Position numbers and translations under genes: made by a program
The notes under the pieces: generated by a model
What the model was told of the DNA's origin: nothing
The model's input: only the letters and a program-made list of their open reading frames with translations
Database searches by the model: none
DNA from: Fibrella aestuarina BUZ 2
GTDB lineage: Bacteria; Bacteroidota; Bacteroidia; Cytophagales; Spirosomataceae
Length of the DNA stretch: 64,000 nucleotides
NCBI RefSeq assembly: GCF_000331105.1
Contig: NC_020054.1
Coordinates: 5,580,903 to 5,644,902, forward strand
Direction of reading: 5' to 3'
Shown here: positions 1-64,000 of the stretch, piece by piece
How the letters are laid out: each line of letters begins with the position of its first letter
Position numbering within the stretch: position 1 is the stretch's first letter

Positions 1-660
1 GACGAGGAACAGAAGCTGATCAACCGCCACCTGATCGCGCAGAATATCAGCAACTTCGACTACCCCATCACCGATCCTGACCCCGCCGTTTCGATCTTCA
101 CGTTTCACTACGCATCGCCTGAAGCCGTGCGGGTTAATGCACACCTCAACAAGGTAATTGGCTTCAACGAAACCGGCTTTGCCGGTCAGGCCGACTCGAC
201 TTACCGGCGACAGGCCTGGCGCTTCCTGATGAGCGGGGGTGGCCTTTTCAACCAACTCGATTATTCGTATTCAGTTGGTCACGAGACCGGGCGCGATACC
301 GTGGGTACGTCGCCGGGCGGTGGCGGTCCCGCATTGAGGGCCCAACTCCGCGTGTTGAAGTCGTTTGTCGAGGAGTTGGTTATTGTTCAGCTTCAACCCG
401 ACTACACCGTTGTGAAAGCGGCCCCAGGTACGCAAACCTGGGCCATGAGCAACGGCAAAACGCGCTGGGCGATCTACTGCGAAACCCTCGCCACTCGGTC
501 GTATCCCCTTACCTTGTCGCTGCCCACAGGCAACTATTCAGCGCAGTGGATTGATGCAAAGACCGGGCAGCTCGTCGCCACCGAGAAACTGGTTGCCGGA
601 CAGCCGCTGCGTGCGCCCGCCGGTGTGGTCGATCGGGTTGTTATCATTAAACGCCTCTGA
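1..660 (+). CDS. C-terminal part of a secreted glycoside hydrolase-like protein (5' truncated)
   Basis: The reading frame is open from the first base of the window to a TGA at 658-660, so the 219 residues seen are the end of a longer protein whose start lies upstream. The segment has GFNETGF (a possible catalytic Glu at the end of a TIM-barrel strand), followed by a YRRQAWRFLMSGGG helix and FNQLDYSYSVG. This order resembles the last strands of cellulase-like or DUF4038-type (apiosidase-like) barrels. The last ~75 residues look like the small beta-sandwich often fused to them (AQWIDAKTGQL). This is family resemblance only; the substrate is unknown. It converges on the cyclophilin gene and shares a terminator with it. 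Confidence 0.6.
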   Translation, partial: DEEQKLINRHLIAQNISNFDYPITDPDPAVSIFTFHYASPEAVRVNAHLNKVIGFNETGFAGQADSTYRRQAWRFLMSGGGLFNQLDYSYSVGHETGRDTVGTSPGGGGPALRAQLRVLKSFVEELVIVQLQPDYTVVKAAPGTQTWAMSNGKTRWAIYCETLATRSYPLTLSLPTGNYSAQWIDAKTGQLVATEKLVAGQPLRAPAGVVDRVVIIKRL

Positions 661-684
661 CTGGCACTCAACGTACCCAGCAAC

Positions 685-720
685 AAAAAAGGGCGTTACA
701 GCTAGCTGTAACGCCCTTTT
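685..720. terminator. Bidirectional intrinsic terminator
   Basis: An 11-bp perfect stem (GGGCGTTACAG / CTGTAACGCCC) encloses a CTAG loop at 691-716. It is flanked by six A on the left and four T on the right, so it can terminate in both directions. It sits between the convergent glycosidase-like gene and the cyclophilin gene. Confidence 0.9.
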
Positions 721-738
721 CGGCAAAAAGCAACGTAC

Positions 739-1182
739 CTAGGCAGCGGCTTCCTCCGTGATCTGGATCGACTGGATTTTGTCGCCCTGCTTGATCTGAT
801 CGATCACGTCGAGGCCTTCCGTCACCTTACCGAATACCGTGTGGTTCCGGTCTAGGTGGGCGGTGTTCTGGCGGTTATGGCAGATGAAGAACTGCGAACC
901 ACCCGTGTTGCGGCCCCGATGCGCCATGCTCAGCACACCCCGGTCGTGGTACTGGTTGTCGCCGGTCAGCTCACAGGGAATGCTGTAGCCGGGACCACCC
1001 GCGCCGGTGCCGGTGGGGTCGCCCCCCTGAATCATGAAGTTCGGAATGACGCGGTGAAACAGAACGCCATCGTAAAAGCCCGATTTGGCTAGCTTAACAA
1101 AGTTGGCAACAGTACCGGGTGCATCTTTCTCGAAGAATTCGATGGTCATCGAGCCCCGGTCGGTGTTCATTATCGCTTTCAT
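739..1182 (-). CDS. Peptidyl-prolyl cis-trans isomerase, cyclophilin type
   Basis: This 147-residue single-domain cyclophilin catalyses cis-trans isomerisation of X-Pro bonds. The family core is intact: FHRVIPNFMIQGGDPTGTG (residues 42-60, with Arg44, Phe49 and Gln52 matching the catalytic Arg/Phe/Gln), GSQFFI at 95-100, and HLDRNHTVFGKV at 109-120. The tryptophan of human CypA is His109 here, as is usual in short bacterial cyclophilins. There is no signal peptide, so it is probably cytoplasmic. The ATG at 1182 is the first start; Met5 is a possible alternative. Confidence 0.95.
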   Translation of the reverse strand: MKAIMNTDRGSMTIEFFEKDAPGTVANFVKLAKSGFYDGVLFHRVIPNFMIQGGDPTGTGAGGPGYSIPCELTGDNQYHDRGVLSMAHRGRNTGGSQFFICHNRQNTAHLDRNHTVFGKVTEGLDVIDQIKQGDKIQSIQITEEAAA

Positions 1183-1280
1183 AGAAGGAAGTTTGACGTT
1201 TACTGTCTAACGGTTGGTGTTGCTAACGCGTCGATTCGTGCGCCAGCGACGTTAAACAATAAACGTCAAACAGATTTTAG

Positions 1281-2936
<1,656 letters not shown>

Positions 2937-3013
2937 TCAGGCCGCAAAGGTACGAATTTTTAGCGGGAAAGGGGAGCGACCAGCGTCATTCGCTCAGGTT
3001 ATAATCGGCCCAA

Positions 3014-3694
3014 TCACTTGAACTGAAGTAGCTTCTTGATCAGTCGATGTACCTCTGTCCTAGGGTTATGGTCGGCATAGTCTGTACGATCTCCGAAGGG
3101 TTCCGCTAGCCGTTCCGCCCGCTTGATGGCTTGTTCAATGTCCCCATGTTGCATCAACAACGCGAACATCGCTTCGCTGTTCTTCTGATATTTATAAGGC
3201 TTACCCAGGCAGCGTGTCAACTCTCGTTCAATAACCTTCTGATACTGACTTCGACTCATGGCGTGCTCAATAAGCTGGAAATGCAAAATATACCAGAGTT
3301 CAAAGGCCTCATTGGTCCAGGCACAGTGCATACCTATTTGCAGGGCTTGTGTGATAGCAGCATTTATGTGCTGCTTTGGGAAGCTGTCCCGATCAAAGAC
3401 AACCCACACTTCGTCAATCGGCTGCGTCGAACCTGATTTTTTATGTTGCTCTAGAAGTCGTTCTGCTTCATCAATGACTGACAGCGTATTCTTACCCGTT
3501 CCGGCTGCTTTGAAATCGGCGACACGAACTATGTTTGGCGGCAGATCTTTCTTTATGCCTTCGAAATAATTAGGCTCCGTTTTAGTCCCTTCGCAGACGA
3601 TTAGAAAGAATTTTCGCAGTGATTTGGTAGCCTCTACCCGGCGTGTTTCCTGCCTAGCAAACCGGCCCGGATTGATCGTACCTTTTCGAGCCAT
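3014..3694 (-). CDS. rloB: RloB-family protein, putative Toprim-like nuclease of a defence pair
   Basis: The 226-residue product begins with a basic stretch, then FLIVCEGTKTEPNYF (30-44) and VWVVFDRDSF (96-105), followed by AWTNEAFELWYIL. The acidic residues Glu35 and Asp101/Asp103 sit as in Toprim folds (E...DxD), and this layout is typical of the RloB family, first named from genes linked to restriction loci in Campylobacter. Its ATG overlaps the stop of the upstream ATPase by one base (TAATG), implying translational coupling. By analogy with PARIS or OLD/Gabija pairs I infer an ATPase sensor with a nuclease effector. No activity can be shown from sequence. Confidence 0.85.
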   Translation of the reverse strand: MARKGTINPGRFARQETRRVEATKSLRKFFLIVCEGTKTEPNYFEGIKKDLPPNIVRVADFKAAGTGKNTLSVIDEAERLLEQHKKSGSTQPIDEVWVVFDRDSFPKQHINAAITQALQIGMHCAWTNEAFELWYILHFQLIEHAMSRSQYQKVIERELTRCLGKPYKYQKNSEAMFALLMQHGDIEQAIKRAERLAEPFGDRTDYADHNPRTEVHRLIKKLLQFK

Positions 3695-4959
3695 TACGAA
3701 AGCAGTTTCGAGAAATCACCAATATACGGAATCGCTCCATAACGCCCCTGAATATAATCCTTCTCAAATGACCGATCTTTTCGCACAGTCGTACCGTCTT
3801 CCTCTTTGTAATCGACTAAAGAATATAGGCTAGTCGCTCCATATTTATCCTTTTCCGTAAAGTAGATCTGATCCCTCCGAAACTGTCCATAACTCAACAG
3901 ATTAGTGTCGTGGGTGGCAAAAATTAACTGAGCGCCTGTAGGGTTGTTTTCAGGACCATTAAATAGATTGATTATTTCTTGTGTTAAAAGTGGGTGAAGT
4001 TTCGCATCTAGCTCATCAGTCAACAATACTCCACCTTCTTTTAGTACTCGGAAAACAGGATATATTAGATCAATAATTTTAACTGTCCCTGATGATTCTT
4101 GAGTATCCAAGTCAAAGTAAACTTTATCAACTTCTTTTCCTTTTTTATCAAATTTTATATGTACTGATTTCGCTTCAAGAGCGAGCAAATCACCTATCCT
4201 AGACAAAAACTTACTTAGTGATGATTCATCATCTGACTCTTCACGTTCCTTAGAAAACAACTTTATGTCTAGAAATCCGAGGTCCATCCTTTTTATAAAC
4301 TTCCTTATATTCTCAGATTGATCTCCTATGTTCATCGACAATCTTGATTCGAATCTTCTTTCTTCATGCAATATACCAGAAACTGATAGAAAATTATAGA
4401 AAAGCCATTGTATAATCTTAGTTGAAACTGCAACATTAAATTGATCCGTAATTGTAAGAAAAAGCTTGTTATTACTTGTACGCTGCTCTAGCCCTTTGCT
4501 CTCTTTAAAGGCTTTGCTTACCTCTATTATTTCACCTTCACGAACAAATAATACTTTTTCCTGCTGCTTTTTTGCCTCAAACAGCCATTCAGCGTAAACA
4601 CGCTCTTTATTGGCTTCAAAGCCGTAGCGGTAACGTACCCCATCAAGCAGGAACAACATTTCGAAATAGCTGGGCGCATGCTCGGTTTCTGTGCTAAGCA
4701 GAAAAGGCTCAACAGGAATAGTAGCTGTTGACGATTGAGCAGCAGATGTTAAGATAATCTGGCGCATAGTCGCCATTGCCTTCAGCACGTTTGATTTACC
4801 GCTGGCATTAGCTCCGTAGATTACGGCGGAACGCAACAGTTTGTACCGCCCCGCGTCGATCAGGCGGTCCTGGTATTCCGTGATGGACGAGGCATCCATC
4901 CGTAACGTTTGCTTGTCTTTTATCGACAAGTAATTTCCCACACTAAACTCGATCAGCAT
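3694..4959 (-). CDS. AAA/ABC-type ATPase (RloA-like) paired with RloB
   Basis: I place the start at the ATG at 4959, giving 421 residues beginning MLIEFSVGNYLSIKD, the usual opening of AAA_15/AAA_21 ATPases; in-frame codons upstream add 31 unlikely residues. Walker A is GANASGKS (49-56), Walker B is GVLLTDELDAKLHP (310-323, Asp315/Glu316) and the switch His is in FATHD (His350). The long middle is the helical insertion of this SMC-like group. Codon use is much richer in A/T than in flanking genes, especially 3.9-4.8 kb, which suggests recent acquisition. With rloB it forms a compact two-gene unit probably acting in phage defence (inference). Confidence 0.85.
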   Translation of the reverse strand: MLIEFSVGNYLSIKDKQTLRMDASSITEYQDRLIDAGRYKLLRSAVIYGANASGKSNVLKAMATMRQIILTSAAQSSTATIPVEPFLLSTETEHAPSYFEMLFLLDGVRYRYGFEANKERVYAEWLFEAKKQQEKVLFVREGEIIEVSKAFKESKGLEQRTSNNKLFLTITDQFNVAVSTKIIQWLFYNFLSVSGILHEERRFESRLSMNIGDQSENIRKFIKRMDLGFLDIKLFSKEREESDDESSLSKFLSRIGDLLALEAKSVHIKFDKKGKEVDKVYFDLDTQESSGTVKIIDLIYPVFRVLKEGGVLLTDELDAKLHPLLTQEIINLFNGPENNPTGAQLIFATHDTNLLSYGQFRRDQIYFTEKDKYGATSLYSLVDYKEEDGTTVRKDRSFEKDYIQGRYGAIPYIGDFSKLLS

Positions 4960-5056
4960 AATTCCGCTATTGATTGTGTGCAAATAACGCAGAAGTACGC
5001 AAAAACGTCCGTTTATGAGAAATCTTCTCACCAACTGAATATTACAAGCCAACTTT

Positions 5057-6787
5057 CTATAACCGCCCGGCTTTCAGCTCGCGCACAGCGTAATCGGCGG
5101 CGCGGGCGCTCAGGGCCATATAGGTGAGCGACGGGTTCTGGCAGGGCGACGACGTCATGCAGGCACCGTCGGTGTTGAACACGTTTTTGACCACGTGGTG
5201 TTGGTTCTGCCCGTTGAAGACCGACGTTTTGGGGTCGCGCCCCATCCGCGCCGTGCCCATCTCGTGAATGCTCAGGCCGGGGTGCGCGGGGGCATCGAAC
5301 CCCTCGATGTTGGAAAATCCTGCTTTCTCGAGCATCAAGACGGCCTGTTCCTGCGCGTCTTTGCGCATCAGGCGCTCGTTGTCGCGGTAATGCACGTCCA
5401 TTTTCAGCACGGGCTGCCCCCATTTGTCTTTGACCTCGTCGGTCAGGTACGTTCGGTTGTCGTAATACGGCATGCATTCGCCAAAGGCATCGAGCGTGAT
5501 CGTCCAGGGCCCAAACTGGGTGGCTTTCTCTTTAAAATCGGCCCCAAAGCCTTCGTCGCCGAAGCTGTGTTCCCAATTCTGCCGCCCTGTGTACACCTCG
5601 AAGCCATAGCCCCGCTTGAACGCCTGTTTGTCGGCCCCCACGTTGCGGAAGCGCGGAATGTAGAGCCCGGCCGGGTGCCGGCCAAAGTAGGCTTTATCGG
5701 CAGCATCGTTCCAGACCGCCGACGCCCCCACATGGAAATGGTGGTCCATCAGGTTGTGGCCAAGTTGCCCGCTATCGTCCATGCCGTTGGGAAACCGGTT
5801 CGATTTGGAGTTGAGCAGAATGAACGTGGACCCCAGCGCCGACGCGTTCAGAAAAATCAGCTTAGCCTTGAAATCAATCCACTCGTTGGTCTGGGCGTCG
5901 ATGACACGTACCCCGGTGGCCTTGCCAGACGTGGCACCGTGGGTACGTTCGTCGTAGATGATGGAGTTGACGATGGAGTGCGGGCGTACCGTGAGTCGAC
6001 CGGTTTTGCGAGCGGCGGGCAACGTAGCCGATTGTGTGCTGAAATAGGCACCAAACGGGCAACCCCGCATGCACAGGTTCCGAAACTGGCATTTAGCGCG
6101 CCCCAATGCCTGCTGTTCTTTCGTGGGAGCCGTGAGGTGCGCCGCCCGCGCTGAGATCACCTTCCGATCCGAAAACTGACTGTTGACCGATTGCCGGAAA
6201 TGGGCATCGATGCAGGAGTCGGGCAAGGGCGGCTGAAACTGACCGTCGGGCAAATGAGGCAGACCATCGCGGTTGCCGGCGATCCCGGCAAACCGCTCGA
6301 CATAGTCGTACCAGGGCGCCAGGTCTTTGTACCGAATCGGCCAGTCGACCGCGATGCCATCACGCAGGTTAGCCTCGAAATCGAGGTCAGAGAAGCGAAA
6401 CGAATATCGGCCCCACATCAGCGACTTGCCGCCCACGTGATAGCCCCGAATCCAGTCGAAGGGTTTTTCTTCGACGTACGGATTCTCCAGATCATTAACA
6501 AAGTGCTGGTGTGTCGCCTCTGTAATGGTAAAACCCGTTCGATTTTGAACCGGATAGTTGTTGAGCAGGTCGGCGGGCATCTGCTGATTCCGATGCGGGA
6601 ACTCCCAGGGGGGCGTTGTGGCGGTATGGTAGTCCGTTACGTGCTCGATCATCCGGCCTCGCTCCAACATGAGCACACGTAACCCTTTCTGGGTCAACTC
6701 TTTCGCTGACCAGCCACCGCTTATGCCTGATCCAACAACAATGGCATCATATTGAACAAGTGGGTCGGCAACTGGGTAGGTGTGCAT
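5057..6787 (-). CDS. GMC-family FAD-dependent oxidoreductase with Cys cluster
   Basis: The 576-residue flavoprotein has the FAD dinucleotide motif GSGISGG (19-25), LERGR (41-45), the substrate-domain segment and the GMC C-terminal motif HEMGTARMGRDPKTS. The latter supplies the active-site His, and CQNPSLTYMALSARAADY the partner Asn. Family members oxidise sugars or alcohols. Cys233, Cys239 and Cys243 form C-x5-C-x3-C, the spacing of cysteines reported to hold a 3Fe-4S cluster in Burkholderia FAD-glucose dehydrogenase. No Tat or Sec signal is obvious, and no small partner subunit or cytochrome lies beside it. A paralogue is at 24383-26089. The substrate is unknown. Confidence 0.9.
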   Translation of the reverse strand: MHTYPVADPLVQYDAIVVGSGISGGWSAKELTQKGLRVLMLERGRMIEHVTDYHTATTPPWEFPHRNQQMPADLLNNYPVQNRTGFTITEATHQHFVNDLENPYVEEKPFDWIRGYHVGGKSLMWGRYSFRFSDLDFEANLRDGIAVDWPIRYKDLAPWYDYVERFAGIAGNRDGLPHLPDGQFQPPLPDSCIDAHFRQSVNSQFSDRKVISARAAHLTAPTKEQQALGRAKCQFRNLCMRGCPFGAYFSTQSATLPAARKTGRLTVRPHSIVNSIIYDERTHGATSGKATGVRVIDAQTNEWIDFKAKLIFLNASALGSTFILLNSKSNRFPNGMDDSGQLGHNLMDHHFHVGASAVWNDAADKAYFGRHPAGLYIPRFRNVGADKQAFKRGYGFEVYTGRQNWEHSFGDEGFGADFKEKATQFGPWTITLDAFGECMPYYDNRTYLTDEVKDKWGQPVLKMDVHYRDNERLMRKDAQEQAVLMLEKAGFSNIEGFDAPAHPGLSIHEMGTARMGRDPKTSVFNGQNQHHVVKNVFNTDGACMTSSPCQNPSLTYMALSARAADYAVRELKAGRL

Positions 6788-6885
6788 GGCGTAAGCGGCT
6801 GATTGATGAGGAAAATAACCAAGAAAAGTTAAAATTATGAACGTCTGTAGGCTTACTTCATCAATACTCTGCCTATCTATGCTTA

Positions 6886-6893
6886 TATTTTTG
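6886..6893 (+). promoter_or_regulatory. Candidate Bacteroidota -7 element upstream of the GT4 gene
   Basis: TATTTTTG matches the TAnnTTTG -7 consensus described for Bacteroidota and lies about 30 bases before the ATG at 6925, in the AT-rich gap between divergent genes. I found no clear TTG at the expected -33 spacing, so this is a weak call. Confidence 0.3.
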
Positions 6894-6924
6894 GATTGAA
6901 TTGACTTTGGCGTGTATCGCTGTT

Positions 6925-8073
6925 ATGAAAAAAATTCTCTTCTTCACGCCACATGGTACGTTGACGGGCTCAGAAGTGCTGTTATGGAGCTTTCTGAAAA
7001 ACTTTGATCGGCAACAGTTACAGGCAGCTCTCTACTGCGAACGTTCGGGCCCCTTGTTGTCGTCTGTCCCCAATGATATTGCCAGTTATACGTCGCCCTT
7101 TCTGCAGGGTGGACTAAAAGGATTGACCCACAAAGCCGTACGGCAAATCGGGTTGTATTCACACGAGAAGGCCATTCTCAAGATGCACCGTCAGGTACAG
7201 CCCGACTGTTGGTATCTCAATACCATTCTGATGTTTTACCTGATACCGCTGGCTAAAAAGTTAGGCGTCAAAACGGTGGTCCATATTCACGAACTCAACT
7301 CGATCTACGAAGCCAGTTCATACGAGGATATGGCCCTGGCTATGCAGCAGGCCGATCTGGTCATTGGCGTGACCGACAAAATATGCAAACTAGCCCGGAC
7401 GATGGGGGCCACCAACGTAGTCCGGCAAAAGTGCCTGATCAACCCCAGCCGTGAGCACGTCAACCTGACCCGATCACGTAAACTGCGAGAAAGCCTTGGC
7501 ATCGCTCCAAATACGTTCGTCTGGCTGATGATTGGCACACCTACGCATCGTAAAGGGTTCGATTTCCTGCCTGCCATCGCCCGGCATTTCCAGCACCAAC
7601 CCTGCCACTTTATCTGGATGGGCTACACGCGCTATTCGGGCCTTACGTACCTGGTGGAGAAACAGTTAGCTGAGCTTTCTAACGTAACACTGCTGACACC
7701 GCAGACAACCGATTACCACAATTACATTCAATTGTCGGACGGATTTCTGCTGTGTTCCCGCGAGGACCCGTTCCCTCTCGTAATGATCGAAGCGGCCAGT
7801 CTGGCTAAACCGATTGTAGCCTCTGAAGAAGTCGGCGCGGTCGAATTCATCCAGCCGGGTATGGGCGAATTGGTATCGCTGAGTACACCTCAGCACTTCA
7901 TCGAGGCCATGCAGCGCGTTATGGACAATCCCGATACGTATGACCAGACGTTGCTCATCAATGAGAGTAGCGAATACAGCGTTGACGCACAGATCGGGCC
8001 GTGGCAAGAAAAGATTCTGGCTAGCTGGTCGCCCGCCCCTACGGCAAGTAACGCCGTAGCCTGTGAAGTCTAA
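6925..8073 (+). CDS. Glycosyltransferase, GT4-like (GT-B fold)
   Basis: The ATG at 6925 gives 382 residues starting MKKILFFTPHGTLTGSE, which aligns with the start of the sister gene at 9151; the TTG eight codons earlier is less likely. The C-terminal half carries the GT-B nucleotide-sugar signature: GTPTHRKGFDFLP and SREDPFPLVMIEAASLAKP, the E-x7-E type motif of GT4 enzymes. Expected role: transfer of a sugar from an activated donor to a cell-surface polysaccharide, lipid or protein glycan. No signal peptide or membrane anchor is seen. It is the first of three co-directional glycosyltransferase genes (6.9-10.3 kb), probably a small surface-glycan operon. Confidence 0.88.
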   Translation: MKKILFFTPHGTLTGSEVLLWSFLKNFDRQQLQAALYCERSGPLLSSVPNDIASYTSPFLQGGLKGLTHKAVRQIGLYSHEKAILKMHRQVQPDCWYLNTILMFYLIPLAKKLGVKTVVHIHELNSIYEASSYEDMALAMQQADLVIGVTDKICKLARTMGATNVVRQKCLINPSREHVNLTRSRKLRESLGIAPNTFVWLMIGTPTHRKGFDFLPAIARHFQHQPCHFIWMGYTRYSGLTYLVEKQLAELSNVTLLTPQTTDYHNYIQLSDGFLLCSREDPFPLVMIEAASLAKPIVASEEVGAVEFIQPGMGELVSLSTPQHFIEAMQRVMDNPDTYDQTLLINESSEYSVDAQIGPWQEKILASWSPAPTASNAVACEV

Positions 8074-8140
8074 GGGCTTAGACACCCGGCTTGGCGCTTC
8101 CGGCTGATGGACCTACTTTTGCGGTCATTTGTTGCTCGCC

Positions 8141-9142
8141 ATGCCCAACGACGTACCCGATCTGTCGATTCTGATTGTCAATTACAAAACGCCCCGCCTT
8201 ATAGTCGACTGCCTGCGTTCGGTGTACGAACACACGCGCGACGTGCAGTTTGAGGTGTTGATTATCGACAATCAGTCTGACGATAACAGCGAGGCCATTG
8301 TGCGGGCAACGTACCCAGCCGACCAGTTTCCGGCGATTCGCTGGTTTGATATGGGCTACAACGCGGGTTTCAGCCGGGCCAACAACCTGGGCATCGACAA
8401 TGCCCGGGGCCGCACGATTCTACTGCTCAATTCCGACACGCTGCTGATCGACAACCTCATCGGGCGAGCCGTGCGCATACTCGATGAGCAGGCCGACGTA
8501 GCAGCGGTGGGTGCCATGCAGATCAACCGGGAGGGACAGGTGCACGATCAGATGTATTGCTGGTTCAATGACCTGCTCCGCTTCAGCTACATCGTTCCGC
8601 AAAAACTACAGGGCTGGCTCAAACGCCGCCTCCCTGACCCGCATTACGACGACCCGAACCAGGTCGACTGGATTATCGGTGCCTTTTTGATGACCCGCCG
8701 GAGTACCATCGAGCAAGCCGGTAAGATGGATGAAAACTTCTTCCTCTACGGCGAAGACGTCGAGTGGAGTTATCGGTTGGGTAAGCAGGGGCGCATGCTG
8801 GTGCTCCGCGATGGTTTTTTCGTCCATCTGGAATATGGCAGTTCGGAGAGCTATCAGGTACAGGAACTGAGCTACATCAACCGATTCAAGACCCAGCTAC
8901 AGTTGTCCAACCTGCTTTGGATCCGGAAACAGTATGGCATTGGCGCGTTTTTGCTGTTGATGGCGCACTATTACACGCTTATCCCGATTCTGTACATCTG
9001 GAAAATCAGTGTCAACCTGAAGCAGCGCAAACCGCTATTTAGTGAGTTAAGCAACCAAACAGCCTTTGCCAAACAGGTGGGTGTCTTTTCGCGCTTTTTC
9101 TGGAAGATCCTTTTCAACCGCCCCGGCTTTTACAAAGTGTAA
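8141..9142 (+). CDS. Glycosyltransferase family 2 (rhamnosyltransferase-like)
   Basis: With the ATG at 8141 the product is 333 residues. It opens with the GT-A strand DLSILIVNYKTP, then LIIDNQSDDNSE, an NNLGIDNARG segment, and LLLNSDTLLI in the DxD position. It has GAFLMTRRSTIE and MDENFFLYGEDVEWSYRL, the acceptor-side ED motif of WbbL-like GT2 enzymes. The last ~80 residues contain one or two hydrophobic helices (FLLLMAHYYTLIPILYIW) that may bind the membrane. It lies 67 bases after one GT4 gene and 8 bases before the next. Function in surface glycan assembly is inferred; sugar and acceptor are unknown. Confidence 0.9.
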   Translation: MPNDVPDLSILIVNYKTPRLIVDCLRSVYEHTRDVQFEVLIIDNQSDDNSEAIVRATYPADQFPAIRWFDMGYNAGFSRANNLGIDNARGRTILLLNSDTLLIDNLIGRAVRILDEQADVAAVGAMQINREGQVHDQMYCWFNDLLRFSYIVPQKLQGWLKRRLPDPHYDDPNQVDWIIGAFLMTRRSTIEQAGKMDENFFLYGEDVEWSYRLGKQGRMLVLRDGFFVHLEYGSSESYQVQELSYINRFKTQLQLSNLLWIRKQYGIGAFLLLMAHYYTLIPILYIWKISVNLKQRKPLFSELSNQTAFAKQVGVFSRFFWKILFNRPGFYKV

Positions 9143-9150
9143 CGCACTAC

Positions 9151-10251
9151 ATGAAAATTCTTTTTATTACGCCGCACGGTGGCTATACCGGCTCAGAAAT
9201 TCTGATCTGGCAACTGATGCAGGAGCTTCACAAACGCGGCAAATCGGTAGCTTGGTTTTCCAGAAAAGCGGGCGCCCTAAAGCAACAGCAGCAGGAAGTT
9301 GGGTTCCCTAACCAGTTTTTCCCCCAAAAGCAGTCGTTCCTCAATTCCTTTTACGAAGGTGTCTACGTACAGGCCACCGGTACCCTGCCGGTATATCAGG
9401 CCTTGTTGCGTTACCACCGCGAAGTCAAACCCGACCTGTGGTACCTGAATACCGCTATTCAAGCCGACGTCGCTGGTATCGCCCGCAAGCTGGGCATACC
9501 TTACGTGGTTCACTTTCAAGAGCTTATCTCTACCTTCGACGAACAGAAAGCCGACGAATTTCTGGCGATGCTATCGGGGGCCACTCGCCTGATTGGCTGC
9601 TCACATATTGTACAGCAGCGGATCGCCCAAATTGGCTTTCCGGGCGCGGCGCTCCTAAACAGCTTTGTCGACCACAGCAAGATTCAGGTACGTCAGGACC
9701 GGATGGCGCTGCGACGGCAATTGGGCCTACCCGACGACGCCTTCGTTTGGCTGATGTCGGGTACCGAGTCGCTACGAAAAGGCTATGATCTGGTGCCCGA
9801 CATTCTGGCCAACCTGCCCGACAACGCGTATCTGGTGTGGCTGGGTAAACCCCGCGACAGCGCCCTGCGGGTTTACGTAGAGCAGCGCGTCAAGCACGAA
9901 AACTTACGCTATTTGGCACTCGGTGAGCACTCCAGCGATTATTTCGACTACCTCAACATTGCCGATGGCTTCGTGCTGACGTCACGCGAAGATCCACATC
10001 CGGTGGTGATGATCGAGGCGGCGGCACTGGGCAAACCGATTGCCGCCTTCGATTCGGGGGGTGTCACCGAGTTTGTACAGCCCGGTATGGGTGGTGTTGT
10101 AGCCAGTTTCAACCCGGCCGACCTGGCCCGCCTGATGCGCGATATCATGGATGGTACACTTCCCGTTTCTGCCGCTACGAGTCAGGCGCACGCCAGCCAG
10201 TTTTCGGTCGCTAACCGAGCCGATGATTTTTGCCGTATTTTTAATTTATAG
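9151..10251 (+). CDS. Glycosyltransferase, GT4-like (paralogue of the 6925 gene)
   Basis: The 366-residue GT-B protein starts MKILFITPHGGYTGSEILIW, nearly the same opening as the gene at 6925. It carries SGTESLRKGYDLVPDIL and TSREDPHPVVMIEAAALGKP, so the two are sister genes separated by the GT2 gene. The ATG is 8 bases after the GT2 stop, supporting co-transcription. Expected reaction: sugar transfer from a nucleotide sugar in the cytoplasm. The pairing suggests two related linkages in one glycan. Acceptor and donor cannot be read from the sequence. Confidence 0.88.
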   Translation: MKILFITPHGGYTGSEILIWQLMQELHKRGKSVAWFSRKAGALKQQQQEVGFPNQFFPQKQSFLNSFYEGVYVQATGTLPVYQALLRYHREVKPDLWYLNTAIQADVAGIARKLGIPYVVHFQELISTFDEQKADEFLAMLSGATRLIGCSHIVQQRIAQIGFPGAALLNSFVDHSKIQVRQDRMALRRQLGLPDDAFVWLMSGTESLRKGYDLVPDILANLPDNAYLVWLGKPRDSALRVYVEQRVKHENLRYLALGEHSSDYFDYLNIADGFVLTSREDPHPVVMIEAAALGKPIAAFDSGGVTEFVQPGMGGVVASFNPADLARLMRDIMDGTLPVSAATSQAHASQFSVANRADDFCRIFNL

Positions 10252-10314
10252 TTTGTTTGCCAAAGCAAGCGACCACCTATTGTGACTGACCGATAGGGGT
10301 ATTATGAATTGACT

Positions 10315-11406
10315 ATGTCTATGACCGAACACAGCAAGACCTTCCTGTACCAATACCTGAATAACGCCTCGCCTACCGGCTTTGAGTCGTCAGGGCAGCA
10401 GATTTGGCTCGATTACCTGAAGCCCTATATCGACGAATACATCGTTGACACCTACGGGACAGCCGTCGGCATTATTCACGGGGCTGACGATTCGCCTAAT
10501 AAGGAATACAAAGTAGTAATCGAAGCCCATTCCGACGAGATCTCGTGGTTTGTGAACTACATCTCCGACGATGGCTACCTCTTCGTTCGGCGTAATGGCG
10601 GCTCCGACGCTGTCATTGCCCCGTCCATGCGCGTCAACCTGCACACGAAGCAGGGCGTCGTTGAAGGCGTCTTTGGCTGGCCCGCCATCCACGTGCGCGA
10701 CCTGGCCAAAGACACGGCTCCCAAAGTAACCGACCTCTTTATCGACGTGGGCGCGGCCACCAAGCAGGAAGTGCTCGACATGGGCATTCACGTGGGTACG
10801 GTCTGCACCTTTGTGGACGGCCTCACCGAGATGAACGGACGCTATTTTGTGGGCCGCGCACTCGACAACCGCATGGGCGGCTTTATGATCGCCGAAGTGG
10901 CGCGGCAATTGAAAGAGAACGGCATTCGCCTCCCTTACACGCTGTACATCGTCAATGCGGTGCAGGAGGAAATTGGCCTGCGCGGGGCCGAGATGATCGC
11001 CCGCCGCCTGCGCCCCGACCTGGCAATTTGCACCGACGTAACCCATGATACCCAATCGCCGAAGTACGACAAGAAAGAACAGGGCGACCTCAAATGCGGC
11101 GACGGCCCGGTGCTGTGCTATGGTCCCGCCGTGCAGAACAACCTGCTCGATTTCATGATCGACGTGGCCAATCAGCAGGGCATTGCCTTCCAGCGGCAGG
11201 CCGTGAGTCGGTCGACGGGTACTGATACCGATTCGTTTGCCTACGCGGCCGAAGGAGTGGCCTCGGCGCTGATTTCGCTGCCGCTGAAATACATGCATAC
11301 AACCGTGGAAACGGTGCATCAGGAAGACGTGCAGGGCGTTATCCGGCTCATGTACGATGTACTGCTGGCCTTGAAAGGCGACGAAGATTTCCGATACATT
11401 AAGTAG
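10315..11406 (+). CDS. M42 family metallo-aminopeptidase
   Basis: From the ATG at 10315 the product is 363 residues. It has the M42 (PepA/FrvX/YsdC) dinuclear zinc set: AHSDE (His72), ALDNRMGG (Asp184), the catalytic pair QEEIGLRG (Glu218/Glu219), a following Asp in CTDVTHD, and MHTTVETVH (His328). A PDZ-like insertion lies between His72 and Asp184, as usual. These cytoplasmic multimeric enzymes trim N-terminal residues from peptides; some are misannotated as cellulases. A second ATG two codons later (10321) is equally possible. It is followed by the inverted repeat at 11417-11486. Confidence 0.92.
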   Translation: MSMTEHSKTFLYQYLNNASPTGFESSGQQIWLDYLKPYIDEYIVDTYGTAVGIIHGADDSPNKEYKVVIEAHSDEISWFVNYISDDGYLFVRRNGGSDAVIAPSMRVNLHTKQGVVEGVFGWPAIHVRDLAKDTAPKVTDLFIDVGAATKQEVLDMGIHVGTVCTFVDGLTEMNGRYFVGRALDNRMGGFMIAEVARQLKENGIRLPYTLYIVNAVQEEIGLRGAEMIARRLRPDLAICTDVTHDTQSPKYDKKEQGDLKCGDGPVLCYGPAVQNNLLDFMIDVANQQGIAFQRQAVSRSTGTDTDSFAYAAEGVASALISLPLKYMHTTVETVHQEDVQGVIRLMYDVLLALKGDEDFRYIK

Positions 11407-11416
11407 TTTTCTGTCT

Positions 11417-11486
11417 CCAGTTTGGCGTTTTCAGTTGGCTGGCGCAAGCCTGCTTGAAAATCACCTAGCTGAAAACGCCAAACTGG
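11417..11486. repeat. Intergenic inverted repeat, 18-bp perfect arms
   Basis: CCAGTTTGGCGTTTTCAG (11417-11434) pairs perfectly with its complement at 11469-11486 around a 34-base loop. The loop begins TTGGCTGGCGCAAGCC, a core also seen in the loops or arms of the repeats near 60.1 and 61.0 kb. It lies between two co-directional genes, lacks a T-tract, and is probably one of a family of intergenic hairpins. It could terminate transcription of the M42 gene. Confidence 0.85.
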
Positions 11487-11502
11487 AAATTAGAAGCTAC
11501 CT

Positions 11503-14500
11503 ATGCTGTTTTCTGCCGCTGTCCTTAGGACGTACCGCCGCCGTCTGACCAACCTGAGTAGCCGCAATCGGTCGTTGTTACTCAGCAGTTTGCCCGCCGA
11601 TCAGTTTGTCGATCTGCACGAGGCCGATTTCCGGCTCAACAAAGCCTCGTTTGAGCTTATCGCAGCGCTCATCGCCCGCAAAGCGAACGTACCTGTCTGC
11701 GCCATCACCGACCCGCGCGACGAACGCAGCAACACGCTGAGCAAACGCCTGCGCCGCCTGCAACGCACCGATGCCTTCATCGAAGCCGAACGTGGCACTG
11801 AAGACCTGTACGTAGGCTGGCCCTTTGTGCGCGGCCGCTTCAACGACGGCACGCCTGTGCACGGTCCCCTGCTCTTTTTTCCGGTGCATCTGGCCACCGA
11901 AGGCAACCAATGGCGGCTGGTACGGCGGGGCGACGAGAATGCCCTTATCAACCAGTCGATGCTGCTGGCGTATGGTTATTTCAACGGCATCAAACTCCCT
12001 GACGAGTGGCTCTCGCCCGATCTGGACAGCTTCGATAAAGACCCGCTGGTGTTTCGCACGCAGCTTTACGAATGGCTGAAAGCCAGCCCATTGGCCATCA
12101 ATTTCAACCCCGATACGTTTACCGATACGCTGCTGCCGTTCGACCGGCAATCAGCCAAATCACTGTTGGAACTCGATGGGATCGGCGAGCTGAAACTCAT
12201 CCCCGAGGCCGTACTGGGCATTTTCCCACAGGCAGGTTCTTTTCTGGTACCCGACTACGACGAGCTGTTGAGTGAACCAACACCCGGCTCCCTCCTTCCC
12301 GAAGATGGGGAGCCAGAACCGCCCCAATCCTCTTCCCTGATTGTTGACGAAGGGCGGCGGGTGGCGGGGCCAGCCCTGCTTCCGTTACCCATCGATGCCT
12401 CACAGGAAACGGCAGTCGAGGCGGTGCGGTTGGGGCAGTCGGTGGTGGTGCAGGGGCCGCCGGGTACGGGCAAATCGCAGCTCATTGCCAACCTTATGGC
12501 CGATGCCGCCGCGCGGGGGCAGCGCGTGTTGCTCGTTTGCCAGAAACGGGCAGCACTCGACGTGGTGCATCAGCGGCTGACCGACGTGGGTATGGCTCCA
12601 TTCGTGGCGCTGGTGCACGATTTTCAGAACGACCGACAAGCGCTCTACGCCCAGCTCGCTGAGCAGATCGACGCCATCGACACGTACCGCAGCCAGAGCC
12701 GGAGCCTCGACGCGGTGTTACTCGAACGTGAGTTCGACACCGAATCGCGGCGTATTGACGGGCTGGTGCGCGAGTTACAGGCGTTTAAAACCGCCTTGTT
12801 CGATACGTCGGTTTGCGGCTTGTCGGCCAAAGAACTGTACCTAACCAGCACGCCCCAAACAGAGGCGGATGCGCCCGACCTAAGCACCGTTTACCGTCAT
12901 TTCCAGTTCGGCACACTGACTGATTTTCGGGACCGGCTGACCAATTACCTGGCTTATAGACAGCAACTGGGTCATGAGCATCCCTTCACGGACCGGGTTA
13001 GTTTCGCCCGCTTTACCGGTGCCGACATCGCCAGCCTCCGCCTGCTAATTACGGACGCGGCAACGTACCTGCCGACTTTCGTGCAGCGGGCCGGTACGTT
13101 GCTGGGCGACCCCGCGCCGGGTACGTTGCTCAACTGGACCGAACTGACCAATCGATACGTACCCCAACGGGCCACGCTCGACGCCCTCGCCCAAACCGTA
13201 GCCGATCCGCTCGTTTGGTCGGTGCTGAGCCGGGTGGCGGCGGGGTCGTTGCCCGACTCGCCAACCAACACGCTCGCCGATGATCTGGCGGCGCTGGCGG
13301 CCATCGAAGCCCGCGGCCTCCTCCTTGGCCTTGTCCCCAACGGCATGGGCGAGCGTCTCCGGCAGGGCATTGAGGCGCGACAGTCATTGGTGAAATGGCT
13401 TTTTTACAAGGACAAAGCCTTCCTGAATGATGTATCACAGGCCAACGGGCTGGGTACGTCGCTGGCCGATTTGCAGACGCTCGAAAGCCGGTGGGTCAAT
13501 CGGCAATCGTGGGAAGCGCGGGCGCAGGAGACGGGTCAGCAGTTTGCGGGTACGTCGTGGTCTGGCACGCCTGACAGTAGCCGTCAGCCCGAGCAGACCA
13601 AACAGAGGCTGGGTACGTTGCAGCAAACGGTGGCGCGGGCCGAGGCCGTCTGGCAAACCATTCGCAGCACCTTCCCCGAACTGGAGCGGGTCATTGCCCA
13701 GCAGCCCAGCGGCGGGTCGTTCGGGCAGGTGCTGAGCGGGCTGCGCCTGTTGCTCGACGAGGTCCATTTAAGCCAAAGCCGCTGGCAGACGTACCTGACC
13801 AGTAGCCAGCTAACGGCCCTGGCCGCCAACCCCACCGGGCAGGCCAACGCGTTGCAAACAGCCTTACGCACCGACGCCGACAACCTGATCGAGATGGATC
13901 GGCTGCGCGACACGTTCACTACGCCGGAACGCACCGTGGCCGATCAGGTACGTTCGGTCGCCGCCTTTGACAACGCGCTGCGCCTGGCCTGGATCGACCA
14001 CCTCGAACAGCTTTATCCCGAACTGCGGAGCGTGTCGTCGCTGAAAATGGCGCAGCAGGAAACCGCTTTGCAGCACAGTATTCAGCGGCAACAGCAACTT
14101 ACCCGCGCTATTCTGTTGCTCAAACTGCGCGAACAGACCTACCGCGATCTGGTGATCAACCGGCTCAACAACGTGGTCAGTTTCCGGGAGTTGCGGCATC
14201 AGGTCACCAAAAAACGGAACGTCTGGCCCATCCGGCAGGTCATGAGCCAGTATGCCGACGAAGTGTTCCGGCTACTACCCTGCTGGATGGCCTCGCCCGA
14301 ATCGGTGTCGGCCCTGTTTCCCATGCAGCGGGGCCTGTTTGACCTGGTCATTTTCGACGAAGCCTCGCAGTGTTTCGCCGAAAATGGCCTGCCCGCCTTG
14401 TTGCGTGGCAAACAGGTGGTCGTGGCGGGCGACAGCAAGCAGCTTCGGCCCAGCGATCTGTACCGGGCCCGCATCGAGGATGACGCAACCAATGCCGAAA

Positions 14501-15474
14501 CCACCGACGAGGCGGTGGCGCTGGAGGTCGAATCGCTGCTCGACCTGACCGCCCAATACCTGCCGCAGGTGTCGCTTATGGGTCATTACCGCAGCCGAAG
14601 CCTCGACCTGATCGCCTTTTCCAACGAACATTTCTACAACGACACGCTCACGCTCCTGCCCGATTTCGCCGAAGCCAACCGCCGCGAGCCGGGCATTCGG
14701 TACCTCCATGTGCCGGGGCAATGGCAACCCACCGACCGCACCAACCCGATCGAGGCGCAGGCGGTGCTCTCGCTGGTGAACCAGCTACAAACCGAGCTAC
14801 CCGGCCGCAGTATCGGCGTCGTGACCTTCAATTTCCAGCAACAGCAACTGATTCAGGAGTTATGGCAGGAACAGGGCGAGCCGATGCCCACGGCGGTGCG
14901 GTTCGTCAAAAACATCGAGAACGTGCAGGGTGATGAGTGCGACGTTATCATTTTCTCCGTTGGCTACGCGCCCGACGAACGGGGCCGGCTGTCGGCGCAG
15001 TTTGGGAGCCTGAATGCGGGCGGGGGCGAAAACCGGCTCAACGTGGCCATCACCCGCGCCCGCGAGCGCATCTACATCATCACGAGTCTGCTGCCCGCCC
15101 AGCTGAACGTGGATGCCACCGCCAACGATGGCCCCAAGCTACTGAAACAATACCTGCACTATGCGCTCGACGTGTCGGAAGGGCGCTTCAGGCCGCACCC
15201 GAAGCGGGTTGTGGGCTTGCAGACCGGCGCAGGTACGTTGCTGAAAGACAAACTGGCACAGAGCCACCCCAACTGGCGCCCCGAACTCCCCTTTGCCGAC
15301 CTCACCGTTCGTGGCAACGAACCAGTGATTTACGAAGGGCTGGTACTGACCGACGACGATCAGTACTTTCAGCAGACGATCAAGGAAGCCCACGCCTACC
15401 GGCCTTTTGCGCTGCAAAACCGCCATTGGCCCTACCGGCGCTTCTGGAGCCGGGACGTATGGCGTCAGGCCTGA
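11503..15474 (+). CDS. Large SF1 helicase, DUF4011-type, with possible degenerate nuclease tail
   Basis: The 1323-residue protein starts with a DUF4011-like region (LTNLSSRNRSLLL near residue 20), then the SF1 helicase motifs: Walker A GPPGTGKS (318-325), Walker B VIFDEASQ (949-956), GDSKQLRPS (976-984), YRSRSLDLIAFSN, and VQGDECDVIIFSVG. NVAITRARERIYII closes the core. About 620 residues separate Walker A and B, a long insertion. After the helicase core the tail FADLTV ... VIYEGLV ... YRRFWSRDVW resembles a Vsr/MTES_1575-type endonuclease but lacks the full catalytic set. Homologues with an active nuclease are linked to phage defence; this role is inferred. Its 3' end overlaps the next gene by 10 bases, tail to tail. 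Confidence 0.85.
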   Translation: MLFSAAVLRTYRRRLTNLSSRNRSLLLSSLPADQFVDLHEADFRLNKASFELIAALIARKANVPVCAITDPRDERSNTLSKRLRRLQRTDAFIEAERGTEDLYVGWPFVRGRFNDGTPVHGPLLFFPVHLATEGNQWRLVRRGDENALINQSMLLAYGYFNGIKLPDEWLSPDLDSFDKDPLVFRTQLYEWLKASPLAINFNPDTFTDTLLPFDRQSAKSLLELDGIGELKLIPEAVLGIFPQAGSFLVPDYDELLSEPTPGSLLPEDGEPEPPQSSSLIVDEGRRVAGPALLPLPIDASQETAVEAVRLGQSVVVQGPPGTGKSQLIANLMADAAARGQRVLLVCQKRAALDVVHQRLTDVGMAPFVALVHDFQNDRQALYAQLAEQIDAIDTYRSQSRSLDAVLLEREFDTESRRIDGLVRELQAFKTALFDTSVCGLSAKELYLTSTPQTEADAPDLSTVYRHFQFGTLTDFRDRLTNYLAYRQQLGHEHPFTDRVSFARFTGADIASLRLLITDAATYLPTFVQRAGTLLGDPAPGTLLNWTELTNRYVPQRATLDALAQTVADPLVWSVLSRVAAGSLPDSPTNTLADDLAALAAIEARGLLLGLVPNGMGERLRQGIEARQSLVKWLFYKDKAFLNDVSQANGLGTSLADLQTLESRWVNRQSWEARAQETGQQFAGTSWSGTPDSSRQPEQTKQRLGTLQQTVARAEAVWQTIRSTFPELERVIAQQPSGGSFGQVLSGLRLLLDEVHLSQSRWQTYLTSSQLTALAANPTGQANALQTALRTDADNLIEMDRLRDTFTTPERTVADQVRSVAAFDNALRLAWIDHLEQLYPELRSVSSLKMAQQETALQHSIQRQQQLTRAILLLKLREQTYRDLVINRLNNVVSFRELRHQVTKKRNVWPIRQVMSQYADEVFRLLPCWMASPESVSALFPMQRGLFDLVIFDEASQCFAENGLPALLRGKQVVVAGDSKQLRPSDLYRARIEDDATNAETTDEAVALEVESLLDLTAQYLPQVSLMGHYRSRSLDLIAFSNEHFYNDTLTLLPDFAEANRREPGIRYLHVPGQWQPTDRTNPIEAQAVLSLVNQLQTELPGRSIGVVTFNFQQQQLIQELWQEQGEPMPTAVRFVKNIENVQGDECDVIIFSVGYAPDERGRLSAQFGSLNAGGGENRLNVAITRARERIYIITSLLPAQLNVDATANDGPKLLKQYLHYALDVSEGRFRPHPKRVVGLQTGAGTLLKDKLAQSHPNWRPELPFADLTVRGNEPVIYEGLVLTDDDQYFQQTIKEAHAYRPFALQNRHWPYRRFWSRDVWRQA

Positions 15475-16241
15475 TTTACTAGTTTGTCGAGCTGCACGGC
15501 GCTACCCAGCAACCTGATTTTCTCGGCCACGCTGCCGCTCTCTCCCAACCGTATGATCCGCAGGGCCGACGATAAAAGCCAGCCCGGCCGGATAACGCGA
15601 TCGGCCAGTAGTGCTACCTGCCGGTCCATCTCGCCGATTTTCGTACGTTTCTGGGCGTCGGCCAGCGGGGCGAGGGCGACAGCCGCCGACCACGAAAAGG
15701 TGCGGGCCACCCGGATGCTGAAGTTGATCATGCCTTCGTCGTCGGTTTTGAGCGCATCATCGAGCAGGCGAAACGGCAACCAGATGTCGGCCAGTTTATC
15801 CTGCACCTGTTCGGTTAGTTCGGCAATGATGGCGTTGATGCGGTTGAAATCAGTTTGCAGCGCGTGAATGGCCGCGCCGGGTGCGGTTTCGGCGGCGGCA
15901 ATGGCCAGATCCAGATTGATGTGGGCGTTGATACCCAGGATCAGGTGTTGCATGACCGTGAGTTGGTTGTTGGCAGTGCTGGCAAAAGCCTGCTGCCAGG
16001 CCTGGGTGGGTTTGCGGCCCGCCAGGTACGTATCGTACGCGTCGATATAGCGCTTGGCAAAACATACGTCGAGCGCTTCCATGCGCTTAGCGTCGTCGAA
16101 ACGCCCCTGCCGGATGCCATCCCTGACGGCGACGGTCATGCAGCGGTACAGAGCCGCAAAATAGCCTATCGGCGATTGATCTTGCTCGGCCGTGTGAACG
16201 ATGATCGTCAGGCGATCGATGACGTCGTCAATGATGTGCAT
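15465..16241 (-). CDS. DUF5995 family protein
   Basis: The 258-residue, mostly alpha-helical protein has the GINAHINLDLAIAAAE motif typical of DUF5995, a family of unknown biochemical function found in Bacteroidota and Actinobacteria. The conserved His and Asp could bind metal, but this is speculation. No signal peptide or membrane segment is seen. It is transcribed toward the helicase gene, and their coding ends overlap by 10 bases. Confidence 0.75.
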   Translation of the reverse strand: MHIIDDVIDRLTIIVHTAEQDQSPIGYFAALYRCMTVAVRDGIRQGRFDDAKRMEALDVCFAKRYIDAYDTYLAGRKPTQAWQQAFASTANNQLTVMQHLILGINAHINLDLAIAAAETAPGAAIHALQTDFNRINAIIAELTEQVQDKLADIWLPFRLLDDALKTDDEGMINFSIRVARTFSWSAAVALAPLADAQKRTKIGEMDRQVALLADRVIRPGWLLSSALRIIRLGESGSVAEKIRLLGSAVQLDKLVNQA

Positions 16242-16270
16242 AGCGGGTAAATTTCCGCACCAATGAACAC

Positions 16271-16310
16271 AAAAAACCGGAACCAGCCCATTTTAACAGA
16301 CTGGTTCCGG
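16271..16310 (-). terminator. Intrinsic terminator
   Basis: A 10-bp perfect stem, CCGGAACCAG (16277-16286) with CTGGTTCCGG (16301-16310), is followed on the minus strand by a T-tract (six A at 16271-16276). It would end minus-strand transcripts from the 16316 gene before the DUF5995 gene. Confidence 0.85.
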
Positions 16311-16315
16311 GCCAT

Positions 16316-16510
16316 TTATTTTCCTTTTTTCCGAATCGGCTTATTGCGGCTTTCGGCCCACTTTTCGGCCTGTGCTGTGCCGATAGCGATGGCTTTCTGC
16401 TCGTCGTTCCCGTCGGCGAGCAGGGCGTTAATGATCTCGATGGCTTTGTGCCGAACGGGCGCCATGAAGTTCGTTAGCGAGACGGGGTAATCCGTTTTTG
16501 AATAGGGCAT
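16316..16510 (-). CDS. Small conserved protein of unknown function
   Basis: Starting from the ATG at 16510 gives 64 residues: MPYSKTDYPVSLTNF, then HKAIEIINALLADGNDE, then AIAIGTAQAEKWAES and a basic tail. Small proteins with this pattern occur widely in bacteria and look like a helical DNA- or protein-binding unit, but no function is established. It sits between the TolC-like gene (70 bases upstream) and its own terminator, and may be co-transcribed with it. Confidence 0.7.
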   Translation of the reverse strand: MPYSKTDYPVSLTNFMAPVRHKAIEIINALLADGNDEQKAIAIGTAQAEKWAESRNKPIRKKGK

Positions 16511-16580
16511 CGGTTTATCCGTTTGGTTACCAGCTAAACCACTGACCCTCCCAACCGGACGGCCCGTTCGCCTCAACGGG

Positions 16581-17996
16581 CTATTTCGCGGCCTGGGTGC
16601 CGGCGGGTAAAAACTGCTGGCTGATGGTGCTGCTCAGGCGCAACAACTCGACTTCGGCCGCTTTGGCGTTGAACTCGGCGTTGAACAGGCGGGCCTGGGC
16701 AGCAATGGCGTTACGTTGCACATCCCGAAATTCAACGGCGGTGGAGTTACCCACCCGGTAGCGATCGTAGGCGATGTCGATGTTTTCGAGCGCAATTTTA
16801 TAGTTCTGTTGCTCCACGTTGAGCAGCGCGAGGCTATTCTGATACTGCGCAAACGACTGGGCGATGGCCTGTTGCAGTGCCACTTCCTGATCGGCCCGCT
16901 GGTATTCGGCGGCCAATGCACTGGCGCGGGCATTGGCTTCGAGCCGCCGGATGTTACCCCCGTTGAAAATCGGCACTGCCGCCGTTACAGCATAGGTAAG
17001 GCCCCGGTTACGCGCATCTGCGACCCCAAAGCCCCCTTCGTTGTTGATAAACGTGAAGTTGTAGCCCGTTTGCAGGTTGACGGTCGGTTGGCGTTGTGCC
17101 CGCGCCAGCCGGATGTTGATGTCGGCCACCTTCTGGTTCAGTACCGCCGCCGCCAGCAAGGGGCTGTTGGTCAGCATGCTCTGCCGCAGTTGGTCGACGT
17201 TCAGATCGGGGCGCACGATGATGGTGTCGCGGATCGCAAACGGCGTAAACGGATCGCGCACAAGCAGGGTGTTCAGCTGAATCTTAGCCTGTTGCACATT
17301 CTGCTCCTGCGTTAGCAGCGTCACGCTATCGGCGTTGTAATCGACCTGAGCCGTCAGGAAGTCCACCTTCGAGCGGGTACCGACTTCGTAGTTGGCGCGG
17401 GCCAGTTCGAGCCGGTCGCGCGAGATGTCGAGCGCCTGCCGGAACGCCAGCAGTTGCTGTAACTGCTGGACCACGTTGTAATAGGCCGTTACGACACTAG
17501 CAATCGTTTGCTCCACACTGGCCCGGGTGTTCTCCTGGCTCAACCGCACCAGTTCGCCCAGACGTTCGTAAGTGGCAAAGTTGGCCAGTCCGTTGAAGAC
17601 CGTCCAGTTCAGGTTGACGCCCGCCTGCGTTGTGCGGTTGGAAATGCCATTCAGCACCTGCGGCGGACGGATGTTATCGACGAAGGTCTGGTTGACCGAT
17701 TGCCGACTGCCGTTGGTGCTGACGTTGCCCGTAATAAGCGGGTAGAAACCGGCGTTGGCGGGGATGCGTTCGTTGCGGGCAATCTGCTCCTGCGTTTGCA
17801 GTCCTTTGATCTGGTAATTACGGCCCAGTGCCGTAGCAATAGCATCCTGAAGCAGGAGTTGTTCGCCCTGCTGCACGATGTAGGCATTTCGTAGCGCTCG
17901 CTGCACCGGCGTTTGGGCGGGAGCCGGAGCAGGTTTCTGTTGGGCAATCAGGTACGTTGATGGCAGTAAAAAAAGAAAAGCGGCGATAAAACGCAT
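16581..17996 (-). CDS. TolC-family outer membrane efflux protein
   Basis: The 471-residue protein has a Sec signal peptide (MRFIAAFLFLLPSTYLIAQ) and the two long helical repeats of TolC/OEP proteins. Gln/Asn/Ala-rich helices include EQTIASVVTAYYNVVQQLQQ and, in the second half, ALQQAIAQSFAQYQNSLALL. It should form the outer-membrane channel of a tripartite pump or type I secretion system. No inner-membrane pump or periplasmic adaptor gene is adjacent, so its partner is elsewhere. It is divergent from the amidohydrolase gene across an imperfect inverted repeat. Confidence 0.92.
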   Translation of the reverse strand: MRFIAAFLFLLPSTYLIAQQKPAPAPAQTPVQRALRNAYIVQQGEQLLLQDAIATALGRNYQIKGLQTQEQIARNERIPANAGFYPLITGNVSTNGSRQSVNQTFVDNIRPPQVLNGISNRTTQAGVNLNWTVFNGLANFATYERLGELVRLSQENTRASVEQTIASVVTAYYNVVQQLQQLLAFRQALDISRDRLELARANYEVGTRSKVDFLTAQVDYNADSVTLLTQEQNVQQAKIQLNTLLVRDPFTPFAIRDTIIVRPDLNVDQLRQSMLTNSPLLAAAVLNQKVADINIRLARAQRQPTVNLQTGYNFTFINNEGGFGVADARNRGLTYAVTAAVPIFNGGNIRRLEANARASALAAEYQRADQEVALQQAIAQSFAQYQNSLALLNVEQQNYKIALENIDIAYDRYRVGNSTAVEFRDVQRNAIAAQARLFNAEFNAKAAEVELLRLSSTISQQFLPAGTQAAK

Positions 17997-18031
17997 CGGT
18001 ATATAAATTGACGAATGACGAATTGGATAAC

Positions 18032-18122
18032 AAACTTAGGGTTAGTTTGCGATTTGTTGCGGTAGCTTGCCCCCGCGCATCCACAAACCCTACTCCACAA
18101 ATCACAAACTAGCTATAAGTTT
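18032..18122. repeat. Imperfect long inverted repeat between divergent genes
   Basis: Reading in from both ends, AAACTTAGGGTTAGTTTGCG and the complement of the right end, AAACTTATAGCTAGTTTGTG, match imperfectly. The pairing continues through GATTTGT and GTAG, with about 34-base arms and a GC-rich centre. It is a more decayed version of the intergenic hairpins seen at convergent gene ends, but here it lies in the shared upstream region of two divergent genes. Confidence 0.6.
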
Positions 18123-18127
18123 ACCCT

Positions 18128-19792
18128 ATGCATCGAAACTATTACCTCGCCGGGCTGGTCGGGCTGTTGGCCGTAGCCGCCTGCTCTACGCGTCGCCCGG
18201 CCGATTATATCATTACCAATGCCACCGTCTACACGGTCAATCAGGGCGATTCAGTGGTGCAGGCGTTTGCCGTCGAGAAGGGGCGCATTCTGGATCTGGG
18301 CTCAACGGCTACCATCCTCGACCATTACCGGTCTGACAGCATCATCGACCTGAAAGGCAAGCCCGTTTATCCGGGTTTCTACGACCCGCACAGCCATTTT
18401 CTGGGGCTGGGCCAGATGCTCGATCAGGCCGATCTGGTCGGCGCCACGTCCTACGCCGACGTGATCGCCCGCCTGAAAGCCTTTCAGCAGAAGCACCCCG
18501 ACGCCCTCTGGCTCATCGGGCGCGGCTGGGATCAGAACGACTGGCCCGCGGCCGACTCACCCGTGCGGGGGTTTCCGACCAATAAGCTGCTCAACGACGC
18601 CTTCCCCAACGTACCGGTGGCCCTGACGCGGATCGATGGGCACGCCCTGCTGGTGAACGACAAAGCCCTGCGGCTGGCGCAGATTTCGGGCAAAACGGCC
18701 ATGACGGGCGGCGAAGTGGTGCTGAACGGCAGCCAACCCTCGGGCGTGCTGGTCGACAACGCCATGCAGATGGTACGCCGCGTGATTCCGCAGCCCGACG
18801 CCGACGCCAAAACCCGCATGTTGCAGGCCGCCGAGCGCGTTTGTCTGTCGCTGGGCCTGACCACCGTATCCGATGCTGGTCTGAACCGCGACGACATCGA
18901 CCTGATTGACCGGCTGCATCAGGAGAAGAAGCTCAAAATCCGCGACTACGCCATGATCAGCCTCGGGGAGCCTAATCTGGATTATTACCTCAAACGCGGC
19001 CCCTACCAGACCGACCGCCTGTCGGTGACCTCCTTCAAGCTCTATGCCGACGGGGCGCTGGGGTCACGTGGAGCCTGCCTGCGCAAACCCTACAGCGACC
19101 GCCCCGAAACGAGTGGCTTTCTGCTGCTTAGCCCCGCCGAGTTGGAACGGGTGATTAAGCTGTTAGCCAACAGCGGCTTTCAGGCTAACACGCACTGCAT
19201 TGGCGACTCGGCCAACCACCTCATTCTCGACCTGTATGGCAAGTACCTAAAAGGCCTGAATACCCGGCGCTGGCGTATCGAACACGCCCAGGTCGTTTCG
19301 CCCGAAGACCTGTCGAAGTTTTACAAATACAGCATCATCCCATCGGTACAACCTACGCACGCCACGTCTGACATGTACTGGGCTGCCGAGCGGCTGGGCC
19401 CGGAGCGCGTGAAGGGTGCTTATGCCTTCAACGACCTGCTAAAGCAAAATCACTACATCACCTTTGGCAGCGATTTCCCCGTCGAGGCGGTCAATCCGTT
19501 GTATGGGTTTCATGCGGCGGTGGCCCGGCAAGATGCCAAAAACTTCCCCAAAGGCGGTTATCAGCCCGAAAATGCAGTTTCGCGACGCGACGCGCTCAAA
19601 GCCATGACGCGCTGGGCTGCCTACGCCTGCCGGGAAGATTCGGTGCGGGGTACGTTGGAGAAACGGAAAGTGGCCGATTTCGTCGTGCTCGACCGCGACA
19701 TCATGACCGTGCCCGCCGAGCAACTGCGCGACACGAAGGTGCTGCAAACCTGGGTCAATGGCGAACGGCTGTACACGGCTCCCAATCGCTGA
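18128..19792 (+). CDS. Amidohydrolase lipoprotein (YtcJ-like)
   Basis: The 554-residue protein has a lipoprotein signal with lipobox VAAC near residue 19, so it is probably membrane-anchored on the periplasmic side. The amidohydrolase fold begins with a small beta-sandwich (YIITNATVYTV), then the metal motif FYDPHSHFLG; HSH replaces the commoner HxH spacing but is usual in YtcJ-like proteins. It continues with ANTHCIGDSAN, RIEHAQVV and the final SDFPVEAVNP Asp motif. The family hydrolyses C-N bonds in amides or imides, but the substrate is unknown. It ends in a strong terminator shared with the convergent glycosidase gene. Confidence 0.9.
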   Translation: MHRNYYLAGLVGLLAVAACSTRRPADYIITNATVYTVNQGDSVVQAFAVEKGRILDLGSTATILDHYRSDSIIDLKGKPVYPGFYDPHSHFLGLGQMLDQADLVGATSYADVIARLKAFQQKHPDALWLIGRGWDQNDWPAADSPVRGFPTNKLLNDAFPNVPVALTRIDGHALLVNDKALRLAQISGKTAMTGGEVVLNGSQPSGVLVDNAMQMVRRVIPQPDADAKTRMLQAAERVCLSLGLTTVSDAGLNRDDIDLIDRLHQEKKLKIRDYAMISLGEPNLDYYLKRGPYQTDRLSVTSFKLYADGALGSRGACLRKPYSDRPETSGFLLLSPAELERVIKLLANSGFQANTHCIGDSANHLILDLYGKYLKGLNTRRWRIEHAQVVSPEDLSKFYKYSIIPSVQPTHATSDMYWAAERLGPERVKGAYAFNDLLKQNHYITFGSDFPVEAVNPLYGFHAAVARQDAKNFPKGGYQPENAVSRRDALKAMTRWAAYACREDSVRGTLEKRKVADFVVLDRDIMTVPAEQLRDTKVLQTWVNGERLYTAPNR

Positions 19793-19813
19793 ACGTACCT
19801 GGACTGTCGTCCA

Positions 19814-19850
19814 CGAGAAGGCCCGACTTCGCTGAAGTCGGGCCTTCTCG
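19814..19850. terminator. Bidirectional terminator hairpin
   Basis: A 17-bp perfect stem, CGAGAAGGCCCGACTTC (19814-19830) with its complement at 19834-19850, closes on a 3-base loop and is followed by TTT. It lies between the convergent amidohydrolase and glycosidase genes. Confidence 0.9.
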
Positions 19851-19851
19851 T

Positions 19852-21057
19852 TTAGTGGAGCAGTTCGCTGCTGATGGCTTCTTCTACAATGACCTGCGCC
19901 TGTCGCAGCGCCTGCGCGTAGGGTTGATGCAGGTAGCGGCCAGGTACGTCGCCTGTCGCCATGTCGACGCCTTCGGGGCGGGCATCCCATAGGCCCGAGC
20001 GGTGCCAGGGCGTAAGGTGATCCCAATCGGGGCGGTCGATGATGGGGTACAGGCAAACGCCTTCCAACGGGATTCCCGCCTGCCGGGTCAGGGCGCATTC
20101 GTGGGCGATCATCCTGACCCAGTTGGGCCGGTCGATGCCGGGGTGGCTTGTTTCGGTGAGGGCGATGGGTTTGTTGTACCGCTCGTATACCTCGGCAAAC
20201 AGCCGGTGCAACGGCCGGAACCGCGGGTCGCGCCCCTCGTTGGCCCAGGGCAAAAGCTCAAACGACGGGTACACCCATTGATTGTTATAATAGAAATTCA
20301 GCCCGACGATGTCGACCATATCCGGGGCGCCCCCCAGTTCGGGATGCTCGCGCCCCACCAGGATGTCGACCGCCTGATACTGCGCATTGTGCCGGGCGCG
20401 GGCCTCGGCGATCTCTCGTCGGGTGGCGTTCAGCGGAGGCACCATATTGACGAGCGGCTCGGTCGTCAGCACCAGCACGTTGTTGTCGATTTCGCGCATG
20501 GCAGCCACGCCTTCGATGTAGGCGCGCATAAGGCCGATTTTCACCTCCACACCCTGTTTAGTGCAGTAAGGCGACGTACCGCAGGCGTCGCCACCCAGCC
20601 ACGAGATAAAGCTCACCTCGTTGATGGGCGTTACGATCAGCGGGGCGTCTGGGTACGTTTCGCGGTAAATCGGGACGAACGCCCGGCAAATCGCCGCAAA
20701 CCGACGGGCAAACATCGGGTGCAGGGGCGTCAGGTCGTCGGGGTAGCCGAAATGGCAGATGTCCCAGATTTGCTGGATACCCAAGGCCTTGCCCCGTTGC
20801 AGCATGTGGCGTACCACCGACCAATCGTAGGTATATGCCCGTTTTTCGACCTGACTCCAGCGGATACCCTCGCGCACCGTGCGGATGTTCACCTCAGTAA
20901 TATCGCGGTAGTCATCGTCGAGGCGGTCGAGGTGCCCCGTCAGCGGCAGGAAATCCACGCGGTTGCCGAAGGCGTTCTGCTGATCGGTGCATTCGTAGCC
21001 AGCCCACCAGAAGGTTTTAAACAATGGTTGCTGCTGCGGAAGAGAATAATCTATCAT
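19852..21057 (-). CDS. Clan GH-A (GH1-like) glycosidase
   Basis: The 401-residue protein has a TIM-barrel glycosidase layout. An Arg-rich strand (VREGIRWSQVE) is followed by VTPINEVSF, where the NE pair is the GH-A acid/base, and IALTETSHPG with the nucleophile Glu. It lacks a signal peptide, so it may be cytoplasmic. It resembles the GH1 beta-glucosidase/family-1-like proteins often found in sugar or surface-glycan clusters, but is shorter than true GH1 enzymes (about 450). The substrate cannot be told. A conserved Cys pair in GDACGTSPYC is odd for the family. Confidence 0.8.
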   Translation of the reverse strand: MIDYSLPQQQPLFKTFWWAGYECTDQQNAFGNRVDFLPLTGHLDRLDDDYRDITEVNIRTVREGIRWSQVEKRAYTYDWSVVRHMLQRGKALGIQQIWDICHFGYPDDLTPLHPMFARRFAAICRAFVPIYRETYPDAPLIVTPINEVSFISWLGGDACGTSPYCTKQGVEVKIGLMRAYIEGVAAMREIDNNVLVLTTEPLVNMVPPLNATRREIAEARARHNAQYQAVDILVGREHPELGGAPDMVDIVGLNFYYNNQWVYPSFELLPWANEGRDPRFRPLHRLFAEVYERYNKPIALTETSHPGIDRPNWVRMIAHECALTRQAGIPLEGVCLYPIIDRPDWDHLTPWHRSGLWDARPEGVDMATGDVPGRYLHQPYAQALRQAQVIVEEAISSELLH

Positions 21058-21321
21058 GCTGGGTGCAAGGGGGACAGTCTACAAACACCCGATCGACGGG
21101 TTGTTGTTCAATAAATCGGCCAGATGATAACAAATCTAGCCTACCAATGACCCTTTCAGCATGTTTACCGAACAAATAAACTGTAACAAACACGATACCG
21201 AATCCAATAAGATAGTCAATATTATATATTGCATTTACGTCTGTTTAAAGAATTTCATTCTTTATTATTCACTTTTATCCATACATTATTTTATGTTAGC
21301 GGAGTACTAATTACTAATTCT
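21058..21321. promoter_or_regulatory. AT-rich leader upstream of the TonB receptor gene
   Basis: This 264-base gap between divergent genes is far more AT-rich than its neighbours. It holds a small perfect hairpin, AAAGAAT-TTC-ATTCTTT (21247-21263), and a tandem TACTAAT pair just before the ATG at 21322. It probably carries promoters for both genes; I could not assign -33/-7 boxes with confidence. Confidence 0.4.
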
Positions 21322-24291
21322 ATGATCACTTCGCTTACAAACAGAACGATTCCTTGCTCAATATTGATCTGGTTCGTGACGCTCACCGCCTCATTGGCAC
21401 AGGGCGTACGCGGTCGTGTTGTCGACGTCAACAAATCACCAATTCCGGGGGCTACCGTGGTCGTGATGAGCAGTAACGTAGGGGCGACTACCGACGCCGA
21501 TGGTACGTACAGCCTCCGATTACAGCCGGGTACGTATTCACTCCGGGTGAGTTTTGTGGGTTACGACAGCCAGACCGTCCCGGTTACCGTGCAGGCGGGA
21601 GAAACAGCCGTGGCCGATGTTTCGCTGGCGGAAACAGCCTCTAAGCTGGGCGAACTAGTGGTGATTGGCTCGCGGGCCGCCACGGCCCGTACCAACATAC
21701 AGACGACGGTGCCGGTCGACGTTATTTCGACGAAAGAGATCAAGAATTTCTCGCAGGTCGATCTGGGGCAGGTGCTCAACTTTGTGGCCCCTTCGTTCAA
21801 CTCCAACCGGCAGACCGTCACGGACGGCACGGACCACATCGACCCAGCTTCGCTGCGCGGCCTCGGCCCCGATCAGACGCTGGTGCTGGTCAACGGCAAA
21901 CGCCGCCACACCTCGTCGCTGGTCAATATCAACGGGTCGGTGGGCCGGGGCGCCGTGGGGACGGATATGAATGTGATCCCCGTCGCCGCCGTCGAGCGGA
22001 TCGAGGTGCTGCGCGACGGGGCCGCCGCCCAGTACGGCTCCGACGCCATCGCGGGCGTGATCAACGTGGTACTGAAGAAGAACTATCAGGGTTTGACGGC
22101 TTCGCTGATGACGGGCGGCAGCTTTACCAACATGACCTATCAGACGCCCAACATCGCCGGTGGCACCGACAACCACAGCGTTTCGCTTCACGACGGCAGG
22201 GTGTTTCAATTCGACATTTCAAAAGGGTTCCGGCTAGGTAGCCGGGGTTTCCTGACGGTGTCGGGGCAGGTGGTCGATCGCGAACGGACCAACCGCTCGG
22301 GTGAAGACAACGCACCGACCATCTACCTCGGCGCATCGGGCGGGTTCCCGGCGACGACGGCGTTACCGGCCGCCCAACGCCCGCAACTCCTGGCCGACGA
22401 TGCTACGCTGGTGCGCCAACGCGGCTATGACCGCCGAAACATGGTCGTCGGCAACTCGAGCGCCCGCAACTACGGGGTGTTTGCCAACGGTAGCGTACCC
22501 CTCGGGCAGCGGTCGGAACTGTACTTCACGGGGGGCGTCACGAGCCGAAGTGGCACGGGCTACGGCAATAACCGCATCCCGGTTTCGCGCACGCAGCAGC
22601 CTCTCACCGCCGACGGCACCTTGTATTACCCGGATGGCTTCCTGCCCGCTATCAAAGCGACCATTGGCGACCAATCCTTATTGGCTGGTTTCAAAACCAA
22701 ATTCGGCCAGTGGAACATGGACCTGAGCAACACGTTCGGCCGTAACCAGTTTCGGTTCGACGTAGAGAATTCAGCCAACGCCTCGTTGCCAAACAGCAGT
22801 ACGCCGCAAACGGCCTTCTACGCCGGTACGTTGAGCTTCGACCAGAACACGACCAACCTCGATTTTTCGCGGCTGTACGAACGGGCGGGTAGCATTCGGA
22901 GCCTCAACCTGGCGTTCGGCGGCGAATTCCGGCGTGATCATTTCGTGATTGAACCCGGTGAAGTCAATTCATACAGTGGTGACCCCAACAAACGCGTTCC
23001 GCTCGCCCCGCTGTCGCTAACGGGTACGTCGCCGGGCACGACCACCCCGCTGCCGGGTGCGCAGGTGTTCCCCGGTTACCAGCCCGATTTCGCCGTCGAT
23101 AAGTCACGGACCAACGTGTCGCTCTATGGCGATGTCGAAGGCGAACTGTTCAACCGGCTGCTGCTCGACGTGGCCGGGCGCTACGAGAATTACAGCGACT
23201 TCGGATCGGCCCTGACGGGTAAACTGGCCACGCGGCTGCGCCTTTCCGACGCCTTCAACCTGCGCGGGGCCATCAGCACGGGCTTCCGGGCGCCCAGCCT
23301 GCATCAGCGCTATTTCCAGAACATTAGTACGCAGTTTGTGAGTGGCAACCCATCGAACACGTTGACGGTCAACAACGACAACCCCATTGCCCGGAATGTA
23401 ATTGGAGTCGATGCCTTGCGGGCCGAAAAATCGGTCAACTATACCTTGGGCCTGACAGGGCGCATCGGGCGGAGTTTCACATTTACGGTGGATGCCTACC
23501 AGATCGACATCACCGACCGAATCGTGTATTCGGGCGGATTCAACCGGACGCTGCTGGGCTTTGGAGCCAACGATTATCCGGGTGTAAATCTGGTTCGGTT
23601 CTTTGCCAACGCGGCCAACACCCGCACCCGAGGCATCGACATCGTGGGGACCGAGCGCGTAACTCTCGGCGCGGCGCGGTTGTCGGTTTCGCTGGCCATG
23701 AATTTTAACAAGAACCTCGTGACGGGTATCAACAGCACGCCGCTGATCGACAACCCAGCCAACAATGAAGGCAAGGGCGGCAACCCCGACAACTGGTTCA
23801 AAAATATCCTGTTCGACCGGCAGCAGCGGGGGTACATTGAGTCGTTCCTGCCCCGCGACAAGCAAAATCTGATCGTCGATTTCACGCTGGGTAAGTTCAA
23901 TGCTAACCTGCGGATGGCGCGCTTTGGCAAGGCTCAGTTCCTGACCAACGCTGACCCCTACGCTAAGGATGCCAGCGGCAATTACTACAACAGCCAGTTT
24001 GCCCGCGATGCCAACGGCACGCCGTACATCGATCAGACGTACAGTCCCGTTGTCTACACCGACCTGACGCTGGGCTACGGCCTCACCAAACAGCTGACGC
24101 TGCAAGTGGGCGCCAACAACCTGTTCGACGTGTATCCAGATCAGATTTACCTCGATCCGCGCAACGCCCTCGGTTCGGTTGATTACAACTCGGGGCGCGA
24201 CCAGAGCAACCGGAGCCGCTTCCTGTACGGCTCAAACCAAGGCGGTTTCAACGGCCATTTCCTCTTCGGTCGCCTGTCGTTCTCGATGTAA
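21322..24291 (+). CDS. TonB-dependent outer membrane receptor
   Basis: I choose the ATG at 21322 (989 residues), which begins directly with a signal peptide (MITSLTNRTIPCSILIW...ASLAQ); in-frame codons further upstream add an implausible leader. Next come a carboxypeptidase-regulatory-like domain (VRGRVVDVNKSPIPGATVVV), the plug (KEIKNFSQVDLGQVLNF, SLRGLGPDQTLVLVNGKRR, VLRDGAAAQYGSDAIAGVIN) and a beta-barrel ending in RLSFSM. No SusD gene follows, so it is more like a siderophore, vitamin or small-molecule receptor than a SusC. The ligand is unknown. The inverted repeat 24301-24384 follows immediately. Confidence 0.92.
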   Translation: MITSLTNRTIPCSILIWFVTLTASLAQGVRGRVVDVNKSPIPGATVVVMSSNVGATTDADGTYSLRLQPGTYSLRVSFVGYDSQTVPVTVQAGETAVADVSLAETASKLGELVVIGSRAATARTNIQTTVPVDVISTKEIKNFSQVDLGQVLNFVAPSFNSNRQTVTDGTDHIDPASLRGLGPDQTLVLVNGKRRHTSSLVNINGSVGRGAVGTDMNVIPVAAVERIEVLRDGAAAQYGSDAIAGVINVVLKKNYQGLTASLMTGGSFTNMTYQTPNIAGGTDNHSVSLHDGRVFQFDISKGFRLGSRGFLTVSGQVVDRERTNRSGEDNAPTIYLGASGGFPATTALPAAQRPQLLADDATLVRQRGYDRRNMVVGNSSARNYGVFANGSVPLGQRSELYFTGGVTSRSGTGYGNNRIPVSRTQQPLTADGTLYYPDGFLPAIKATIGDQSLLAGFKTKFGQWNMDLSNTFGRNQFRFDVENSANASLPNSSTPQTAFYAGTLSFDQNTTNLDFSRLYERAGSIRSLNLAFGGEFRRDHFVIEPGEVNSYSGDPNKRVPLAPLSLTGTSPGTTTPLPGAQVFPGYQPDFAVDKSRTNVSLYGDVEGELFNRLLLDVAGRYENYSDFGSALTGKLATRLRLSDAFNLRGAISTGFRAPSLHQRYFQNISTQFVSGNPSNTLTVNNDNPIARNVIGVDALRAEKSVNYTLGLTGRIGRSFTFTVDAYQIDITDRIVYSGGFNRTLLGFGANDYPGVNLVRFFANAANTRTRGIDIVGTERVTLGAARLSVSLAMNFNKNLVTGINSTPLIDNPANNEGKGGNPDNWFKNILFDRQQRGYIESFLPRDKQNLIVDFTLGKFNANLRMARFGKAQFLTNADPYAKDASGNYYNSQFARDANGTPYIDQTYSPVVYTDLTLGYGLTKQLTLQVGANNLFDVYPDQIYLDPRNALGSVDYNSGRDQSNRSRFLYGSNQGGFNGHFLFGRLSFSM

Positions 24292-24300
24292 TGGATAGTT

Positions 24301-24384
24301 AATGTTCAATGCATAATGGACGATGTACAATGGGCAGGGCCGAGGCAAACCTCATTGTACATCGTCCATTATACATTGTACATT
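24301..24384. repeat. Intergenic inverted repeat, 32-base arms
   Basis: The arm at 24301-24332 and the arm at 24353-24384 are complementary at 30 of 32 positions around a 20-base GC-rich loop. The arms are built of ATG/TAC words, for example ATAATGGACGATGTACAATG. It lies between convergent genes, and its right arm runs into the stop codon of the GMC gene. It may end transcription in both directions although it has no T-tract. Confidence 0.9.
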
Positions 24385-26089
24385 ACAACTGCTTGCGCTT
24401 CATCTCGGCGACGGCGAAGTTGACGGCGCGGGCGGTGAGTGCCATGAACGTGATCGACGGGTTCTGCGTGCCGGTACTGGTCATGGCGGCACCATCCGTC
24501 ACGAATACGTTCTTGACCAGATGCAGCTGATTGTGTGCGTTGAGTAACGACGTTTTTGGGTCGCGCCCCATCCTGACGCCGCCCATCTCGTGAATATCGA
24601 GACCGGGGTTGCGTTTGTCGAAGTCGGGGTGGATGTGCGTGTGGCCTGATTTCTCGAGCATGTAGACGCCCTGTTCCAGGAAATCGCGGCTCATTTTCTC
24701 GTCGTTATCGGTATAATCGACCGAGGTAACGAGTTGCGGAATCCCCCATTGATCTTTCAAATCGCGGCTGAGCCGGACGTGGTTTTCGTAGCGCGGCACG
24801 GTTTCGCCCTGCATCATCATGTAGGTGTGCCACGGGCCGGGCTTGGTCAGATTTTCCTTGAAATCAGCGCCAAACGTGGCCTCGCCCGGTACGCCCTGCC
24901 CCCGCCCCGAACTAAACGCGACCATGTAGCCCCGCAGAAACTCCATTTCCTGCCGGTGCACGTTGCGGAAATTGGGCATGAAGGCCGTCGTGGGCCGCCG
25001 ACCGTAGTAATAGTCATTCTCGAACCCATCGTAAGTAGCGCTGATCGAGCCGCGGTAGTTGTGGAAGGCAACGTACCTACCCATCAGCCCATTGTCGTTG
25101 CCGAGCCCGTTGGGAAACCGCCGCGACGTGGAGTTCAATAGCAGCAGGTTGGTATTGAGGCAGGCGGCGTTGACGAAAATGATCCGGGCGAAATACTCCG
25201 TTACCTGCTTGGTGTTGGTGTCGATCACGCGCACACCCGTGGCCTTACCTTTCTGCTCGTCGTACAAAATCGACTCAACCACCGAGAAAGGCCGCAACGT
25301 GAGCTTGCCGGTTTTGGCCGCCCAGGGCAACGTGCTCGAATTACTGCTGAAATAGGCCCCGAACGGACAGCCCCGGTAACACAGATGCCGCGCCTGACAC
25401 TGCGCCCGCCCCTGCGCCCGGTGCACGTCTTTCGGCGAGGTCAGGTGCGCACAGCGGCCAATGATCACGTGCCGGTCTTTGTAGAGCGAGGCCACCGTTT
25501 TCTGCACGTGCTTCTCCACGCAGTTCAACTCCCAGGGCGTCAGAAACTCGCCGTCTGGCAGCACGTCGAGGCCGTCTTTGTTGCCGCTGATCCCCGCAAA
25601 TTTCTCGACGTGGCTGTACCAGGGGGCGATGTCATCGTACCGGATGGGCCAGTCGATAGCGGCGCCATCGCGGGCGTTGGCCTCGAAGTCATACTTGCTC
25701 CACCGCTGCGTTTGCCGCGCCCAGATCAGCGATTTACCGCCTACCTGATAGCCCCGAATCCAGTCGAAGGGTTTTTCCTGCACGTAGGGGTGATGGGCAT
25801 CTTTCACGAAAAAATGCTGCGTGCCTTCGTCGAGCGCGTAGCATTTGGTAGCAATGGGGTTGGCCTCGTCGAAAGCCAGCGGCATGCGGTTGCGGTGCTG
25901 AAAATCCCAGGGATTGTTCATCGCCGTGGGGTAGTCTTCCACGTGCTTTACCTCGCGGCCCCGCTCCAGCACCAGCGTCCGCAAGCCTTTTTCACAGAGT
26001 TCTTTGGCCGCCCAGCCTCCACTAATCCCTGACCCAATCACGATGGCATCGTAGGTCTGCTGCGCCTTACCCGGTCCGTTGATGTTCAT
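24383..26089 (-). CDS. GMC-family FAD-dependent oxidoreductase (paralogue)
   Basis: From the ATG at 26089 the product is 568 residues; a TTG nine codons earlier is less likely. It is a clear paralogue of the 5057-6787 gene: GSGISGGWAAKEL, LERGREV, DWPIRYDDIAPWY, the cysteine set C231-x5-C237-x3-C241 (CQARHLCYRGC), HEMGGVRMGRDPKTS and TQNPSITFMALTARA. The conserved cysteines suggest a 3Fe-4S centre as in bacterial FAD-glucose dehydrogenase, and the His-Asn pair an intact active site. The substrate is probably a sugar or polyol. No partner subunit is adjacent. It lies next to an SDR gene on the same strand. Confidence 0.9.
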   Translation of the reverse strand: MNINGPGKAQQTYDAIVIGSGISGGWAAKELCEKGLRTLVLERGREVKHVEDYPTAMNNPWDFQHRNRMPLAFDEANPIATKCYALDEGTQHFFVKDAHHPYVQEKPFDWIRGYQVGGKSLIWARQTQRWSKYDFEANARDGAAIDWPIRYDDIAPWYSHVEKFAGISGNKDGLDVLPDGEFLTPWELNCVEKHVQKTVASLYKDRHVIIGRCAHLTSPKDVHRAQGRAQCQARHLCYRGCPFGAYFSSNSSTLPWAAKTGKLTLRPFSVVESILYDEQKGKATGVRVIDTNTKQVTEYFARIIFVNAACLNTNLLLLNSTSRRFPNGLGNDNGLMGRYVAFHNYRGSISATYDGFENDYYYGRRPTTAFMPNFRNVHRQEMEFLRGYMVAFSSGRGQGVPGEATFGADFKENLTKPGPWHTYMMMQGETVPRYENHVRLSRDLKDQWGIPQLVTSVDYTDNDEKMSRDFLEQGVYMLEKSGHTHIHPDFDKRNPGLDIHEMGGVRMGRDPKTSLLNAHNQLHLVKNVFVTDGAAMTSTGTQNPSITFMALTARAVNFAVAEMKRKQL

Positions 26090-26128
26090 AGCGTAGTTTT
26101 TTTTGTAGAGACGCAATCCCTTGCGCCG

Positions 26129-26875
26129 CTACGTTCGATAAATCGTTGTGGCGGCGGCCTGAGCGGCGGCCAGAATGGTGATGTCAGCGATGGTTACGTG
26201 AGCCGGAGCCGTAACGGCGTAAACGATCGTATCGGCAATGTCGGCGGCCTGCAACGGGTCGAAACCCGCGTATACCTGCGAAGCCCGGCTGGTATCGCCC
26301 TTGAAGCGGACCACCGAAAAGTCGGTTTCGACAGCACCGGGCGCAATGTTGGTCACTTTGATGCCGTGCTGCGTCAGGTCGAGGCGCATGCCCGTGCTTA
26401 ACGCTTCAACAGCGGCTTTGCTGGCGCAGTAAACGGCCCCGTTGGCGTAGGTTTGCTTGCCGGCGATGCTGCTGAGGTTGACAATATGCCCCCGCTGGCG
26501 CGCCACCATGCCCGGCATGACCGCTTTCGATACATACAGAACGCCCTGCACGTTGCCGTCGATCATGGCGTCCCAATCGGCCAGATCGCCGTCTTGAATG
26601 GCCGATAGCCCGTGGGCATTTCCCGCGTTGTTCACCAGAATATCAATGGCCTGCCAGGCGTCGGGCAACGAGGCAATGGCGGCGGCAACGGCCTGGCTGT
26701 CGCGAACGTCGAACGTGAGCGAATACGTCTCAACCTGATCGCCCAGTGAAGCCGTTAGTTCGGCCAGTTTATCGGCCCGGCGGCCGCAAAGAATCAGGCG
26801 GTATCCCAGGCGGGCAAAGGCCTCGGCAGTAGCCCAGCCAATACCCGACGAGGCGCCGGTAATGAGTGCTGTCAT
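26129..26875 (-). CDS. Short-chain dehydrogenase/reductase (YdfG-like)
   Basis: The 248-residue classical SDR has the cofactor motif TGASSGIG (residues 6-13), an Arg-rich second strand (CGRRADKL) that favours NADP, the NNAG motif, and the catalytic Ser...YCASK set. It is typical of YdfG-like enzymes that reduce or oxidise hydroxy acids and small alcohols. It is cytoplasmic, on the same strand as the GMC gene 39 bases downstream, so a shared transcript is possible. Confidence 0.92.
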   Translation of the reverse strand: MTALITGASSGIGWATAEAFARLGYRLILCGRRADKLAELTASLGDQVETYSLTFDVRDSQAVAAAIASLPDAWQAIDILVNNAGNAHGLSAIQDGDLADWDAMIDGNVQGVLYVSKAVMPGMVARQRGHIVNLSSIAGKQTYANGAVYCASKAAVEALSTGMRLDLTQHGIKVTNIAPGAVETDFSVVRFKGDTSRASQVYAGFDPLQAADIADTIVYAVTAPAHVTIADITILAAAQAAATTIYRT

Positions 26876-26946
26876 GAGAACATCCGCTGCCGGTTCATCG
26901 GGCCCACGGCCATCGGCAAACGGTTGCCCAAGTTAGGCCGAAACGC

Positions 26947-27312
26947 TTATTCTTTCCGTATGGCCGTTAGTCGTACCGACTTGGCTTTATCCGTGGCGCT
27001 GGGTACGTCGGTAGGGCCGGGTTTGTAAATCGAACTGCTTTTCGAGCCAACAACGCCCGAAAAAACAACCGGCAGCGGGGCCTGTTTAGCCGATGTATAG
27101 GCCAGGGCTTCCTGCTTCAGCGAGTCGGTCAGGTTGGTGGGTACGTACCTGGCGTTGGTCGTCAGGTCGGTGAGCACGTACTGGTAAACACCCCGTGAGA
27201 TAGCCGATACGCTCAACGTACCCCGGCGGTTGGTCAGGGGCGGGGTCGAGCCATGGCGCTGGGCCGACGCCACAAACGGCGCGAGCAGCAGGCAGAACAA
27301 TAGTGCTTTCAT
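26947..27312 (-). CDS. Small secreted protein of unknown function
   Basis: The 121-residue product has a clear signal peptide (MKALLFCLLLAPFVASAQ) and a short basic mature part with no recognised domain. Its middle segment (ISRGVYQYVLTDLTTNARYVP) reads like a small beta-sheet domain. It is divergent from the glycosylase gene. I do not recognise a family. Confidence 0.65.
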   Translation of the reverse strand: MKALLFCLLLAPFVASAQRHGSTPPLTNRRGTLSVSAISRGVYQYVLTDLTTNARYVPTNLTDSLKQEALAYTSAKQAPLPVVFSGVVGSKSSSIYKPGPTDVPSATDKAKSVRLTAIRKE

Positions 27313-27401
27313 AGGGTTGAAGGTAGGAAATTAGACCGTGCGCGCAACGCACGGAAACGCACCAACCAACGTACCCGGCGCAACGCCCCAACCAGCCAAC
27401 C

Positions 27402-28040
27402 ATGCCCGACAGACTGCCCCTCGCCTACTACGAAGACCACGACACACTCACGCTGTCGCAACAGCTATTGGGCTGCGAATTCGTCCACGACTCGCCCGAA
27501 GGCCCGTCGGCAGGCATCATCGTCGAAACGGAAGGCTACGTGACCGGTGACCCCGCCTGCCACGCCTATCGCCGCGAAACCAAGCGCAACGCCGCCATGT
27601 TTGGCCCCGCCGGTACGTTGTATGTTTATCAGATTTACAATCATTACAACTGCATCAACGTGGTGACGGGACCGAAGGGCGTGGGCGAGGCGGTGCTGAT
27701 TCGGGCCCTGCAACCCACCGAAGGCATCGACCTGATGACCCTGCGCCGCAACGAAGCTTTTAAGACCGGGTTTGCCCGCTACCGCCAGAACACCATCGAT
27801 AGCAGCACGGCCGACGGCTTCCGAAACCTGTGCAATGGCCCGGGCAAGCTGGTTATTTCGCTGGGAATCAGCCGAACCGAACACAATGGCTCGTCGCTGG
27901 TAACCGGCCCCATTTACATCCGACCCCGCGTGCTGACCGACTTCGACATGGTTACGACGACGCGGATTGGGATTACGCAGGGAGTCGACCTCCCCTACCG
28001 CTATTACATACAGGGCAACCGGTTCGTGAGCCGCAAATGA
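27402..28040 (+). CDS. DNA-3-methyladenine glycosylase (AAG/MPG family)
   Basis: The 212-residue enzyme matches the AAG/MPG fold, which excises alkylated purines, hypoxanthine and ethenoadenine in base excision repair. IVETEGY (40-46) supplies the catalytic Glu44 and Tyr46; ACHAYR, TLYVYQIYNHYNCINV (the base-flipping Tyr and Asn) and VLIRALQP follow. The length is normal for bacterial members. It ends 5 bases from the convergent histidine kinase gene with no terminator between. Confidence 0.93.
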   Translation: MPDRLPLAYYEDHDTLTLSQQLLGCEFVHDSPEGPSAGIIVETEGYVTGDPACHAYRRETKRNAAMFGPAGTLYVYQIYNHYNCINVVTGPKGVGEAVLIRALQPTEGIDLMTLRRNEAFKTGFARYRQNTIDSSTADGFRNLCNGPGKLVISLGISRTEHNGSSLVTGPIYIRPRVLTDFDMVTTTRIGITQGVDLPYRYYIQGNRFVSRK

Positions 28041-28045
28041 CGCGA

Positions 28046-29707
28046 TCAGGCGAGTGCCTGTAGCGGCAGCGCGATCCAGAACGTAGTGCCGGCGCCGGGT
28101 TCACTCTGCACGTCGATAAAGCCCTTGTGGTTGTCCACAATCTTCTTGACGATGGTCAGCCCGATGCCGGTGCCGGCATATTGACCCCGGTTATGCAGGC
28201 GCTGAAACATTCCGAAGATGCGGTCTTTGTGTTTGGTATCGAAGCCAATGCCGTTATCGCTCACGGCAATGACGGCGTACTGATCGGGCGGCAGTTGCCG
28301 ATGTGGCACAGCCGACGCCGCCACGACTGATACGGTAATGACGGGCCGGTGCCCCGCCTGAAACTTGATGGCATTCCCGATCAGGTTCAGAAAGAGCTGG
28401 TGCATCTGACCGGCGGCACCCCACACGGCAGGCAGGTCTGTAGCCGTCAGAGTCGCCTGCTGCTCCAGCATAACCAGTTCCAGGTCGTCGCGAATCTGGT
28501 CGATGATGCCGTTGAGCGGCACCGGCTCGAAGCGGATCGTCTGGTCGGATAGCTGCGACAGTTGCAACACATCGTTGACCAGCGTTTGCATCCGGCCCGT
28601 GGCGCTGATCATCCGCTGAAACAGGTCGGCTTCCGTTGCCGTCAGGCGGTCGGCGATCAGGTCGGTCAGGCGGGTGCCGAAGGTCTGCACCTTGCGCAGG
28701 GGTTCTTTCAGGTCATGGCTGGCTACCGACGCAAACTGCATCAGGTCGAGGTTCGAGCGTTCGAGTGCCTGATTGGCCTGCCGCAGCGACTCCGTCCGCT
28801 CGGCCACCAGGGATTCCAGATTCTCAGCGGCGCGTTGCTGTTCGGTAATGTCGGCAATGGTGCCCAGCAGCCGAACGGCCTGCCCGGTCTCGTCGAAGAG
28901 CGTCTGCCCGCGTATGTCGACCCAGGCCATCGAGCCATCTGCCTTGATGATCGGCGTTTGCACATTGAGCATTCCTTCGCGAAACGCGTACATAAAGGCC
29001 GCCTCCACGCGGGCATGGTCGCTCACGGGAATGTGGCTGTAAAACTCATCTTTCTCCCAGGCCGTTTGCGGGCGGGTGTAGCCAAAGATCTCATCGTGCC
29101 GTAACGAGCGAATGCTCTTATTCCGAACCAGATCGACTTCCCACACCCCCAGCTTAGAGGCCTCGAGCGCCAGATTGAGCCGAATGCTGTTTTCCGCCAT
29201 GCGCTGCTGGTCTTGCACTACCTTCGTAGTTTCCATGCAGGTAACGAACACACCGCTGATCTGCCCCGCTTCATCGCCAATCGGGCTGTAACTAAACGTC
29301 CAGTACACGTCTTCGAGTTGTCCGTTGCGGTAGATCGGAATCAGCTGATCTTCGCTCCAGGTAGCGTCGCCACCCGCCATAATCTGATCGATCAGTGGTT
29401 TGATGATGCCCCAGATTTCGGGCCAGACCTGTTCACCCGGTTCGCCCAGCGCCGAGGGGTGTTTGCCGTTGTTACCCAGGCTGGGGCGGTAGGCATCATT
29501 ATAGAAACAGATCAGATCGGGTCCCCAGAAAATGAACATCGGGAAGCGCGAACGCATCAGTATGCTGAGGGCCGTGCGTAAACTCTGCGGCCAGGTGTCG
29601 GGCGTACCCATCCGCGACTGCGACCACTCCTTTTGCCGCATGAGGCGAGCCATCTCGCCATTTCCCCACAAAGACGCGTATATCTGCCCGGTTGACTCCG
29701 TCTGCAT
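28046..29707 (-). CDS. PAS-domain sensor histidine kinase
   Basis: The 553-residue kinase has no membrane segments and two PAS-like regions (about 40-160 and 170-300, the second ending in LLGTIADITEQQRA). A coiled coil leads into the phospho-acceptor helix ASHDLKEPLRK (His331). The ATPase boxes are complete: NLIGNAIKF (N), SDNGIGF (G1), YAGTGIGLTIVKK (G2). It is a soluble redox, light or small-ligand sensor by architecture. No response regulator gene is adjacent, so its partner is unknown. Confidence 0.9.
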   Translation of the reverse strand: MQTESTGQIYASLWGNGEMARLMRQKEWSQSRMGTPDTWPQSLRTALSILMRSRFPMFIFWGPDLICFYNDAYRPSLGNNGKHPSALGEPGEQVWPEIWGIIKPLIDQIMAGGDATWSEDQLIPIYRNGQLEDVYWTFSYSPIGDEAGQISGVFVTCMETTKVVQDQQRMAENSIRLNLALEASKLGVWEVDLVRNKSIRSLRHDEIFGYTRPQTAWEKDEFYSHIPVSDHARVEAAFMYAFREGMLNVQTPIIKADGSMAWVDIRGQTLFDETGQAVRLLGTIADITEQQRAAENLESLVAERTESLRQANQALERSNLDLMQFASVASHDLKEPLRKVQTFGTRLTDLIADRLTATEADLFQRMISATGRMQTLVNDVLQLSQLSDQTIRFEPVPLNGIIDQIRDDLELVMLEQQATLTATDLPAVWGAAGQMHQLFLNLIGNAIKFQAGHRPVITVSVVAASAVPHRQLPPDQYAVIAVSDNGIGFDTKHKDRIFGMFQRLHNRGQYAGTGIGLTIVKKIVDNHKGFIDVQSEPGAGTTFWIALPLQALA

Positions 29708-29927
29708 TGTGTATCCGATCCTTTACCAACTACACAGCCTGTTTCTTCGTTACCTCACGATTAACCGCCCCGTTCGCAGGCTAAATGTACGGTTGTTTGG
29801 CAGGATACGACACGGTTATATGAACAAAAACAAAGGCTGGCAGCTAACCCGCCCAATTTACGGACGGCCCTAACATTTTACCGGACGGGACAGACTATGG
29901 CGATCCAACCTGTAGCTTTCCAGTAAC

Positions 29928-31253
29928 ATGGAAAATCCGCTTTCGACGACTTTTTCGTCGACTCCGCCCAGCCGGCCAACGCTCGTTCTGAGTCAGAACA
30001 AGCCGCTGCGTTTTGTTGCCTTTTTTTACCTCTACGTGATGCAGGGCGTGCCGGCTGGCTTTGCCACCACCGCACTCGCCAACTACCTTGCAGCCGAGGG
30101 GCTCCGCTCCGACCGGATCGGTACGTTCGTGGCCATGCAGGGCCTCCCCTGGACGTTTCAGTTTGTCTGGGGGCCGTTCATCGATAAGTTTCAGGGGTCG
30201 CGGCTGGGGCGGCGGCGGCCCTGGGTGCTGGCAGCGCAGAGTCTGGCCGTGATCGCATCGCTGGGTATGCTGGTTGTCGACGATCCCGTCGGCAACGTCA
30301 CGCTGCTGGGTATCGCCTTTTTCATCCACAGCGCCGTGGCGTCGGTGCAGGATGCGAGCGTGGATGCCATGGCCATTTCGACCATTCCCGAAGATGAGCG
30401 CGGTCGCATCAATGCCTTCATGCGGGGCGGTTTTCTGGTCGGGACGGGGATGGGGGCGGCAGGGCTGGCCTACGTGCTGCGGCACGCGGGTTTCCACACG
30501 GCCGTGCTGACCCAATCGGCGTTTCTGCTGACGCTGACGGTGCTCACTTTTTTCATTCGTGAAAAAGCCACCGATGCCCTCTTCCCCGGCCAAGCCCTGC
30601 CAGCGGCCGCCGTTCGGGCGCATCAGCAACATCAGCACAGCATCGGCTGGCTCTTCAGGGAGTTGTTCCGGGGATTGAGCTCGCGGGAAAGCCTGCGCTG
30701 GTTCGTGCCCATTCTGCTGGTGTATTCGTGCCAGAACGCCTTCATCCGCGCCTACAACGTGCACCTGATTCAGCAATTGGGCTGGCGCGATACAGAACTG
30801 TCGGGTCTGACGGGCAGCTACGGCGTGGCCATTGTGGTCGTCGTAATTCTGCTCGGTGGCTGGCTGGCCGACCGTGTCGGCGCCAAACGCCTCCTGCCCT
30901 ACATCGTCGGGTTTCACGTAACGTACCTGCTGGCAATCAACCTGCTTGCCCCTTATTGGACCAATCCGACGGTAGCCTCGCTCGGCGCCGTTTGCTGGAA
31001 TATGATGGACCCCAGCCTGAGCGTAGCCGCCATCCCAATCCTGATGGCACTCTGCCGACCTGACGTTGAGGGTTCGCAATTCACGACCTACATGGCGCTG
31101 ATCAACCTGTCGGATGTTATCGGCGCGTTCGTGTCGGGTCATGCCCAGCGTTACGTCACAGCCCCAACGATTGGACTGTTTGTCGCCACGATCGCCGGAG
31201 CCTGCCTGCTCTGGCTGGTGTTGACGGCCAACCGCCAGCCGGTCGGCCAGTGA
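29928..31253 (+). CDS. MFS transporter, AmpG-like
   Basis: The 441-residue protein has about 12 hydrophobic segments and the MFS loop motif DKFQGSRLGRRRPW. PWTFQFVWGPFIDKF after helix 2 and the QDASVDAMAISTIPEDERG segment are characteristic of AmpG-type permeases, which import muropeptides in other bacteria. The substrate here is not certain. A long minus-strand reading frame lies fully antisense to it and is a codon-bias artefact. Confidence 0.85.
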   Translation: MENPLSTTFSSTPPSRPTLVLSQNKPLRFVAFFYLYVMQGVPAGFATTALANYLAAEGLRSDRIGTFVAMQGLPWTFQFVWGPFIDKFQGSRLGRRRPWVLAAQSLAVIASLGMLVVDDPVGNVTLLGIAFFIHSAVASVQDASVDAMAISTIPEDERGRINAFMRGGFLVGTGMGAAGLAYVLRHAGFHTAVLTQSAFLLTLTVLTFFIREKATDALFPGQALPAAAVRAHQQHQHSIGWLFRELFRGLSSRESLRWFVPILLVYSCQNAFIRAYNVHLIQQLGWRDTELSGLTGSYGVAIVVVVILLGGWLADRVGAKRLLPYIVGFHVTYLLAINLLAPYWTNPTVASLGAVCWNMMDPSLSVAAIPILMALCRPDVEGSQFTTYMALINLSDVIGAFVSGHAQRYVTAPTIGLFVATIAGACLLWLVLTANRQPVGQ

Positions 31254-31267
31254 GTTGGCAGAGGGGG

Positions 31268-31816
31268 CTAGCCGCCAGTACGGCCATCCAGCCGGGCGAG
31301 CAGCGCCAGACCCGCTTCCCAATCGCCGAGGTTCGAGGTGGCGTTGATGTGACCCGCTGCTCCGATGTTGACCAACTCGCTACCCCAGGCCTTCGCGAAC
31401 GCCGTGGCCCGGTCCAGCGTCACGTAATAATCGTCTGTACTGGCGACGACGATGGAAGGAAACAGCAACCGAATCAGCTTCATCGGCGCAAAGCCCGTAG
31501 TGCCGGGTGGGTACGTGGCCGCTTCGGTATCACTGGGGGCCACCAGTAGCGCACCCTTGATACGCCTGTTGTGGGTATCGGCCCAGTAGGCGATGGTGGT
31601 GCAGGCGAGGCTGTGCCCCACCAGGATCACCCTGGCCGGGTCGTACGCCATCACAGCCCGGTCGATCTGTTCGACCCAATCGTGCCGGACGGGGGTCTCC
31701 CAATCCTGCTGGTCGACGCGTTGAAAGACAGGAAAGCGCGCTTCCCAGCGTGTTTGCCAATGTTGCGGGCCCGAATTGCCCAAACCGGGAATGATAAGTA
31801 CGGTAGCGTCGATCAT
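31268..31816 (-). CDS. RBBP9/YdeN-family alpha/beta hydrolase
   Basis: Taking the ATG at 31816 gives 182 residues, the usual family length: IIPGLGNSGPQHWQ opening, nucleophile GHSLA (Ser69), Asp128/129 in ASTDDYY and His156 in GAAGHIN. These are small serine hydrolases of unclear physiological substrate. It converges on the MFS gene with a 14-base gap. Confidence 0.9.
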   Translation of the reverse strand: MIDATVLIIPGLGNSGPQHWQTRWEARFPVFQRVDQQDWETPVRHDWVEQIDRAVMAYDPARVILVGHSLACTTIAYWADTHNRRIKGALLVAPSDTEAATYPPGTTGFAPMKLIRLLFPSIVVASTDDYYVTLDRATAFAKAWGSELVNIGAAGHINATSNLGDWEAGLALLARLDGRTGG

Positions 31817-32021
31817 CGTTGCGAAGCGTAATAAGCCCCGAACATAACACGTACCTAGCAAACGGCCCATACCCATGCCGCCATGCCACCGAAACGACCG
31901 GAGCCGTTGAGCGTGAAAACCGGCATCTGGGCGAAGCCGCGCCGACTGCCAACGCTGCGGGACGCCAGCCTTGCTATCCGTTGGCCCCTCGCTGGTCTTT
32001 AATAGGCTACTGATCGCTACC

Positions 32022-33224
32022 TCAGCGACGTATGAGGCCTATCTGCCGGAGAAACTGGTCCATAGCCTGCCATTTGAGCTGACCGCTCAGGCTATTGGCA
32101 TTGCCGTCGAAATAATGTTCCCCGAAAGGAATTTCCAGGTACGTGATGGGCGCTTTCAACGCCTGCAATCGTCGGACCAGTTTATGGCTCCCCGCCACCG
32201 GCACCACGTGGTCTCTGGCTCCCGTAATGATCAACGTCCGGGGCAGGTCGCGGCGGGCCATATTGATGATGTCGAGGCTGGCGTATCGCTCCGGGAACTC
32301 GGTCGGTGAGCCGCCAATGTACCGTTTTGCGTTTGAGGTCATATCAAGCGCATCCGACGTCTGATTCCACAGGCCCGTCATGTCCACGGGCGGGTAGATG
32401 GCGATGATGGCGGTGGGTACGTTCGGGGTCGGTGCCGAAAACGATTGCACCCGGCCAACCCCAAGCCCGTAGCCAACCTGCATCACCAGGCCCCCACCCG
32501 CCGAGCCACCACACAGGAGGAGTTGCGTGGTATCGAGGTTGAAGTTCGCCGCATTCGCCTTAACGAAACTCAGGGCAGTGGCCACCGCCCGGGGCGCAGT
32601 GGCCCAGGTCTGCACGCTGTCGGTGCCCAGCGGGTAGTCCACGTCGAACACTGTCAGTCCCCTGTCGGTAAACCAGCGGTGGTGCGGGTCCATGGTGCGG
32701 GAACCCGCCACAAAACCGCCCCCGTGCACCTGCACGACCGGAATGGAACGCCGACTGGAGTCGGCCGGGCGGTAGACATCGAGCAGGTACTCGTTGCCAT
32801 CCAGCGTCAGGTACGGGATGGTCTGGTGTGGGCTCTTTTCGCCGAAATTGATCGTCAGTGCCCTGGTAAAGGAAAGCGGGAGCGCATTTGACCACGCACA
32901 GCCATACAGAACGGCCAACACGACACATTGCCACAAAAACAGGGACGTAACGCCGATGAAAACATAGTTGGTGAGCCGGGTACGTTGCGCCCGGTGCAAC
33001 AGATAAGCCAGTACCAGCAGCAGCAGGAAGGCACCAAAAATCAGCACGGAATAATGCGATTCCAGAAGCCCCGCGTAAGCGCCCAGGTACATGGGCCAGT
33101 TGGTGAAGGTTCCGAACAGCAGCACGAGCCCAACCAGCGACATGCCGATCAGCACAAGCAGCGCAGCTACTATGAGCAATTTTTTCAGGGCGTGGCGACC
33201 CGACCAGGTACGTTGCGGTTCCAT
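32022..33224 (-). CDS. Membrane-anchored alpha/beta hydrolase (esterase, HSL-like)
   Basis: The first ~115 of 400 residues contain three to four hydrophobic helices (LLIVAALLVLIGMSLVGLVLL and two or three more). An esterase domain follows with oxyanion motif HGGGF, nucleophile elbow GGSAGG, Asp in GARDHVV and His in GEHYF. The fusion to a multi-helix membrane part resembles lipase/esterase proteins acting at the envelope. Its ATG abuts the stop of the pectinacetylesterase-like gene (TAGATG), so the two are translated from one transcript. Likely role: de-esterification of an imported compound, inferred from context. Confidence 0.85.
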   Translation of the reverse strand: MEPQRTWSGRHALKKLLIVAALLVLIGMSLVGLVLLFGTFTNWPMYLGAYAGLLESHYSVLIFGAFLLLLVLAYLLHRAQRTRLTNYVFIGVTSLFLWQCVVLAVLYGCAWSNALPLSFTRALTINFGEKSPHQTIPYLTLDGNEYLLDVYRPADSSRRSIPVVQVHGGGFVAGSRTMDPHHRWFTDRGLTVFDVDYPLGTDSVQTWATAPRAVATALSFVKANAANFNLDTTQLLLCGGSAGGGLVMQVGYGLGVGRVQSFSAPTPNVPTAIIAIYPPVDMTGLWNQTSDALDMTSNAKRYIGGSPTEFPERYASLDIINMARRDLPRTLIITGARDHVVPVAGSHKLVRRLQALKAPITYLEIPFGEHYFDGNANSLSGQLKWQAMDQFLRQIGLIRR

Positions 33225-34427
33225 CTAGTTCGGATTGGGCTTATCCAGCAACGCCCCCCCGACGGAGACCGGCGTGTCGTCGATCACATTCTTCCGAAGC
33301 CAGTCCATATACGTCAGCCCGTCGGATTTGCACGCGTAAAGGCTTATATCGGAGCCCATCAGCGTGTGCGGTGTCGACACTTTTTGGGGATCGTAGCGGC
33401 AGTCGGTCAGGAAAAACTGGTAATCGATGTTGGCGGCAGCGAGCTTTTTGACCGACGTTCGCATGCCCTTAGACCAGTCATAGATGTACGCCTTGTTGTC
33501 GGTCGACTGGTGATGCAGCACCGCCGAGAACCGGGGCAGCACCCCGTCGTACAGCGTGTTGCTGTTCAGGTGCCTGATGGGCTTGCGGAGGGAGTCGGTC
33601 CGGTTAAGCAACGCATCGGCGTAGGCGTCGTTCTCGACCCTAAACCCCAATAGCGCCTCCGGTTTGCTATTCCAGACCGAATTCAGAATGGCAGGCCAGC
33701 GGGCCGACGTTAGCTGCGAACAGTCGGAAAGCTGATAAATTCTCTCGTCGCCCTTATACTGGTTGGCTACGTAAGGTGCCCAGTAGGCCGATGCAAACCC
33801 ACCCGCACTTTCGCCCGACACAAGTATTTTTTTGGGGCTCCTGAAGTTGTCAAACACCCAGGCCAGGGCGTTCAGGGTGTTGTCGCGGCCATTGTGATGC
33901 ACTTCCGTTTCCGTGCCGCCCACGTTGTAGCGGGTCGTTTTGTCACCCACGTGGAAATCGCCCGTGCAGTAGGGAATAAACACGACGCTCCAGTCTTTGA
34001 AGGGATTTTTTGGCGCCTGCCGGTCGAAAACGCCGTTGAGGAAGCGGTCGAAGAAGTCCAGCGTCTTGGGGTAGTAGAACGCTTTCAGGTCTTTCGCGTC
34101 GCCCTGCGTCAGCGCGCCCAGCAGGGTGATGGGTGCCGAACAGGTCGTATCGTCCCAACAGGCGCCCCCGCCCGAAAAATGGATGATGAGGTTGTCCGAC
34201 GCGCCCTTCCTGACGAAGATAAAATAGGGAGACCCATCGCTGCACAACGACCGGCCGCCCAGATCGACCGTCCGCCACTGCGGGTCTTTTACCTCCGCCA
34301 TGTCATTGATACGGGCCGGCTTGGCCAGATATATGAAGTAGACGTACCCCGCCCCGACGATAAGCGCGACGGCCAGGGCAATAAGCAGCCATTTTACGTA
34401 TTTCCAGACTGTTTTCATGATCGCCAT
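33225..34427 (-). CDS. Pectinacetylesterase-family hydrolase
   Basis: The 400-residue protein has one N-terminal membrane anchor (WLLIALAVALIVGAGYVYFIY). The pectinacetylesterase/notum pattern follows: FSGGGACWDD for the oxyanion hole, WSVVFIPYCTGDFHVG, and VSGESAGGFAS with the nucleophile Ser. Several cysteines suggest disulfides outside the cytoplasm. These enzymes remove acetyl or acyl groups from carbohydrates. It is the first gene after the terminator that follows the TonB receptor, coupled directly to the next hydrolase. Confidence 0.85.
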   Translation of the reverse strand: MAIMKTVWKYVKWLLIALAVALIVGAGYVYFIYLAKPARINDMAEVKDPQWRTVDLGGRSLCSDGSPYFIFVRKGASDNLIIHFSGGGACWDDTTCSAPITLLGALTQGDAKDLKAFYYPKTLDFFDRFLNGVFDRQAPKNPFKDWSVVFIPYCTGDFHVGDKTTRYNVGGTETEVHHNGRDNTLNALAWVFDNFRSPKKILVSGESAGGFASAYWAPYVANQYKGDERIYQLSDCSQLTSARWPAILNSVWNSKPEALLGFRVENDAYADALLNRTDSLRKPIRHLNSNTLYDGVLPRFSAVLHHQSTDNKAYIYDWSKGMRTSVKKLAAANIDYQFFLTDCRYDPQKVSTPHTLMGSDISLYACKSDGLTYMDWLRKNVIDDTPVSVGGALLDKPNPN

Positions 34428-34451
34428 TTTTGTCTAAAACAGGGTTAATCC

Positions 34452-34493
34452 GCCTGCCCCGGGCCACCACACGCGTAGCCGCCCGGGGCAGGC
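34452..34493 (-). terminator. Terminator after the TonB receptor gene
   Basis: GCCTGCCCCGGGC (34452-34464) pairs perfectly with GCCCGGGGCAGGC (34481-34493) around a 16-base loop, directly downstream of the receptor stop on the minus strand. There is no strong T-tract, so partial read-through into the esterase pair is possible. Confidence 0.75.
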
Positions 34494-34496
34494 CGA

Positions 34497-37388
34497 TCAG
34501 AACTTAACGGTAGCGGTCAGGTAGTACGCCCGGGGCTGTATCCCAACGGTCGAATAGGGCGTATTGGCGGCTACGGCCGCATCGTACTCTTTTTTCGAGA
34601 AGCTGGCATTACCCCCCAGCACCTGGGCCAAGCTGCCGGGCCGTTGAAACGTCATCACCCCGTAGGTATTGAACAGGTTGTTGATGTTCAAGGCAAGCTG
34701 AAACGACTTGGAAACCGTGTAGCCCGCGCTGAAGTCAAACTGCGAGAACGCCGGTAGCTTAAACACGTTGGCCGCATTGGCCTGCCGCGCCCCCAGATAC
34801 GACCAGGTCAGAAAGGTATAGAATTTATTGGCGGTATAGGTCGGAGTGATGTTCAGCATCGCGCGCGGGCTGTTGTCGGCTTCGTTGCCGGAATACGATA
34901 GCTGCGTGTCATCGGCGGGGCCGTTGGCATTGGCCACCCACACCGTATACTCATCGAGCAGCGATTTCTGGAACGTGGCCACCCCGCGCACGCTCAAGTG
35001 GGGATTCAGGTATACGTTCGTTTCAATCTCGACCCCGGCGGTTCGGTATTTGGCGTAGGTTCGGGGCGGGAAGTAGTACGACCCGTTGGTATCCTGAAAG
35101 ATCTGCCCAACCGGCACGCCGCTCAGCACGCTCCAGAACGGCGTAACGAACAGGTTGGATTTACCGAATCCGGCCTTCAGCCCAAACTCGATCTGCTCCG
35201 TACTACGTACTTGTGGCCGGTACAGCTTCAGGTTTTGCGGCGTGTTGAGCGTGAAATAGAAGTCGAGGTCGGGGGCCTTCTTCCCCTGCGAATAACGCCC
35301 GTAGATGGCCAGGTTGTCGTTGAGTTTATAGTTTAAGGCAGCCGAGTACGAGAGGGTGTTGATGGTGTAGTCGAAGCGGTACGTACCCAGCGTATCGAGT
35401 CGGTTGTTGTCGAAGGTCGTCAGCGGGTTGCCGTCCGTTCCGCCCGATAGCGGCGAGCCAACCAGGTTTGGCCTGACGTTGTAGCCCTTGATGTTCACCC
35501 GTTCGTAGCGGGCACCCCAGTCGAACGTCCATTTGTCGCTCAGGTTCCAGGTGTGGCCGAAAAACAACGCTCCCTGGTTCTGGGTCGCGTTGAATGAGAT
35601 GTAAGCGCCCAGATTCCCCGTGCCCTGGCCAACCCCAACCGGATTGGTTATCTGGTAGGTCCCCGATGGCCCCGTGATCGGCACGCCGTTGCTCACGCCG
35701 TAGAGCGGTACGCCCGTAAAGCTCAGCGAAAGCAGTTGCGGGTGGTTCTCGATCGTAGCCAGCGCAATATCGCCGCCCGAATACCGGTGCGCGTTTGAAT
35801 AGCCGTAGTAACCACCCAGATTGAAGCTCATCGTGGCGGTTTTCTTTTTGATGGAAAACCGCTCCAGCAATTCGTTTACCGTGTTGTCGTAGAAGCTCAG
35901 CGGGATGAGCAGCACCGAATTTGGCAGCACGTCCTGCCCCGGCAACTGGCTCGACGTAACCTTCGGTACGCCGCCGGTAACGGCTACGTTGGCGAGGGTT
36001 TCGCCCGTTTTCAGGCTGCGGTAGGTAAACGATCCGGGCAGGCCAGCCCCGAAACCACCCAGAAAGAAATAAGGAACCAGGTCCGTGATCGACGACGGAA
36101 TGACCCCGCCCAGCGTGTTGTAGAGCACCGCGTTATCGGAATATTTCGTCGCGTTGCTGAAACTCCAGTTGTTGCCCAGGTCGTGATCCCAGGTGAAGGC
36201 AACCGACTTGTACTTGCTCTTCACCTGATTCCGCGAATCGAACGAATAGCGCCCCCCGTTCACCAGGTCCTGCCCCGAATAGCTGAAGGCGTCCGGAAAG
36301 TTGGTGGCGCTGCTGTTGAAGCCGGGGGCCAGTTCGGGGGTTTCGTAGCCCTTCGTCAGCATTGGCTGCGCGAATCCATTTTTATCATCGAGGTATTTCA
36401 GGAAAATCTTCAGGTTACCACGGGCATATTTCTTCTCAAGGTTTGCCTTCACCTGCCCCCCGACGTTCATCGGGTAGCCCGGATACCGCGCGCCCTGATC
36501 GTACCGGTAAAAGCCCCCGATGTTGTAGAACCAGTTGCGGCCCAGCGGCCCACCCAGGTCGCCGTCGATCCGACCGAGGCTGTTCTGCCCGTCGCCCAGC
36601 AGGCCGTATTTCAGGCGCACCTCGCCCGCAAACGCATTACCTCCGGTTTTCGACACGTAGTTGAAGATACCGCCCGGCGCGTTGGCAGCCGCCACAGACG
36701 CGGGCCCGCCGCGTACAGCGTCCAGCCGGCCCAGCGTGGCATCGGCCCGCAGAAAAAAGTCGGGACCGTAGCTGAAGTAGGTGGTGTTGGTCACGGGCAG
36801 GCCATCTTCCTGCATGGATACGTACTCGTAGCCAAAGCTGCCATCGGTGGACCCGATCGTGATGCCGCGCGACGATACGCTGTTCCGAATTTCGCCCACC
36901 GACGAGTTCACATACACGCCGGGTACGTTTCTGAGCAAATCCGGCGCGCTGTTGGGCACCTGCAACTCGATCTGTCGGCTGCTAAGGGTGGTGATGGCAA
37001 TGGAGGCATCCATCCGTTTCCGCTCGTCGAATACGCCCGTCACCACGATCTCATCCAGCACGCGCTCGTCTCTGGTCAATACAATCCGCACGTTGGTCTG
37101 GCCGGCCGCAACCCTTACGTCCTGGGTCATGTAGCCCACGTAGGAGGCCACCAGCGTAACCGCTTCGTTGGGCACGCCAGTGAGCGTAAAAGCGCCATTG
37201 CCGTCGGTCGTGGTAAACCGGTTGGCCACTTTTATGCCGACGTTAGCCCCGGGCAATGCGCTCCCGTCTGCACCCAAGATATTGCCGGTAATCGTTTTTG
37301 TCTGGGCAAACGCCGTGCTGACCGACCAGACACAAACCAGCATCAGCAGCCAACGTGTTGGCCTGACTAGTAAATAGTTAACATTCAT
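34497..37388 (-). CDS. TonB-dependent outer membrane receptor
   Basis: From the ATG at 37388 the product is 963 residues, starting with a signal peptide that ends in STAFA; an in-frame ATG at 37433 would add 15 residues before it. Next are a carboxypeptidase-regulatory-like domain (ITGNILGADGSALPGANVGI), the plug (VLDEIVVTGVFDERKR, DLLRNVPGVYV) and a beta-barrel ending in YLTATVKF. There is no SusD neighbour. It lies between an AraC regulator with an interrupted esterase upstream and two esterases downstream. I infer import of an esterified small compound or oligosaccharide. Confidence 0.92.
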   Translation of the reverse strand: MNVNYLLVRPTRWLLMLVCVWSVSTAFAQTKTITGNILGADGSALPGANVGIKVANRFTTTDGNGAFTLTGVPNEAVTLVASYVGYMTQDVRVAAGQTNVRIVLTRDERVLDEIVVTGVFDERKRMDASIAITTLSSRQIELQVPNSAPDLLRNVPGVYVNSSVGEIRNSVSSRGITIGSTDGSFGYEYVSMQEDGLPVTNTTYFSYGPDFFLRADATLGRLDAVRGGPASVAAANAPGGIFNYVSKTGGNAFAGEVRLKYGLLGDGQNSLGRIDGDLGGPLGRNWFYNIGGFYRYDQGARYPGYPMNVGGQVKANLEKKYARGNLKIFLKYLDDKNGFAQPMLTKGYETPELAPGFNSSATNFPDAFSYSGQDLVNGGRYSFDSRNQVKSKYKSVAFTWDHDLGNNWSFSNATKYSDNAVLYNTLGGVIPSSITDLVPYFFLGGFGAGLPGSFTYRSLKTGETLANVAVTGGVPKVTSSQLPGQDVLPNSVLLIPLSFYDNTVNELLERFSIKKKTATMSFNLGGYYGYSNAHRYSGGDIALATIENHPQLLSLSFTGVPLYGVSNGVPITGPSGTYQITNPVGVGQGTGNLGAYISFNATQNQGALFFGHTWNLSDKWTFDWGARYERVNIKGYNVRPNLVGSPLSGGTDGNPLTTFDNNRLDTLGTYRFDYTINTLSYSAALNYKLNDNLAIYGRYSQGKKAPDLDFYFTLNTPQNLKLYRPQVRSTEQIEFGLKAGFGKSNLFVTPFWSVLSGVPVGQIFQDTNGSYYFPPRTYAKYRTAGVEIETNVYLNPHLSVRGVATFQKSLLDEYTVWVANANGPADDTQLSYSGNEADNSPRAMLNITPTYTANKFYTFLTWSYLGARQANAANVFKLPAFSQFDFSAGYTVSKSFQLALNINNLFNTYGVMTFQRPGSLAQVLGGNASFSKKEYDAAVAANTPYSTVGIQPRAYYLTATVKF

Positions 37389-37451
37389 AGTGGCAGGAAT
37401 TGATGGGTAAACAAAGCGGGGCTGACTCGCCATCTGGCGGCAGTTGGTTGG

Positions 37452-38378
37452 TTATCTCCCGAAGCGTAACACCCAGTCGACGGCCGTGCCCAGCACCAGC
37501 GACCGGGTTTTGCTATCGTTCATGTTGAGATCGTGGCCTGCGTTCGGGATGGTCAGCAGCTTGTGTTCGATGCCCAGGGCGGTAAGCTTGCGGTCCAGGA
37601 CCTCGGACTGCGCGTATGGGACCACCACGTCCGTTGTCCCGTGCACGAGCAGGGTCGGAATGGGCTTGACGTGCGTTATCGGGCTGGCCAGGCCATACGC
37701 CGGGTCAGGTACGTTGCCGTTGACATAGCGTTTACCGGTCATCATCTGAACGACCTCGATCAGGCCCACCTTTGCGGCATAGTTCAGCAGCGTGGTATCC
37801 GTAAAATCAGTGGGCCCCGAAAAGTCCACCACCGCCTTGATAGTGTTGGAGGTGGTTTAGGCGGTTAGCAGGGCCAGGTGCCCGCCAGAACTAGCCCCGA
37901 TCAACACAAACCCGTCGGGGCGGGTGTGCCACTCGGCAGCATGCTTACGGCAATACGCCATTGCCTGATCGACATCGGCCACCATCTGCGGGTAATGAAT
38001 AGCGGTGGTGTCGGCGTAGCGGTGGTTGATGCTGGCAACGGCAATACCGTGGTTGAGCAACGTATCCTGAATGTCGCGCACGTATTCTTTGCCCGCTTTG
38101 ACCCAGGCTCCGCCGTGAATCAGGATCGCGAACGGGGTTTGCGCGGTCCGGTTGGCCGGCAAGTACACATCCATGACATTGCGGGGATGCGACCCGTAAG
38201 CAACGTCATTGATTTTCTGCTGGTTATAACGTCCGATGGCCGTTTTGCCCGTGCCGCAACCGATTAGCGTCAATGTGGCAAGCATGACCAGCCAATAGCT
38301 CGCCGAAGGCGTTAGCAGCGTAAGAACGTTCAGCCGGTAACGGGCCGGGGTGTCGGTGAGGTACGTGTTTTGATCCAT
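37452..38378 (-). pseudogene. Esterase lipoprotein interrupted by one in-frame stop
   Basis: Two halves in the same frame make one alpha/beta hydrolase. The first starts at the ATG at 38378, with a lipoprotein signal (LTLIGC), oxyanion motif HGGAW and nucleophile elbow GASSGGHLALLTA. A TAA at 37857-37859 then stops it, and the frame continues TTSNTIKAVVDFSGPTDF to the Asp (HGTTDVVVPY) and His (NAGHDL) and a normal end at 37452. Tyr is expected at the stop in this kind of enzyme; changing only the base at 37857 would restore TAC or TAT. It is a recent nonsense mutation, a sequencing error, or a read-through site. Ser is separated from Asp and His, so the truncated product would be inactive. 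Confidence 0.85.
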
Positions 38379-38598
38379 TCGTCTCGGTTTGGTGGGTTGC
38401 TTGTTCCCGTCGTGGCGGCATACACACTCCGGCCAGTGCCATGTTGGCAAAGGTCCGTTCCGTCCGCCTTGGCATTCCGGCGTCCGGGTTAGAAAGTGCA
38501 TGCGGGAACAATGATCGCAACCTGTAGGCAGGGCTACCGATCGGAATAGAAATAATTTGATACGAAATAGGAATATAAGCCCGCACCCTTACGAAAGG

Positions 38599-39507
38599 CT
38601 ATCGGGTCACGGACCGGATGGCGCGTTGCCGGTCGTTGAGCGGGGTGACCCCGTACACTTTCAGATAAAGCTGGGCAAAGTGGCCTCGGTTTGTGTACCC
38701 CACCTGATCGCAGATGTGCTGAATAGGCGTATCGGTATGAATGATCAGCTCACGTGCTCGTTCGAGCCGGGTCTTTATTACGTATTGATGAATCGGCAAG
38801 CCGAACAGTTTCCGGAAGCCACTCTTGAGATCACATTCGTTGATGCCAAGTTTCCGGCTCAGTTCGTTGATCGAAACGGTAGCAGGTGTCTGCTGATCGA
38901 TGAGCTCCTTGGCCATTTTAAGGCAGGCAAGCTGGCGCTGCGATAGCTCGCCGTAGGCAACACGGTTATCTACTTTCTTCAGAAAGTCGACGAACAGGTG
39001 AAGGAACTCCAGCATCTTACTCTCGACCAGAATAGAGTTACCCAGCGCCTCGTAGTCGATATAAAAAAGCTGCCTGAATAGCTCACTCACATGGGGATTA
39101 AGGCAAAAATAATCCAGGGTAGCGGCGATCTTCCGTCGGTCTCCCGGCAGGTAGCGCTCCGGAATAAACAGGCGCATTCCGTCAACGTCGGTAATATCAT
39201 ACTGAAATTTATCCTGTCCCTTCAGAGCTGCCGAATCAATAATGCCATCCGAACTGATCCGCAGGTCGATCACATTATTTTTTCCGACTTCATCAGGCGA
39301 GAGAAAGGCAGTTGGGTTTTTGAAAGTCCATTTGCCCCGAAAGAAATGAATATCCTTACGAACGAACAGGAGCAACGAGCCTACGCCGCTTACCTCGGGC
39401 AGGTTGATCTGATGGGCATTCCACACCTCCTGCGACGTAAAGCCATATTCGCCAGTCAATGCGCTGGCAAAGTCGACAGGGTCGATATAGGGCAGTTTCA
39501 GAAGCAC
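38599..39507 (-). CDS. AraC-family transcriptional regulator
   Basis: The 302-residue protein has an unrecognised N-terminal sensing half and a C-terminal double helix-turn-helix: INELSRKLGINECDLKSGFR and HICDQVGYTNRGHFAQLYLK, then a GVTPLNDRQR close. No ATG is in frame near the start, so a GTG at 39507 is the likely start. It faces the same direction as the esterase/TonB receptor cluster that follows, and probably controls it. A perfect 11-bp inverted repeat lies 54 bases before the start. Confidence 0.88.
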   Translation of the reverse strand: MLLKLPYIDPVDFASALTGEYGFTSQEVWNAHQINLPEVSGVGSLLLFVRKDIHFFRGKWTFKNPTAFLSPDEVGKNNVIDLRISSDGIIDSAALKGQDKFQYDITDVDGMRLFIPERYLPGDRRKIAATLDYFCLNPHVSELFRQLFYIDYEALGNSILVESKMLEFLHLFVDFLKKVDNRVAYGELSQRQLACLKMAKELIDQQTPATVSINELSRKLGINECDLKSGFRKLFGLPIHQYVIKTRLERARELIIHTDTPIQHICDQVGYTNRGHFAQLYLKVYGVTPLNDRQRAIRSVTR

Positions 39508-39560
39508 TTGACGCTGATGATCATCGGTTTACATGCAGTGAAGGTAACAAAACGCGCTAA

Positions 39561-39588
39561 ACATTGCTAACGGGAAGGTTAGCAATGT
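39561..39588. promoter_or_regulatory. 11-bp inverted repeat upstream of the AraC gene
   Basis: ACATTGCTAAC (39561-39571) and GTTAGCAATGT (39578-39588) pair perfectly around a 6-base spacer. The position upstream of the regulator's GTG start suits an operator or an RNA hairpin in its leader. No T-tract follows on either strand. Confidence 0.5.
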
Positions 39589-39929
39589 AAGCTTTACGGA
39601 CCTGCTTTTAGGCGCCGTCGCAGCCAGATCTTTTACCAATCTGGGCAGATTGACCCCACTAATTAGTTACATAGCGTTGAGCAGCGCTTGGAACGCAATA
39701 CGTATCTAGCAAATAGCCATTGAAACCTAGCTACCAGCCTACCAGCCTACCAGAAGGACAGCTTCCTTCAGGCATTGTAGCCTGTTGCATAAAAGTCCAG
39801 TGAATTAAACGATTAAATGCGTTTATTTCCTGAATATGTAGTTCTATAAAAATCGGGATAGTTCAATTACCAGTTTGTGAAAACTGGCGAAAATTTTGTC
39901 TAATCTGGTAAACAAAGTCCCCCTGTACT
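39589..39929. other. Gene-free AT-rich stretch with a short tandem repeat
   Basis: I see no coding frame I would support here. It contains CTACCAGC repeated almost three times with an 8-base period (39731-39753), followed by a GAAGGA...TTCCTTC hairpin (39754-39770). The sequence becomes AT-rich toward 39930. The last ~100 bases probably hold the promoter of the next gene. Confidence 0.5.
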
Positions 39930-40334
39930 ATGCACGTTGATCAACTGACTGAATCAGCTATTTTGAGCCACTTACTATTAGCCAGTGCAACGATCTACTT
40001 CACTGTTTATGTCCCGATCCGAGATCAATACATAAAACGGAAGAAGGTATATCTCGAGAGCGAGGGTATTATGGTGGGTTTGTATTATCACCTAAAAACG
40101 GGCACGGACTTATTTATCTGTAAAGATTGGCTGCCTGAACGGATTACCGACGTAATTAAAGCGCTGAAGCAACGTTCGCCTAAGGTTAGTTGTATGATCG
40201 ATTTTAACGCTTTTAAAACAAGCTGTGGCGAAGAGTTTGATCCAAGTAAGCTGTATACTAAGCCTATTTCAAAGGAGGCCAGCATTTATCCTATATACCT
40301 GTATAACGCTATTTTATGGAGTAATCCTGAGTAA
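39930..40334 (+). CDS. Hypothetical protein
   Basis: The 134-residue product has one hydrophobic segment near its N-terminus (ILSHLLLASATIYFTVYVP) and a charged remainder including YYHLKTGTDLFICKDWLPE. I recognise no family. Codon use is AT-rich compared with most of the window, as for the next gene, suggesting a small acquired segment. Confidence 0.5.
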   Translation: MHVDQLTESAILSHLLLASATIYFTVYVPIRDQYIKRKKVYLESEGIMVGLYYHLKTGTDLFICKDWLPERITDVIKALKQRSPKVSCMIDFNAFKTSCGEEFDPSKLYTKPISKEASIYPIYLYNAILWSNPE

Positions 40335-40381
40335 GCCTATCGATAGAGCCTTATAATTCACACAGTTTGCTTTACATTGAT

Positions 40382-40879
40382 ATGGCGATAGCACTCTATA
40401 TACCAAGCCTTTTCGGGGCAAGCATCGAGGTTTACTTTATCTTATTGAGTCTTGGTTTGCCGACCTTCTTTCTCTGGCGTTGGTTAGTTAGCAAGTTCAT
40501 CAAGGACCAGCGGATAAGGACTATAGCGACATGGGTAATAACGATTCTAACAACGCCAATGCTGTATGTTGGCCTTGTCATGCTTTTGCTTTTTAGCTTA
40601 AGCTATCACCCAACATACAGCTTCGACCAGGAAAAATGGTTTGCGAACAAACGAAAGCGGTATGAACTGTCAGAGGACATTATTGAGCGAAAAATGCTTC
40701 TTGGTAAAACAAAATCGGAAGTCAGGCAACTACTTGGCGATGAAGGCAACACGAACGAAAGCGACCATTGGACCTATCAACTTGGGATGAGGCCGGGCTT
40801 AACAATCCTTGATCCTGACGTTCTGGCCATCGAATTCAGCAACGGAAAAGTAAGCAGCGTTAAACAATACGAAAGCTAA
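40382..40879 (+). CDS. Membrane protein with C-terminal SmpA/OmlA(BamE)-like segment
   Basis: From the ATG at 40382 the product is 165 residues. It has two or three hydrophobic helices in the first ~75 residues, then a soluble part with MLLGKTKSEVRQLLGDEG and SDHWTYQLG. The G-K/M-T-K-x-E-V-x-x-LLG ... WxY pattern is that of the BamE-like fold found in many small envelope proteins. The role is unknown. It follows the 39930 gene by 47 bases and shares its low GC content. Confidence 0.6.
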   Translation: MAIALYIPSLFGASIEVYFILLSLGLPTFFLWRWLVSKFIKDQRIRTIATWVITILTTPMLYVGLVMLLLFSLSYHPTYSFDQEKWFANKRKRYELSEDIIERKMLLGKTKSEVRQLLGDEGNTNESDHWTYQLGMRPGLTILDPDVLAIEFSNGKVSSVKQYES

Positions 40880-40965
40880 ATAAAACCAAAAAGTATCGCT
40901 TGTACGACACGTAATTGTCCGCCGACGAATTAGTAAGCCCAGCTGTCAGCGAATGTACAGTCAGA

Positions 40966-41280
40966 CTAGTTTTCGCCATAGTCTTTGATCGAAAAACTAG
41001 CCGCACCTATGACCATTTCGCCAAAGTTATCCGACTTGCAGGAGCCACCTATTCGGTTTTCGGCCGGGTAGTAGCGTTGGGCCTTGATGGTCGTGATCTC
41101 CTGCTGGGCATTGCGGTTGAAGACCGTAATGACTACTTTGTTTTTATAACGTCTGATCACCTTTTTCTCGGCAGCCCGGATGTCGGCGTCAGTCGAAGTA
41201 CGTACGATTTTGATGGGCTGATCGAAGCCACACAGTAGCGATGCACCGAGCAGCAGCGGGACGAAAAAACCTTTTTTCAT
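40966..41280 (-). CDS. Small exported protein of unknown function
   Basis: The ATG at 41280 gives 104 residues with a signal-like N-terminus (MKKGFFVPLLLGASLLCGF). The Cys there is a possible but non-consensus lipobox. The mature part is basic (AEKKVIRRYKNKVVITVFNR) and ends without a known motif. Family not recognised. Confidence 0.55.
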   Translation of the reverse strand: MKKGFFVPLLLGASLLCGFDQPIKIVRTSTDADIRAAEKKVIRRYKNKVVITVFNRNAQQEITTIKAQRYYPAENRIGGSCKSDNFGEMVIGAASFSIKDYGEN

Positions 41281-41379
41281 GACAGTTGGTCTGGTAACGG
41301 TTAAGGGACAATAGCATACGCCCGTTGCCCAAACCAAATGTCACAAATTTTCCCTAAAAGCGACACACACTTAGCGACT

Positions 41380-41865
41380 TTAATTGCTGGAATCTACGTA
41401 GTCCAGAATCTGCTTGATCTGTTGATCGGTGAGGCTGGCAAACGAGGTCATCTGTACTTGCCCGTTATCGTTGAACACTTTCACGGCGTAGGCATCGCCG
41501 GAAGCAATCAGGGCTGATGAATTGCGAATCCATTTCTGGAGCCACGCCTCGCCGGGGGTACGTTGCCGCACGCCTTTTAGCCCCGGCCCGACCAGTTTGT
41601 CGGCCCCGGCGCTGTGGCAGGCGGCGCAGTTGTTATTGAAAATTTCTTTGCCCGCCACTGCATCAGCCGATGGGGCTTTGGGAGCGGCAGTCGGTGCACC
41701 ACTAGTTGCGGTCGGGGTTGGTGCGCCGCCGGCATCGGCCATGGCGGGCGTCTCAGCAGGCATCAGAAAAACCATCACGACCACGAGCATGAGCATCAGG
41801 ATGACCGTGGCAACCAGGCCATACAGGGCCGAAACAAGGGGGCGGAGTTGATTGGGATTGATCAT
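41380..41865 (-). CDS. Membrane-anchored c-type cytochrome
   Basis: The 161-residue protein has one N-terminal membrane helix (about 12-35), an Ala/Pro/Thr-rich linker, and a cytochrome c domain with haem motif CAACH (80-84). QMTSF supplies the likely axial Met. It should carry electrons at the periplasmic face. No oxidase or dehydrogenase genes are adjacent; the two GMC oxidoreductases elsewhere in the window are conceivable donors, but this is a guess. Confidence 0.9.
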   Translation of the reverse strand: MINPNQLRPLVSALYGLVATVILMLMLVVVMVFLMPAETPAMADAGGAPTPTATSGAPTAAPKAPSADAVAGKEIFNNNCAACHSAGADKLVGPGLKGVRQRTPGEAWLQKWIRNSSALIASGDAYAVKVFNDNGQVQMTSFASLTDQQIKQILDYVDSSN

Positions 41866-41916
41866 AAAAACGGGGAACGATAAGCGGCAACTGATAAATT
41901 GGGAACTAACAATCCT

Positions 41917-43848
41917 TTACTTCAGCACCTGCACCTCAATGGCCGAATTGCCGTAAACCCGGTGCGTCTGTTTCTGGAAGTCAGCAGGGTTAGCCAGGAA
42001 AATGTTGGGCACGAAGGTCTGCGGGTTACGGTCGATGAGCGGGAACCAGGTGCTCTGCACCTGAATCATCAGCCGGTGGCCTTTCTTGACCGTGTGCAGC
42101 ACATCCTGTAGCCGGAAGGTCGCGTTGGTAGGTTCGTTGGGCTTGAACGCCTCGGGTGTCGAGAACGAATTGCGGAAACGACCGCGCATAACCTCCGACC
42201 GCACCATCTGCTGGTAGCCACTCAGTATCACGTTTTTGTTCGGCATATAGGGGTGGTTCGGCTCGTCGCCGGGGTATACGTCGATGAGTTTGACAACCCA
42301 GTCAGCGTCGGTGCCGGTGGTGCTCACGTTCAGCTTGGCCGTGATCTCGCCGCCCAGCGTCAGGTCTTCGGTCAGCACATCGGTCTGGAAGGTGAGCACG
42401 TCGGGTCGGCGGCCCGCAAAGCGCTGATCTTCCGACATGTAGTTGAAGGGTGTAAAGCTCGCCGTCGTGGTGTTGTCTTCCGTGTAGGGCACCGGTTTAT
42501 TGGGGTCGCTCACAAATTCGGAAGCGGCCAGCGTGGCTCCCTGCTTGGTCAGGTTCCCGTTGGCGGCGAGGTAGAACGTCTGGGTCTCGGCATTGGCGGC
42601 GGGCCATTTGTCAAACGTTTTCCACTCTTTCCGACCTGTATCGAACAGGTAGGCTTCGGGCAGATCGCTCTTGCCATCGCCTTTGAGGTGCGCCCGGAAG
42701 AATTTCGCTTCGATGTTCCGCTGGTAAAAGGTGGCGATGCTGTCGCCAAAATAGATGTTGCTGTGCAGCGTGTGGCCCGTCTCGGCCGACCAGCGCCCGT
42801 GCCCAAACGGCCCCATCACCAGCGTGTTGGCAGCCATCGTGGGGTTGTTGCGCTCCAGCGTTTTGTAGATGTTCAGCGGGCCATAGAGGTCTTCGGCGTC
42901 GAACCAGCCGCCCACAGTCATGACGGCGTGTTTGACGCCTTTCAGATGGGGCAGAATGCTCCGTTGCTGCCAGAACGCATCGTAGTTGGGATGCGCCATC
43001 GTTTCCTGCCAGTAGAAATTGTCTTTATAGTAGCGGTTAGCGTTTTTCAGTGGCCCCAAATCCAGTTGCCACTGGTAGCCGTCGCGGGTGCCGGTTTTGA
43101 TCATCTGATCATCGTACCACGATTTGGTCGTGGGGGCCGGATGCTGCACGCCGAAGACCGGGAAGGTGAACAGGTAGGCCTGAATGAACGCCCCGTTGTG
43201 GTGGAAATCGTCGAAGAAAAAGTCGCTGACGGGGGCCTGCGGCGACGAGGCTTTCAGGGCCGGGTGGGCATCGGGCAGGGCCGCGGCGGTGTAGAAACCG
43301 GGGTAACTGATGCCCCACATGCCCACGCGCCCGTTGTTGTTGGGTACGTTCTTCAGCAGCCACTCGATGGTGTCATAGGTATCCGAGCTTTCATCCACCG
43401 ACAGGCTCGCCGGGCTGGTGGTCTTGGCTTTAGCTTTTCCGCGTTTGGTCGACGCGGGGGCGGCTACCGGGTCCGGTACGTTCGGCGTCATGTTGGTCCA
43501 GGTGCCTTCGCTCATCCAGCGCCCGCGCACGTCCTGATACACCACAATGTACTTCTCGCGCATCATCGTGGCCGACGGGCTGATAAGCGGGCGGTAGGCA
43601 TCGGGGCCGTAGGGGGCCACGCTGTAGCAGGTACGTTGCATCACCATCGGGTACGTGTTGGTCGCCGAGGCGTCGCGCGGGACATACACGATTGTGAACA
43701 GCTTCACGCCGTCGCGCATGGGAATCTGGTATTCGTACTTCTGGTACAGGTCTTTGGTGGTGGCGGGCTGGGCATAACTGACCAGAACGGCCAACCAACA
43801 GCCTAGCAGGCTGAGCAAACGCAGGGGCGTGTTCACGAGCGTAGTCAC
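41917..43848 (-). CDS. CocE/NonD family alpha/beta hydrolase (X-Pro peptidase-like), secreted
   Basis: The start is uncertain. A GTG at 43848 puts a standard signal peptide (LRLLSLLGCWLAVLVSYAQ) at the N-terminus and gives 643 residues. A TTG at 43896, directly behind the upstream stop, would lengthen it by 16. The hydrolase domain has MRDGVKLFTIVYVP, YQDVRGRW, nucleophile GISYPG, VGGWFDAED and GPFGHGRW (His). The C-terminal X-Pro dipeptidyl-peptidase-like jelly roll (TGTDADWVVKLIDVYP) follows. Family members cleave peptides or acyl esters such as beta-lactam side chains or cocaine. It is the second gene after the SASA esterase on the same strand. Confidence 0.85.
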   Translation of the reverse strand: MTTLVNTPLRLLSLLGCWLAVLVSYAQPATTKDLYQKYEYQIPMRDGVKLFTIVYVPRDASATNTYPMVMQRTCYSVAPYGPDAYRPLISPSATMMREKYIVVYQDVRGRWMSEGTWTNMTPNVPDPVAAPASTKRGKAKAKTTSPASLSVDESSDTYDTIEWLLKNVPNNNGRVGMWGISYPGFYTAAALPDAHPALKASSPQAPVSDFFFDDFHHNGAFIQAYLFTFPVFGVQHPAPTTKSWYDDQMIKTGTRDGYQWQLDLGPLKNANRYYKDNFYWQETMAHPNYDAFWQQRSILPHLKGVKHAVMTVGGWFDAEDLYGPLNIYKTLERNNPTMAANTLVMGPFGHGRWSAETGHTLHSNIYFGDSIATFYQRNIEAKFFRAHLKGDGKSDLPEAYLFDTGRKEWKTFDKWPAANAETQTFYLAANGNLTKQGATLAASEFVSDPNKPVPYTEDNTTTASFTPFNYMSEDQRFAGRRPDVLTFQTDVLTEDLTLGGEITAKLNVSTTGTDADWVVKLIDVYPGDEPNHPYMPNKNVILSGYQQMVRSEVMRGRFRNSFSTPEAFKPNEPTNATFRLQDVLHTVKKGHRLMIQVQSTWFPLIDRNPQTFVPNIFLANPADFQKQTHRVYGNSAIEVQVLK

Positions 43849-43898
43849 GGGACGAAGAAGGGTTGATGAGAAACTAGGGCGACGAATCTGGGCCAAAG

Positions 43899-46800
43899 CT
43901 ACTCAATCAACAGTTTCTGCACGTACACATCAGCCCCACTTTCCACCCGAATCAGGTACGTTCCGGCGGGGGCATCGGGCAAGAGTAGCGGCGATTCGGT
44001 TGCCTGCTGCACGGTTTGCCGCTTATGAACCAGCCCCCGCAAATCGATCAGTTGCACGGTTCCGGTGGTGGGCCGGGCAAACTGAAGCGTCACCTTCCCA
44101 CGAGCGGGGTTGGGCCAGAGCCTGAAGTGAGCCGCCGGTTCAAACTGGGTGGCCAGCAAGACGAGCGTGGTGCCCGAAGCCGTGGCCGCCGCCGACTGGG
44201 TTTTATCGCCGAAGGCCGTCAGCCGGTATTGGTAGGTGGTGCTGGGCGACAAACCGGCATCGACATACTGCGTGGTCCCTGCGTCGACGCGCGTCGTGTA
44301 GCTGTAGGCTGATTCGCCCGTTTTGCGGCGTTCGAGCCAGTAGTAGGCCGCGCTGGGCACGGGGTCCCAACGGAGCCGCAGCGTATCGAAGGCCACAGCT
44401 GTTGCACTGAGCGCGGGGGTGCTCAGCAGCGCAGGAGTTTGGGCGGTTTGGGTGCCGTAGGGCGATTCGGTCCGGTCGCCCAACGCCCGAAGCCGGTAGG
44501 TGTAGCTAGTGCCGGGGGCCAGCAGCGTATCCCGCACAGCGCTGACGCCCGCGCCATACGTACCCACGGTCTGGAAGGATTGCCCGGCGGCCATCCGCTC
44601 TAGTTGATACGACGTCGCCGCGGGCACTGACGCCCAGCCCAGCCGCAGGGCGTTGTTGTACAGCACCGTCACCGACAGCACCGGCGTGCTCAGCAGGGTC
44701 GTGGTGGTGGCGCTTGTTACCCCGTACACCGATTCGGACAGGGGGCTTTTTGCCTTCACCCGGTACGCATAGGCCGTTCCCGGTGCCAGCGCCGTATCGA
44801 CCAGCGTGGTCACGGTGGGGCCATACGAGCCGATTACGCGGTAAGCCTGTCCGTCGGTCATGCGTTCGAGTTGGTAGGCCGTGGCGTTGGGCACCGCCAT
44901 CCAGGCCAGCCGGATGGCATTCGTATACACAACCGTACTGCTCATCGTGGGTGTGGCCAGCAGGCCGGGCGTCTGGGCATCGGCGCGCACGATGGGCGAT
45001 TCGGTGCGGTCGCCGAAGGCTTGTAGCTGGTAGGTATACGTCGTACCCGGCTGCAAACCGGCGTCGCTCACCGCCGTTACCGACGCCTCGAACGTACCCA
45101 GCGCGACCAGCGCCGACGTACCGGTTTTGCGCCACAGCGCGTAGTGGGTGGCGTTGGCAACGGGTTTCCAGCTTACCAGGAGTGCGTCATTGAACTGGGG
45201 CGCCACGGTTAGTTCGGGGGTGGGCAGGTAGGCGGGCGTTTGCACCGTCACCTCCGCGTAGGGCGAGTCGGTGAAGCGGCCGGTTGCTTTGAGCCGGTAC
45301 GTATAGCGCTGCCCAGCCACCAACAGGCTATCCTGGAACAGAAGCGTTGCGGGCGGGAGCGTGGCCACAGCCGTGAAGCTGGTTTCGGCCGTTGTCCGCC
45401 GTTCGAGCACATAGCGTTGGGCATCGGCGATGGCGTTCCAATGGAGGCGCACGGCGGTAGCATAGGTGGCGGTGGCCTGCAACTCGGGTGTTGTCAACAC
45501 GGCCGGCGTCTGCACGTCGACCTGCGCGTAGGCCGATTCATCGTCGCGCCGGATGGCTTTTACCCGGAACGCGTAAACAGCGCCGGGCGGCAGATTTTCC
45601 ACCACAAACGCCTGTTGGTCGCGGGGCAGTTGGGCCAGCGTCGCGAAGGATGAGGCCGACGGCGCTTTTGCCTCAAACACATAGCCAGTCGCCCCCGCCA
45701 CGGCCGACCACGTCAGCCGCACGGAGGACGCCGATACTACGGATGCCGACAGCGACGGCGTAGCCACGGTGGGTACGTCGGATGGCCCATTGGCGGCGAT
45801 GGGTACGTCCAGAAATGACAGCGCCCGCAGGCCCCGTTTGTTGGTCAGGTACGGGCCGCGGTACGGGTAGTCGGGCTGTTGGTTGGTATAGGTAGCGGGC
45901 AGGTACGTTAGCTTGCTGGCACCCGAGGGGCCGTTTAGTTTCAGAATGATCCGGTTGTCTTCGGCCCGGCCACTCTGCACGCTACCCGCCTGCCCGTCGA
46001 GGTACAGAAACTGGGTTAGTTTCAGGCTGCCGTGCCCGTCGGTCCAGTTCATGCGTTGACCGGGGTTGAACTGAAGCGTGATTTCGTCGCGGGCGGCGGT
46101 TGAGTAATAGGCCTGCCGCAGGTTGGGCGCGTCGATGTTGTCCTGATCGGGATCGTTGTAAAAATCACGGCCAATCAGGCGGGCCACTTCCATGGCATTC
46201 TGGTCGTAACCAGCGTCGGAGTAATGAAGCCCGTCGAAACCCTCCGTTCCCACCGAGGCCACCACCTGAATGTCGGGGTAAGTACGGGGCAGGGTGCGCT
46301 GCGACTCACGCACGAACGGGGCCGCCCCCACCGCCGGGTCGATGATGTCGATCTGGTACACGTAAAACTGCTTCACCGACGGCACATCAGTTTTCAGCTG
46401 CTGGTAATAGCGCCCAAAGCCACCGAGCCAGTCGGTACTTTCGCCGTAGCCTTCGGTTTCGCCCTGCCGATACACCCAGGCCGTCACGGCGTTGGCCACG
46501 CCCGCTTTTTGCAGCCGGTAGAGCAGCCGCCCGTAACCGGTGGTCAGATCGGTAGGGTTTGTGGCCGTGCGTATGGCCTGCTCGTTCATCGACGACCAGT
46601 GCATGGCCCCGTTGATGAGGCAGGTGGGGATACCGTATTTCTCCAGTATGTATTGCTGAATGCCAAACCCGAGGTTACCCACGTTCTGCGTGTAGAGCGT
46701 CTGGTTCGACAGGGCCCAGGCGGTATCGGCCGGGTTGTACACGCCTTTGCCGTAGTTCTCACTGATGACGCCAAAGGTGCGGCAGAATTCGTTGGTACGG

Positions 46801-47255
46801 GTGTCGCGGAAAAAGGCCCCGGCATTGGACTGCCCCGCCAGCACAAACACATCGCCCGCCACGATATTGGTGCGCGTGACCACGTTGACCGAGTCGGTGC
46901 CTTTCCAGAGTGTCACGCTCACATCATATTCAGCTTTTTCAGCCCGGATGGGCAGCGGGTCGATCTGGAACGCCGCGCTGTTGCCGGCATACGTTAGCGG
47001 CACCCGGCGAGACGCAATCGGTTGTTTGTTCCGAAAGAGCCGGACCGAAAGGGCTTCCCAACCGGCCTCCTCAACTCGCCCTGCTACCGGGATCAGCGCT
47101 GTGCTCTGCGCATTACGCGGGTATAGCTGGTAAGGTTGGGGTAACTGCTGGAATGCCACCGGCCCGATGCGTTGCGCCTGACTCGTCAGACTGAGCAAAC
47201 TGACCCACCAGAAAAAGACAAGTTTAGTTATAGACAGGCTGTAAAACTGGTTCAT
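43899..47255 (-). CDS. SASA-family esterase with six FN3 repeats and T9SS sorting domain
   Basis: The 1118-residue protein starts with a signal peptide (about 1-28). An SASA/CE6-like esterase domain follows: LAGQSNAG with Ser143, VYRQGETEGYG, DGLHYSDAGY with Asp341/His344. The family deacetylates sialic acid or other sugars. From about residue 505 there are six tandem fibronectin type III repeats of ~88 residues, each starting near TPxLxA and ending near VQTPA. The last 75 residues (FRLWPNPARGKVTLQF ... YVQKLLIE) form a type A T9SS sorting domain, so it is probably exported and surface-attached or released. It is divergent from the PUL at 47.5 kb and likely works with it. Confidence 0.88.
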   Translation of the reverse strand: MNQFYSLSITKLVFFWWVSLLSLTSQAQRIGPVAFQQLPQPYQLYPRNAQSTALIPVAGRVEEAGWEALSVRLFRNKQPIASRRVPLTYAGNSAAFQIDPLPIRAEKAEYDVSVTLWKGTDSVNVVTRTNIVAGDVFVLAGQSNAGAFFRDTRTNEFCRTFGVISENYGKGVYNPADTAWALSNQTLYTQNVGNLGFGIQQYILEKYGIPTCLINGAMHWSSMNEQAIRTATNPTDLTTGYGRLLYRLQKAGVANAVTAWVYRQGETEGYGESTDWLGGFGRYYQQLKTDVPSVKQFYVYQIDIIDPAVGAAPFVRESQRTLPRTYPDIQVVASVGTEGFDGLHYSDAGYDQNAMEVARLIGRDFYNDPDQDNIDAPNLRQAYYSTAARDEITLQFNPGQRMNWTDGHGSLKLTQFLYLDGQAGSVQSGRAEDNRIILKLNGPSGASKLTYLPATYTNQQPDYPYRGPYLTNKRGLRALSFLDVPIAANGPSDVPTVATPSLSASVVSASSVRLTWSAVAGATGYVFEAKAPSASSFATLAQLPRDQQAFVVENLPPGAVYAFRVKAIRRDDESAYAQVDVQTPAVLTTPELQATATYATAVRLHWNAIADAQRYVLERRTTAETSFTAVATLPPATLLFQDSLLVAGQRYTYRLKATGRFTDSPYAEVTVQTPAYLPTPELTVAPQFNDALLVSWKPVANATHYALWRKTGTSALVALGTFEASVTAVSDAGLQPGTTYTYQLQAFGDRTESPIVRADAQTPGLLATPTMSSTVVYTNAIRLAWMAVPNATAYQLERMTDGQAYRVIGSYGPTVTTLVDTALAPGTAYAYRVKAKSPLSESVYGVTSATTTTLLSTPVLSVTVLYNNALRLGWASVPAATSYQLERMAAGQSFQTVGTYGAGVSAVRDTLLAPGTSYTYRLRALGDRTESPYGTQTAQTPALLSTPALSATAVAFDTLRLRWDPVPSAAYYWLERRKTGESAYSYTTRVDAGTTQYVDAGLSPSTTYQYRLTAFGDKTQSAAATASGTTLVLLATQFEPAAHFRLWPNPARGKVTLQFARPTTGTVQLIDLRGLVHKRQTVQQATESPLLLPDAPAGTYLIRVESGADVYVQKLLIE

Positions 47256-47465
47256 TCAGGTTACTAAAGTCGAGTAAATGTTTCTGCTAAATAAACCTAC
47301 GATTACATAGCCACCTTAGATCCTTTTGGTCCTTTGCGTTTAAAATTGATTAAAGCGCCTCTGTTGCTCCCGAAACCGCCCATAAACTAATCAGAAAAAA
47401 AAGAGCCCAAAGCAGTAATGGTTTTGCGCCATAGTACTTGTCTATGGAAAAATAGACCAATTCAC

Positions 47466-47471
47466 AGGAGG
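47466..47471 (+). promoter_or_regulatory. Shine-Dalgarno sequence deciding the sigma factor start
   Basis: AGGAGG lies 3 bases before the ATG at 47475, a strong ribosome-binding site in a phylum that often does without one. It favours 47475 over the in-frame ATG at 47418 for the ECF sigma gene. Confidence 0.6.
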
Positions 47472-47474
47472 GCG

Positions 47475-48131
47475 ATGGCTACGAATCAGGCAGATCGACA
47501 GGGCAGACCAGTCCCGCTACGCATGGCGAATGAGGAGCCCGAGGAGGCCGTTGCGCCAGACTCCGAGGTGTTTATCCGTAACACGTTTGCCACCGACCCG
47601 CGGCTGGGCTGCGAGCTGCTGTTCCGGCTGTACTATCAGCCCCTGTGCAGTCACGCCGTCCGGTTTGTGGGCGCGCGCGACGTAGCCCAGGACCTGGTGT
47701 CGGAGGTATTCTGCCGGTTCTACACCAATCAGGTGTTTGCCACCATCACCACCTCCTACCGGGCTTATCTCTACAAGACGATCCGGCATCAGGCCTACAA
47801 CTACCTGCGTTGGGAAGTGAGCCGACAAGTTGACCTGACCTCGGCCGAAGGCTTTTCGACGGGAGAGTCGCAGCAGCCCGACAACGTTACTCAGTATGAG
47901 GAACTGTACCAGGACGTTGAGGCGGCCATCAACTCGCTGCCGTTGCAACGGCGGAAAATCTACCTCATGCACCGCTTCGAAGGGAAGAAATACGGCGAAA
48001 TCGCCGACGAACTGCACCTGGCTCCCAAAACGGTCGAATCCCAAATTCGGAAGGCCAGCCATTTTCTGCGCGACCTGCTGCGGACCAAGTGGACCCTGTC
48101 GCTCCTCACCCTGTTAACGCTCTCTGTATGA
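47475..48131 (+). CDS. ECF RNA polymerase sigma factor (PUL type)
   Basis: The 218-residue protein has sigma region 2 (LLFRLYYQPLCSHAVRFVG, AQDLVSEVFCRFY) and region 4 (LPLQRRKIYLMHRFEGKKY, APKTVESQIRKA), the layout of FecI-like sigma factors in Bacteroidota. Its stop overlaps the FecR start by four bases (ATGA). By family it directs RNA polymerase to the downstream SusC operon when the outer-membrane receptor signals through FecR. Confidence 0.93.
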   Translation: MATNQADRQGRPVPLRMANEEPEEAVAPDSEVFIRNTFATDPRLGCELLFRLYYQPLCSHAVRFVGARDVAQDLVSEVFCRFYTNQVFATITTSYRAYLYKTIRHQAYNYLRWEVSRQVDLTSAEGFSTGESQQPDNVTQYEELYQDVEAAINSLPLQRRKIYLMHRFEGKKYGEIADELHLAPKTVESQIRKASHFLRDLLRTKWTLSLLTLLTLSV

Positions 48132-49171
48132 ACACCACTGTCAGCCACGAGCTTCTGTTCGACTACTTTGCCGGGCGGGTGACGGCCCTGCAACGGGAAA
48201 CGATTGCCGACTGGCTCCGCGACCCTGCCAACGAAGAAACGTTTTACCGCTGCCTCGACGAATGGGAGCGCCGCAAACCCCAATACATTGCCGACCTGAC
48301 CGCCGCGCTGCCCACCTACCGCGCTTTTCTGGAACAGACTCCACCCGGCACCGTGGCCGCCACGGCCGAACCGCCGCCAACGGCAGTGCCGTTTCAGGCC
48401 ATTCGCCGCAGTTGGTTTTCCCGGAGCGGGCTCATTGCAGCGTCGGTGGCGCTGGCGTTGCTGGCAGGCGGCTGGCTATTACGCGATCACCTGCTGTACC
48501 AGACCATTCAGACCGCCTACGGCGAAACCCGGTCGCTGCAACTGGCGGATGGCAGCACGGTGGTGCTCAACGCCAACTCCTCGTTGCGGGTGCCCCGGTT
48601 CGGCTTCGGGAAAGCGATCTGGGGCGAAAAGAGCCGCCACGTACAGCTGACAGGCGAAGCCAATTTTGCCGTCGTTCACACGCCCGACGACCAGCGGTTT
48701 GTGGTGCACACGGCCAAAGGGCTCGACGTGGTGGTGCTGGGCACGGAGTTTACGGTGTTTGCCCGCCCCCGCGAAACCAAGGTGGTGCTGGCCAAGGGTA
48801 AGGTGCTGGTAAACTACCCCACGTCGGCCCGGAGAACGGAGCAGTTGACCCTCAAACCCGGCGACGTGGTGGCCCTCGACAGTGGCGGCCGGCTCAAGCG
48901 CGCCACGACCCCCAAACCCCGCGACTACGCAGCCTGGCAACGGCACGAATTCATTTTCAACAACACGTCTCTGCGCGAGGTGGGCCAGCTGCTCACCGAC
49001 AACTATGGCCTTCAGGTACGTATCCTGGGCGACGAACTGGCCCGCCAGACCATCACCGGCTCGTTCCACGCCGAAAATGCCGACGAGCTGCTTCAGGCGA
49101 TTTCCGATGTGCTGGGTATCAACGTGGTGCGCCACGACCAGCAGGTAGTGCTTAACGATAACAACGCATAA
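48128..49171 (+). CDS. FecR-family anti-sigma factor
   Basis: With the ATG at 48128 overlapping the sigma stop, the product is 347 residues. It has a cytoplasmic sigma-binding part, one membrane helix (SGLIAASVALALLAGGWLL, about 105-123), the periplasmic FecR domain (RSLQLADGSTVVLNANSSLR, VLGTEFTVFARP) and a DUF4974-like end (FNNTSLREVGQLLTDNYGLQ). It should hold the sigma factor until the STN domain of the receptor at 49183 contacts it. The next gene follows by 11 bases. Confidence 0.93.
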   Translation: MNTTVSHELLFDYFAGRVTALQRETIADWLRDPANEETFYRCLDEWERRKPQYIADLTAALPTYRAFLEQTPPGTVAATAEPPPTAVPFQAIRRSWFSRSGLIAASVALALLAGGWLLRDHLLYQTIQTAYGETRSLQLADGSTVVLNANSSLRVPRFGFGKAIWGEKSRHVQLTGEANFAVVHTPDDQRFVVHTAKGLDVVVLGTEFTVFARPRETKVVLAKGKVLVNYPTSARRTEQLTLKPGDVVALDSGGRLKRATTPKPRDYAAWQRHEFIFNNTSLREVGQLLTDNYGLQVRILGDELARQTITGSFHAENADELLQAISDVLGINVVRHDQQVVLNDNNA

Positions 49172-49182
49172 CCCCCAGTACC

Positions 49183-52100
49183 ATGAACCGACTCATTTAC
49201 TCACTCCGGCTGGTTTGTCCAATGGCTGCGCTCTGGCTCCTGAACGGGTCGCCGGGGATGGCGCAGGCGATGGCCCGCATGCACACGGTATCGGCCAATT
49301 CGATGGCGTTTTCAACGCAACAGATGACAGCGTCCCGCCAGTTGAAAGACGTACTGATCGAACTGAAATCGCACTACAACGTCGATATTCTGTTTGCCGA
49401 CCGGCTGGTAAACGGCCTGACGGTGTCGCAACGACTCGACTGGTCGGCGGCGCTGGAACGCAACCTCGACCTAGCCCTGCAACAGACGGGGCTACGGTAT
49501 AAAAAAGTAAAGGCGGGCACGTACCTGGTCACCGAACGCAAACTACCGAAGGTCGGCGCCCGATTTCCCGACGGCCAACCGCAACCCGAAGCCGACCCAC
49601 TAGCTTCCCAAACGGAGCGCAGCAACTTCGGCGAGATTGGCCAGCTGGCGCTCAAGCAGGTCGAGCGGGCGGCGGAGATCATCATCCGGGGGCGGGTAAC
49701 CGATGCCGAAAAAGGCGAAGCGCTGCCCGGCGTCAGCGTGGTCATCAAAGGCAGCGTGCGCGGCACCACCACCGACGGCAACGGGACTTTCCAACTCGGC
49801 GTGCCCGATCCGAACACGACGCTGGTGTTCAGCTTCGTTGGCTACGAGCGCCAGGAAGTGGCTGTCGGCAACCAAACGACCCTCAACGTCGCGCTGGCGG
49901 TGAGCGACAAAACTCTCAACGAAGTGGTGGTAGTGGGCTACGGGCAGGTAAAGAAAAGCGACCTGACGGGCTCGGTGGCGACGGTGCCGGTGGACGAAAT
50001 CCGGAAGGTGGCCGTTACCTCGCTCGATCAGTCGTTGCAGGGCCGGGCCGCCGGGGTGCAGATCACCCAGAACTCAGGCGCGCCAGGCGGCTCAACCACC
50101 ATCCGAATCCGGGGTGGCAACTCCATCCAGGGCGACAACGAACCGCTGTATGTGATCGACGGTATTCCGTTTAAAAACGACGGGGCGGGCAGCGGCTCAA
50201 GCTTCAACGTCCTCAGCACGCTCAACCCCAACGACATCGAGAGTATTTCGGTCCTGAAAGACGCCTCGTCAACGGCCATCTACGGCTCACGCGGGGCCAA
50301 CGGTGTGGTGATCATCACAACCAAACGGGGTAAGGCAGGAAAATCGACCATCAACCTCGATGCGTATTACGGCATTCAAACCGTGCGGCGCAAATACCCC
50401 GTACTCAACGGCCGCGAATACGCCCAGTTTGTCAACGACGCCAACACCAACGAAGGCCGCGCCCCCGTTTACACGCAGGCGCAGGTCGACGCGTTTGGCG
50501 AAGGCACCGACTGGCAAAACGAAATTTTTCGGCAGGCCCCCATCCAGAACTACCAACTCTCGTTCAGCGGGGGCGACGAACGTACCCAGTATGCCATTGG
50601 CGGCGGGTATTTCCGGCAGGGCGGCGTGGTGGTCAACTCCGATTTCGACCGGTATTCGTTCCGCATTAACCTGGACCGCAAGCTGACCAACCGCATCAAG
50701 ATCGGCAACAGCCTGACCGTCAGCCGGACCGTCACGAACCAGTCGCGCACCGATGGCGATCTGGGCAGCGCGGGGCTGGTGACCATCGCGGCGCTGCAAT
50801 TCCCGCCCATCCTGCCTGTTTACAACGCCGATGGCAGCTACCTGCTCGGGGCCTCGAACTTCACGGCCGACAACCCGGTGGCGCTGGCCCGCGAGAGCCG
50901 CAACCGCAACACCGCCTTCCGGGCGTTTGGCAATGTCTTCGGCGATTACCAGATCATCGACGGTCTGAACCTGCGGGTGCTGCTGGGGGTCGACGCCATT
51001 CTGCAGAAGCAGGACAACTACCTGCCCCGCTCGGTGTCGAGTGGGCTGGCGCAGGGCGGTGCCGGCTCCATCGCCAACGGGCAGGCGGTTACGTGGCTCA
51101 ACGAAAACCTGCTGACCTACAACCGCACCATCAACACGGTGCACAGCATCGGGGCGCTGGTGGGCTTCACGCAGCAGGCCAACCGCTCGGAAAGCAGCAC
51201 GGCAGCGGCGCGTAGTTTCGTCAACGACAACCTCAGCTCGGGCAATCTGGGCTCGGCAGCGGTACCCTTGTCGCCCTCGTCAGGCATCGGCACCTGGGGC
51301 TTGCAATCCTATCTGGCGCGGGTCAACTACGGCTACAAAGACAAATACCTGCTCACGGCCAGCATCCGGGCCGACGGGTCGTCGCGCTTTGGGGCCAACA
51401 AGCGGTATGGCTATTTCCCGTCGGCAGCCCTAGCGTGGCGGGTGAGCGAAGAAGCGTTCCTGAAAAACGCCCGCGCCCTGAGCGATCTGAAGCTGCGGGC
51501 CACCTACGGGTCAACCGGCAACCAGGACGGCATCGGCAACTACCCGGCCTATTCGCTGCTGGGTACGCAGAACTACGTCTTCGGCAATGCCGTCGCCACG
51601 GGTATTGGCCCAGCGCAGATTGCCAACCCCGACCTGGGCTGGGAGACCACCACACAGGCTGACCTGGGCATCGATCTGGGGCTGTTCAACAACCGTATCA
51701 CCATCACCGCCGACGCCTACCTGAAGCAGACAAAGAACCTGCTGCTGAGCGTGACCATCCCGAGCACGTCGGGCTATTCGAGCGCGATCAAGAACCTGGG
51801 CCGGGTCGAAAACAAAGGCCTCGAACTGGGCATTTCGTCGCGCAACGTGGACAAGGCGTTTAAGTGGAATACCGACCTGAACCTGGCCATGAACCGCAAT
51901 AAAGTGCTGGATATTGGCGGGGCGCCGCAGATTTTCGCCGGCCAGGTGGCCAACATCGGGCAGAACCTGAACTCGGGCATTATCCGCGTCGGCGAACCGC
52001 TGGGGTCGTTCTTTGGGTACGTTACCAACGGCCTCTACCAAACACCCGACGAACTAACGGCGCTGGCCGATCCGCAGGCCCGCAAGCCCGGCGACCGGAA

Positions 52101-52662
52101 ATACGCCGATCTGAACGGCGACAAGAAAATCGACGACAACGACCGTACCATCATTGGCCGGGCGCAACCCAAGCTGGTGGGCGGCCTGAACAACACCTTC
52201 AGCTACAAGGGCCTCGAACTGACCGTCTTCTTCCAAGGCGTTTACGGCAACAGCATCCTGAATGCCAACCGCTTCGAGCTGGAATACCTCAACGCCACCA
52301 CCAACCAGACCCGCGACATCCTGAACCGCTGGACGCCCACCAACACCAATACCGACGTACCCCGCGCCTCGACCACCCGCCCCGCCAACCGCATCTCGAC
52401 CCGGCAGATCGAAGATGGTTCGTATTTGCGGCTAAAGAACATTCAGCTGGCCTACAACCTGCCGTCGGCGGCGGTGCGGGCGCTGAATATCCAGTCGCTA
52501 CGGGTGTATGTGGCCGCCCAGAACTACCTGACGTTTACGAACTACTCGGGCTACGACCCCGAGGTGAACCGCTTCGGGCAGGACGGCCGGAGCCAGGGCT
52601 TCGACTACGCCAGCTACCCCGCCGCCAAAACGATGCTGTTTGGCCTGAACGTCGGATTCTAA
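49183..52662 (+). CDS. SusC-like TonB-dependent receptor with STN signalling domain
   Basis: The 1159-residue receptor has a signal peptide, then an STN (secretin/TonB N-terminal) signalling domain at about 45-115. A carboxypeptidase-regulatory-like domain (IIRGRVTDAEKGEALPGVSV) and the SusC plug start (LNEVVVVGYGQVKKSDLTGS) follow. The plug continues IRIRGGNSIQGDNEPLYVID and SISVLKDASSTAIYGSRGA, and the barrel ends in FGLNVGF. SusC proteins import oligosaccharides or other large ligands with a SusD partner. The STN domain matches the sigma/FecR pair just upstream, so the receptor should control its own operon. Confidence 0.95.
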   Translation: MNRLIYSLRLVCPMAALWLLNGSPGMAQAMARMHTVSANSMAFSTQQMTASRQLKDVLIELKSHYNVDILFADRLVNGLTVSQRLDWSAALERNLDLALQQTGLRYKKVKAGTYLVTERKLPKVGARFPDGQPQPEADPLASQTERSNFGEIGQLALKQVERAAEIIIRGRVTDAEKGEALPGVSVVIKGSVRGTTTDGNGTFQLGVPDPNTTLVFSFVGYERQEVAVGNQTTLNVALAVSDKTLNEVVVVGYGQVKKSDLTGSVATVPVDEIRKVAVTSLDQSLQGRAAGVQITQNSGAPGGSTTIRIRGGNSIQGDNEPLYVIDGIPFKNDGAGSGSSFNVLSTLNPNDIESISVLKDASSTAIYGSRGANGVVIITTKRGKAGKSTINLDAYYGIQTVRRKYPVLNGREYAQFVNDANTNEGRAPVYTQAQVDAFGEGTDWQNEIFRQAPIQNYQLSFSGGDERTQYAIGGGYFRQGGVVVNSDFDRYSFRINLDRKLTNRIKIGNSLTVSRTVTNQSRTDGDLGSAGLVTIAALQFPPILPVYNADGSYLLGASNFTADNPVALARESRNRNTAFRAFGNVFGDYQIIDGLNLRVLLGVDAILQKQDNYLPRSVSSGLAQGGAGSIANGQAVTWLNENLLTYNRTINTVHSIGALVGFTQQANRSESSTAAARSFVNDNLSSGNLGSAAVPLSPSSGIGTWGLQSYLARVNYGYKDKYLLTASIRADGSSRFGANKRYGYFPSAALAWRVSEEAFLKNARALSDLKLRATYGSTGNQDGIGNYPAYSLLGTQNYVFGNAVATGIGPAQIANPDLGWETTTQADLGIDLGLFNNRITITADAYLKQTKNLLLSVTIPSTSGYSSAIKNLGRVENKGLELGISSRNVDKAFKWNTDLNLAMNRNKVLDIGGAPQIFAGQVANIGQNLNSGIIRVGEPLGSFFGYVTNGLYQTPDELTALADPQARKPGDRKYADLNGDKKIDDNDRTIIGRAQPKLVGGLNNTFSYKGLELTVFFQGVYGNSILNANRFELEYLNATTNQTRDILNRWTPTNTNTDVPRASTTRPANRISTRQIEDGSYLRLKNIQLAYNLPSAAVRALNIQSLRVYVAAQNYLTFTNYSGYDPEVNRFGQDGRSQGFDYASYPAAKTMLFGLNVGF

Positions 52663-52681
52663 ACGAATACCCCACAAAACC

Positions 52682-54109
52682 ATGAAAAAGATTCTCTCTA
52701 TTCTGTGTCTGCTGGTCTCGCTGACCGCCTGTGAGGTACTGGAACAAACCCCTGAAGCCACCTTCACACCCGCCAATTTTTACCGCAACGCCGACGATGC
52801 CCGCGCCGCCGTCAGTACCATCTACGACCCGCTGAACTCATCGAACCTGTACGCGCAGGTGATGTGGATTATTCAGGATCAGGCGACCGACGATGCCGAA
52901 TGGGGCAACGGCCGGTCGACAGCCAACCAGCCCAAAAACGACCTCGACAAATACACGTTCACGCCCGCTACAAGCACGTTTCAGTCGGTGTGGAGCACGG
53001 TGTATCAGGCGATTAACCGAGCCAACACGGTCATTGCCCGGGTACCCGCCATCCCGATGGACGACGCGCTGAAAAACCGGTTTATTGCCGAAGCCAAATT
53101 CATGCGCGGCTTTTACTACTTCACGCTGGTGCGGCTGTTTGGCGGTGTGCCGCTGCAACTCACCGAGACCACCTCGCTCGACAACCTGAACGTGGCGCGG
53201 GCATCGGTCGACGATGTGTATAAGCAGGTGATTCAGGATTTTACGGAAGCCGAAGCCGTCTTGCCGACGACCTACAGCGGTGCCGACCGGGGCCGGGCTA
53301 CGCAGGGCGCAGCCAAGGCGTTTCTGGCCAAAGTATACCTCACCCGGCAGGACTGGCCCCGCGCCGCCGCTAAAGCCAAGGAGGTAATAGACCTCGGCGT
53401 GTATGACTTGTGGGCCACGTTCGGCGAAGCGTTTCTGATCGCCAACAAAAACGGCAAAGAAGCCGTCTTCGAGATGCAGGCGCTGGGCGGCGGCGTGGGC
53501 GAAGGCAGCTGGATGCAGGGCTACATGCGCCCCAACTTCGACCGCGTCAATGGCGTAGCGGGCTTCGGGGATGACCCGGCCACGGAAAACCTGTATAAAA
53601 CCTACAGCGCCGCCGACAAACGCCGCGACGTCACCATCAAGCTGTATTCGGCCACCACCAACCCGGCAGCGCCCGCCAGCGTGCTGTTTCCTGGGTACGT
53701 CTACAAATACCTCGACCCGTCGGCCACGGCCAACGGTGAAGGCAGCAACAACTTCCCGATCATCCGCTACGCCGACGTGCTGCTGATGTATGCCGAAGCG
53801 CTGAACGAGCAGGGCGCGGGCAATGCCGACGCCTACACGGCCATCAACCGGATTCGCCGCCGGGCCGGGATCGCCGACCTGTCGGGATTGACGCAGGCCG
53901 AATTCCGCGAGGTCGTGCTGCTGGAACGGCGGCTCGAACTGGCTTTTGAAGGGCACCGGTGGTATGATCTGGTTCGGACCAAACGACTCATCAGCGCCAT
54001 GAAGGCCCAAAACCCCAGCATTCTGGTCGAAGACCGGCATTACCTGCTGCCCATCCCTCAAACCGAGCGCGACGTCAACCCCGCCCTGACCCAAAATCCG
54101 GGATATTGA
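52682..54109 (+). CDS. SusD/RagB-family outer membrane lipoprotein
   Basis: The 475-residue protein has a lipoprotein signal with Cys17 (LVSLTAC) and the SusD pattern: TPANFYRNADDARAAVSTIY, a tetratricopeptide-like helical core (FMRGFYYFTLVRLFGGVPL), NFPIIRYADVLLMYAEALNE and RRLELAFEGHRWYDLVRTKR. It ends in LLPIPQTERDVNPALTQNPGY. It binds the ligand at the cell surface and forms the lid of the SusC barrel. It starts 19 bases after SusC. Confidence 0.95.
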   Translation: MKKILSILCLLVSLTACEVLEQTPEATFTPANFYRNADDARAAVSTIYDPLNSSNLYAQVMWIIQDQATDDAEWGNGRSTANQPKNDLDKYTFTPATSTFQSVWSTVYQAINRANTVIARVPAIPMDDALKNRFIAEAKFMRGFYYFTLVRLFGGVPLQLTETTSLDNLNVARASVDDVYKQVIQDFTEAEAVLPTTYSGADRGRATQGAAKAFLAKVYLTRQDWPRAAAKAKEVIDLGVYDLWATFGEAFLIANKNGKEAVFEMQALGGGVGEGSWMQGYMRPNFDRVNGVAGFGDDPATENLYKTYSAADKRRDVTIKLYSATTNPAAPASVLFPGYVYKYLDPSATANGEGSNNFPIIRYADVLLMYAEALNEQGAGNADAYTAINRIRRRAGIADLSGLTQAEFREVVLLERRLELAFEGHRWYDLVRTKRLISAMKAQNPSILVEDRHYLLPIPQTERDVNPALTQNPGY

Positions 54110-54146
54110 TCACGGCTGACGGGAACACGTACCTACGGATTGACTC

Positions 54147-54863
54147 ATGAAACGCCGGACTTTCCTACAAACGACCCTCGCCCTGGCGCCTTATGGTGCC
54201 GGGGCAGTTGGTCCTTTCACGCAACAACCCGTTGGCGAGTCGGTGATCATCAATGCGGGCGTGGGCGGCAACAACACCGTCGACCTGCTGGCGCGTATCG
54301 AGGCTGACTGTCTGGCGCACCGGCCCGAGCTGACCATCCTGATGATCGGTACCAACGATGTCAACAGCCGGAAGCACGTACCTGTTGACGCCTACGGGCA
54401 GAACCTGCGGCAGCTTTGCACCAAACTCAAAGCCGCCCGCAGCGAGGTCGTCCTGATGACCATACTGCCGGTATACGAACCTTACCTGATGACGCGCCAC
54501 GACCCCAATTTTTACAAACCCGAGGGGCACCCCGCCCGCACAAGGCAGCTAAACCAGCTGGTTCGCGACACGGCTACGTCGTTTGAGTTTCCCTGGCTCG
54601 ATATGCACCATGTCTTCGCGTCGGTGGGCAACATCGGGCTCGACCGGAGCAGCCTGCTGAAAAACGAAGCCAACAGTGGCAAAACTGACGGTGTTCACCC
54701 CACCCCCGACGGCTACCGGCTCATGGCTGTTACGCTGTACACCTTTCTGGCCCAACGGCAATTGCTCAGAAACCGAATCGTGTGCTTCGGCGACAGCATC
54801 ACCCGAGGCGATGCCGATGACCAAACGTACCCAGCCTACCTACAGCGGCTGATCGCCGGGTAG
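54147..54863 (+). CDS. Circularly permuted SGNH/GDSL hydrolase
   Basis: The 238-residue exported protein has an N-terminal RR-containing signal (MKRRTFLQTTLALAPYGAGA). It then runs directly into what is normally the second SGNH block, VIINAGVGGNNTVDLLAR (33-50), then MIGTNDVN (block III, 66-73) and KTDGVHPTPDGY (block V, Asp181/His184). The first block, RIVCFGDSITRGD (210-222, Ser217), with the following YPAYLQRLIAG, comes last and is followed by the stop. All catalytic blocks are present but in rotated order. Only 37 bases separate it from susD, so no lost N-terminal block can be upstream. Members are esterases or acetyl-esterases; here it probably deacylates the PUL substrate (inference). 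Confidence 0.85.
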   Translation: MKRRTFLQTTLALAPYGAGAVGPFTQQPVGESVIINAGVGGNNTVDLLARIEADCLAHRPELTILMIGTNDVNSRKHVPVDAYGQNLRQLCTKLKAARSEVVLMTILPVYEPYLMTRHDPNFYKPEGHPARTRQLNQLVRDTATSFEFPWLDMHHVFASVGNIGLDRSSLLKNEANSGKTDGVHPTPDGYRLMAVTLYTFLAQRQLLRNRIVCFGDSITRGDADDQTYPAYLQRLIAG

Positions 54864-54903
54864 GCGGCCGCTCTCTTTTTGTTTTGCTTCTAAACTCAAT
54901 CGT

Positions 54904-56559
54904 ATGATTTCCTTATCGCGTAAGCGTTTTCTTCTGGCGGCCTTTTACAGTTTGTTTATGAGCCATGTATGGGCGCAACCGGCTGTTCGGCAAGCCGATG
55001 TTATCATTTACGGCGGCACCTCGGCGGCCGTCACGGCGGCGGTTCAGGTGAAAAAGATGGGCAAAACGGTCATCATCGTCTCGCCCGACAAACACCTGGG
55101 CGGATTGTCGGCGGGCGGCCTTGGCTTCACCGATACAGGCAACAAGGAGGTGATCGGCGGGCTGTCGCGCCAGTTTTACCAGCGGCTCTACGCCCATTAC
55201 CAGCAGCCCGATTCCTGGCGATGGCAGAAGCCAGGCGAGTATGGCAACAAAGGGCAGGGTACCCCCGCCATCGATGGCACCAACCGGACGATGTGGATCT
55301 TTGAACCCCACGCGGCAGAGCGCGTTTTCGACGATTTTGTGCGGGAAAATAAACTCACCATCTACCGCGACGAATGGCTCGACCGGGCCGCGACAGGTAT
55401 ATCCAAAAAAGGCAACGTCATTCAATCGTTCCGCACGCTGAGCGGCCACGAGTACCGGGGCAAGATGTTTATCGACGCCACCTACGAAGGCGATCTGATG
55501 GCGGCGGCAGGTGTAAAATACCACGTTGGGCGCGAGGCCAACAGTGTGTACGGCGAAGAACACAACGGCATCCAAACGGAGGTGTTTCATCACCGCCACC
55601 ATTTCATGATGAACATCAGCCCGTATAAAATTGCGGGAGACCCATCAAGCGGCCTGCTGCCCGAAGTGTCGGCGGACCCACCGGGTGAAAAAGGGGCGGG
55701 CGACAAGCGCATTCAGGCCTATTGCTTTCGGATGTGCCTCAGCAATCACCCCGACAACCGCCTGCCCTTCCCGAAACCGGACGGCTACGACCCGGCCCGC
55801 TATGAACTACTGACGCGGGTCTTCGCGTCGGGCTGGCGCGAGACGTTTGCCAAGTATGACCCCATTCCGAACCGGAAAACCGACACCAACAACCACGGGC
55901 CGTTCAGCACCGACTACATCGGCAAAAACTACGATTACCCCGAAGCGACTTACGAACGCCGCCGCGCCATCATCCGCGACCATGAACGGTATCAGAAAGG
56001 CTTGATGTATTTCCTGCAAAACGACCCGAACGTACCGGCCGACGTGCACGAGGCCATGCAGCAATGGGGCCTGCCGAAGGACGAGTTTACCGACAACGGC
56101 GGCTGGCCGCATCAGCTCTATATCCGCGAAGCCCGGCGTATGCTGGGTACGTTCGTGATGAAAGAAGCCGACGCCTTAGGCAAAACGCAGGTGCCTAACC
56201 CCATCGGTATGGGTTCTTACACGCTTGACGCGCACCAGGCCCAGCGGTATGTGAAAGCCGACGGCTACGTGCAGAACGAAGGCGACATCGGCGTGCATCC
56301 CGACAAGCCCTATTCCATCGCCTACGGGTCGATTCTGCCCAAAGAAGCCGAGTGCAGTAACCTGCTGGTGCCGGTCTGCGTATCGGCCAGCCACATCGCC
56401 TACGGGTCGATCCGGATGGAGCCGGTCTTTATGATTCTGGGGCAGTCGGCAGCTACGGCGGCGGTGCTGTCCATCGACAACAAGGTATCGCCGCAGCGCC
56501 TGCCCTACGAGAAGTTGAAGGCCGTTCTGCTCAAAGACGGCCAACGCCTGACGAATTAA
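54904..56559 (+). CDS. Secreted FAD-dependent oxidoreductase (FAD_oxidored family)
   Basis: The 551-residue protein has a signal peptide (to VWAQ, about residue 25), then the dinucleotide motif DVIIYGGTSAAVTAAVQVKK (32-51), HLGGLSAGGLGFTDTG, and FIDATYEGDLMAAAGV. A C-terminal FAD-contact segment, SASHIAYGSIRMEPVFMILG, closes it. Proteins of this group occur in polysaccharide loci of Bacteroidota and Planctomycetes as putative periplasmic dehydrogenases; their chemistry is poorly known. It lies 40 bases after the SGNH gene and is the last gene of the PUL. Confidence 0.87.
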   Translation: MISLSRKRFLLAAFYSLFMSHVWAQPAVRQADVIIYGGTSAAVTAAVQVKKMGKTVIIVSPDKHLGGLSAGGLGFTDTGNKEVIGGLSRQFYQRLYAHYQQPDSWRWQKPGEYGNKGQGTPAIDGTNRTMWIFEPHAAERVFDDFVRENKLTIYRDEWLDRAATGISKKGNVIQSFRTLSGHEYRGKMFIDATYEGDLMAAAGVKYHVGREANSVYGEEHNGIQTEVFHHRHHFMMNISPYKIAGDPSSGLLPEVSADPPGEKGAGDKRIQAYCFRMCLSNHPDNRLPFPKPDGYDPARYELLTRVFASGWRETFAKYDPIPNRKTDTNNHGPFSTDYIGKNYDYPEATYERRRAIIRDHERYQKGLMYFLQNDPNVPADVHEAMQQWGLPKDEFTDNGGWPHQLYIREARRMLGTFVMKEADALGKTQVPNPIGMGSYTLDAHQAQRYVKADGYVQNEGDIGVHPDKPYSIAYGSILPKEAECSNLLVPVCVSASHIAYGSIRMEPVFMILGQSAATAAVLSIDNKVSPQRLPYEKLKAVLLKDGQRLTN

Positions 56560-56801
56560 TCGTCATTAGAAATGTGGTGGCCAATCGGGGATCGGCCACA
56601 CTACGGGTCCCCGACCCAACTAAAGCCAGTTCAACCGCCGTAAGCGCAATCAGCTAGCTAGTTGCTCTACGGCGTTGAGTTTACTTCATGGGTCCCACCA
56701 TCCGGTCGCTTATCTTTTGGCGGTTGTCGCTTTCTATTCGTCGGGCTGCGCCTATTTTTGGTCAGCAGACAAACAGAACCAACAAGTCAACGGATGTGAA
56801 C

Positions 56802-57704
56802 ATGGCTTTTTCGGACAAACTCAAGCAGCTTTTCGGCCTCGGGGCGCCCCCCGAGGCTACCCAACCCACGCCCGACGAGCCAGCCAACCGGCCCCGGGCA
56901 ACCCCGCCGCCCGCCCCGGCGGCGCCGTCGGCTCCCAAACCGCCACCAGCCCCGCAGCGCCGCGAGGAACTGTTTCGGTTCCTGATCGAGAAACTGACGC
57001 CCTACGCCAACGAAACCGATAACGCCCCCCTGGGCCTGCGCCTCTGGGTACGTTGCCCCACGCCCGACGACGTGCAGCTGATGCAGGTGGTGCTCTACGC
57101 CAATCAGCCGGGCCGCTTTCAGGAAGAGTTGAGCCGCCACCTGGCCAACCACTACATCGCCCTGGCCCCCAACTGGCTCTTCGAATGGCAACTGGTCACC
57201 GACGAACTCCCCGTCGATTGCACCTATCATCAGGGCAATTTCGGGCTGACGGTCGTGTTTAAACCCGTAGCCACGGCGGTGCACCCCACCCAACTCCGGC
57301 TGCGCGCGCTCACGGGCCAAACCGCCGAAACCGATTACCTGCTCGACCCATCGCAGAAACTGACGTACTGTGTGGGCCGGGGGGCCACCGTCGAGACGGC
57401 ATCAGGCCGCATCCGAACCAACGATATTGTCTTTGTCGACCCCGAAGACCCCGCCTTCGACCCGCGCCGGGGCGAGGTCAACCAGGTGGTGAGCCGCCAA
57501 CACGCCACCATCAAATTCGACGAGACCGCCCGCCGCTATCGGCTCTACGTCGATCCCGGCGGCCTGCCCACCAACGGCAACAAAACCAAGATTCTGCACG
57601 CTAACGACACCCTCGAACGGGCCGATATGCCCGGCGTCGGCTACCTGCTCGTCCCTGGCGACCAGATCGAACTCGGTGGCGAAGTCAAACTGCTGGTGGA
57701 GTAA
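56802..57704 (+). CDS. FHA-domain protein
   Basis: Starting at the ATG at 56802 gives 300 residues: a short helix (MAFSDKLKQLFGL), a Pro/Ala-rich linker (about 20-55), and a middle domain of ~130 residues without a family match. The C-terminal forkhead-associated domain has YCVGRG, then VNQVVSRQHATIKFD with the phospho-Thr-binding Ser and His. It should bind phosphothreonine peptides, though no Ser/Thr kinase gene is nearby. It is cytoplasmic (no signal) and convergent with the next gene. Confidence 0.8.
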   Translation: MAFSDKLKQLFGLGAPPEATQPTPDEPANRPRATPPPAPAAPSAPKPPPAPQRREELFRFLIEKLTPYANETDNAPLGLRLWVRCPTPDDVQLMQVVLYANQPGRFQEELSRHLANHYIALAPNWLFEWQLVTDELPVDCTYHQGNFGLTVVFKPVATAVHPTQLRLRALTGQTAETDYLLDPSQKLTYCVGRGATVETASGRIRTNDIVFVDPEDPAFDPRRGEVNQVVSRQHATIKFDETARRYRLYVDPGGLPTNGNKTKILHANDTLERADMPGVGYLLVPGDQIELGGEVKLLVE

Positions 57705-57726
57705 CCTCATAGTAGCCGTCAGGCAT

Positions 57727-57765
57727 CCCCCCTCCCCTTATTTCAAGGGCCGGGGCCGGGGGGGG
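57727..57765. terminator. G/C-tract hairpin between convergent genes
   Basis: A C-rich run (CCCCCCTCCCCTT) pairs with a G-rich run (AAGGGCCGGGGCCGGGGG) with two small CC bulges around an ATTTC loop. It lies between the FHA gene and the convergent glycosyltransferase gene. It has no T-tract; termination is inferred from position. Confidence 0.5.
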
Positions 57766-57771
57766 TACTCC

Positions 57772-58521
57772 TTAGCGCACGTCGGCGTACCAGCGTTTTA
57801 GCTTGGCGGGCGGGTAGCCGATGCCCCACAAAAAGCCGATGGTCAGGTAAATGGCGTTGGCTTTCCAAAACCCCCACTTCGCCACCCGCCGATCCGACGA
57901 TTCGACTAGCCGCCCCACCTGCCGAACGCGCCCGTAGCGCACCAGCCTGAGCAGCAGATCGGCCTCTTCCATAATCGGCATGTCATCGGCATAGCCACCG
58001 ATGGCCAGAAACTGCTCGCGCCGGCAAAAGATGGCCTGATCGCCGAAAAGCAGCCGCGCCCCACGAAAGAAAAACAGGTGCGGCCTGAACAGCAGCGGGG
58101 CGTAGTAGGTTTTCAGGAAATTGTGCAGCGACGTCAGCCAACGGGTTTTCGTGGGGCCACGCATGATCGAGATGAAGCCGCCCGCCGCTACTGTTGGGCA
58201 AGCCAGCGTTTGGCCAATCACCGTCAGCGCATCGTCGGGCAGGATGGTATCGGCGTGTAAAAAGCAGAGCAGATCGCCCTGCGCGCGCTGGGCTGCCCCA
58301 TTCATCTGCGTAGCCCGCCCCAGCCGATCGCAGCATAGCAGGTGCAGGTTGGGCCAATCGGTCTGGGCCGCGCGCACAAGGGCCAGTGTCTGGTCGGTGC
58401 TTCCTCCATCGGCTACCCACACCTCAACGGGCTCGGGGCAGAGCTGTCGCACTAAACGCAGGGTGCGGGGCAAATCGGCCGCCTCATTAAGCGTAGGAAT
58501 GATAATCGATACAGACACCAT
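57772..58521 (-). CDS. Glycosyltransferase, GT2 fold (TIGR04283-like)
   Basis: The 249-residue protein opens with VSIIIPTLNEAADLPRTL, then VWVADGGSTDQTL and CFLHADTILPDDAL (the DxD position). RGARLLFGDQAIFCRREQFL and MEEADLLLRL follow, a pattern of the TIGR04283 glycosyltransferase group. A hydrophobic C-terminal helix (AIYLTIGFLWGIGY) may associate with the membrane. Its ATG overlaps the ATG of the divergent HMG-CoA reductase within CATG at 58519-58522. Confidence 0.88.
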   Translation of the reverse strand: MVSVSIIIPTLNEAADLPRTLRLVRQLCPEPVEVWVADGGSTDQTLALVRAAQTDWPNLHLLCCDRLGRATQMNGAAQRAQGDLLCFLHADTILPDDALTVIGQTLACPTVAAGGFISIMRGPTKTRWLTSLHNFLKTYYAPLLFRPHLFFFRGARLLFGDQAIFCRREQFLAIGGYADDMPIMEEADLLLRLVRYGRVRQVGRLVESSDRRVAKWGFWKANAIYLTIGFLWGIGYPPAKLKRWYADVR

Positions 58522-60094
58522 GTTTCAGTTTATACCGGGCGTGCTGCTTAAACAGCTATACACACGCAGTAGCTTACAAAACACGCCAACGGGCATTACG
58601 TTCACGCTCAAAAACCGGCTGGCCGACGCCCAGTTTACCGGCCTGCAGCGCGCCCGCATCGACGGGATCGACTACCCGGCCGAGGCCTTTCAGCTTATTC
58701 CCGACACGGGTGAGGCGGTCACGGTAGCCGCGATTTCACCGGCACGGCCCCTCCCCTTTCCGTTGCGCCAGTCGGTGCGGGTGGTGGCGCAGACGGCCCA
58801 ACTGGACCCGGGTCTGCATCAGCTGGAAATTACGCTGCATACCAAACCGTTTGGCACCATCACGTTGCGCGTCGACGATGAGCTACAGCCCGGCCTGTTC
58901 GGTGAAGTCGACGAGCTAACCGCTCCCGCTACCCTAAGCATTCCCCGGCAGGCCGACGATTACACGCCCGAAGCCGTCGCCGAGCGGCAACGCTACCTGG
59001 CGGAACGTACCCAGACGCAGCCGCAACACCTTTTCAAAGCGTCGTTTGCGCCCGATACCGTGCGGCGGAACATCGAACACTTCGTAGGGGTAGCGCAGGT
59101 GCCCATCGGGCTGGCCGGGCCGTTGCGCGTGAACGGTGAATGGGCACAAGGCGACTTTCTGATTCCGCTGGCCACTACCGAAGGTACCCTGGTGGCGAGC
59201 TACAACCGGGGCATCAAGCTCATCAACGGCAGCGGGGGCGTTACCTGTACCGTTCAGGACGACGCCATGCAGCGTGCGCCCGTTTTCGAGTTTGCCGACG
59301 CCCGCGCCGCCCGTGATTTTGTCCGCTGGATCGAGGCGCGACAGCCACAGCTAGCCGCCGAAGCACAGACGACGTCCAGCTACGCCAAACTGCGTTACGT
59401 GGACACGTACCTGAACGGCAAACTGGCGTTTCTGCGCTTTGGCTACACCACCGGCGATGCAGCGGGCCAGAACATGGTGACGAAAGCCACGCTGGCGGCC
59501 TGCAATTACATTCTTGAGCAGTACCCTGACGGGCAGATTCAGCACTTTTTTCTGGAATCGAACATGGCGACCGACAAGAAGCCGTCGCAGATCAACGTGC
59601 TGCGAACCCGCGGCAAACGGGTGACGGCCGAGGTTACGATTCCGCGCGCCCTGCTGATTCGGGAATTACAGGTGGAGCCTGAGCAGCTCCACCGGCATGC
59701 CCGCGTGGGGCAGGTGGGCGCGTGGCTGGCAGGCACCAACAACAACGGCCTGCATTCGGTGAATGGGTTGGCGGCGCTGTTTATCGCGACGGGTCAGGAT
59801 GTGGCCTGTCTGGCCGAATCGTCGGCGGCCATCGCCTACTCCGAGATCCTGCCCAATGGCGACCTGTATGGGTCGGTGACGCTGCCCTCACTGATTGTCG
59901 CTACGCACGGAGGCGGCACGGGTCTGCCTACTCAGCGCGAATGCCTCGAGTTGATGGATTGCTATGGACCGGGCCAAGTGATGAAGTTTGCCGAGATTGT
60001 GGCGGGTGTCATTGCGGCCGGAGAACTATCGCTGGCCGCCGCTATTTCCTCCCTCGACTGGGTGTCGAGTCATGAGGTGAAACGGAACGACTAA
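58520..60094 (+). CDS. Hydroxymethylglutaryl-CoA reductase
   Basis: From the ATG at 58520 the product is 524 residues. After a ~150-residue N-terminal region without a known domain comes the HMG-CoA reductase catalytic part: EHFVGVAQVPIGLAGPL, ATTEGTLVAS (Glu221), GDAAGQNMVT (Asp313), TDKKPSQIN (Lys354), THGGGTGLPTQRE and a C-terminal His518 (SSHEVKRND). These match the class I set that reduces HMG-CoA to mevalonate with NADPH. No other mevalonate pathway gene is in the window. The frame is open far upstream, but that part overlaps the divergent gene and looks non-coding. Confidence 0.9.
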   Translation: MFQFIPGVLLKQLYTRSSLQNTPTGITFTLKNRLADAQFTGLQRARIDGIDYPAEAFQLIPDTGEAVTVAAISPARPLPFPLRQSVRVVAQTAQLDPGLHQLEITLHTKPFGTITLRVDDELQPGLFGEVDELTAPATLSIPRQADDYTPEAVAERQRYLAERTQTQPQHLFKASFAPDTVRRNIEHFVGVAQVPIGLAGPLRVNGEWAQGDFLIPLATTEGTLVASYNRGIKLINGSGGVTCTVQDDAMQRAPVFEFADARAARDFVRWIEARQPQLAAEAQTTSSYAKLRYVDTYLNGKLAFLRFGYTTGDAAGQNMVTKATLAACNYILEQYPDGQIQHFFLESNMATDKKPSQINVLRTRGKRVTAEVTIPRALLIRELQVEPEQLHRHARVGQVGAWLAGTNNNGLHSVNGLAALFIATGQDVACLAESSAAIAYSEILPNGDLYGSVTLPSLIVATHGGGTGLPTQRECLELMDCYGPGQVMKFAEIVAGVIAAGELSLAAAISSLDWVSSHEVKRND

Positions 60095-60170
60095 TGTATA
60101 ATGAAGAATGTATAATGTACGCTGCCAGAAGCGTTGCGCTAGCCCATTGTACATTCTTCACTATACATTA
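60092..60170. repeat. Intergenic inverted repeat, 26-base arms
   Basis: The arm at 60092-60117 (starting TAATGTATAATGAAGAATG) and the arm at 60145-60170 match at 24 of 26 positions around a 27-base loop. The minus strand of the loop reads GGCTAGCGCAACGC, close to the core in the 11.4 kb repeat. The left arm begins at the stop codon of the reductase gene; the convergent neighbour starts 10 bases on. The arm sequence resembles the words in the 24.3 kb repeat. Confidence 0.88.
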
Positions 60171-60180
60171 GTCATTGTGA

Positions 60181-60615
60181 TTAAAAATTACCCGCGCCGA
60201 GGTTGCGGAAGGCCCAGGGGATACCGGCCAGAATAAGAACGAGACCGATGCCGTAGAAGATACCCACGAGCCGGTGCTTTTGGGTATCGCTGGTGGCGCG
60301 TTTCGAACGCGAATAACCCACCGTGATCAGCGCGATAGCCAGCAGCATGATGGTGATGTGCTCAACCGTGTAGAAGCGAATCACGCGCTCGCTCATGCCG
60401 TTGAAGTTGACTTTAGGGCTGATGAAATACAAAATCAGGCCCAACACCAGTTGGAGGTGCACTGAAATAAGGGTGAACAGGTACAATTTCCGGTTGCCGT
60501 CGGTGAACGACTGATTACCCATCCAGCGGCTTACCGATACAAAAACGGCGGCTACCAACAGCAGTAGAGCCAACCAGCGAAGCCCGGAGTGGGCGTGAAC
60601 TAATCCAGAATACAT
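60181..60615 (-). CDS. Four-helix membrane protein (cytochrome b-like)
   Basis: Starting at the ATG at 60615 (MYSGLVHAHSGLRWLALL) gives 144 residues with four hydrophobic helices. His residues in the first and third helices (HAHSG, YTVEHITIML) could bind haem, and similar Bacteroidota proteins are annotated as cytochrome B. Whether haem is bound is not known. A TTG eleven codons earlier is a poorer start. Confidence 0.7.
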   Translation of the reverse strand: MYSGLVHAHSGLRWLALLLLVAAVFVSVSRWMGNQSFTDGNRKLYLFTLISVHLQLVLGLILYFISPKVNFNGMSERVIRFYTVEHITIMLLAIALITVGYSRSKRATSDTQKHRLVGIFYGIGLVLILAGIPWAFRNLGAGNF

Positions 60616-60658
60616 GGTGTAATTTGAGCTAATGTGAACTGGGTGCAAAGAAACGACA

Positions 60659-60961
60659 ATGATTCTCTACAACATCACAATGAACGTCGATCTGCGGATT
60701 GAGCGGGAGTTTTTACGCTGGATGAAGGACGTACACGTACCCGACGTCATGAATACGGGCCTGCCCATCAACAACAACGTGCTGAAACTGCTCACCGAAA
60801 TCGACAATGGCGGCGCCACCTACACGTTTCAGTACTGGTTTCAGACGATGGAAGATTTCCTCACGTACCAGAGCCGCTACCAGTCGGCCCTGCAACAACA
60901 AGTCGCCGACCGCTATACCAACCGCTACACCTCCTTCCGGACGCTGCTGGAGGAAGTATAA
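60659..60961 (+). CDS. DUF4286 family protein
   Basis: The 100-residue protein (MILYNITMNVDLRIEREFLR ... FQYWFQTMEDFLTYQ) matches the DUF4286 family of small Bacteroidota proteins with a ferredoxin-like fold and no known function. It is cytoplasmic. Its stop lies 6 bases before the perfect 31-bp inverted repeat. Confidence 0.85.
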   Translation: MILYNITMNVDLRIEREFLRWMKDVHVPDVMNTGLPINNNVLKLLTEIDNGGATYTFQYWFQTMEDFLTYQSRYQSALQQQVADRYTNRYTSFRTLLEEV

Positions 60962-60966
60962 AGTAG

Positions 60967-61043
60967 GTTCAAAGTCCAAGGTTCAAAGTTGGCTGGCACC
61001 AGCGTAGTGCGCGCCAGCCAACTTTGAACCTTGGACTTTGAAC
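60967..61043. repeat. Intergenic inverted repeat, perfect 31-bp arms
   Basis: The arm at 60967-60997 (beginning GTTCAAAGTCCAAGGTTC) and the arm at 61013-61043 are perfectly complementary over 31 bases with a 15-base loop, and pairing extends a few bases further outward. The inner end of the arm is TTGGCTGGC, which also begins the loop of the 11.4 kb repeat. The right arm ends one base before the stop of the convergent gene. Confidence 0.95.
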
Positions 61044-61547
61044 TTACCGTAGATACACCCCTTCCCGGTCTTTGTCGCTGAGGATCACTTCGATGTGCTC
61101 GTTGAGGGTCGTGGCCAGTTCGAGGCCAATAAAATCAGCAGCGATGGGGTAGCGCGGGTGGTTGCGGTTCACCAGTACCGCCACCTGAATTTTCCGGACC
61201 GGCACCGACAGAAACGGTTGCAGGCTGAAGGCCAGCGTCCGGCCCGAGTAGAGCACGTCGTCAATCAGCACCACCACTTTATTACTATAGTCGGCCACCG
61301 GGTCGGGCAGGGCCATCGTGGGTTGCGTCGTCTGCGTTTTATCGATCGTCAACTGCACCAGCGACACCGCAAACGGGGCAATCTGCCGGAGTTCGTCGGC
61401 CAGTCGCCGGGCCAGTTCGTAGCCCTCGCCGGCTACACCCGCCAGCACCAGCGCTTTCTCGTCAAAATTGGTTTCGTAAAGCTGACTGGCAATACGCCGG
61501 ATTTTCTGCTGAATCTGCGTCGCCGTCAGGATAGGAGTCACTGCCAT
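61044..61547 (-). CDS. PyrR-like phosphoribosyltransferase
   Basis: From the ATG at 61547 the product is 167 residues with the PRPP-binding loop VVVLIDDVLYSGRTL (about 92-106) and the flanking strands of the PRTase fold. It is like PyrR, which binds UMP and regulates pyrimidine genes or acts as uracil phosphoribosyltransferase. No pyrimidine genes are adjacent; in Bacteroidota such proteins often stand alone. The regulatory role is unproven here. Confidence 0.85.
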   Translation of the reverse strand: MAVTPILTATQIQQKIRRIASQLYETNFDEKALVLAGVAGEGYELARRLADELRQIAPFAVSLVQLTIDKTQTTQPTMALPDPVADYSNKVVVLIDDVLYSGRTLAFSLQPFLSVPVRKIQVAVLVNRNHPRYPIAADFIGLELATTLNEHIEVILSDKDREGVYLR

Positions 61548-61771
61548 ACAAAGGATAGGCCAAAAGCCAGAATGAAGCTGCAATTGTACTATAAAGACGC
61601 TGGATTTCGCCCCTGCCCTCCGCATATTGACCGTATTCGCCGATTAGCACATGTTTTCATATGTTACCATACACAGCTAAGCGGAAATAGGATTCTGGCA
61701 CAGTTTTCGCCTGTTAGTGGATGGGTATATCTCCATTCACTTCCTAGTCAATACTGTTTTACAAATCGTTT

Positions 61772-62173
61772 ATGAAGTCATACTGTCTATGGCTCATCAG
61801 TTGTCTGCTCTGGGTTAGTATGTCCTGTTTCTCGTCGGAAGCCAATCCAACGCAGGCGATCGGCGACTCGATGCGACTGGGCGAAGCCAAACGGTTAGCC
61901 TCTTATTTCGACGCCAACCTTGAGTTGCGCATCGATCCGGTCGGGGTTGATTACCCGTCGGTTCGGGCCAGCCAGGCGGAATTAATCATGCGGTCTTTTT
62001 TCAAAAAATTTCCACCTCGCCATTTTCAGCCCTCCGATCAGGGGCTGACGCCCCACCTTCGCTACGCCACCGGCACGTATTGGTCTGGCTCACAAGCCTT
62101 TCGCGTCAATGTGCTGATGAGGCAGACGGCGCCCGGCCGATACCGTATCCACTCCATTCAGGTCAACGAGTAG
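61772..62173 (+). CDS. DUF4783 family protein, exported
   Basis: The 133-residue protein has a signal or lipoprotein-like leader (MKSYCLWLISCLLWVSMSCF) and a NTF2-like domain with LASYFDANLELRIDP and ELIMRSFFKKFPPRHFQ, matching DUF4783 of Bacteroidota. Function unknown. It is followed by a strong terminator hairpin. Confidence 0.8.
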   Translation: MKSYCLWLISCLLWVSMSCFSSEANPTQAIGDSMRLGEAKRLASYFDANLELRIDPVGVDYPSVRASQAELIMRSFFKKFPPRHFQPSDQGLTPHLRYATGTYWSGSQAFRVNVLMRQTAPGRYRIHSIQVNE

Positions 62174-62181
62174 ATATGCAT

Positions 62182-62246
62182 CAGGGGCAGACGCCTGGCT
62201 ACCAATCAGCGGTTTGTACCGCTCGGTAACCAGGCGTCTGCCCCTG
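62182..62246. terminator. Bidirectional terminator hairpin
   Basis: The arm at 62182-62203 (CAGGGGCAGACGCCTGGCTACC, split by position: first 20 bases then CC) pairs with 62225-62246 with a single mismatch around a 21-base loop. TTT follows. It lies between the convergent DUF4783 and lipoprotein genes. Confidence 0.85.
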
Positions 62247-62254
62247 TTTCGTTC

Positions 62255-62647
62255 TTACCGAATGTCGAGCAAGTCAATCGTTTTGACTTCCTGCGTGGCC
62301 CCCCAGCCACATTGCAGGGTGGTGGTTTGGCCCGTTTCGCGGTACCGGATCGTCACGTCTTTACTCCCCATCCAGTAGCCAGTGCCCGAGGCGGCCACTT
62401 GCGCCTGTATTACCCGGTCCATCAGCGGTCGGGTAACCTGCGTCGGCAGCCGAATGTAGGTTCTTGAATCGGAAGATGTACCAGTTGTCATAAGCCATAA
62501 GTGCGCATCACACCCATCCACGGGCAAGCTGTTGCCACGCAGGGTAGCACTACTTTCCAGTACGTCGCCCCCTTCCGGGTTGAGCGTTGCCTTGTCGGTA
62601 CAACTCAACAACGACGTCAGCAGCAAAACAAAGATCCAGCGAGTCAT
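62255..62647 (-). CDS. Small lipoprotein of unknown function
   Basis: Starting at the ATG at 62647 gives 130 residues with a lipoprotein signal (MTRWIFVLLLTSLLSC, Cys16). The mature part has an even spread of charged residues and two further cysteines (DGCDAHLW, LQCGWG). No family recognised. It lies 68 bases downstream of the MFS transporter on the same strand. Confidence 0.65.
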   Translation of the reverse strand: MTRWIFVLLLTSLLSCTDKATLNPEGGDVLESSATLRGNSLPVDGCDAHLWLMTTGTSSDSRTYIRLPTQVTRPLMDRVIQAQVAASGTGYWMGSKDVTIRYRETGQTTTLQCGWGATQEVKTIDLLDIR

Positions 62648-62715
62648 AGCGATGTGTTCATTTTCTTGTAAGACCCGTGCCGCCTGCAAACAGTTGGATC
62701 GCAGCGGCGTCCCGG

Positions 62716-63963
62716 TCAGGCTTCGACAAAGTCGAGGTCTTTGGCGAAGGTCTCTTCCATGCGGCTCAGCGACCAGAACGCCAGCGCAAAAATGACTACG
62801 CCCAGCACGCCCGCCGCGCCCAACGTACCCAGACCGGGCTTCATGGCTTTGAAGGCCATCGTCATCGGGATCAGCATGCCCCGCACGATGCTCGGCACCG
62901 AGGTCGTAGCCGTAGCGCGCAGGTTAGTCCCATACTGCTCGGCTACCATCGTCAGATACATGGCAATATAACCCGTGCAGAAACCGAGCAGCGCCATCAC
63001 CGCATACAACGTACCTGGCGTCTTAAGCCCGCCAAACAGGTAGATGGCGCACAGTGTCACGCTGGTTAGCAATAATCCCGCCACAGCGCGTTTACGCGAG
63101 TGCAACCATTGGCTGATGGGGCCCGACAGCAGGTCGCCCACGGCCAGCCCCACGTAGAGCAGCATCACGCACCGCCCCGGATCAATCGTAGTGCCAATGG
63201 CCATCGCCTCGCCAAATTCGTTGGCAAACGTGGCCAGGATGCCCACCACAAACCAGGTAGGCAACCCCAGCGCCACACACCGCAGGTATTTCACGGCCTG
63301 TTTTGTACTACTGAAAAAGTGCCCAAAATTACCCCGATCGACTTCGTGGCGCTCCTGTTTCAGGTTGGTAAACAAACCCGACTCAAACACGCTGACGCGC
63401 AGCAACAGGAGCAGCAAACCCATGACGCCGCCCACAAAAAACGCCGTTTGCCAGTCGAACAGGCTGTTGACGATGTAGGCCATACCCGCGCCCAGATAAC
63501 CCGTACCGGCCACCACCGACGTCCCGAAGCCCCGAATCGCTTTGGGCAGAATTTCCGACACGAGCACCATTGCCGCGCCGATCTCACCCGATAGCCCCAC
63601 GCCCGCCACAAACCGCATCAGGGCGTAATAATCGGTAGGGGCCATGAACCGAACGACCGGCACAAATCCGCAGGCAATGTTGGCCAGCGAATACATGATA
63701 ATCGAACCAAACAACACTGACATGCGCCCCCGCCGGTCGCCGATGATACCCCACAGAATACCGCCAACGAGCAACCCCGCCTGCTGACAGTTAAGAATAA
63801 ATGCGCCCACGCTCGACACCTCGGCCTTGCTCAACGCCAGCGATTGCAGGCTAGGCACCCGCACAATGCTGAAGATGAGCATGTCGTATACGTCGACAAA
63901 AAATCCAAGCGCCGACACGATCACGGGCAGCGAAAACAACGTAACGTAGGGGCGCTGAGGCAT
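62716..63963 (-). CDS. MFS transporter (metabolite:H+ symporter-like)
   Basis: The 415-residue protein has 12 hydrophobic segments and the MFS signature GDRRGRMSVLFG in loop 2-3. GEIGAAMVLVSEILPKAIRG in helix 4-5 is typical of the sugar/metabolite symporter branch. It should import a small organic anion or sugar with protons, but the substrate is not readable. It starts at 63963 near the window edge; upstream regulation lies outside. Confidence 0.88.
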   Translation of the reverse strand: MPQRPYVTLFSLPVIVSALGFFVDVYDMLIFSIVRVPSLQSLALSKAEVSSVGAFILNCQQAGLLVGGILWGIIGDRRGRMSVLFGSIIMYSLANIACGFVPVVRFMAPTDYYALMRFVAGVGLSGEIGAAMVLVSEILPKAIRGFGTSVVAGTGYLGAGMAYIVNSLFDWQTAFFVGGVMGLLLLLLRVSVFESGLFTNLKQERHEVDRGNFGHFFSSTKQAVKYLRCVALGLPTWFVVGILATFANEFGEAMAIGTTIDPGRCVMLLYVGLAVGDLLSGPISQWLHSRKRAVAGLLLTSVTLCAIYLFGGLKTPGTLYAVMALLGFCTGYIAMYLTMVAEQYGTNLRATATTSVPSIVRGMLIPMTMAFKAMKPGLGTLGAAGVLGVVIFALAFWSLSRMEETFAKDLDFVEA

Positions 63964-64000
63964 TGATTGCAGACGAAGGAATGGTGTTATACGAATGAAT

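Follow-up and report, generated by a model that had tools for sequence, protein, structure and literature searches.

The window, a 64,000-nucleotide stretch of Fibrella aestuarina BUZ 2, carries on its plus strand a cassette in the order sigma factor, FecR, SusC, SusD, esterase and FAD oxidoreductase. The cassette opens with an ECF-type sigma factor (47418..48131), which we named by eye, followed by genes for a FecR-type anti-sigma factor (48089..49171), a SusC-like TonB-dependent transporter (49183..52662) and a SusD-like protein (52682..54109). The esterase (54147..54863) comes next, and a FAD-dependent oxidoreductase (PF12831; 54904..56559), recognised as a recurrent partner gene by profile match and neighbourhood counts, begins about 40 bp after the esterase stop. 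The esterase frame runs uninterrupted from an ATG at 54147 to a TAG stop ending at 54863 and encodes 238 residues; motifs, Pfam matches, homologues, alignments and a structure model mark the product as a circularly permuted SGNH/GDSL protein, a probable esterase.

Two other reading frames lie close by. Adjoining the cassette on the opposite strand (43899-47255), a protein of 1118 residues has fibronectin type III matches and a secretion-system sorting tail, and its N-terminus contains GQSNAG and GLHYSDAGY, by eye a sialate-O-acetylesterase-type domain in the ordinary order. Downstream, a long plus-strand ORF (58121-60094) appears by eye to be hydroxymethylglutaryl-CoA reductase-like; its over-long start overlaps a minus-strand ORF (57772-58521).

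All four catalytic blocks of the SGNH superfamily, with its Ser, Gly, Asn and His plus Asp, were found in the esterase on the plus strand. Block II (NAGVGGNN, residues 36-43, 54252..54275) lies at the end of the new first strand by motif, alignments and model, and its oxyanion glycine is G41 rather than G40 according to the alignment to 1yzf, G41 being kept in canonical rows as well. Motif and alignments place block III (GTNDVN, residues 68-73, 54348..54365) around Asn70 and block V (DGVHPTPDGY, residues 181-190, 54687..54716) around Asp181 and His184. Block I (GDSIT, residues 215-219, 54789..54803), identified from motif, alignments and homologues, holds the nucleophile Ser217 just 21 residues before the C-terminus. 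Block sequence along the chain is thus II-III-V-I (G41, N70, D181/H184, S217), not the superfamily order I-II-III-V with GDS near the N-terminus. This order and the numbering of S217, D181 and H184 had been read correctly in the original prediction, and the motifs it quoted are present where it placed them.

Pfam profile PF13472 scored the natural-order protein at 90.3 bits against a cut-off of 32.9, with the match split into two stretches. The main stretch joins protein residues 28-192 to profile positions 30-178, so the start of the profile, block I, is absent from it. Local profiles in this way pick up blocks II-V and skip the displaced block I, and databases list the family under the ordinary names 'SGNH/GDSL hydrolase' or 'lysophospholipase L1-like esterase'.

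GDSL enzymes are not expected to carry block I at the C-terminus, and this, together with a main Pfam stretch that spans only blocks II-V, could speak for an assembly error, frameshift or fusion that displaced block I in a normal GDSL gene. The uninterrupted frame and the homologues argue against this. A first protein search returned 651 homologues, and in all 121 proteins compared (the query and the best 120 listed) block V lies ahead of a C-terminal GDS, with the block I pattern matched once per protein, at the C-terminus. A second search, seeded with divergent members from whole genomes, gave 1219 matches at E<=1e-10, 120 of them listed; 118 of 118 further listed proteins, which include the query locus itself (L072, protein P0122), have block III, then V, then I. 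None of the 118 has a GDS in its first 80 residues, and no leftover or duplicated intermediate was seen among them. In total, block V precedes a C-terminal GDS in the query and in 238 of 238 homologues examined. The same six-gene cassette also recurs in all eight named genome loci, where SusC and SusD share about 73-81% identity and the oxidoreductase about 79-84%. With independent genomes showing the same order, we rejected the broken-gene explanation, whose probability we regard as negligible; a relative with a normal N-terminal GDSL block, which would have pointed to such an error, was absent from those examined. The homologue from Fibrella sp. WM1 shares 91% identity with the query; those from named Larkinella and Spirosoma share 63-69%, and those from named Chitinophaga, Dyadobacter and Telluribacter 51-55%. 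Among the named sources of the second search are Pedobacter, Pontibacter, Sinomicrobium, Maribacter, Draconibacterium, Carboxylicivirga and Rhodohalobacter.

The catalytic residues are strongly conserved: G41, N70, D181, H184 and S217 are present and conserved across the family. In a 51-row alignment N70, D181, H184 and S217 are invariant and G41 is kept in at least 90% of rows. Were the C-terminal GDSIT non-catalytic, either regulatory or vestigial, the protein would be an inactive or differently acting SGNH scaffold. We consider this very unlikely, given that G215, D216, S217 and T219 are conserved at 100% in the 119 rows of the first (Tat-like) set and at 96% in 115 rows of the other clade, and that G41, N70, D181 and H184 stand at 100% in both clades.

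Comparison of permuted with canonical rows revealed further residues that mark the permuted family. Arg117-His118 (54495..54500, plus strand) is identical in all 234 permuted rows, whereas in 19 of 20 canonical rows Asn and a gap occupy these positions. Every one of the 119 first-set rows has Cys213, two residues ahead of GDS, as do 110 of the 115 rows of the other clade (the remainder being gaps), and the position is Phe in all 20 canonical rows. Cys55 (54309-54311) and Cys213 (54783-54785) are both invariant in the first set; the other clade retains Cys213 but has mostly Val at 55. This leaves room for a disulfide or for a buried thiol close to the nucleophile.

The N-terminus (MKRRTFLQ...) carries a Tat-like signal region, MKRRTFLQTTLALAPYGAGAVGPF (residues 1-24, 54147..54218, plus strand), where pLDDT is low. 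An RRxFL-like start is present in 111 of the 121 first-set proteins and in none of 118 from the other clade, in which 22 of 118 have lipobox-like starts. The host genome encodes TatC, so both a twin-arginine motif and Tat machinery are at hand for predicted export. The original prediction had placed a signal peptide on the new N-terminus; a signal is indeed there, and the RRxFL-like starts refine it to a Tat-like one, from which we infer that the esterase is exported by Tat.

Rotating the sequence in silico restored collinearity with ordinary SGNH enzymes. When residues 205-238 (54759..54860, plus strand) were put ahead of the core, PF13472 gave a single match over its full length (profile 1-178 of 178) at 102.4 bits, compared with 76.6 bits for a rotated construct with a shuffled tail and 75.2 bits for the core alone. 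The best PDB sequence match, 1yzf, rose from 41.4 bits in the natural order to 52.7 bits after rotation, and the rotated query aligned to it in one stretch from block I through 1yzf residue 153. By model and rotation test this segment comprises a linker, a strand (210-215), block I and the following helices, and it corresponds to the N-terminus of ordinary SGNH enzymes. The rotation test therefore indicates that the old N- and C-termini were joined and that a new start was opened between blocks I and II.

We also built a rotated-family profile from one third of 234 rotated homologues (five of 239 proteins were not rotated and were omitted from this set) and ran it on the ORFs of the fetched loci. 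Among 39 non-permuted rows, 29 begin within the first nine positions of the profile, that is in block I (one of them at 0.0 bits), and 23 of these also extend to position 208 or beyond. The other 10 match only from position 41 or later, which counts against the permutation reading. The rotated order outscored the natural order in 20 of 20 canonical rows, a comparison that is partly circular because these rows were picked for matching the rotated profile from end to end.

AlphaFold2 models of two distant members (pLDDT 89 and 96) have a predicted three-layer alpha/beta/alpha arrangement in which the tail forms a strand and then the serine helix; the fold of the esterase is accordingly predicted to be SGNH. 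Structural alignment pairs residues 26-208 with ordinary SGNH enzymes and leaves the tail unmatched in the rows listed; Foldseek and VIA-align listed ordinary SGNH chains, and other families may match as well. A few VIA rows look different from the rest: 1z8h, 1vjg and 8zbc begin near the chain N-terminus, and the range of 3mil_B extends to model residue 238. PDB searches with both family profiles (36 and 44 sequences) returned no solved structure with the II-III-V-I order, and in none of those sequences did the best stretch cover core and tail together; in 4tx1 and 4rw0 the family tail matched the N-terminus of the chain. Homologue order, the rotation test and the two models thus uphold the circular permutation, with joined old termini, that had been read from the motifs. 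From fold and motifs, the geometry of the Ser217/His184/Asp181 triad is likely ordinary.

Coevolution between the tail and beta2/beta3 lends weak, clade-dependent support, to which our reading gives no weight. The pair 47-214 has rank 5 of 24090 both overall and in the first set, and rank 5516 in the other clade. The beta2-beta1 ladder is joint highest among ten strand pairs, a rank with no null distribution behind it, and at its expected offset the beta1-beta3 ladder did not reach significance.

C-terminal segments held on short linkers are typical elements of domain swapping. If the esterase worked as a swapped dimer or oligomer, its C-terminal beta1/GDS unit would complete the active site of the subunit next to it, and our models cover single chains only. 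Both of these models are nevertheless confident over the tail (block means 88-98) and the linker is very short, so we judge such an exchange improbable. In the intramolecular arrangement that we prefer, the ancestral N-terminal unit (strand beta1, the GDS nucleophile and the first helix) would have been relocated to the C-terminus and joined to the old last helix through about six residues, with the new N-terminus and its Tat-like signal opening right before the block II strand. Synthesis of the esterase chain reaches the nucleophile strand last; this strand would insert as beta1 and place Ser217 beside His184/Asp181 and the Gly41/Asn70 oxyanion hole, so that the chemistry should be ordinary SGNH acyl-ester hydrolysis. 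As far as we are aware, it is uncommon for a natural circular permutation to preserve all catalytic motifs and form a broad family, and this one offers a direct system for testing chain order against folding, Tat or Sec export and esterase catalysis.

Canonical PF13472 hydrolases, among them the E. faecalis acylhydrolase 1yzf, the acetyl xylan esterase AlAXEase (7ddy), Axe2 (3w7v) and E. coli TesA (1ivn), have the predicted fold of the esterase and all four of its blocks, GDS, G, N and DxxH being intact, and are collinear with it after rotation; they differ in that the esterase has block I at the C-terminus and opens its chain before the block II strand. The sialate O-acetylesterase of P. vulgatus (7pzg, 6njc) likewise follows the ordinary order: Ser52 comes first, and block I reads GNS.

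Circularly permuted SGNH proteins are already on record: AlgX, AlgJ, WssI and PatB1 are named as such, with the order H-S-G-N or a variant, in the accessible text of an SGNH review (PMC9487903), Baker et al. 2014 (PMC4148444), the WssI paper (PMC10302187) and the OatA paper (PMC5697884). Since these proteins are tied to polysaccharide acetylation, the esterase might be an O-acetyltransferase of their kind instead of a hydrolase. As far as those sources describe it, the AlgX family (AlgX, AlgJ; WssI) is likewise a natural SGNH permutation linked to polysaccharide acyl groups, but its order is H-S-G-N/Y/D, cut between blocks III and V, whereas the esterase is G-N-H-S, cut between I and II. AlgX and AlgJ have a GTS block I, a Tyr in block III and DxH in block V, with extra cap elements and a role in polysaccharide acetylation, where the esterase has GDSIT, the block III Asn and DxxH. 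The DHHW family (B. cereus PatB1) has a permuted SGNH core in common with the esterase, but in the same sources it follows the HSGN order of AlgX and carries KDS, DxRY and TDHHW in place of GDSIT, NAGVGGN and DGVH. No ALGX or DHHW Pfam match was found at E<=0.1, and in relatives several genes nearby encode glycoside hydrolases or proteins of a sugar-catabolism type; we judge a transferase improbable. We rejected membership in AlgX or DHHW on the order (not V-I-II-III), the Pfam result and the presence of GDSIT and DGVH. In the open-access papers searched we found no account of an SGNH, GDSL or esterase permutation with the order II-III-V-I. The superfamily itself is known; this family looks like a separate, apparently undescribed permutation of it with fully canonical motifs.

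The permuted family was seen in Bacteroidota (in the GTDB sense) as two clades, the Fibrella protein belonging to the one with Tat-like signals. Genome sampling suggests a rare and patchy distribution. Counting the centre genome each time, profile matches occurred in 25 of 200 genomes of the taxonomic family of the window, in 10 of 147 and 3 of 150 genomes of two other families, in 3 of 395 genomes of the class and 1 of 145 of another class, and in 4 of 395 genomes of the phylum, where the profile of the other clade gave the same 4 of 395. No match came from the four other genomes sampled in the genus of the window, and because the counts score only part of the first-look candidates such absences are soft. 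A tree of 56 of the 234 permuted rows (26 from the first set and 30 from the other clade) with 20 canonical rows, a narrow canonical sample with one row on a very long branch, parts three groups by one change each (support 100/97, 96/84 and 98/97). This is consistent with one permutation event followed by a split into two clades.

The original prediction had further suggested a PUL-associated esterase type, which holds in part. In the window the esterase has the adjacent SusC/SusD pair that marks a PUL component, and some relatives sit among GH92, GH2, GH88 or GH130 genes; no glycoside hydrolase was seen in the window's own cassette, and some relatives lack an adjacent pair. The pair lies immediately upstream of the esterase in 19 of 34 drawn loci (L122 and L132, missed by the motif, are not among the 34). 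One locus (L128) has two GH92 genes, a LacI regulator, a ROK protein and an MFS transporter, and another (L130) has GH2, GH88 and GH130. An amidohydrolase, ROK, LacI and GlcNAc 2-epimerase set accompanies the esterase in L073, and L123 carries a DHDPS-family protein, a sodium:solute symporter and an enolase-superfamily enzyme. These neighbours fit glycan catabolism and favour an exported carbohydrate O-acyl, probably O-acetyl, esterase.

The commonest partner of the permuted esterase is a PF12831-type FAD oxidoreductase. One lies within 1.5 kb in 26 of 36 permuted loci compared with 0 of 37 other SGNH loci, although the Fisher value for this association is not a true probability because the loci are related. 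The four PF12831 query proteins came from four of the 36 loci; without those loci the count is 23 of 32. The control loci had 1.5 kb flanks around the matched domain, and 32 of the 37 are non-permuted rows of the rotated-profile run, the other five being unmatched there. Widening the distance to 2.5 kb brings the permuted loci with such a partner to 28 of 36, made up of 23 of 25 with RR-type starts and 5 of 11 without RR; in the remaining 8 none was found. The host genome has 20 PF12831 matches, ten above the cut-off and three over the full profile, the esterase neighbour being one of them. Open-access sources, as far as they are accessible, gave nothing useful on PF12831 in polysaccharide utilization.

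Taking these results together, we hold with good confidence that the gene encodes an exported SGNH/GDSL serine esterase with a circularly permuted chain, likely a remover of sugar O-acyl (probably acetyl) groups, beside a PF12831 flavoenzyme. The esterase would most likely strip these groups off a sugar that enters through the SusC/SusD pair, and the flavoenzyme beside it probably acts on the same substrate; hydrolysis, an acetyl-sugar substrate and coupling to the oxidoreductase are what motifs and gene context point to. This suggests an esterase plus flavin-oxidoreductase step in glycan use, with the flavoenzyme coupling as a testable lead. A broader proposal, which we advance tentatively and at somewhat less than even odds, is that a second independent SGNH circular permutation (G-N-H-S) founded a large, unrecognised Bacteroidota esterase family and supplied one half of an undescribed module of two enzymes. 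In it the esterase would remove acyl groups from a sugar brought in by SusC/SusD, the PF12831 flavoenzyme would oxidise that sugar, and Cys213 and Arg117-His118 would be family-specific active-site residues.

The surroundings of the permuted esterases vary. PF12831-type oxidoreductases of several types adjoin them, with two or three per locus in L124 and L127-L129. In L076 and L091 the esterase has neither an adjoining SusC/SusD pair nor a FAD oxidoreductase; its neighbours there are a protein of 483/484 residues, with a redoxin-type domain in L076, and a protein of 873 residues that is sensor-kinase-like by eye.
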